Shown: positions 1-27,343 of the stretch, piece by piece | Layout: each line of letters begins with the position of its first letter | How positions within the stretch are numbered: the stretch's first letter is position 1 | NCBI GenBank assembly: GCA_021781625.1 | Contig: JAJXWL010000007.1 | Coordinates: 1-27,343 of the forward strand | DNA: 27,343 nucleotides | From: a bacterium | Lineage (GTDB): Bacteria > Spirochaetota > Spirochaetia > JABEVK01 | Direction: 5' to 3' | Made by a program: the position numbers and the translations under genes | Notes under the pieces: model-generated | Databases searched by the model: none | What the model was told of the DNA's origin: nothing | What the model saw: the letters and a program-made list of their open reading frames with translations, nothing else

Positions 1-12
1 GCGTGGAGGGAT

Positions 13-534
13 ATGTCGACAAAAGAGAAGGATTTTCGGATCAATGACAAGATCCGGGTCAAGGAAGTGCGTCTTATTGGCGGAGAAGGTGAACAGAAGG
101 TAGTTTCCATTGCTGAAGCCCTACAGATGGCGAGGGAAGCCAACCTTGACCTGGTCGAAGTTGCTCCGAATTCAGTTCCTCCTGTTTGTAAGATTATGGA
201 CTTCGGCAAGTTCAAGTTTGAACAGGAAAAAAAACTTAGGGACGCCAAGAAAAACCAGAAGATTACCCAGCTAAAAGAAATTCGAATGCAGCCTAAAATT
301 GAACGCCATGACATGGAGTTTAAGGTTAAGCACATTAAGGATTTTCTTGAAGAAGGGGATAAGATCAAGGTGACGGTGAGGTTTCGCGGAAGGGAAATGG
401 CTCACCCGGAACTTGGTAAGGTCGTTTTAGACAAGGTCTTGGAAATGCTTGAGGGAGTTTACGTTGTGGAGAGCCCGACGAAAATGGAAGGCCGCTTCAT
501 GTCGGTGACGATTGCCCCCAAGGCAAAAAAATAG
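13..534 (+). CDS. infC: Translation initiation factor IF-3
   Basis: IF-3 binds the 30S subunit, keeps 50S from joining early and checks the start codon and initiator tRNA. The 173-residue product has the usual two-domain layout. The N-terminal domain carries RINDKIR, EVRLIG and the DLVEVAPN...[15 protein letters not shown] signature. A lysine-rich linker follows, then the C-terminal domain with [26 protein letters not shown] and a basic tail. The start is an ATG behind GGAGG (positions 5-9). Many bacteria start infC at AUU or AUA, so an ATG is notable. Only 12 bases precede it, so a start further upstream cannot be excluded. rpmI and rplT follow, the classic order. Confidence 0.97.
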
Positions 535-547
535 GAAGGGGAAACTG

Positions 548-745
548 ATGCCCAAGATGAAGACCCGGAAAAGCGCTTCTAAGCGCTATAGCTTGACAGC
601 CGGCGGAAAGGTCAAGTTTAAAAAACTCGGTTTGAGGCATATTCTGACAAAGAAAAGCCGCAAACGGAAAAGAAATCTCGGACACCCCGGGATTCTGTGC
701 GAGTCCGAAGCTCGCCGCGTTAGAACACTGTTGCCTTACGGTTAA
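548..745 (+). CDS. rpmI: 50S ribosomal protein L35
   Basis: Small basic large-subunit protein bL35, 65 residues, the normal family length. It begins [14 protein letters not shown], contains the [23 protein letters not shown] core and ends in a conserved R-R-V-R-x-L-L-P-Y region. A longer reading from 512 is open, but the family start is the ATG at 548, which sits 13 bases after the infC stop behind an AGGGG Shine-Dalgarno. It is co-transcribed between infC and rplT. Confidence 0.97.
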
Positions 746-757
746 GGAGAATTTGAG

Positions 758-1117
758 ATGCCTCGAGCAGTAGATGGTACCAGGCGGAGTGACCGCCGTA
801 GAAAATATACAGAGATTACGAAGGGTTTTCGTGGACGTGCGAAGTCTAATTTTCGTACCGCGAAAGATGCTGCGGCAAAAGCCCTTCAGTACGCTACGCG
901 TGACCGCAAGGCTAAAAAGCGCGATTTTCGTCGTTTGTGGGTGACCAGAATTTCGGCGGCCGTACGTGCCGAGGGTTTGACCTACTCACGCTTTATTCAA
1001 GGTTTGAACAAGGCCCAGATTGTCCTAAATCGTTTGGCTTTGTCCAATTTGGCGATCGAAGATCCTCAGGCCTTCGGGTCAATCGTTACGAAAGTTAAAG
1101 CCGCTTTGGCCAGCTAG
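758..1117 (+). CDS. rplT: 50S ribosomal protein L20
   Basis: bL20 is an early 23S rRNA-binding assembly protein and, in several bacteria, the repressor of the infC-rpmI-rplT operon. The 119-residue product starts MPRAV and carries KGFRGRAKSNFRTAK, RDRKAKKRDFRRLWVTRI and the AAVRAEGLTYSRFIQGL block typical of the family. The start has a clear AAGGAG (745-750) just after the rpmI stop. Any L20-binding leader would lie upstream of the window and cannot be judged here. Confidence 0.97.
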   Translation: MPRAVDGTRRSDRRRKYTEITKGFRGRAKSNFRTAKDAAAKALQYATRDRKAKKRDFRRLWVTRISAAVRAEGLTYSRFIQGLNKAQIVLNRLALSNLAIEDPQAFGSIVTKVKAALAS

Positions 1118-1129
1118 GGGTTTTTTGTT

Positions 1130-1600
1130 ATGATTCACATCGACCAGGTGCGAACCTTAGAAATTAAAGTCAAACAGGCCGTGCAGTTAGTGGTGCACCT
1201 TCGCCGTGAAAATGATCATTTGCGGTCTCGTTTGGCTGACACTGAGGTTCGTATCCAGGAGATGGAAGAGCTCCTTGCTGCTTTGAAATCCGCACAAACA
1301 CAAATGGAAATCGGCATTCAAAGCGCTTTAAATGACTTAGGACAGATTGATACAAGTTCCCCCGTTGTCGAAAATGAGGGGGACTTGACTCAGAACCCTG
1401 TCATGGACGCTTCGCCGGTCGAGACTCAGGCGGTTTATGAGCCCATTGAGGACTCTTTTGAGCCCGAAGCGTTTGAGTTACCCTCACATGAGGCCGACTC
1501 TTATGAGGTTCAAGCTAGTCCTGAAGTTCAGGTCCCTGACGAAGTCGTAGCGACGCCTCAAGAGCGCGAGATAGAACAGCCCGGTCTTGGCATATTCTGA
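1130..1600 (+). CDS. Coiled-coil protein upstream of zapA, ZapB-like
   Basis: A 156-residue acidic protein. Residues about 5-65 form a heptad-rich coiled coil (ENDHLRSRLADTEVRIQEMEELL). The rest is a low-complexity tail rich in Glu, Pro, Val and Ser with no predicted fold, ending in a hydrophobic PGLGIF. No signal peptide or membrane segment is visible. It begins 12 bases after rplT and ends 5 bases before zapA, so the pair is probably translated together. The position and the short N-terminal coiled coil suggest a ZapB-type divisome partner of ZapA. This is inference, since coiled coils match many unrelated proteins. Confidence 0.6.
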   Translation: MIHIDQVRTLEIKVKQAVQLVVHLRRENDHLRSRLADTEVRIQEMEELLAALKSAQTQMEIGIQSALNDLGQIDTSSPVVENEGDLTQNPVMDASPVETQAVYEPIEDSFEPEAFELPSHEADSYEVQASPEVQVPDEVVATPQEREIEQPGLGIF

Positions 1601-1605
1601 GTGTA

Positions 1606-1899
1606 ATGGCGTCACAATTGCTGTCCGTACAGCTTTTGGGTGTATCTTTTACCTTAAAAAGCGATGAAAACCTTGACTATCTGAAAGAAGTTGTCGCCTA
1701 TTATCAAAAGAAGATTGAGGAAACTAGTAGGTCCTTAGCGAATGGGGATGGCTTAAAAACAGCCCTGTTAGCGGGAATTCTTTTGGCGGACGAACTTTTG
1801 AAAGAACGTGAGAAGGTTTCTTTGTCACGCCCTGAAGCCGAAGAAGCAGAACGGATAACCCGTTCCCTGATAGAAAGGATTGACTCGATCCTCGCATAA
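1606..1899 (+). CDS. zapA: Cell division protein ZapA
   Basis: ZapA cross-links FtsZ protofilaments at the division ring. The 97-residue product matches the family in length and order. The N-terminal beta region (SVQLLGVSFTLKSDENLDYL) is followed by the helix carrying VVAYYQKKIEE and then ALLAGILLADELLKEREK, and the C-terminal part is a coiled coil. The ATG follows the previous stop by 5 bases with only a weak ribosome-binding site, which suggests translational coupling. Confidence 0.85.
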   Translation: MASQLLSVQLLGVSFTLKSDENLDYLKEVVAYYQKKIEETSRSLANGDGLKTALLAGILLADELLKEREKVSLSRPEAEEAERITRSLIERIDSILA

Positions 1900-1903
1900 C
1901 GCT

Positions 1904-2755
1904 ATGGCGATTGTTACCAGTCAGCAAATACAAACCTACTTTGACTTATACCGCTCAATTGAAGTGACTCTCACGAAAGAGGTTTCAAGCCTTTTGGGGT
2001 TTCTTCAAGAACAAATTTTTCTTAAATTCGGCGGATCCTCGTGGCCGTGTATTCTCTACTCTACGTCGCTCGAAGGGGCAAAGGTTATTCTCAACTTAAA
2101 GGCGGACCAGCTGGAACGGCTACGAACTTCGAGTAATCTCGGTTCGTTACGCTACTGTTTTCGTCAAACAGATAAAGGGGAACCACTTACCTTTTTTGTG
2201 GGGATTCGAGTAAAAGGCTATAATCGGTATAATAGCGGCCCGCACAAGGATTTGTACTTCATGACCCTGGAGTTTTCACAACGACCACCGGATGACTTAA
2301 TTGAAATTGTTGGACATTTTCTTGAGGCTAACGTCAATTCGACCAAAAGAAGAGATGAGCGAATTCCCGTCAACGAAAAGATTATTCAAAAAATTGGTTT
2401 TCTTTCTTGCTCAGCGATAATTAGCGTTGAACATGTCGATCGAAAATGTTTACTGCGAGATTTGTCCTTTGGTGGAGCCAAGTTGATTCTCCCAGGGATT
2501 GCCAAGTTTTTGAACAACCGACAGGCCGTGTTGAAATTGCTCAATGGCGAGGATGGCAAGTTGCTAGAGCTGGAAGGTTCTTTTGTTCGCGTTGATCCAG
2601 TAGATGGACGTAAGGATTTAACGCTGGCGGCTCTTCAGTTTGTCCCCGAGTCCGTTCCGCAGACCTATAAAATGAAAATTAACGATTTTCTTCGGATGCA
2701 AGCAAAATTTATGGCCCTAAAAAGCTCTTCCGAAGGAACGAAGGAGACTCCGTGA
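1904..2755 (+). CDS. PilZ-domain c-di-GMP receptor with N-terminal extension
   Basis: A 283-residue cytoplasmic protein. The C-terminal PilZ domain keeps both halves of the c-di-GMP site: RRDER (R149-x3-R153) and DLSFGG (D186-x-S-x2-G). The first 140 residues resemble the PilZ-like N-terminal extension found in spirochaete PilZ proteins such as the PlzA group. The ATG at 1904, 4 bases after the zapA stop, is preferred over an in-frame TTG at 1880 inside zapA. Its stop overlaps the next start (GTGA). Its place next to division genes hints that c-di-GMP signals to growth or motility, but the target cannot be read from sequence. Confidence 0.85.
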   Translation: MAIVTSQQIQTYFDLYRSIEVTLTKEVSSLLGFLQEQIFLKFGGSSWPCILYSTSLEGAKVILNLKADQLERLRTSSNLGSLRYCFRQTDKGEPLTFFVGIRVKGYNRYNSGPHKDLYFMTLEFSQRPPDDLIEIVGHFLEANVNSTKRRDERIPVNEKIIQKIGFLSCSAIISVEHVDRKCLLRDLSFGGAKLILPGIAKFLNNRQAVLKLLNGEDGKLLELEGSFVRVDPVDGRKDLTLAALQFVPESVPQTYKMKINDFLRMQAKFMALKSSSEGTKETP

Positions 2756-3870
2756 GTTCAGCTCGCGACTATAAGCTTTTTTATGTTCAAGTACCTCAAG
2801 AATTCGCGCGAACGCTCGGCTCGTTTCAGTTGAATCCTGCTATTCCTCTTCCCCTTGAAGGCCGAAATGCAAGTGTGCCTGATTTGGCCGAGCTTTCTTG
2901 GGAACAAATTATCGCCGCTATGCTGAAAATCATGGCCTGGGAGCGCTCCCACCCCGATTTTGACTACTATCGAGAGTTTATTCTTGCGGTACGCCCCGAA
3001 ATTTTCCAGGAGCTGTCGAGTACCGGTATTGTTAAAGCACAAGCGAAAGACTTTCGTCTTGCCGAAGAGGTGTTTTTAGCCTTAGAAGGCTTAGACCCGA
3101 CCAACCCTCGGACACAGTTGAACTTAGCCCTCTTGTATGATGAGCAAGCCGAAGCTCTGTCGCAACGCCAATTGGGCAATGAAGCCGAAGAATGCCTCGT
3201 GCAGGCGCAAAAACGTTTTTCTGAAGCGATGATGGCTACCCCACCGCTCCCTGATGCGTTTTTCTATGCCGGATTTTTCCATTTAAAGCAAAAGAACCTA
3301 GAACGGGCTCGCGGCTTGTTTGAGGCTTTCTTTGAACTGAGCCGGGATGAAGCCAAGATAAAAGCGGCCAAAAAGGCCTTAGCCGAGTTTGATCGGCGAG
3401 AAGGGTTTGATCAACTCTTCAAAGAAGCCTACGATTTTATTCTTCTGGGGCAAGAAGAAAAAGGCATTGAGCGAATCCAAGAGTTTCTTGCACAAGACCA
3501 GGGCGTGTGGAACGCTTGGTTTTTGCTAGGTTGGGCCAGACGACGTTTGGGGCAATGGCAGGACGCCCTAACCGCCTTTTCCGAGGCACTAACGAGGGGG
3601 GGGGACGAAATTGACCTTTTAAACGAGATGGCTATTTGCCAAATGGAGCTCGGTCAATTAAAAGAATCTCGCCGGCTTTTAGAAAAAGCTCTTCGTCGCG
3701 ATAACGAAAATACAAAAATTCTCTGTAATTTAGGCGTTTTAGCTTTTCGTGCAGGAGATCACGAACAAGCGCGGGGCTTTTTTGACACAGTCCTCGAATT
3801 TGACCCAGAAGATCCAGTCGCAGAGCGGTGGTTAAAAGACCTGCAAAACGCCGAAAGCGGAGAGGAATAG
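2752..3870 (+). CDS. Cytoplasmic tetratricopeptide-repeat protein
   Basis: A 372-residue TPR protein with no signal peptide or membrane helix. The first 100 residues are not repeat-like. From about residue 105 onward there are successive helix pairs with TPR spacing: AEEVFLALEGLDPTNPRTQLNLALLYDE, AWFLLGWARRRLGQWQDAL, LNEMAICQMELGQLKESRRL and LCNLGVLAFRAGDHEQA. Such proteins are scaffolds, and the partner is unknown. It starts at GTG in a 4-base GTGA overlap with the PilZ gene, which indicates coupled expression and perhaps a shared pathway. Confidence 0.85.
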   Translation: MSSARDYKLFYVQVPQEFARTLGSFQLNPAIPLPLEGRNASVPDLAELSWEQIIAAMLKIMAWERSHPDFDYYREFILAVRPEIFQELSSTGIVKAQAKDFRLAEEVFLALEGLDPTNPRTQLNLALLYDEQAEALSQRQLGNEAEECLVQAQKRFSEAMMATPPLPDAFFYAGFFHLKQKNLERARGLFEAFFELSRDEAKIKAAKKALAEFDRREGFDQLFKEAYDFILLGQEEKGIERIQEFLAQDQGVWNAWFLLGWARRRLGQWQDALTAFSEALTRGGDEIDLLNEMAICQMELGQLKESRRLLEKALRRDNENTKILCNLGVLAFRAGDHEQARGFFDTVLEFDPEDPVAERWLKDLQNAESGEE

Positions 3871-3871
3871 C

Positions 3872-4837
3872 ATGTTGCCGATGCCTCGGCTTGACGAGTT
3901 TGTGGAACGCCTGAAGTTTTTACAACAACAACGACGACGATGGGCTCAGGTCAATCAAATTTCTTGTTACCGCCTCTTTGAAGAAGATGTTTTCCCTGTG
4001 GTTATCGACGTCTACGAAAAAGATATGGTTTGTTATGTCTTGGAAGAGCCGGAACAAGAACAAGACCTCGTTCAAGTGGTACAAGCCCTTCAAGAGGCTC
4101 TCGGTTGGCCTGGCGATAGAATTCACGTAAAGCGGCGACATCGCCAAAAAGAAGGGGCCCGTTACGATCGTCTTGATCAAACCGATCAGCTCGTTACGGT
4201 ACGAGAAGGCGGTTTGAAATTTTTAGTTAACCTTTATGACTACTTGGACACGGGTTTGTTTTTGGATCATCGGTGGACAAGGTCGTATGTTCGTGGGTTG
4301 TCCGCCGGTCGCCGCGTTTTGAATCTCTTTGCTTATACAGGAAGTTTTACGGTTTACGCGGCCCAAGGGGGAGCCTTTGAGACCGCCACCGTGGACCTGA
4401 ATGCCAATTATGGGGAGTGGGCAAAAAAAAATCTTGCGTTAAATGCTCTTGAGGGGCCGAATCACCGTTTTTACCGACGAGATGTTTTTGAATTTTTAAA
4501 ATCTGAAACACGAAAGCAATGGGATTTGATCATTCTAGACCCCCCTACCTTTTCACAGTCGAAAAAGATGGAAGGAACGTTGGATGTGCAAAGAGATTAT
4601 CCTGCACTCATCCAGGGGTGTTTAAAGATATTGTCTCCCGATGGAGTTCTCTTTTTTAGCAACAATTATCAGAAGTTTAAGTTTGATGAGAGGCTGTTTC
4701 CCAAGGTTCGCTGTCAAGAGATAACCTCTTTGACCGTTCCCAGAGATTTTCACAAGGGCATTCACCGGTGTTGGCTGTTGAACCGAGAGACGGCGCCGGC
4801 TTTAACCTTGCCGGTGCTTGATAAGGGGGCGGGATGA
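3872..4837 (+). CDS. RlmK-type SAM-dependent 23S rRNA methyltransferase
   Basis: A 321-residue class I methyltransferase. It resembles the C-terminal RlmK half of E. coli RlmKL, which makes m7G2069 in 23S rRNA. The N-terminal part has CYRLFEEDVFPVVIDVYE. NLYDYLDTGLFLDHR (120-134) leads into SAM motif I NLFAYTGSFTVYAA (151-164). An acidic ribose-binding D175 follows, then DPPTF (223-227) and VQRDYPALI. No RlmL or THUMP half is present, so it would be a stand-alone enzyme. RlmI (m5C1962) is the closest alternative and shares this architecture. ATG follows GGAGAGG. Its end overlaps mcsA by 4 bases (ATGA). Confidence 0.82.
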   Translation: MLPMPRLDEFVERLKFLQQQRRRWAQVNQISCYRLFEEDVFPVVIDVYEKDMVCYVLEEPEQEQDLVQVVQALQEALGWPGDRIHVKRRHRQKEGARYDRLDQTDQLVTVREGGLKFLVNLYDYLDTGLFLDHRWTRSYVRGLSAGRRVLNLFAYTGSFTVYAAQGGAFETATVDLNANYGEWAKKNLALNALEGPNHRFYRRDVFEFLKSETRKQWDLIILDPPTFSQSKKMEGTLDVQRDYPALIQGCLKILSPDGVLFFSNNYQKFKFDERLFPKVRCQEITSLTVPRDFHKGIHRCWLLNRETAPALTLPVLDKGAG

Positions 4838-5268
4838 CAGGAGCCTGCCGCCGGTGTGGAAAGCTCGAAGTCTTGACCAAACTGGAGGTCATTCGCGACG
4901 GTGAAAAGCAAGAGTGGGAGGTTTGCCGCTCGTGCTTGACGATTCTCTTAGGGGAGAACCCGCCCGAAGAAAAGAAAATCTGCCCTCAGTGTGGCTTTTC
5001 CTGGGACGAAGTCCAACATTCCCGTCGGTTAGGCTGTCCTGACTGCTACGTTACCTTTGCCTCATGGTTAGAGGAACGTTCTCGTCGCCGCGGCTGGCCT
5101 GCGTATCAGGTTGAAAGACCGGTATGGACAGTGAAGGCCTCACCGTTAGCTCGTCAAGAACGCCTGGCTCAGTTACAAACGGAGTTGAGGTCTGCGGTTG
5201 AAGGAGAGCTATTCGAGAAAGCCGCTCAACTCCGAGATGAGATTCGTGCCCTCCAGGAGTTGCTGTGA
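4834..5268 (+). CDS. mcsA: McsA-like zinc protein with UVR motif
   Basis: McsA is the zinc-binding activator and adaptor of the protein-arginine kinase McsB and sits beside ClpC in stress operons. This 144-residue product has four CxxC pairs (C5/C8, C31/C34, C50/C53, C68/C71), the expected double zinc module. It ends with a UVR motif (about 108-143; LQTELRSAVEGELFEKAAQLRDEI, the fold shared with UvrB/UvrC and ClpC). All cysteines are intact, in contrast with the degenerate McsB that follows. It overlaps the previous gene (ATGA) and the next (GTGA). Confidence 0.88.
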   Translation: MTGACRRCGKLEVLTKLEVIRDGEKQEWEVCRSCLTILLGENPPEEKKICPQCGFSWDEVQHSRRLGCPDCYVTFASWLEERSRRRGWPAYQVERPVWTVKASPLARQERLAQLQTELRSAVEGELFEKAAQLRDEIRALQELL

Positions 5269-6299
5269 CCGTAAGCCTTGACCCCGAACAAAGTTGGTAT
5301 TCCTCACCTCGCGAACCCCATCCTTGTGTTCTTGCCCTTCGATGGACGGCTTTTCGTAATGTCGAAGGCTGGCCCTTTTCGTTCAGATGTCGTCCCGAGC
5401 AAAAGCACGTGTTGAAACAGCGGTTGACCGAGGTTGTTCAAACGGATGAAACTCTCAGTGCTCCCTTTATTTGGAAAGAGGCTCCTCCCTTAACCAAAGC
5501 CTTAGCCCAAGAACGACTTTTGGTCCCCGAGGGCCTAGTTCAAGATAGGGAGGCTGTTTCTTGGTGGTCGCCTCGTGACGTTTGGGGCCTTCATTGGGGT
5601 GGTGAAGACCATCTTAGGTTTCGTCAGCTGAGCCTTGGTTTTCAGCCACAAGAAATCGAAAGATTTTTATCGAGCCTTGAAAGCTGGGGGCAACGCTTGG
5701 GTTTTGCCTGGCGTCCCGGGTGGGGGTGGGTCACGGCTGACCCCTCCCATGCAGGTAGTGCTCTTCAGGTATCAGCTCTCTTGCATCTGCCCGCCTCTGA
5801 AGCTTCGGGCTTGTGGGAAGCAATGATGAAAACTGTTGAACGTCAGGGGTTTTCGCTTCTTCCCGTCTGGGCAGGCAGCCGGGGAGAATCGGATTTTTTC
5901 TGGCTACAAAGTGCCTTTTCTCATGGACGAAGCGAGCAAGAGTTGCACTCGGTGCTGTTGTCCCTTGTCGAAAAGATTACCAAGGGCGAGATTGAGGCTC
6001 GTCAACGCGAAGCCAAACTCAAGACGCTCGATTTAGAGGATCGCGTGGGAAGGGCCTGGGGGTTGCTCTCCTATGCCCGAAGGTTGTCTTGGGAAGAGAC
6101 ACTGCCCGCTTTGTCGGCTTTGCGAAGAGCAACAGAATTGATTATAATAAAAGAGAGCGTTAGTGATCGTCTTGATTCCTTATTTTTTCGGTTGCAGGGG
6201 GCACATTTACGGGCTCTTTTAGCTACCCAAGAAGGTGAGGATGTTTTGCGATCGGACGTGCTTCGGACTATTCTGCTGGGGGGCAAGAAGAATGTTTAA
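5265..6299 (+). CDS. McsB-family guanido-phosphotransferase homologue, probably inactive
   Basis: A 344-residue protein aligning along its length with McsB, which phosphorylates protein arginines and marks them for ClpCP. Family landmarks remain: GGEDHLRFR (E114), LSLGFQ, SALLHLP, HGRSEQEL and LEDRVGRAWGLLSYAR. Key residues are changed by my alignment to remembered McsB. The SSRIRLARN nucleotide motif reads ALRWTAFRN (24-32). The catalytic cysteine of SCPTN is D159 (TADPSH). The arginine of GTGLRAS is Q168. The VVRGIYGEGSEA segment is replaced by LLPVWAGSRGES, losing its arginine. The RDxxRRA phosphoarginine pocket is only partly kept near 330. It starts at GTG overlapping mcsA and overlaps clpC by 8 bases. 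It may be a pseudokinase or an adaptor. Confidence 0.8.
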   Translation: MTVSLDPEQSWYSSPREPHPCVLALRWTAFRNVEGWPFSFRCRPEQKHVLKQRLTEVVQTDETLSAPFIWKEAPPLTKALAQERLLVPEGLVQDREAVSWWSPRDVWGLHWGGEDHLRFRQLSLGFQPQEIERFLSSLESWGQRLGFAWRPGWGWVTADPSHAGSALQVSALLHLPASEASGLWEAMMKTVERQGFSLLPVWAGSRGESDFFWLQSAFSHGRSEQELHSVLLSLVEKITKGEIEARQREAKLKTLDLEDRVGRAWGLLSYARRLSWEETLPALSALRRATELIIIKESVSDRLDSLFFRLQGAHLRALLATQEGEDVLRSDVLRTILLGGKKNV

Positions 6300-8799
6300 A
6301 GGTTTAACACAACGAGCTCAGCGCATCCTGACCGTTTTATCGCAAGAAGAAGCTCGGCGTTTTCATTCCGATCAGCTCCTCCCCGAACATGTCATTTTGG
6401 CACTTCTTAAAGATGGAGAAGGCATTGGGTATAAGGCACTCAAATCCATGAATGTTGACCTTAGTGCCCTTCAGCTCGAAATTGAAAAAGCGATTCCTAG
6501 AAAACCGTCAGGCTTTGTGTTGGGGGATGTGCCCCCCTCTAAGCGAGGTAAGCGCATTTTAGAAGAAAGTGCCAATGAAGCCCGAGCCTTAGGTCACGAA
6601 TACATTGGAACTGAACATCTTCTGCTGGCGGCAGTTGCCGAAACGGGCAGTGTAGTTTCACTTTACCTGCAAAATAATAGCATTACGATTGACACCCTTC
6701 GTGAAGTCATTAGCGATTTGTCTGGCGGCTCCCCGGTTCGTACCCGAGAACCTCGGCAACTTCCGGCCGTCGAAGATCAGCGCTGGAAAAGGCCTACTCC
6801 TGGTATGCCGAACAAAAAAACGACCCCGACCCTTGATGAGTTTTCACGTGATCTAACAGCTCTCGCCCAAAAAAAAGCCTTGGATCCGGTCGTAGGCCGC
6901 GAAAAAGAAATGGCCCGTGTCATTCAAATTCTTGCCCGTCGTACCAAGAATAATCCGGTTCTTATTGGTGAACCTGGGGTAGGAAAAACCGCGATTGTCG
7001 AAGCTTTGGCGCAAGCCATCATTGCCGATGCTGTACCGGCATCGTTGTCGGGAAAGCGTCTTATGACCTTGGATCTGGCCGCCTTGATCGCGGGCACCAA
7101 GTACCGAGGCGAGTTTGAAGAACGCCTCAAAAGGGTGATGAAAGAAATCACGGCCGTGGGAAATGTCATCCTCTTTATTGATGAATTGCATACGATTATT
7201 GGCGCCGGAGGTGCAGAGGGGGCGATCGATGCCAGCAACATGCTCAAGCCGGCCCTATCTCGTGGTGAAATTCAGTGTATTGGGGCGACGACGTTAGCAG
7301 AATACCGTAAGCATATTGAAAAAGACGCCGCCTTAGAACGGCGCTTTCAACCGGTCATTGTAGGGGAGCCTTCGGTCGAACAGGCTGTCGAGATCCTTCA
7401 AGGAATAGCTGACAAGTACGCCCAATTTCACAACGTGGTCTACACTCCCGAAGCGATCGAAGCGGCTGCTTCGTTATCGCATCGGTATATCTCGGATCGT
7501 AGCCTTCCCGATAAGGCCATCGACTTGATGGATGAGGCTGGGTCTCAGAAGAAAATTGAAAATAATTATCGACCTGTTGAAGTCTCTCAGCTAGAGCAAC
7601 AGGTAGAAGCTTTGGTCAAAGAAAAGAACGAGTTGGTGAGCAACCAAAACTACGAACGAGCCGCAGCCATTCGCGACGAGGTAAGGCGTCTTAAGCAAGA
7701 AGTCGAAGAAGCTCGTCAACGGTGGGAAACTCACTCAGAGGCTCAGCCCCGTACGGTAACCGTTGAAGATATTCAAAATATTCTCGCCGACGTTACTGGG
7801 ATTCCTTTGAACAGGATAGCCCAAACCGAAGCAGAAAAACTCTTACAGGTCGAAGCGGTTTTGCACCAGTCGGTCGTGGGGCAAGAAGAAGCGATCTCGG
7901 CGATTGCCTCAGCGATCCGCAGGGCGCGGACGGGTTTGAACTCTCCTCGTCGACCGTTAGGCTCGTTTATCTTTTTAGGGCCCACCGGCGTGGGAAAATC
8001 GTTGTTAGCCAAGACGTTGGCGGACTTTCTTTTTGGCAGTACCGAAAACCTCATTCGTCTGGACATGTCTGATTTTATGGAAAAGCATAACGTCAGTAGG
8101 TTGGTGGGGGCGCCACCCGGTTATGTAGGCTACGAAGAAGGCGGACTTTTGACCGAAAAAATTCGTCGCAAGCCCTACAGCGTCGTTTTGCTGGACGAAA
8201 TTGAAAAAGCCCATCCTGACGTTTTTAACCTGCTGTTGCAGATTCTCGAAGAGGGTGAATTACAGGATAACCTCGGCCATACCGTTTCGTTTCGAAACAC
8301 CATCTTAATTATGACTTCGAATGCGGGGGCCCGACAAATAACCAAAGCCGGTGGTATGGGCTTTCAGACGCAAGAAGGACTTTTGAACTATCAAGAAATC
8401 AAATCCTCGGCGATGAATGAACTGAAGCGTCTTTTTAGACCGGAGTTCATCAACCGTGTTGATGAAATTGTTGTTTTCCATGCCCTGACGACGAAAGAAG
8501 TTGAAGTCATTTTTGATCTTTTGCTAGGCGAAGTTCGAGAACGCCTCTTACAGCGCAATCTACATTTAGAAATGACGCCCAAAGCAAAAGCGTGGTTGAT
8601 TCAAAAAGGCTACGACCCGTTGTATGGGGCCCGGCCTCTTCGCCGAGTGCTTCAGCGCGAGTTAGAAGATGTGCTCTCTACCGAGATTTTAAAGGGTCAT
8701 TTAGACGCAGGTGACCGCATTGTCGTCGAGTTACGCCGTGAAAAGCTGGCCTTAAAAATTCGAAAACCGTCTCAACCGGAACCGGCACCGGCACGATGA
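6292..8799 (+). CDS. clpC: ATP-dependent Clp protease ATPase subunit ClpC
   Basis: An 835-residue AAA+ unfoldase that feeds substrates to ClpP. It has a double Clp-N domain (1-145). D1 carries Walker A GEPGVGKT (226-233) and Walker B ILFIDE. A short M domain with a UVR-like helix follows (about 432-472), which separates ClpC from ClpA and ClpB. D2 carries Walker A GPTGVGKS (563-570) and Walker B VVLLDE. The ClpP-docking tripeptide appears as MGF (689-691). The ATG at 6292 gives the family N-terminus MFKGLTQRAQ. Earlier in-frame codons would add 19 unrelated residues. It lies directly downstream of mcsA and the mcsB homologue, as in clpC stress operons. Confidence 0.96.
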   Translation: MFKGLTQRAQRILTVLSQEEARRFHSDQLLPEHVILALLKDGEGIGYKALKSMNVDLSALQLEIEKAIPRKPSGFVLGDVPPSKRGKRILEESANEARALGHEYIGTEHLLLAAVAETGSVVSLYLQNNSITIDTLREVISDLSGGSPVRTREPRQLPAVEDQRWKRPTPGMPNKKTTPTLDEFSRDLTALAQKKALDPVVGREKEMARVIQILARRTKNNPVLIGEPGVGKTAIVEALAQAIIADAVPASLSGKRLMTLDLAALIAGTKYRGEFEERLKRVMKEITAVGNVILFIDELHTIIGAGGAEGAIDASNMLKPALSRGEIQCIGATTLAEYRKHIEKDAALERRFQPVIVGEPSVEQAVEILQGIADKYAQFHNVVYTPEAIEAAASLSHRYISDRSLPDKAIDLMDEAGSQKKIENNYRPVEVSQLEQQVEALVKEKNELVSNQNYERAAAIRDEVRRLKQEVEEARQRWETHSEAQPRTVTVEDIQNILADVTGIPLNRIAQTEAEKLLQVEAVLHQSVVGQEEAISAIASAIRRARTGLNSPRRPLGSFIFLGPTGVGKSLLAKTLADFLFGSTENLIRLDMSDFMEKHNVSRLVGAPPGYVGYEEGGLLTEKIRRKPYSVVLLDEIEKAHPDVFNLLLQILEEGELQDNLGHTVSFRNTILIMTSNAGARQITKAGGMGFQTQEGLLNYQEIKSSAMNELKRLFRPEFINRVDEIVVFHALTTKEVEVIFDLLLGEVRERLLQRNLHLEMTPKAKAWLIQKGYDPLYGARPLRRVLQRELEDVLSTEILKGHLDAGDRIVVELRREKLALKIRKPSQPEPAPAR

Positions 8800-11537
8800 A
8801 CAAAGTTCTGCTCTTGGGGGCCTTGTTGTGGGTGGGGGCGGCGGCTTGGGCTGAAACCCCTCACCACCTTTGGGCGGCTCTGGAACAAGCTTTCAACGCT
8901 CAGTCGTGGACAGAAACCGCCGAGTTGGGAACGAAGTTTCTTGAAACGTACCCCGATGATCCCCAGGCGGGCCCGGCCTGCTTTTTGAGGGGCATGGCGT
9001 TGTTGCGCTCAGGTCACCCAGAACAAGCCTTGGGGAGCTTTCAAAAAGCCGCTCGCCTGGTTTCTTCAGGGCCGCTCACCCAGCGCCTTCCTTTTTGGGA
9101 AGGATATGCTGCTTATAAAGCCGGCCTGTACTCAACGGCTGTGACTGCCTGGGAACACCAGACTAAGCTGAACCAAGACTCTGACCTAACGGCTCAAGCT
9201 TGGTTTTATTTGGGGCTGGCCCGTCAAAAGCTGGGGGAACCCTCAGCGGTTCTTGCCTGGACAAAATTCTTAGACCAGCCACGAGCCGACCAGCTCAAAC
9301 CCCAGGCGTTAATTCGTCTTGGTGATTTTCTTGTCAAACAACAGCCGGAACAGGCCCAAAATGCCTGGGAACGCCTCCTTCGAGACTACCCACATAGCTC
9401 GTTAGCCCCTGACGCCGCCTTAAGGGTGGCACCCTTGTTAGCCTCAAAGCGTCCAGGTCAAGAAGCTAGCCTGTTAGAACAAGTTTGGAAGAACCACCCC
9501 GACAGGGCCGGGGAGCTTTTACCCGTCCTGATTGATACTGAACAACGGCAAACCCACTGGGCTCGGGCGGCGTACTTTGCTAGGGCCTACCTCAAAGGTG
9601 AGTTACCGTCGTCTGTTCGTCAAAAAGTGTGGGCAGATTTAGCTTGGCTACAAACTCAACTTCGCGAAGACTCGGCGCTTTCTTGGGAAAAGGCAACCCA
9701 AGGTCCTGACGAAGAGCTTGCTGCCAAGGCCGAACTCTCGTGGGCTTTAGCTAAAGAAGCTTCGGGTCAAAGGTCAGAAGCCGCTGTAGGTTGCTATCGA
9801 TGGGCCGAGGAACATTCCCAGGCCCCAACCGAGGCACTCTTATGGAACTGCGTTCGGCTTTGGCGAGAACAAGAACGTTGGGAGCATGCCCAGAAAGCCC
9901 TAAAACTTTTACTACGTCGCTACCCCCGCTCTTCGCAGGTTCCTACCTACCTGCTCGAACAGGCAAAACTTGCACAACAGTTAGGAGACTCCAGCCAGGT
10001 ACTTCAAATTTGTCAACAATTGGGGACAAGTTATAGTTCTACCCCCCAGGCCCACGAAGGGCTCTATTTAATGGGCATGGTTTACCTGAATCGAGGGGAA
10101 CCTCTCAGGGCAGAAGGCTACTTCTACACGCTCATGGAGCGCCTCGGCAACGGTCAACCAAGCCAGGAGTCGGCAAACCCAGAGCAAAAGGACCTGTATT
10201 GGCGAGCATTGTTGGCACGGGGTATGGCGTTTTTGGACGGTGGCAAGAACGATCTGGCCCAAGCCAGTCTTAAGCGATTGATCAACGAAAGCCCCGAGGG
10301 CCCTTGGACAGGGGCCGCTTGGTCCGCGTTGGGTGCTGTGCTGTTCCGAGAGGCCCGTTATGACCAGGCGTCTGAGGCCTACGCCAAGGCCGTTGCCCAT
10401 CTGACTTTACCCGAACAGCTACCTGACCAGGAAAAGGCGGCCTGGTATCAGGCTCAGGCCTTAAGTACTGGGCAACTTTGGGCAAAAGCGGCACCCGCTT
10501 ATGCAGGTTTTGTCAAAACCTATCCCGAGTCCTCTCACCGACAAGAGGCCTTATTTTTAGAAGGTCTGTGTTTAGCGCGACAAGGAAAGCCCCAACAGGC
10601 TTTAGAGGTCTGGACACCGGAATTGACCAGCCGTTCCCCAACGTTACCCGCAGACTGGTGGGAAGAGGCCGCCGTCGCCGATCTTCAGCTGGGGCATGAG
10701 GCTCAAGCCTGGCAGCGCCTTGAACAGATGGCTGACCTTTACCATAAGACGCCTGAAGTTGTCGCGGAACTTTTCAATCATTGGGCTCAAACCGCGCAAA
10801 CCCTAGGTAAGGCCGAAGAGGCCGCGAAGGCCTACAGCTATGTGGTCGTACATTACCCTCAGACCAAGGCGGCCGAAATCGCTCTGCCACAAGCCGCAGG
10901 CGCCTTGGTTCAGCCGGGCGGGGATCTTCATCAAGCCTTTGCCCGCTATGCCCAATATTTTCATACCTACGGACGCACCATCGAGGCTGTTTCTGTTTTG
11001 AAGGCCGCCTGTCTGCAAATGAGCCGAGCGACTCCCCAAGGCTTTGCCCAATTCTATAAAATAGCAAAAACCTGGCCACTTTCACCCGAGGCTGAGACGG
11101 AATTGGAGCTTCAATGGTGGATCAGTCGCATTGATGTCGACTCTTCTGAGGCTCTCACAGCCTTAGCTAAGCTGGCAGGAACCGCCCCATGGGCGTCTCA
11201 ACGTTCCGAGGCGTTAAGGGCTGCAGGCCTTTGGGCCCTCCGCCAGCAAAAATATGATCAAGCGCGGGCTTTCTTAAAAGCGGCAAGCCGTCTCGGGGAT
11301 GATTTATCCATCTTTCAAGCTCGTTTGGCGTTGTCCGATTTAGCGGAACAGCAGGGCCAGCCTGAGACGGCCGCTCGGCTTTTAGAGTCCGCCGTCCGTC
11401 AGTCTGGCGAAGGGGTTCCCCAAGCCTTTCGCCTAAAGGCGCTTCAAAGCGCACTGTCGTTGTGGAAAAAGCTGAACCGTCCTGACGAGGTTACCCGTGT
11501 GAGAGCGCAAATATCCCAGGTAAAAGCCTCCTCGTAG
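8796..11537 (+). CDS. Large secreted tetratricopeptide-repeat protein
   Basis: A 913-residue protein with a Sec signal peptide (MNKVLLLGALLWVGAAAWA, cleavage after AWA). The mature part is almost entirely TPR or TPR-like helix pairs, for example ACFLRGMALLRSGHPEQAL, AWFYLGLARQKLGEPSAV and EALFLEGLCLARQGKPQQAL. There is no transmembrane helix after the signal and no lipobox cysteine, so it is probably a soluble periplasmic scaffold. It overlaps clpC by 4 bases (ATGA). No enzymatic motif is visible. Large periplasmic TPR proteins often serve envelope assembly, but nothing here fixes the role. Confidence 0.85.
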   Translation: MNKVLLLGALLWVGAAAWAETPHHLWAALEQAFNAQSWTETAELGTKFLETYPDDPQAGPACFLRGMALLRSGHPEQALGSFQKAARLVSSGPLTQRLPFWEGYAAYKAGLYSTAVTAWEHQTKLNQDSDLTAQAWFYLGLARQKLGEPSAVLAWTKFLDQPRADQLKPQALIRLGDFLVKQQPEQAQNAWERLLRDYPHSSLAPDAALRVAPLLASKRPGQEASLLEQVWKNHPDRAGELLPVLIDTEQRQTHWARAAYFARAYLKGELPSSVRQKVWADLAWLQTQLREDSALSWEKATQGPDEELAAKAELSWALAKEASGQRSEAAVGCYRWAEEHSQAPTEALLWNCVRLWREQERWEHAQKALKLLLRRYPRSSQVPTYLLEQAKLAQQLGDSSQVLQICQQLGTSYSSTPQAHEGLYLMGMVYLNRGEPLRAEGYFYTLMERLGNGQPSQESANPEQKDLYWRALLARGMAFLDGGKNDLAQASLKRLINESPEGPWTGAAWSALGAVLFREARYDQASEAYAKAVAHLTLPEQLPDQEKAAWYQAQALSTGQLWAKAAPAYAGFVKTYPESSHRQEALFLEGLCLARQGKPQQALEVWTPELTSRSPTLPADWWEEAAVADLQLGHEAQAWQRLEQMADLYHKTPEVVAELFNHWAQTAQTLGKAEEAAKAYSYVVVHYPQTKAAEIALPQAAGALVQPGGDLHQAFARYAQYFHTYGRTIEAVSVLKAACLQMSRATPQGFAQFYKIAKTWPLSPEAETELELQWWISRIDVDSSEALTALAKLAGTAPWASQRSEALRAAGLWALRQQKYDQARAFLKAASRLGDDLSIFQARLALSDLAEQQGQPETAARLLESAVRQSGEGVPQAFRLKALQSALSLWKKLNRPDEVTRVRAQISQVKASS

Positions 11538-11540
11538 CTC

Positions 11541-11569
11541 TTTACAGCTTGCTCTGTTTTGTGTATAAT
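11541..11569 (+). promoter_or_regulatory. Sigma-70-type promoter of rpoZ-miaA
   Basis: TTTACA (11541-11546), a 17-base spacer and a perfect TATAAT (11564-11569) lie just after the end of the large TPR gene. Transcription would begin near 11576, giving a short leader before the AGGAGG at 11581-11586. This is the best promoter match in the window. Confidence 0.8.
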
Positions 11570-11591
11570 TTTTTGTCTTTAGGAGGCCGCT

Positions 11592-11783
11592 TTGGGTATT
11601 TGCTTGGATAGGATTGTCGATTTTGACGGCAACATTTACGAGGTAACCAACGCCGTGATTCGTCGGTCGAGACAAATCACAGAAGTCGGCGATGACGATC
11701 TTGAACAAAACAACAATAAAATCGTTTCCACAGCGTTAACTCAGATCTTCTCGAAAAAAGTTGAGTATCAGCTCCAAGACTAA
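11592..11783 (+). CDS. rpoZ: DNA-directed RNA polymerase omega subunit
   Basis: Omega aids assembly of the beta-prime subunit into RNA polymerase. The 63-residue product carries the compact form seen in spirochaetes: FDGNIYEVTNAVIRRSRQI, then an acidic DDDLEQNNNKIVSTALTQIF and a KKVEYQL end, recalling the family pattern of NxYExT, polar Arg pair and K-x-V-x2-A. The start is TTG, 5 bases after a perfect AGGAGG. It overlaps miaA by 23 bases, so the two are coupled. The family call rests on short motifs; length and neighbourhood support it. Confidence 0.75.
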   Translation: MGICLDRIVDFDGNIYEVTNAVIRRSRQITEVGDDDLEQNNNKIVSTALTQIFSKKVEYQLQD

Positions 11784-12687
11784 ACCAGTTGTGCTTGTTT
11801 TTGGTCCGACAGGAGTGGGGAAAACCCGCTTCCTGATCGACCACGCCTCAGCTTTCGGCGAGGTTGTCACTGTCGATTCTGTTCAGGTGTACCGTCGCCT
11901 TGATATAGGCTCGGCCAAACCTAGCCTTGAAGAACGTTCTGCAATTCCCCACCATTTGTTAGATATTGTTGATCCGCGCGAAAGTTTCGACGTAGGGGCT
12001 TTTCTTGCTCACGCCGAAAGTGTTCTTCCGGGCATCCATGGTCGAGAAAAAATTCCTGTGCTTTGTGGGGGCACGGCTTTTTACTTTTGGAATTTTATCT
12101 ATGGGTTGCCTCTAACGCCAGCCTCTGACCCCGAGATTCGTCTGCAAGCCGAAAAAGATTTAGCACTTTGGGGTTTTTCCGGGCTAAAAGAACGCTATAG
12201 CAAGCTTGATCCTGTTACCGCTCAACGCTTGGGCGCTCAGGATGTTTACCGCTGGACTAGAGCCTGGGAAGTTTTTTTGCAAACAGGTAAACCGTTGTCG
12301 GCGTTTGCCCGCCCCCAGCAACCTCGTTCCGATTATCAACTTGAGATTTTTTCCTTGGAACGCCCTAAAGAAGAGCTATCACGCCGTTTAGATGAACGAA
12401 TCGATCAAATGCTTGCGGAGGGACTTCTTGACGAGATTCAAGGACTGTTGAGTGACGGCTATTCTGAAAAAGATCCTGGCTTAAGGGCCATAGGCTACGC
12501 CGAGTTTTTACCGTGGCTTGTTCATGGTCAAGGAAGCCGCGATGGGGCAATTCAAGCCTTGCGGTGGCATTCGCGCCAGTACGCCAAACGACAACGCACC
12601 TTTTTTCGCCGAATTGAGGGCGCGCAGGCCGTGAATCCTGATAATCCAGAACCCTTTCTTGAGGTATTGCGCCAGTTGACGAGGTAG
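11761..12687 (+). CDS. miaA: tRNA dimethylallyltransferase
   Basis: MiaA adds a dimethylallyl group to A37 of tRNAs that read U-starting codons. The 308-residue product has the P-loop GPTGVGKT (15-22), then VDSVQVYRRLDIGSAKPS (substrate-binding DSxQxY), PHHLLDIVDP, VLCGGTAFYF and the RAWEVFLQTGKPLS and GLRAIGYAEF blocks. The start is TTG at 11761 inside the end of rpoZ. No ATG lies before the P-loop, so this start is preferred. The next promoter lies across its last codons. Confidence 0.95.
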   Translation: MSISSKTKPVVLVFGPTGVGKTRFLIDHASAFGEVVTVDSVQVYRRLDIGSAKPSLEERSAIPHHLLDIVDPRESFDVGAFLAHAESVLPGIHGREKIPVLCGGTAFYFWNFIYGLPLTPASDPEIRLQAEKDLALWGFSGLKERYSKLDPVTAQRLGAQDVYRWTRAWEVFLQTGKPLSAFARPQQPRSDYQLEIFSLERPKEELSRRLDERIDQMLAEGLLDEIQGLLSDGYSEKDPGLRAIGYAEFLPWLVHGQGSRDGAIQALRWHSRQYAKRQRTFFRRIEGAQAVNPDNPEPFLEVLRQLTR

Positions 12688-12704
12688 AAGGGTACCGTTA
12701 TACT
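12676..12704 (+). promoter_or_regulatory. Sigma-70-type promoter inside the end of miaA
   Basis: TTGACG (12676-12681), a 17-base spacer and TATACT (12699-12704) overlap the last miaA codons and stop. The predicted start near 12711 gives a leader of about 22 bases before the next gene, including AAGGAG at 12721-12726. It would allow strong expression of the mini ribosomal protein independent of rpoZ-miaA. Confidence 0.72.
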
Positions 12705-12732
12705 CTCTGAATCATTTCGGAAGGAGCGCACC

Positions 12733-12828
12733 GTGCCCTGTGGACGCAAACGGAAAAAGAAAAAGATCGCCACGCATAAACGTAAAAAGAAGCTGAGAAA
12801 AAACCGCCACAAGAAGAGAATCCGCTAG
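12733..12828 (+). CDS. AURKAIP1/COX24 (mS38-type) mini ribosomal protein
   Basis: A 31-residue, extremely basic peptide starting at GTG 6 bases after AAGGAG. Its sequence runs MPCGRKRKKKK, IATHKRKKKLRK, NRHKKRIR. This matches from memory the bacterial AURKAIP1/COX24 family, tiny proteins akin to mitochondrial mS38 and mycobacterial bS22 that bind the small subunit. The KxATHKRKKxLRKNRHKK core is nearly diagnostic. It has its own strong promoter, as expected for a ribosomal component. It lies 8 bases upstream of the FlgH-like gene. It is easily missed by gene callers because of its size and GTG start. Confidence 0.85.
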   Translation: MPCGRKRKKKKIATHKRKKKLRKNRHKKRIR

Positions 12829-12836
12829 GAAACCTC

Positions 12837-13466
12837 ATGAGAGCAGGTTGGTTGTTGCTTTTCCTGCTTATGGCGGCGCTGGCAGGCGCAGAGTCCCTTT
12901 GGGCCCCCGGGTCCAAAGGTTATTACTCAGGGGTGCAGACTTTGCATCAGGGAGACTTTCTTCACGTTATTCTGACGGGAGAAGCCTCCCTTTCTTTTAA
13001 AGCGGCTCGTACGTCTAATCAGGCGGTCTCGCTGGATTTTGGTAGTGCTGCAGGGTTGAACTTACCCCCCGGAACCACCTCGGGCGGCGAAAAGCTTGCT
13101 TTGGATTCGCAGTGGAAGGTAAAGAACTTTTCATTAACCGTTCGTGTTGTCTCTGTTGACCCCTCCGGAGTGGCACAGATTGAGGGCAGTAGGACGCTTC
13201 AGGTGTCAGGTGGTTTGGACACCTTAACTTTGACAGGAACGGTTGATCCCCGCTCGGTTGAGGGGCAAACGGTGGCCTGGCAAAACGTTGCCGACCTTAA
13301 CCTTGTCTATACTAGTGCCGCCGCTGGGACCAAACCGGTGGTTACAGCACAAGATTATGGTCCCGACCACCAGCTCACCAAAGAAAAACAGGAACAGCTA
13401 AAACGAGAATACCTCAACCGTTTTTTAAGCGGATTTTTTTCTGAGGGAACCAAAAAAGCTCCTTGA
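12837..13466 (+). CDS. FlgH-like flagellar L-ring protein
   Basis: A 209-residue exported protein. The signal peptide runs over residues 1-18 (WLLLFLLMAALAGA) and has no lipobox cysteine, unlike classical FlgH lipoproteins. The mature part follows FlgH order. It begins SLWAPGSKGYYSG, then QGDFLHVILTGEASLSFKA corresponds to the GDxLxVxIxExxSAS block. SLTVRVVSVDPSGVAQIEG corresponds to VxxVLPNGNLxIxG, and LTLTGTVDPRSVEGQTVAW and VADLNLVYTS to GVVxPxxIxxxNTV and VADAxIxY. The C-terminus is a charged helix ending KKAP. No other flagellar gene is nearby. It shares a promoter with the mini ribosomal protein. Confidence 0.72.
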   Translation: MRAGWLLLFLLMAALAGAESLWAPGSKGYYSGVQTLHQGDFLHVILTGEASLSFKAARTSNQAVSLDFGSAAGLNLPPGTTSGGEKLALDSQWKVKNFSLTVRVVSVDPSGVAQIEGSRTLQVSGGLDTLTLTGTVDPRSVEGQTVAWQNVADLNLVYTSAAAGTKPVVTAQDYGPDHQLTKEKQEQLKREYLNRFLSGFFSEGTKKAP

Positions 13467-13492
13467 CAGGGTAGCGGGAAACAGGCTATTTT
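13463..13492 (+). promoter_or_regulatory. Promoter of the tRNA-Gln gene
   Basis: A perfect TTGACA (13463-13468) overlaps the stop of the FlgH-like gene. An 18-base spacer leads to TATTTT (13487-13492). Start would be near 13499, about 11 bases before the mature tRNA. Confidence 0.6.
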
Positions 13493-13509
13493 TTCCGACG
13501 AAGTTTAAT

Positions 13510-13580
13510 TTCCGGGTGGTGTAATGGTAGCACTACAGACTCTGGATCTGTTTGTGAGGGTTCAAATCCTTCCCCGGAAG
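13510..13580 (+). tRNA. tRNA-Gln (anticodon CUG)
   Basis: A complete cloverleaf can be folded by hand. The acceptor TTCCGGG (13510-13516) pairs perfectly with CCCGGAA (13573-13579), and the discriminator is G13580. The D arm is GTG/CAC around TAATGGTAG. The anticodon stem ACAGA/TCTGT encloses loop CTCTGGA, giving anticodon CTG. The T arm is GAGGG-TTCAAAT-CCTTC. CCA is not encoded and must be added after transcription. It reads CAG codons. Promoter and terminator closely flank it. Confidence 0.95.
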
Positions 13581-13594
13581 AATTGTTTTTTGGT

Positions 13595-13623
13595 AAAAAC
13601 CGGCAGACAGCCGGTTTTTTTTT
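13595..13623 (+). terminator. Intrinsic terminator after tRNA-Gln
   Basis: The stem AAAAACCGGC (13595-13604) pairs perfectly with GCCGGTTTTT (13610-13619) across a 5-base AGACA loop, and the T tract continues to 13623. It closes the tRNA unit. Transcription of carA therefore needs read-through or a promoter in 13624-13685, where I see no convincing match. Confidence 0.92.
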
Positions 13624-13685
13624 AATCTGTAGTTTTCTGTCCAAGATACGGTGGTGTTTGGGGCGAGAACGAAGGTGAGGGGCAA

Positions 13686-14864
13686 ATGCGCGAATCCGTA
13701 TGTTTGTTTTTGCAGGATGGGACCTTCTACCCTGGCCGATCGGTGGGTAAGGCGGCCTTTCGGGTAGACCAGTTGATCGCGGGCCATGCGGATCGCAAGG
13801 GTGCCGGCGAAGTTGTCTTTAACACGGGTATGACCGGTTATCACGAAGTTCTGACCGATCCTTCGTACACGGCGCAGATCGTGGTGATGACCTATCCCCA
13901 TGCGGGCAACTACGGCACTTTGGATCAATGGTCTGAAATTGGCCCTGAAGAGGGGGTCACTCGACAGGGTATTAAATGCTCGGCGCTCGTGATGAGGTCA
14001 TATTACGAAGGCCCTGTACCCGAGGGACGCTTAACTTTAGAGAAGTTCTTGCAGAAACATGACACCCCGGCCATAACAGGGGTTGATACGAGACGGTTAA
14101 CCCTCCACCTGAGGGAACACGGGGCTCAGAATGGGGTGATTGTAGCCATTGCTGGTGATTCACCCAGTGAAGCCGAGCGACAAGCGGCCCTGGCCTACTT
14201 AGCCGGGTTCCCCTCAATGGAAGGTTGTGACTTGACTCCTGAGGTCGGTACTGAGGCCCCTGCCGAGTTTGGCGAAGGGGATGGCCCGCGCTTGGTTTTG
14301 GTCGACTCGGGCATCAAAATGAACATTGTTCGCGAAATTGTTTCACGGGGAGCACGAGTAACGGTTTTGCCAGACTCATCGACAGCCGAAGAAATCCTTG
14401 CACGAAAGCCTGATGCTGTTTTATATTCCTCGGGCCCTGGTGACCCCGCAGTTCTTGGTACCCAGATCGCGTTAATTCGAACCTTGATGGCGCGCCTGCC
14501 TGTCTTTGGTATTTGCTTAGGCCACCAATTGATATCGTTGGCACTGGGGGCAAAAACCTACAAAATGAAATTTGGTCATCACGGTGTAAATCACCCTGTA
14601 CGGGATGAACTTACCGGAAAGGTGTTTGTGACAACTCAGAATCACGGGTTTGCCGTCGAGGAGGCCAGCCTTCCCCCCGACGTTGGAGTGTGGTTCCGCA
14701 ATGCCAATGACGGAACAATTGAAGGAATCTACCATAAAACCTTACCCGTTAAATGCGCTCAATTTCACCCCGAAGCTTGTCCCGGCCCCCATGATTCGGC
14801 ATGGATCTTCCAGTCGTTTCTTGATGTGCTCAAAGCGCAACCCCGGCAAGCAGGAAAACTTTAA
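13686..14864 (+). CDS. carA: Carbamoyl-phosphate synthase small (glutaminase) subunit
   Basis: CarA hydrolyses glutamine and passes ammonia to CarB for carbamoyl phosphate, used for pyrimidines and arginine. The 392-residue product has the N-terminal CPSase domain (VVFNTGMTGYHEVLTDPSY) and a class I amidotransferase domain. The catalytic triad is visible: C277 in GICLGHQ, with H361 and E363 in FHPEACPGPHD. The ATG at 13686 is 5 bases after a G-rich GGTGAGGGG site. It is followed 9 bases later by carB. No PyrR or arginine-box signal was recognised upstream. Confidence 0.97.
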   Translation: MRESVCLFLQDGTFYPGRSVGKAAFRVDQLIAGHADRKGAGEVVFNTGMTGYHEVLTDPSYTAQIVVMTYPHAGNYGTLDQWSEIGPEEGVTRQGIKCSALVMRSYYEGPVPEGRLTLEKFLQKHDTPAITGVDTRRLTLHLREHGAQNGVIVAIAGDSPSEAERQAALAYLAGFPSMEGCDLTPEVGTEAPAEFGEGDGPRLVLVDSGIKMNIVREIVSRGARVTVLPDSSTAEEILARKPDAVLYSSGPGDPAVLGTQIALIRTLMARLPVFGICLGHQLISLALGAKTYKMKFGHHGVNHPVRDELTGKVFVTTQNHGFAVEEASLPPDVGVWFRNANDGTIEGIYHKTLPVKCAQFHPEACPGPHDSAWIFQSFLDVLKAQPRQAGKL

Positions 14865-14873
14865 GGAGAATCT

Positions 14874-17800
14874 ATGCCCGCTCGAAAAGATCTGAAAAAA
14901 ATCCTGCTGATTGGTTCTGGCCCTATTGTGATCGGTCAGGCGTGCGAATTTGACTACTCGGGTACGCAAGCGGTCAAAGCCCTTAAAGAGGAGGGGTATC
15001 AGGTCGTTTTGATCAACCCCAATCCCGCAACCATGATGACCACTCCCGGCCTAGCCGACACCGTATACATGGAACCTCTGACTCCCGATTACATGGAAAA
15101 AATCCTCCAGACGGAACGCCCCGATGCGGTCATTTCGACCATGGGCGGCCAAACCGCCCTCAACTTGGCTCTCAAAATGTCAGAATTGGGTTTGTTAGAA
15201 AAGTACGGTGTCGAGGTCATCGGTGCCAATATCGAGGCGATTCGGCTAGCCGAAGATCGCGGTTTGTTCAAAAAACGCATGGCAGAAATTGGCCTGGAAA
15301 GTCCCCGCTCCAAGCTCGTCAGTAATTATGACGAAGCTCGGGAGTTAGAACTCGACCCGGGCTTTCCGTTGATCTTGCGGCCTAGCTTTACCCTGGGGGG
15401 GATGGGCGGGGCTATTGCTCGCACAGCCGAAGAGTTTCGCCCCCTGTTGGAACGTGCCTTAGCTGAGTCGCCTGTTCATACGTGCTTGGTCGAAGAATCT
15501 CTTATTGGCTGGAAAGAATTCGAGATGGAGGTCATGCGCGATAAAAATGATAATGCGATCGTCGTGTGTTCCATTGAAAATATTGACCCCATGGGCGTTC
15601 ATACTGGCGACTCGATTACCATAGCGCCTATTCAAACCCTCAGTGACCGTGAATATCAGCAAATGCGTACCGCGTCGATCGAAGTTTTGCGGGCGGTTGG
15701 CGTAGACTGCGGTGGTTCAAACGTTCAGTTTGCCGTCAACCCTGCCAATGGCCGCATGGTGGTTATTGAAATGAACCCCCGCGTTTCGCGCTCCTCGGCC
15801 TTGGCGTCAAAAGCTACCGGGTTTCCGATTGCCAAGTGTTCGGCTCGCCTGGCCGTGGGCTACAGTTTGGATGAGGTCGTCAACGAAATTACCGGCAAAA
15901 CGGTTTCGTGTTTTGAACCCGCCTTGGACTACTGTGCTGTCAAGGTTCCCCGCTTCGAGTTAGAAAAATTCCCTGCAGGATACAAAACCCTGGGAACTCA
16001 GATGAAATCCGTGGGTGAATCTTTGGCTTTGGGGCGGACCGCCCTCGAGGCCCTCAACAAGGCTCTTCGGGCGGCCGAAATTGGGTTTCAAAACCTCCAA
16101 GAGCTTCCGGTTACCGACCAAGAGTTGGCGCCAATGCTTGATACCTTGCATCCCAGGCGATTGCTGGCGGCTTTTACCTATTTAAAACGGCAAGGTCCTT
16201 CAGCCCTTCCCGAGGTACAAAAACGAACGGGGTTTGACCCTTGGTTCCTGTACCTCATTTTGGAACAGCTTGAGTTAGAAGGCCGCCTCAAGGCGCACGG
16301 GCTCACGGCAGCGTTGGTTCTTGAAGCCAAGCAAGCTGGCCTTTCGGACCCGTATATTGCTTCTTTAGTAGGTAAAACCGCTGGGGAGGTCGAAGCCTTC
16401 CGTGAACAGCACAACCTCCACGCTGGGTATCACTTTGTTGATACTTGTGCTGGCGAGTTTGAAGCGCAGACCCCCTTCTTTTACTCGACGTGGGGCGAAA
16501 TTGATGAAGGCGGGTCCAGCGGCGCCTCAACGGTGGCCATCTTGGGCTCAGGACCTAACCGCATTGGTCAAGGCCTTGAGTTTGACACCGGTTGTACTTT
16601 GGCGTCGTTGGCTTTTCGCAAGTTGGGCCGAAAAACCATCATTATCAATTCGAACCCCGAAACGGTATCGACCGACTACAATGTTTCGGACCGATTGTTC
16701 ATCGAGCCTCTTACCCCCGAACATGTCAAAGAAATTCTTCGCAAAGAAGGGGTTCGTGACGTTGTTGTGCAATTAGGGGGGCAGACTCCTTTAAATATGG
16801 CCGAGGAGTTGCAAGGTTGGGGGGCCCGTATCCTGGGAACCAGCCTGGCCGGCATCGACGCCACCGAAGACCGAGGGTTGTTTTCGCAGTTAGTGACGCG
16901 TTTAGGACTTCGTCAGCCTGCCAACCGCAAGGCGGCGAATCCCGAAGAAGTACGGCGTTTTGCCGCCGAAATCGGCTTTCCTGTTCTGTTGCGTCCCAGT
17001 TTTGTCCTGGGCGGACGCTCCATGTTTATCGCCAGCACTCCCGAGGATTTAGAAATCTTCTTTACCAAAGGCGTAACGATGAACGAAAAACGTCCCGTCT
17101 TGGTGGATCAATTCTTAGAGGATGCTTTTGAGTACGACCTGGATGCCGTCAGTGACGGTAAAAATGTGTATATCGGCGGAATCATGGAGCATATCGAAGC
17201 CGCAGGTATTCACTCGGGCGATTCGGCTTGTGTTTTTCCCGCCTACATGACCAAGCCGCATATTATCCAAGAAATGATTGACGCCACGGTCAAAATTGCC
17301 CGTGATTTGCCGGTAATCGGCTTTCTCAACATCCAATTTGCCGAAAAAGACGGCCTTTTGTACATCCTCGAAGTCAACCCCCGGGCAAGTCGCACGGTGC
17401 CGTTCTTGTCCAAAGCCTCTGGGGTCAATTTGGTCGAGACCGGGGTGCGGGTTTGGTCAGGTGAGAGTCTAGCTTCACAAGGCTTAGTCAAAGAAAACGG
17501 GATTGGCGTGGGAACTTGTTTGACGGGTTGGGCTGTGAAAGAAGCCGTGTTCTCGTTTGACCGTTTTCAAGACCTAGACCCGATGCTGGGACCAGAAATG
17601 AAATCCACTGGTGAGACGATGGGGACGGGGGCAAGCTTTGGCGAGGCCTATGCAAAAGCTCAAGCTGGGGTGGGAACGACACTCCCGACCTCTGGAAAAG
17701 TCTTCGTGTCGGTGCATGACTTAGACAAAGATTCTATCCTGCCCATCGTCAAGGACTTATACCAACTAGGGTTTAGTGTTGCCGCAACCCCGGGGACTGC

Positions 17801-18098
17801 CGAGTTCCTTGGTCAGCAGGGTATTCCTGCCGAGGCTGTTCAAAAGATCCAAAAAGGGCACCCGAATGTCATTGACCTTATGCGTTCAGGAGCAGTACAT
17901 CTGCTAATCAATACGCCCAAAGGACGCTACAGTCACTCGGACGATGCGCAAATTCGTATTGAAGCCGTGCGAAAAAAAATCCCTTACACCACTACTGTTT
18001 CGGCGGCAAGGGCAACGGTCGAAGGAATCAAGTACCTTTCGAAAAAAGAATTTATCGTAAGACCCATGCCTAACCAGAACGGACCATTGAACTTCTAG
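14874..18098 (+). CDS. carB: Carbamoyl-phosphate synthase large subunit
   Basis: CarB makes carbamoyl phosphate from bicarbonate, ammonia and two ATP. The 1074-residue protein has the expected duplicated design. The first half has [20 protein letters not shown]-grasp motifs and [20 protein letters not shown]. An oligomerisation region follows. The second half has [26 protein letters not shown] and [22 protein letters not shown]-terminal MGS-like allosteric domain (about 940-1074) carries [13 protein letters not shown] and INTPKG. Length and landmarks are normal. An AAGGAG precedes the ATG. Its end lies 9 bases from the convergent kinase gene. Confidence 0.98.
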
Positions 18099-18107
18099 GC
18101 GAAAGGT

Positions 18108-19760
18108 TCACCCCTTGGCGCGTTTGTTAAGAAAATATTCTCGCAACCGCGCCGCTGTGGTGGGACGGGGTAAGACGGTCAAACCCCGCTGTTGAAGCCG
18201 TTCAAGCTCCGCTTCGGTGCCTTCTGACAAAAGAAGAACAAATTCGGGCGGGGCCAAGCGAGCACAGGCATTTTTGAGTTGGTTGAGAGCTTCTAACAGG
18301 GGGGTTAGCGAAAGTTGAGTCCCCAAAAAGACAAAGTGAAAGTTCCCCTTGGCAACTTCTTTAAGGGCCACAGAAACTGTATTTACAAGGACAAAGCGTA
18401 AACCCAGCTGTTCACTGGCCTTTTGCAAGGCGAGACCTAAAAAAGGGTCATCCTCGACAAAAAGGACCTCGGGGTGCTCTTCTAAGCGACCGGGTGCCTC
18501 GACTTGAAACGGCAGGAAAGGAATTTTTACTAAGAATTCCGAGCCTTTACCCTCGACACTCGTTACGGTGAGTTTCCCTCCTAAAAGTTGCACCAACCGT
18601 TGTGCCAAGGCTAACCCTAGGCCGAGGCCACCGTATTGTCGGCGAGAAGAACCATCGATCTGTTGAAAGGGTTGAAACAACTGCTGTTGCTTTTCTGGGG
18701 ATAGCCCAATCCCCGTATCGCTGACGTTGACGGTTAACTCGCGCAGGCCAGCGGGGTGTTGCGTCGCACTCAAGTCGACACGGATGCTACCCTGGTGCGT
18801 AAACTTTATCGCGTTGTCTAAAAGAATGTCGAGAATTTGCCTTAGCCGTTCTGGGTCAGTTTCGACAACGGGGGGCAATTGTCCGCTTAGTTTGACGACC
18901 AGGGTCAAACCCTTGGAGGTCGCCAGAGGTCCCCAACTAGCGACGAGGTTATGAACGAGCTTATCGAAGACAAGGGTGTCGAGTTCTAAGTGGAGCTCCT
19001 TTGCTTCGACTTTCGCCAGGTCGATAAGCCCATTAATTAGGTTGGCCAGGTGCGTTTCGGCCGATTCGAGGGCGTCTAAGTAGTCGGACTGCGTGTCAGT
19101 GAGGATTGTTCCCTTTAAAAGTTCGGTAAACCCTATCAACGTGAAAAGCGGTGTGCGTAATTCATGGCTCAAGTTCGAGAGAAGTTGGGTTTTGACTTGA
19201 GCCGCTGCTTCGGCGCTTTCTTTGGCTTGCCGTAGTTCTTGAAGAAGCCGGACATGGGTAATGAGGTTTCCACTATAATCAGCTACGAGTTCCAAAAGGT
19301 GCTGGTCATGGTCCTCAAAATCCCGTTGGCCTGGAAGGTTAATCGCTGTTAGTGTTCCCAGTAAATGGGAACCCGAGAGCAGAGGCACAACCAGGATTGA
19401 TCCTGCCGCCGTTTCACTTCGACGACGTTTAACGGCTTCGGATTCACGGGGATCGCTTAGGTACTGTGACGAAAGTGCACTTTGATGAGTTTTGATCACC
19501 CAACCACTCAACCCTGAAAGCATCTCGGAAGCTGAAACCTTTAGATCGATCAGTTCTTGGCCGGGACCAGAGCGAAGGTAGAAATCCAGCCCTGTACGGA
19601 GTTCGTTGAAGACAATAAGAGCCATTCTATCGGCATCTAAAAGCCTGGTAATTTGATTCAGTATCGTCTGCAGGGCGTCTTGAAGGGATTGCGCTGACCA
19701 GGCTTGGGTTTCTACCGACAAAAAGAATTCCCGTAAGTCCTTCCAGCGGTCGGCACTCAT
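18108..19760 (-). CDS. GAF-domain sensor histidine kinase with degenerate receiver
   Basis: A 550-residue soluble hybrid kinase. Residues 20-170 form a GAF domain (cytoplasmic ligand or redox sensing), and no membrane helix is present. The HisKA domain holds H199 in LLSNLSHELRTP. The HATPase domain has the N box DNAIKFT, DTGIGL and GGLGLGLALAQRLV. The C-terminal receiver (about 430-550) keeps the acidic pocket VEDD (435-438). The phosphoacceptor Asp is G480 (FVFLGTQL), and the usual KP lysine is R532. It probably cannot accept phosphate. It is the last gene after the esterase and alkyltransferase-like genes. No cognate regulator is adjacent. Confidence 0.9.
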   Translation of the reverse strand: MSADRWKDLREFFLSVETQAWSAQSLQDALQTILNQITRLLDADRMALIVFNELRTGLDFYLRSGPGQELIDLKVSASEMLSGLSGWVIKTHQSALSSQYLSDPRESEAVKRRRSETAAGSILVVPLLSGSHLLGTLTAINLPGQRDFEDHDQHLLELVADYSGNLITHVRLLQELRQAKESAEAAAQVKTQLLSNLSHELRTPLFTLIGFTELLKGTILTDTQSDYLDALESAETHLANLINGLIDLAKVEAKELHLELDTLVFDKLVHNLVASWGPLATSKGLTLVVKLSGQLPPVVETDPERLRQILDILLDNAIKFTHQGSIRVDLSATQHPAGLRELTVNVSDTGIGLSPEKQQQLFQPFQQIDGSSRRQYGGLGLGLALAQRLVQLLGGKLTVTSVEGKGSEFLVKIPFLPFQVEAPGRLEEHPEVLFVEDDPFLGLALQKASEQLGLRFVLVNTVSVALKEVAKGNFHFVFLGTQLSLTPLLEALNQLKNACARLAPPEFVLLLSEGTEAELERLQQRGLTVLPRPTTAARLREYFLNKRAKG

Positions 19761-19766
19761 TCTTTA

Positions 19767-19795
19767 ACTCTAGGAGAAAATCTGTTAAGTGTCAA
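19767..19795 (-). promoter_or_regulatory. Possible promoter just before the histidine kinase
   Basis: On the minus strand TTGACA (19795-19790), a 17-base spacer and TAGAGT (19772-19767) precede the ATG at 19760. The start point would fall on or next to the ATG, so any transcript would be leaderless or nearly so. There is also no strong Shine-Dalgarno. The TTGACA overlaps the previous gene's stop. Confidence 0.4.
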
Positions 19796-20124
19796 ATTCG
19801 GGTTGTTTGTGGGTTGGTCGCCAGGAAAAAGTCTGCCGAGACTTGGTTGTTGGTCACCGTGACGCCCTCCGCTTCTAAAAGTTGACGCTGAAGGTCGCGT
19901 TCTATAGGGTCACTCAAGGCGAGTTGCCCATTGGCGCGAAGAACGCGGTGCCAGGGGAGGCCCGGCGAGGTTCGCAGAACCCAGACTACGGTTCTTGCCC
20001 CTCGGGGCAAGCCCGCCCACGCCGCCACTTGGCCATAAGACACGACTCGGCCCGCAGGAAGAGTTCTTAGAACAGCGCGGATACGGTCAAAGACCCCAGG
20101 CTCTTGACGGGATCTAGGCTCCAT
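19792..20124 (-). CDS. Alkyltransferase-like (ATL) protein
   Basis: ATL proteins bind O6-alkylguanine without removing the alkyl group and hand lesions to nucleotide excision repair. The 110-residue product is the MGMT DNA-binding domain alone: FDRIRAVLRTLPAGRVVSYGQVA, GLPRGARTV with the arginine finger, then PWHRVLRANG. The methyl-accepting cysteine of PCHRV is W58, the hallmark of ATL. The ATG at 20124 is 1 base after the upstream stop. A longer reading would run back into the esterase gene and is unlikely. Confidence 0.9.
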   Translation of the reverse strand: MEPRSRQEPGVFDRIRAVLRTLPAGRVVSYGQVAAWAGLPRGARTVVWVLRTSPGLPWHRVLRANGQLALSDPIERDLQRQLLEAEGVTVTNNQVSADFFLATNPQTTRI

Positions 20125-20125
20125 T

Positions 20126-20914
20126 TTACGGTTGCCGCGAAAGCCAAGTATTGATAGCCGCCAGTACTTCTTGAGGTTTTTCGGCATGCAACCAATGCCC
20201 AGCCTGGGGTATGGTTTGAAGCTCAGCTTGCTCAAATAACTGCCGAATCAGAGCGTGATCTTGCAAGCGAACGTAGTCAGAGTTCCCTCCGGCCAAGAAG
20301 AGGGCTGGTCCGGGGTACGAACGAGGCGAGCCTTGGGGCGTTTGCCCCTGTAAGGGTTTCCAAATTTCGTCATAGTGCGTTTCGAGGGCTTGCAGGTTAA
20401 GTTTCCAGCGCCAGGAGGGTGAGCCTTCTTGGGGAACCAAGCTTTTTAGGAGAAACTGAAGGGTGGGGCGGTCAGGGATCTGGGCTTCGAGGGCTTTTTG
20501 AGCCTCAGACCGGCTGGCTAGGGTCGCTAGGTCGAGGGCTCGCAAGGCGGGAACGAAGCCAGCGTAATGCGGCTCGTAGGCTCGTGGAGCCATGTCCAAA
20601 CTGATTAACCCCCGAAAGCGTTGGGGTTCGGATAACGCCGCTTCCATGGCCACTTTGCCACCAAGGGAGTGACCTCCCACCAGCACGGACTCGAGCTGGT
20701 GTTGTGTCAAAAAGTCTAAAAGATCGCCTGCCAAAAGGGGAACCGAGAACTCGTCGGCCCAGGGGGAATCGCCGTGGTTCCTTAGGTCGGGGAGCCATAC
20801 CTCACAACCAGTGAACTTGGCCCCCAAGGTCAACCAATTGTCGCCGGAACCAAAAAGGCCATGAAGAAAAACCAAAGGACGGCCAGCTCCTATTTTTCGG
20901 TAATTCAACGTCAT
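20126..20914 (-). CDS. YbfF-like alpha/beta hydrolase (esterase)
   Basis: A 262-residue alpha/beta hydrolase. It has the oxyanion block LVFLHGLFGSGDNW, PDLRNHGDSP, the nucleophile elbow GGHSLGGK (S83), ISLDMAPRAY and the C-terminal AGHWLHAEKP with H240. This pattern is close to the YbfF family of acyl-CoA or ester thioesterases. The substrate is not readable. The ATG at 20914 has AAGGTG 7 bases before it, so the 29-residue upstream extension is rejected. It leads a three-gene minus-strand unit and is divergent from apt. Confidence 0.87.
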   Translation of the reverse strand: MTLNYRKIGAGRPLVFLHGLFGSGDNWLTLGAKFTGCEVWLPDLRNHGDSPWADEFSVPLLAGDLLDFLTQHQLESVLVGGHSLGGKVAMEAALSEPQRFRGLISLDMAPRAYEPHYAGFVPALRALDLATLASRSEAQKALEAQIPDRPTLQFLLKSLVPQEGSPSWRWKLNLQALETHYDEIWKPLQGQTPQGSPRSYPGPALFLAGGNSDYVRLQDHALIRQLFEQAELQTIPQAGHWLHAEKPQEVLAAINTWLSRQP

Positions 20915-20969
20915 GCTTAACACCTTACCCCAGACCTCGTGTGAAACGCAAACGTCTGTCCTAGACAAT

Positions 20970-20998
20970 TTGACAGTCGGGGTGAAACGTGTTACCAA
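20970..20998 (+). promoter_or_regulatory. Possible promoter of apt
   Basis: A perfect TTGACA (20970-20975) is followed after 17 bases by a poor TACCAA (20993-20998). It lies 25 bases before the apt start in the 108-base divergent gap. The same gap holds a short inverted repeat TGTC-CTA-GACA (20957-20967) just upstream. Only the -35 is strong. Confidence 0.35.
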
Positions 20999-21022
20999 CA
21001 AAAGGGAGCGGGAGGGGCCGTT

Positions 21023-21565
21023 ATGGAGTTTGATCTTGAGGCAGTCATTCGTAAGATTCCTGATTTTCCCAAACCGGGTATTCTCTTTTATGATATTACG
21101 GGAATTTTATCCTCGCCGGAGGCCTATGCCTATGTCATCGACGAGTTAACTCAGCGCTACCAGTCGCGGGGCCTGTCGGGAATTGCCGCCGTGGAATCGC
21201 GGGGTTTTGTCTTTGCCGCCCCCTTGGCACTCAAACTAGGTTTGCCCTTGATTCTCATTCGCAAAAAAGGAAAGCTCCCTGGGCTTACCCTAAGCAAACG
21301 CTATGCTCTGGAATACGGCGAGGCCGAAATCGAAGTTCAGCGGGCGGATGTCAGGCCTGGGATGAGGCTCTTGCTCTTGGATGACCTGCTGGCTACGGGG
21401 GGGACTCTCCGCGCCTCCGCCGAGCTCTTGGAGGAGGCTGGAGCCTTGGTGACCGATTTATTTTGTGTGGTCGGCCTACCCTTTTTGCACCCCGAGCGAC
21501 AACTGGGCAACCGCCGGGTCGAAACCTTGGTACAGTACGAACACGAATCGACTCAACACCGTTAA
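21023..21565 (+). CDS. apt: Adenine phosphoribosyltransferase
   Basis: Apt salvages adenine with PRPP to give AMP. The 180-residue product starts near the family site with [21 protein letters not shown] and has [15 protein letters not shown]. The flexible-loop KKGKLPG follows, and the PRPP-binding [14 protein letters not shown] spans 117-130. Length is normal. The ribosome-binding site is the GGGAGG around 21011-21016. Its stop overlaps the stop of the convergent DUF711 gene in a shared TTAA. Confidence 0.95.
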
Positions 21566-22923
21566 TTTTTAAAACTGTGCACCGGAGCGGGAATTCGTCC
21601 CCCACGATCGATAAAGGCCGCAGACGAGAGGGTGCTGACCGGCATGACGGGGCCACCCCCCAAGAGTCCGCCGAATTCCACCCAGTCGCCCGCTTTCATG
21701 CCGGGGACGGGGATGACTCTCACGGCAGTCGTCTTATGGTTGATTACCCCTATGGCAGCCTCATCGGCAATCAGCCCCGACAGGGTTTGGGCGGGGGTAT
21801 CACCGGGAACGGCAATCATGTCTAAACCCACCGAGCACACACAGGTCATGGCTTCGAGTTTTTCGAGGGATAAGCCCCCGCTTTGAACCGCCTCGACCAT
21901 TCCTTCATCTTCGGTAACGGGAATGAAGGCCCCTGAAAGGCCCCCCACATGTGAGCTGGCCATAATGCCGCCTTTTTTGACCGCATCGTTAAGAAGGGCC
22001 AGTGCCGCTGTACTCCCGGGAGCTCCCACCCGTTCTAGCCCCATTTCTTGCAAAATTCTGGCAACGGAATCGCCCACCGCTGGGGTGGGGGCCAACGAAA
22101 GGTCAATGATTCCAAAGGGAACGTTGAGGCGTCGGCTGGCCTCTCGGGCGACAAGTTCTCCCATCCGGGTAATTTTGAAGGCGGTTCGTTTGATGGTTTC
22201 GGCCACCGTATCAAAGGGTGCTTTTTCAAGGTTCTCGAGGGCACTCTTGATAACCCCAGGACCAGACAAACCGACATTGATGACGACTTCGCCTTCGCCA
22301 GGACCGTGGTAGGCCCCGGCCATAAAAGGGTTATCTTCGACCGAGTTGGCAAAGACAACCAGCTTGGCACACCCTAAACCCTGGGCGTTGGCGGTACGTC
22401 CTGCCAGAGCTTTCAGCACAAAACCCATCTGACGAACGGCGTCCATGTTGATTCCGGCCTGAGTAGAGCCAACGTTGACGCTGGCGCACACCCTTTCGGT
22501 TTCGGCGAGGGCTTGGGGTATGGAACGGATGAGAATACGGTCACCCCTGGTATAGCCCTTTTGTACCAGAGCCGAAAACCCACCGAGAAAGTTGACCCCT
22601 GTTTGACGGGCCGCCGCATCAAGCGTGTGCGCAAAGGCAACGTACGATTTGTCCGAGGAGGCTTCGGCAACCATAGCGATGGGTGTGACAGCGATGCGCT
22701 TGTTAATGATGGGTATACCGTATTCGAGGCTAATGGCCTCACCGACACTAACGAGGTTCTCGGCATAGCGGCAAATTTTGTCGTAAATTTTTTGACGAGC
22801 CTGCGCTCCCGAAGTGCTAGCGCAGTCACGAAGGGATATGCCCATGGTAATGGTGCGGACATCCAGCTTTTGGGAGCGGAACATCTGGATTGTTTCGTCA
22901 ATTTCGGCGTTCGTAAAAACCAT
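21562..22923 (-). CDS. PFL family protein (DUF711, UPF0210)
   Basis: A 453-residue cytoplasmic protein that matches the DUF711/UPF0210 family along its length. It has [62 protein letters not shown] and a Gly-rich C-terminus. The family is structurally related to pyruvate formate-lyase-type barrels, and its reaction is unknown. It begins 1 base after the stop of an ACT-domain gene. This pairing is widely conserved and suggests that the ACT protein regulates or binds it. It overlaps the apt stop. Confidence 0.93.
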
Positions 22924-22924
22924 T

Positions 22925-23194
22925 CTAGATCCTGTGCATCGCTTTCAGAACTTCTTCGTGAATGAGGGTAATCTGCACACCTAACTGGCGTCCCTCGACT
23001 TCTAGCCTGTCATTGAGGGTTTTTCGATCAACGGACAGATGCCCTATATCCACCTTCATGATCATCGTAAAGTATTCTTCGAGGATGGTTTGGCTGATCG
23101 AGAGGATGTTGACACCTGAAGCCGATAAAGCTTGGGTGACCCCAGCGATAATCCCGACGCGGTCCTTGCCGACCACCGTGACAATGGCGTCCAT
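22925..23194 (-). CDS. ACT-domain regulatory protein (UPF0237)
   Basis: An 89-residue single ACT domain: [41 protein letters not shown] and a C-terminal amphipathic helix. ACT domains usually bind small molecules such as amino acids. GKDRVGI fits the Gly at the ligand turn. Its ATG overlaps the adk stop (TAATG), and it is followed 1 base later by the DUF711 gene, its usual partner. A short RNA-binding role has not been shown for it. Confidence 0.93.
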
Positions 23195-23823
23195 TAGACG
23201 TTCAAGGCCTTTTTCAAGGCGGCGAGAACCGACTCGGGAGCAGGCGCCGCGTCAATATCTTTGAGCAAGCCTTTTTGCCGGTAAAAGGTAATGAGGGGTT
23301 CAGTTTGAGCCTTATAAACACGCAAGCGTTCTTGGATGGCTTCGGGAGCATCGTCAGGGCGCTGAATAAGCTCACCAGAACAGTTGTCACAGACTCCCGG
23401 TTGACGGGGAGGGAGGTTCTGAAGGTGAAAGCTGGCTCCGCAGGCTTTACAAACGCGTCGTCCCGACAAGCGTTGAACAATCACCCCGTCGGCGAGGACA
23501 AAGTTGATTACCGCTTCGGGCTTGGCAAAGCCGTCAAGTGCCTGGGCCTGCGTAACAGTGCGGGGAAAACCGTCAAGTAAGTAACCGTTTTGGCAATCGG
23601 CTTTGTTCAAGCGGTCTTGAACAATTTCGATGGTGGTTTCGTCAGGAACGAGCGCGCCCGAGTCGAGGATCTTTTTCACCTTAAGGCCCAAAGGTGTGCC
23701 CTCTTTAATATTGGACCGAAAAATATCTCCCGTTGAAATATGGGGGAGGTGAAACGCCTCTTTGGCAAGAACGGCTAATGTCCCTTTACCAGCGCCGGGG
23801 GGGCCTAAAAAGATCAGCTTCAT
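23194..23823 (-). CDS. adk: Adenylate kinase
   Basis: Adk interconverts ATP plus AMP and two ADP. The 209-residue product has the P-loop GPPGAGKGT (7-15), HISTGDIFR, GYLLDGFPRTV and RRPDD-type LID contacts (QRPDDAPEAIQERL). The LID is the long zinc type with C125, C128, C145 and C148. The ATG at 23823 has AAGGAG upstream. A longer in-frame reading from 23904 is rejected because it lacks family similarity. Its stop overlaps the ACT gene. A purine-related apt lies nearby on the other strand. Confidence 0.97.
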   Translation of the reverse strand: MKLIFLGPPGAGKGTLAVLAKEAFHLPHISTGDIFRSNIKEGTPLGLKVKKILDSGALVPDETTIEIVQDRLNKADCQNGYLLDGFPRTVTQAQALDGFAKPEAVINFVLADGVIVQRLSGRRVCKACGASFHLQNLPPRQPGVCDNCSGELIQRPDDAPEAIQERLRVYKAQTEPLITFYRQKGLLKDIDAAPAPESVLAALKKALNV

Positions 23824-23837
23824 AGAAGACTCCTTGG

Positions 23838-24092
23838 TTAAAATTCGAGCCGATCGAACAAGCTTTGAAAATTCTGGGGCTTTTCTCGGCAAGCGGGACT
23901 GCATAGCCCGTCGCCGTCCGGCTCATGGGGAAAGGGCTTCTGACAGACCCGGCAAAGGTCAAAGGTCTCGGCGCATTCCGGCGAGCAGTATACCTGTTTT
24001 GAGCCGTCCTGCAAAGCGAAAAAGCTTCCGCAGGTACGGCAATTGACGAGTCGAGGTTCTAAAGAAGGTTCACTCTGAGCTTCGGTGCTAAT
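23838..24092 (-). CDS. Eight-cysteine zinc-finger ORF with no standard start codon
   Basis: Between the beta-helix gene and adk is an open frame of 87 codons (24101 to 23841, then TAA) with no ATG, GTG or TTG before its cysteines. It holds two treble-clef-like units: CRTCGSFFAL...VYCSPECAETF and CRVCQKPFPHE...LCSPAC, eight Cys in pairs C-x2-C/C-x3-C. This pattern is unlikely by chance. The coordinates given assume an ATT start at 24092, 8 bases after AGG (24103-24101), giving 84 residues. The frame continues in phase directly after the TAG of the upstream gene, so stop read-through is an alternative, as is a base error. It ends 14 bases before adk. Function unknown; nucleic-acid or protein binding is possible. 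Confidence 0.6.
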   Translation of the reverse strand: MSTEAQSEPSLEPRLVNCRTCGSFFALQDGSKQVYCSPECAETFDLCRVCQKPFPHEPDGDGLCSPACREKPQNFQSLFDRLEF

Positions 24093-24101
24093 GCTGGTGA
24101 C

Positions 24102-24770
24102 CTAGCGCAGTTGATCCCATTCAACGGCGCCTTTGACAATTTTGTCCTGAGGAATGAGTCCCCTCAGATTCACCATGGGGTAAACCACCGTATTGCGGCC
24201 AACAATGGTCCCGGGGTTAAGAACGGTTTGACAGCCCACATCCACGAAGTCACCTAACAAAGCACCAAATTTTTTGAGGCCGGTTTGGACGGGACCTTCT
24301 TCGGGGTGAAGGACAATTTCTGTCTTGGTATACTTGAGGTTGGACAAAATTGCCCCTGCACCCAAATGCACCATGTAGCCGACCACGGAATCGCCCAAGT
24401 AGTTAAAGTGTGCCGCCTGCACACCGTCAAAGAGAATCGAGTTTTTGATTTCGGTGGAATTCCCCAGAACGCAGTTGTTTCCGGCAAGAACGTTCTCACG
24501 AATATAACAGCCTGGACGTAACTCGCAATCATGGCCGATAATTGCCGGCCCAATCAGGGCTGCCCGCGGGTCAATGAGGCAACCTTTGCCAACCCAAACA
24601 TTTTCGACAATCTGTTCGTAGTCTTTGCCCAATTTGGGGCCGGTTTCGCGAATGAAGTCTTTCAACAGCGGAAGCACCTCCCAGCCAAAGGCGGTACGCT
24701 CAAAAAGCGGCACGGCAAGGGTCCGTTCCAGGTTAAACAGCTTTTTATGAACCAAATCAACTTTGCGCAC
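24102..24770 (-). CDS. Left-handed beta-helix (GlmU-like) protein without transferase half
   Basis: A 222-residue protein. A helical head is followed by hexapeptide-repeat turns (about 58-210): VWVGKGCLIDPRAALIGPAI, CYIRENVLAGNNCVLGNSTEI, HFNYLGDSVVGYMVHLGAGA, LSNLKYTKTEI and a C-terminal VGRNTVVYPM. This resembles the acyltransferase half of GlmU and sugar-1-phosphate nucleotidyltransferase C-domains, but the nucleotidyltransferase domain is absent. It may be a sugar-acetyltransferase-like enzyme or a binding protein. GTG start at 24770 is preceded by GGGAGG. It leads the minus-strand group through adk. Confidence 0.75.
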   Translation of the reverse strand: MRKVDLVHKKLFNLERTLAVPLFERTAFGWEVLPLLKDFIRETGPKLGKDYEQIVENVWVGKGCLIDPRAALIGPAIIGHDCELRPGCYIRENVLAGNNCVLGNSTEIKNSILFDGVQAAHFNYLGDSVVGYMVHLGAGAILSNLKYTKTEIVLHPEEGPVQTGLKKFGALLGDFVDVGCQTVLNPGTIVGRNTVVYPMVNLRGLIPQDKIVKGAVEWDQLR

Positions 24771-24837
24771 AATTCCTCCCTAGCTACCGTAAATGCGGCT
24801 ATTTATTCATTCTAACTCAATAAGTCAGAAAAGAAAG

Positions 24838-24868
24838 AGAAAAATGCTCAGGATGTGTAAGATTCCTG
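24838..24868 (-). terminator. Possible weak terminator after the TauE gene
   Basis: Reading the minus strand, CAGGA pairs with TCCTG across a 10-base loop (24868-24849), followed by a short T run near 24844-24840. The stem is only 5 pairs, so termination is uncertain. The 116-base gap to the beta-helix gene otherwise shows no clear feature. Confidence 0.3.
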
Positions 24869-24886
24869 CGGACGAAGGCGAGGCGA

Positions 24887-25660
24887 TTAGACCAAGGTAA
24901 GACCCAAAAGGGCCAGCCCTGTGCCCATGACGGGTTTCAAGATTTGATCTGGCACTTTGGGTGCTAACCACGAACCAACGGCAAGGGCCGGAATCGACCC
25001 CAGACTTAACCATAAGACTGCCCAAAGATCGACATGCCCGGTGGCAAGCTGGGCTAAACCCGCTGTCAGAGTTAGGGGAAAAGCATGGGCAAGGTCGCTG
25101 CCAATGATTTTTGAAGCCGAAAGTCGGGGAAAGAGTAAACTCAAAGCGGCGGCACCCACAGCGCCTGCCCCTGCAGAAGTGAGGGTAACGAGGACACCTA
25201 AGAACGCTCCAAGAAGAATTGTCAGAACTTTGCGGGGAGGTTGGGTTGGTTCGGACGGTGAGTCTATGACGGGTTTGTGCAAGCTCAGGCGTAATAGAAC
25301 CAAAGCTCCGGTACCGATCAAGACAAGACCCAAGAGCACCTTGACGGTAGTAGCCTGAACGGCGTGGGGAACGCCGAGTCTTTGCCAAACAACGAGTGTT
25401 AGAATAGAAGCCGGTAAGCTCCCCAAAAGCAACCAGCCGACTAACGGCCAGGCCACATTGTGGCGACGGGAATGCAGATAGGCACCGCTTGCTTTGGTGA
25501 TGGCCGCGTAAACCAAGTCAGTTCCAACGGCGTCAACGGGGGGAAAGCCCAAGGAGAGTAAAAGGGGAGTCATGAGCGTGCCGCCGCCCACTCCAGACAG
25601 ACCAACGAGTAACCCTACGGCAAGACCCGCCAAGCCTAAGACAAGACCCGAGTGCTCCAT
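24887..25660 (-). CDS. TauE/SafE (DUF81) family permease
   Basis: A 257-residue inner-membrane protein with about eight helices in two inverted halves. Each half starts with a Gly-rich repeat: VGLSGVGGGTLMTPLL with DAVGTDLVYAAITKASGA, and LTSAGAGAVGAAALSLLFP with IIGSDLAHAFPLTLTAG. This is typical of TauE/SafE transporters for sulfite, sulfoacetate or related anions; the substrate is not fixed. AGAGGGG precedes the ATG at 25660. It is divergent from the EamA permease. Confidence 0.9.
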   Translation of the reverse strand: MEHSGLVLGLAGLAVGLLVGLSGVGGGTLMTPLLLSLGFPPVDAVGTDLVYAAITKASGAYLHSRRHNVAWPLVGWLLLGSLPASILTLVVWQRLGVPHAVQATTVKVLLGLVLIGTGALVLLRLSLHKPVIDSPSEPTQPPRKVLTILLGAFLGVLVTLTSAGAGAVGAAALSLLFPRLSASKIIGSDLAHAFPLTLTAGLAQLATGHVDLWAVLWLSLGSIPALAVGSWLAPKVPDQILKPVMGTGLALLGLTLV

Positions 25661-25694
25661 GCTTATGCCCCTCTCTGTTTGTAATAGTTAATCT

Positions 25695-25710
25695 ACTTGT
25701 GTTTATAAGT
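25695..25710. promoter_or_regulatory. Possible operator in the divergent permease gap
   Basis: ACTTGTGTTTATAAGT is an imperfect palindrome with ACTT/AAGT ends. A further CAAGT lies at 25711-25715, making ACTTG...CAAGT. It overlaps the predicted start point of the TauE gene, where a repressor would act. There is no other evidence. Confidence 0.35.
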
Positions 25711-25712
25711 CA

Positions 25713-25740
25713 AGTATAAAGAAAATCCGCCTTTTGCTAA
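25713..25740 (-). promoter_or_regulatory. Likely promoter of the TauE-family permease
   Basis: Minus-strand TTAGCA (25740-25735), a 16-base spacer and TATACT (25718-25713) lie 53 bases upstream of the ATG. The -10 matches five of six bases. The same divergent gap (25661-25863) must hold an EamA promoter, for which I see no good match. Confidence 0.55.
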
Positions 25741-25814
25741 CTAGCTCTTAGGGTTTTGTCTAGGTTATGTTGAGTGTGTTTGCTACGTTATACCAAGCCT
25801 CACGACTACGTAGT

Positions 25815-25833
25815 GGTAAGGCTCACTCTTACC
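25815..25833 (+). other. Short hairpin in the EamA leader
   Basis: GGTAAG and CTTACC form a perfect 6-pair stem with a 7-base loop, followed by an A-rich TAAAAAAAG. It is preceded by a perfect palindrome ACTACGTAGT (25805-25814). There is no T run, so it is not a terminator. A transcript or protein-binding role is possible. Confidence 0.4.
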
Positions 25834-25863
25834 TAAAAAAAGAGGGTGAACCGTGGAGAAGTT

Positions 25864-26751
25864 TTGAACCGAATGTTTCGCCAACGGCGGGTTTTACCTT
25901 GGCTGACCTTGGTGTCGGCGGTAGTGCTTTGGGGAGTGTCTTTTGTCCTGACGAAACAATTGTTGAGCCAGTTAAGCCCGCCGATGATTGCCTGGCTGCG
26001 TCTGGGGCCAGCTTTGGCCGTGCTTGTCCCCTTAATGTTGTGGCAAAAGGAGTCTTGGAGGCTTGAAAAAGGGTTTCGTGGGCGTTTTGTGCTGACCTCG
26101 GCCTTGGGAATTGTCCTTTATATGGTTTTAGAAAACACAGGCCTGCGCTACACGCAAGCCTCGACAGCTTCGATGCTGGTGGCCTCGATTCCTGTCTTTG
26201 TTTTGCTGGTCGATACCGTTAAACGACGTGCCCGTCTGCCTTGGGGTCAAACTGGTGCTGTGCTTGTCTCGTTGGTGGGAGTATGGCTTGTTCTTTTTGA
26301 TGGGGCCTGGCCAAACCTTGCAAGCGCAAACCTAGGGGGCAATCTGCTGGTCTTAGGGGCCATGGCCTCGTGGATTGGCTATACCTTTTTAGGAAAAAAA
26401 CTCAGGGATCGTTTTTCTAGCCTTCAGCAAACGACCTTTCAAACCCTCTTTGCGGTACTTCTGTACTTGCCCTTTGTTATAGGGGAGGGGGGAGGTTTTC
26501 CTACGATGACGCTTACAGGCCTAGCGGAGCTATCCTTTTTGGGGGTGTTCTGCTCTGGCCTGGCCTATGTGGGGTTTTTATACGCCTTGAAAGAGCTGGG
26601 GCCTGTTCTCCCTTCAGCCTTTTTAAACCTAATACCTGTCGTCACCGTACTTACCGCCCTGCTCGTCTTAAAAGAGATTCCTAGTATTTTTCAAGCGGGC
26701 GGTATGGTTTTAATCGTAGGGAGTCTTAGCTGGCTGACGTTGAAACGATGA
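25864..26751 (+). CDS. EamA (DMT) family transporter
   Basis: About 295 residues with ten transmembrane helices in two EamA repeats. Landmarks are VVLWGVSFVLTKQLL near the N-terminus, NTGLRYTQASTASMLVASIPVFV, LGAMASWIGYTFLGKKL and the C-terminal LKELGPVLPSAFLNLIPVVTVL. The family exports metabolites, and the substrate is unknown. TTG at 25864 is preferred because GGAG sits 5 bases upstream. GTG at 25846 and ATG at 25873 are alternatives in the same frame. It is divergent from the TauE gene. Confidence 0.9.
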   Translation: MNRMFRQRRVLPWLTLVSAVVLWGVSFVLTKQLLSQLSPPMIAWLRLGPALAVLVPLMLWQKESWRLEKGFRGRFVLTSALGIVLYMVLENTGLRYTQASTASMLVASIPVFVLLVDTVKRRARLPWGQTGAVLVSLVGVWLVLFDGAWPNLASANLGGNLLVLGAMASWIGYTFLGKKLRDRFSSLQQTTFQTLFAVLLYLPFVIGEGGGFPTMTLTGLAELSFLGVFCSGLAYVGFLYALKELGPVLPSAFLNLIPVVTVLTALLVLKEIPSIFQAGGMVLIVGSLSWLTLKR

Positions 26752-26762
26752 AGGAGTGGAGG

Positions 26763-26790
26763 TTGACACCAAGCCTTTTAGGGCTAAGAC
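26763..26790 (+). promoter_or_regulatory. Weak promoter candidate before the small membrane protein
   Basis: TTGACA (26763-26768) is perfect, but the -10 16 bases later is only TAAGAC (26785-26790). It would start transcription within the 74-base gap before the AAAGGAGGG of the next gene. Confidence 0.3.
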
Positions 26791-26825
26791 TTCTGGCATA
26801 GTCGCTACGAAAAAGGAGGGTTCAA

Positions 26826-27218
26826 ATGACAGATAAAACCAAGCAAGCGTTTGGTGGTATGGCTCCCTGGCTGAAGTTTTTAGCGGTTTTAGGCTTTATT
26901 GGGTTGGGAGTGATTTTTGTTGCCGGTGTGGTGATGATGATTTTGAACCTAGGCCCTCTACATTTAGGGCGTTTCTTTGGGGCTTTTTACATTGTCATTG
27001 CGGTCGTTATGTTCTTTCCTGCTCGGTGGCTTTTTCGCCTGTCCAAACAGGCTAAGCTCTGCGGGCAAGAAGATTCGGAAGAAAACCTTGAAGCCCTGGT
27101 GGTTAACTTGCACCGTGTGGTGAAGTTTTATGGCGTTGTGACCATCGTTCTTTTAGCTGTTTATGCCGTTGCTATCGTGGGCTTTCTTGTTGTGCTACGC
27201 ATGATGAATGGGGTTTAA
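26826..27218 (+). CDS. Small three-helix inner-membrane protein
   Basis: A 130-residue hydrophobic protein with three likely transmembrane segments at about 16-42, 46-70 and 98-126, and a charged cytoplasmic stretch (LSKQAKLCGQEDSEENLEAL) between the second and third. It has a very good AAAGGAGGG. The layout resembles small DUF5362-type membrane proteins, but I do not claim the family. It is only 74 bases after the EamA gene. No catalytic motif is seen. Function unknown. Confidence 0.75.
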   Translation: MTDKTKQAFGGMAPWLKFLAVLGFIGLGVIFVAGVVMMILNLGPLHLGRFFGAFYIVIAVVMFFPARWLFRLSKQAKLCGQEDSEENLEALVVNLHRVVKFYGVVTIVLLAVYAVAIVGFLVVLRMMNGV

Positions 27219-27238
27219 AAAATTCTTCTTCGAAACAG

Positions 27239-27268
27239 TTGACCACGAGGGGAGAAATTTGCTAAGTT
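27239..27268 (+). promoter_or_regulatory. Promoter-like site near the window end
   Basis: TTGACC and TAAGTT with an 18-base spacer. The 125-base tail after the last gene (27219-27343) holds no complete ORF. A G-rich GGGAGAGG (27310-27317) is followed by an open stretch running off the end, so a further gene may begin outside. Confidence 0.3.
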
Positions 27269-27343
27269 CATTTTCGCCGCTAACGAACGCTAGTGAGAAA
27301 CTGGTGATAAGGGAGAGGCGAACTGTTAAAACTTGGCGAAACG

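Follow-up and report, generated by a model that had tools for sequence, protein, structure and literature searches.

A McsB homologue with a degenerate active site between mcsA and clpC in a spirochaete, and its counterparts across Spirochaetota

Introduction

McsB is the protein expected to mark damaged proteins for breakdown. CtsR is its classical target, and in B. subtilis the adaptor and kinase functions of McsB are hard to dissect. MecA, which belongs to a protein family different from McsB, is a ClpC adaptor that is no kinase. For the residues of McsB we follow the B. subtilis protein, in which we take R29, R31, R125, R176 and R207 to be the arginines binding the ATP phosphates, E121 to be the catalytic Glu base and C167 the catalytic Cys. 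For phosphagen kinases, PMC12467219 (excerpt) describes both the Cys and the cluster of arginines; in the same excerpt, the C-terminal zinc finger of S. aureus McsA docks on the loop just before the catalytic Cys.

Compared with the McsB kinases of B. subtilis, G. stearothermophilus and S. aureus, the McsB homologue encoded in the window (the whole stretch of 27,343 nucleotides analysed here) lacks the catalytic Cys and three of the five arginines, and scores far below the equivalog cut-offs. In the McsA-McsB complexes 8gqd, 8wtb and 8wtc, McsA orients the catalytic Cys (PMC12467219, excerpt), whereas here there is no Cys to orient. The likeness to MecA that we propose is one of mode alone: binding to the pockets of the ClpC N-domain with no phospho-arginine involved. 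According to an excerpt of PMC12583610, these phospho-arginine pockets also serve the resting state of ClpC, and MecA binds them. With the bacterial Ser/Thr pseudokinases (PMC12599244, excerpt) the protein has in common that a kinase fold persists although catalytic residues are gone, but those belong to an unrelated kinase superfamily, and both mentions of McsB found in that paper stand in its reference list.

Among the matches listed in the open-access literature, subscription papers not being covered, we found no account of an inactive McsB or of McsB in spirochaetes; the open-access paper naming both McsB and "spirochaet" does so in unrelated places of its text. The main value of the locus is that of a natural case that may separate McsB the adaptor from McsB the kinase.

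Results

The locus

The original prediction placed in this window an in-frame McsB homologue overlapping both of its neighbours, and this is borne out: the open reading frame shares 4 nt with mcsA upstream and 8 nt with clpC, which starts with the ATG at 6292, and the encoded McsB homologue belongs to the ATP:guanido phosphotransferase superfamily (PF00217, 38.7 bits; gathering cut-off 22.4). The gene string reads as follows.

3872..4837, + strand: RlmI-like methyltransferase gene (PF10672, 89.1 bits), overlapping mcsA by 4 nt
4834..5268, + strand: mcsA-like gene, 144 aa, with a C-terminal UVR motif (PF02151, 28.7 bits) and CxxC pairs resembling the McsA zinc fingers
5265..6299, + strand: putative pseudo-mcsB, full-length, 344 aa, GTG start, degenerate active site
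6292..8799, + strand: clpC, AAA+ unfoldase with Clp_N repeats, two AAA domains and a UVR motif in its middle part

The McsA-like protein contains CRRC..CRSC and CPQC..CPDC, and scores 64.3 bits with the McsA model NF053706, below its equivalog cut-off of 210. The McsB homologue reaches 119.7 bits with NF002194, far below the equivalog cut-off of 385, and 100.7 against 500 with a second NCBIfam equivalog model; three more models also stay below their cut-offs. Its best-matching solved sequences are all McsB, and it combines the guanido-kinase catalytic domain with a helical dimerisation domain of the McsB type.

The order mcsA-mcsB-clpC, typical of McsB, is thus present in the window. With the methyltransferase gene in front, it is common to L001, and L002 adds one gene before the methyltransferase; both are "Spirochaetales bacterium" MAGs and the closest named relatives of the window. 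Further out, the window encodes a PilZN3-PilZ protein (1880-2755) upstream of a TPR gene; L001 and L002 have a homologue of the PilZ protein at the corresponding position. The window also encodes a homologue of the flagellar L-ring protein FlgH (12837-13466; PF02107, 57.2 bits), this in a Spirochaetales-type genome.

The active site

Residues of the window protein were numbered by alignment to PDB McsB chains and to B. subtilis McsB, as in the following features.

5340..5348, + strand: R26-W27-T28; R26 corresponds to R29 and is kept, T28 replaces R31 (ALRWT for SSRIR)
5598..5618, + strand: GGEDHLR (NEEDH motif); E114 corresponds to E121 and R118 to R125, both kept, with Gly for N119 and E120
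5739..5741, + strand: D159, at the position of the catalytic Cys C167
5766..5768, + strand: Q168, replacing R176 (the GTGLRAS arginine)
5859..5861, + strand: L199, replacing R207 (the VVRGIYG arginine)

All residue claims made at first from the translation (Asp for the catalytic Cys, Gln for the GTGLRAS arginine, a rewritten SSRIR and the missing VVRGIYG arginine) agree with the alignment. Three of the seven key McsB residues remain (R26, E114, R118), among them two of the five phosphate-binding arginines, and the protein has only two Cys residues, C21 and C42, both close to its N-terminus. An arginine kinase mutated at its Cys can reportedly retain partial activity, going by the title of a 2004 study by Gattis that PMC12467219 cites. 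Altogether, the site strongly indicates that kinase chemistry has been lost: the protein appears catalytically dead, as first proposed, with catalytic and phosphate-binding residues missing, a state similar to that of 185 of the 218 McsBs surveyed below.

The closest relatives bear on what the remaining residues may still do. The window protein is 94% identical to P0001, 93% to L001, 82% to P0002 and 53% to both L002 and P0003. All six sequences have Asp at the C167 position; being common to L001, L002 and P0001-P0003, the substitution in the window is no chance event. Glu or Asp stands there in L117 and L118, from the same GTDB family as the window. This constancy, together with E114, R118 and R26 still in place, would suit an altered or weak phosphotransferase that still binds its nucleotide and catalyses a reaction that is slow or altered, D159 taking the role of the Cys. 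Against it, E114 is present in the window, L001, P0001 and P0002 but is Ala in P0003 and Ser in L002, and R26 is Lys in both of these 53%-identical relatives. L002 keeps one of the seven sites, R125, and three of the five arginine positions are neither Arg nor Lys in both the window protein and L002. The residues remaining in the window are therefore partly unmaintained inside its own clade.

Selection and fold

The window mcsB is under purifying selection. Compared with L001 by the NG86 method, it has a dN/dS of 0.078 (dN 0.032, dS 0.41) and no internal stops; values for its neighbours are 0.090 for mcsA, 0.054 for the methyltransferase gene, 0.054 for the TPR gene, 0.084 for the PilZ gene and 0.015 for clpC. 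In the comparison with L002, dS is saturated. Structure prediction gives, at high confidence, a McsB fold intact over both domains, the second of which appears in the model as one more feature.

6024..6275, + strand: equivalent of the helical dimerisation domain, residues about 254-337, by the secondary structure of the model; R329 corresponds to the Arg of what we take to be the RDxxRA motif

A conserved non-kinase role, as the original prediction had it, gains computational support from this predicted fold, from the dN/dS against L001 and from the 185 of 218 homologues that are similarly degenerate.

To see what is conserved, we took the 113 degenerate McsBs left after removing sequences more than 62% identical. 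Kept among them are R34 (97%), N35 (91%), F41 (95%), H123 (98%), G132 (95%), G162 (100%), G172 (99%), E251 (98%) and the RDxxRA arginine, R329 in the window (112 of 113, 99%); poorly kept are E120 (15%), E121 (19%), C167 (0%) and N170 (19%).

These data leave a decaying gene, retained merely through its translational overlap with clpC, very improbable. The overlap with both neighbours would fit such a relic, but the dN/dS of 0.078 and the full-length frame in L002 and in 218 loci rule it out; moreover, the conserved residues are distributed through the protein, and 36 degenerate loci without an adjacent clpC still have mcsB. We also consider it improbable that the protein, its kinase lost, reads phospho-arginine through the C-terminal receptor site. 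The near-invariant RDxxRA arginine would favour such a reader. In B. subtilis McsB, R337 and D338 were the residues mutated to disable the phospho-arginine receptor site (PMC8370763, excerpt); Asp occupies the 338 column in 31 of the 113 sequences, and the 337 column is variable, in a region where the alignment is gappy. Also against a reader, a second guanido kinase was not seen in 239 of the 241 genomes matching PF00217, the control for that search being weak.

Survey across Spirochaetota

We searched 392 Spirochaetota genomes, drawn evenly from a larger group, with the PF00217 profile. It matched 241 of them, once each in 239 and twice in G137 and G200. The profile matched none of 14 control genomes although B. 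subtilis, a species that carries mcsB and ctsR, was among them; the 151 match-less genomes and the missing second kinase are thus not firm absences.

The loci surveyed number 243, one for each of the 241 genomes plus G002 and the window. L226, a wrongly placed region, and the duplicates L003, L004, L035, L036, L239-L241 and L243 were left out before counting. A McsB counted as full-length above 150 bits with a profile built here, leaving 24 of 242 loci at or below 150 bits uncounted; L114 has no frame matching this profile. Full-length McsBs were found in 218 of the 242 loci, 217 from Spirochaetota genomes and one in the window.

C167 is kept in 29 of the 218. The remainder lack it: four of them keep at least five of the seven sites, 185 no more than four. 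In these 185 degenerate McsBs, position 167 is Ser in 70, Asp in 32, Asn in 23, Arg in 10 and Glu in 9, among others, and position 121 is Asn in 30, Glu in 29, Asp in 23 and Lys in 15, among others. Three are gapped at scored sites, so that counts of residue sets use the other 182: position 121 is neither Glu nor Asp in 130, and at least three of the five arginine positions lack Arg or Lys in 84, the window missing three. Arg or Lys stands at all five positions in 13 of the 182, and one position is missing in 65, so that activity may persist in part of the set. C167-keeping McsBs without ambiguous letters have all five positions as Arg or Lys in 26 of 28, and two miss one.

A profile search starting from 22 degenerate McsBs gave 648 proteins. 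Among the best 120 of these, the organism-named ones are Treponema, T. pectinovorum included; none has Cys at position 167, and between 0 and 4 of the seven sites are kept. They are labelled "hypothetical protein" (NCBI) and sometimes "protein arginine kinase" (JGI), a label that may misstate the activity of some Cys-less McsBs. With a Cys-keeping query, 95 of 120 kept C167 among the matches listed, the organism-named ones being mostly uncultured Spirochaetota.

An altered phosphotransferase could find some comfort in the best 120 of the 648 proteins, of Treponema type, where R29 is found in 115, R31 in 114, R125 in 97 and Lys at position 176 in 112. However, positions 167 and 121 vary across the 185 members, 84 of 182 lack Arg or Lys at three or more positions, and the group as a whole shares no set of replacement residues. 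This part of the original prediction is disfavoured, and we rate it as rather unlikely.

Trees and repeated loss of C167

Trees were built without the scored columns, with FastTree for 226 rows and as an IQ-TREE quick tree for 83 chosen rows. At least eight changes at C167 are needed in each; with weak nodes (7 to 60) and groups shifting between the trees, eight is an estimate. The FastTree root was set by six outgroup rows from outside the survey, five with Cys and one, P0012, without; since five of the six have it, the changes at C167 are read as losses.

The window lies inside a large Cys-less clade, of 139 rows in the FastTree tree (support 92) and 57 rows in the IQ-TREE tree (support 44). 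L005 and L013, which keep seven of seven sites, are the nearest neighbours of the window in the IQ-TREE tree and branch earlier in the FastTree tree. Small Cys-less groups are also nested in the Cys-keeping clade, for instance L152/L156 beside L010 (support 99 and 95), and the substitutions at the degenerate sites vary by lineage. We tentatively suggest, at somewhat less than even odds, that Spirochaetota repeatedly made McsB a pseudokinase and that their McsA/McsB/ClpC quality control runs without arginine phosphorylation. Phospho-arginine signalling should not be presumed in Treponema-type spirochaetes.

McsA, ClpC and the proposed mechanism

Of the 183 degenerate loci whose sequence extends far enough, 174 have McsA upstream, as do all 28 loci with C167. 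The 174 McsAs beside degenerate McsBs have at least four CxxC pairs in 152 cases, three in 3, two in 18 and none in 1. The gene starting directly downstream is clpC in 148 of 184 degenerate loci, leaving 36 with no clpC next to mcsB; all 28 loci with C167 have it there. A ClpC-like protein, at 45-58% identity to the window ClpC, is encoded in all 39 genomes where a narrower scan saw no adjacent clpC, though four of these proteins, at 45-47% identity, may be other Clp types.

In one protein, P0005, McsA and McsB are fused: residues 1-155 match the McsA profile and residues 179-502 the McsB profile, the latter part being without C167, E121, R29, R31 and R176. Its AF2 model has a pLDDT of 82.8 and a pTM of 0.76, which says nothing on the McsA-McsB interface. 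L082:1540-3057 resembles a second fusion by eye only, Pfam finding PF00217 alone, and the apparent fusion in L244 is ambiguous. The apparent long fusions in L076, L081, L090, L096, L216 and L223 looked by eye like stop-to-stop frames extending upstream and were not counted.

Our preferred reading, to which we give a probability of about 0.53, is that the protein is a pseudokinase kept as the structural partner of McsA, most likely acting on ClpC as an adaptor or regulator, independently of arginine phosphorylation. The adaptor role itself is inferred. In favour of the reading as a whole are the loss of the active site, the full fold, the dN/dS of 0.078, the similar state of 185 of 218 homologues, the residues still conserved among the 113 degenerate sequences, the McsA and clpC neighbourhood, the ClpC-like protein in 39 of 39 genomes, the P0005 fusion and, with the weak control noted above, the single PF00217 match in 239 of 241 genomes, which shows no backup kinase. 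Against it speak the 36 of 184 loci with a non-adjacent clpC, the kept ClpC pocket glutamates described below, the remaining E114 and R118, the 13 and 65 of 182 degenerate members with Arg or Lys at all five or all but one of the arginine positions, and the partial activity reported for Cys mutants of arginine kinase.

McsA would still bind the pseudo-McsB: its docking loop sits before the lost Cys, so that binding may survive the loss. The McsA/pseudo-McsB complex would then bind the N-terminal domain of ClpC directly, in the manner of MecA, and would recruit substrates or release ClpC from its resting state, with no need for a phospho-arginine mark. Such direct engagement is proposed because MecA binds the ClpC pockets and the pocket glutamates are kept. 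The adaptor linking McsA and ClpC imagined in the original prediction thus stands in part, favoured by the gene neighbourhood and by P0005; what speaks against a kinase-free adaptor is that the adaptor function of B. subtilis McsB is reported to require kinase activity (PMC5506225, excerpt).

In ClpC beside degenerate McsBs, the two pocket glutamates of the N-domain are kept in 137 of 139 and 138 of 139 cases. A loss of the phospho-arginine pockets together with the kinase is therefore not seen, which is neutral for the adaptor reading; there is no sign that ClpC is losing phospho-arginine sensing, though the sites also serve the resting state.

That double use would also suit a holding factor, a McsA/pseudo-McsB pair binding ClpC to restrain or store it and delivering no substrate. 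The gene string and the fold favour it just as they do the adaptor; besides, in an excerpt of PMC5506225, McsB associates strongly with ClpC in unstressed B. subtilis and ClpC inhibits the McsB kinase, an association that could have outlived catalysis. The pocket glutamates matter for the resting state as well (PMC12583610, excerpt). The computed data do not separate activation from inhibition; we judge holding unlikely, though the likeliest of the alternatives.

If Spirochaetota do run this quality control without arginine phosphorylation, adaptor and kinase would prove to be separable functions of McsB. The large natural set of Cys-less McsBs, mostly neighbours of McsA and ClpC, opens the question of adaptor or kinase to direct testing.

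As for other partners, CtsR was not found above cut-off in the 392 Spirochaetota genomes (PF05848 in none; PF17727 in one, at E 2e-4, below cut-off); the same search matched Lactococcus lactis alone among 14 controls and not B. subtilis, which makes this absence weak. A low-molecular-weight phosphatase (LMW-PTP) match occurs in 58 of 79 genomes (29 with C167 and 50 sampled from the 182 without). We take GNTCRS to be the P-loop form of the arginine phosphatase YwlE. The P-loop of 30 loci gave GNICRS or GNSCRS in 29 and GNTCRS in none, and is uninformative on YwlE.

Other guanido kinase types among the loci

The McsB of L133 keeps six of seven sites, with Ala for Cys as its sole change, and may be an intermediate in kinase loss. 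A canonical-looking type of guanido kinase occurs in L066, L071, L078, L086, L088, L092, L093, L097, L100, L101, L103, L104, L108 and L111: it has GDEDH, DDEDH, RDEDH or GEEDH, keeps the five arginines and, except in L071, the Cys, and matches the McsB profile built here over partial length only. A further PF00217 type, in L105, L113 and L115, carries FDEDH and CPTN motifs, with Lys at R176 and no Arg at R207.
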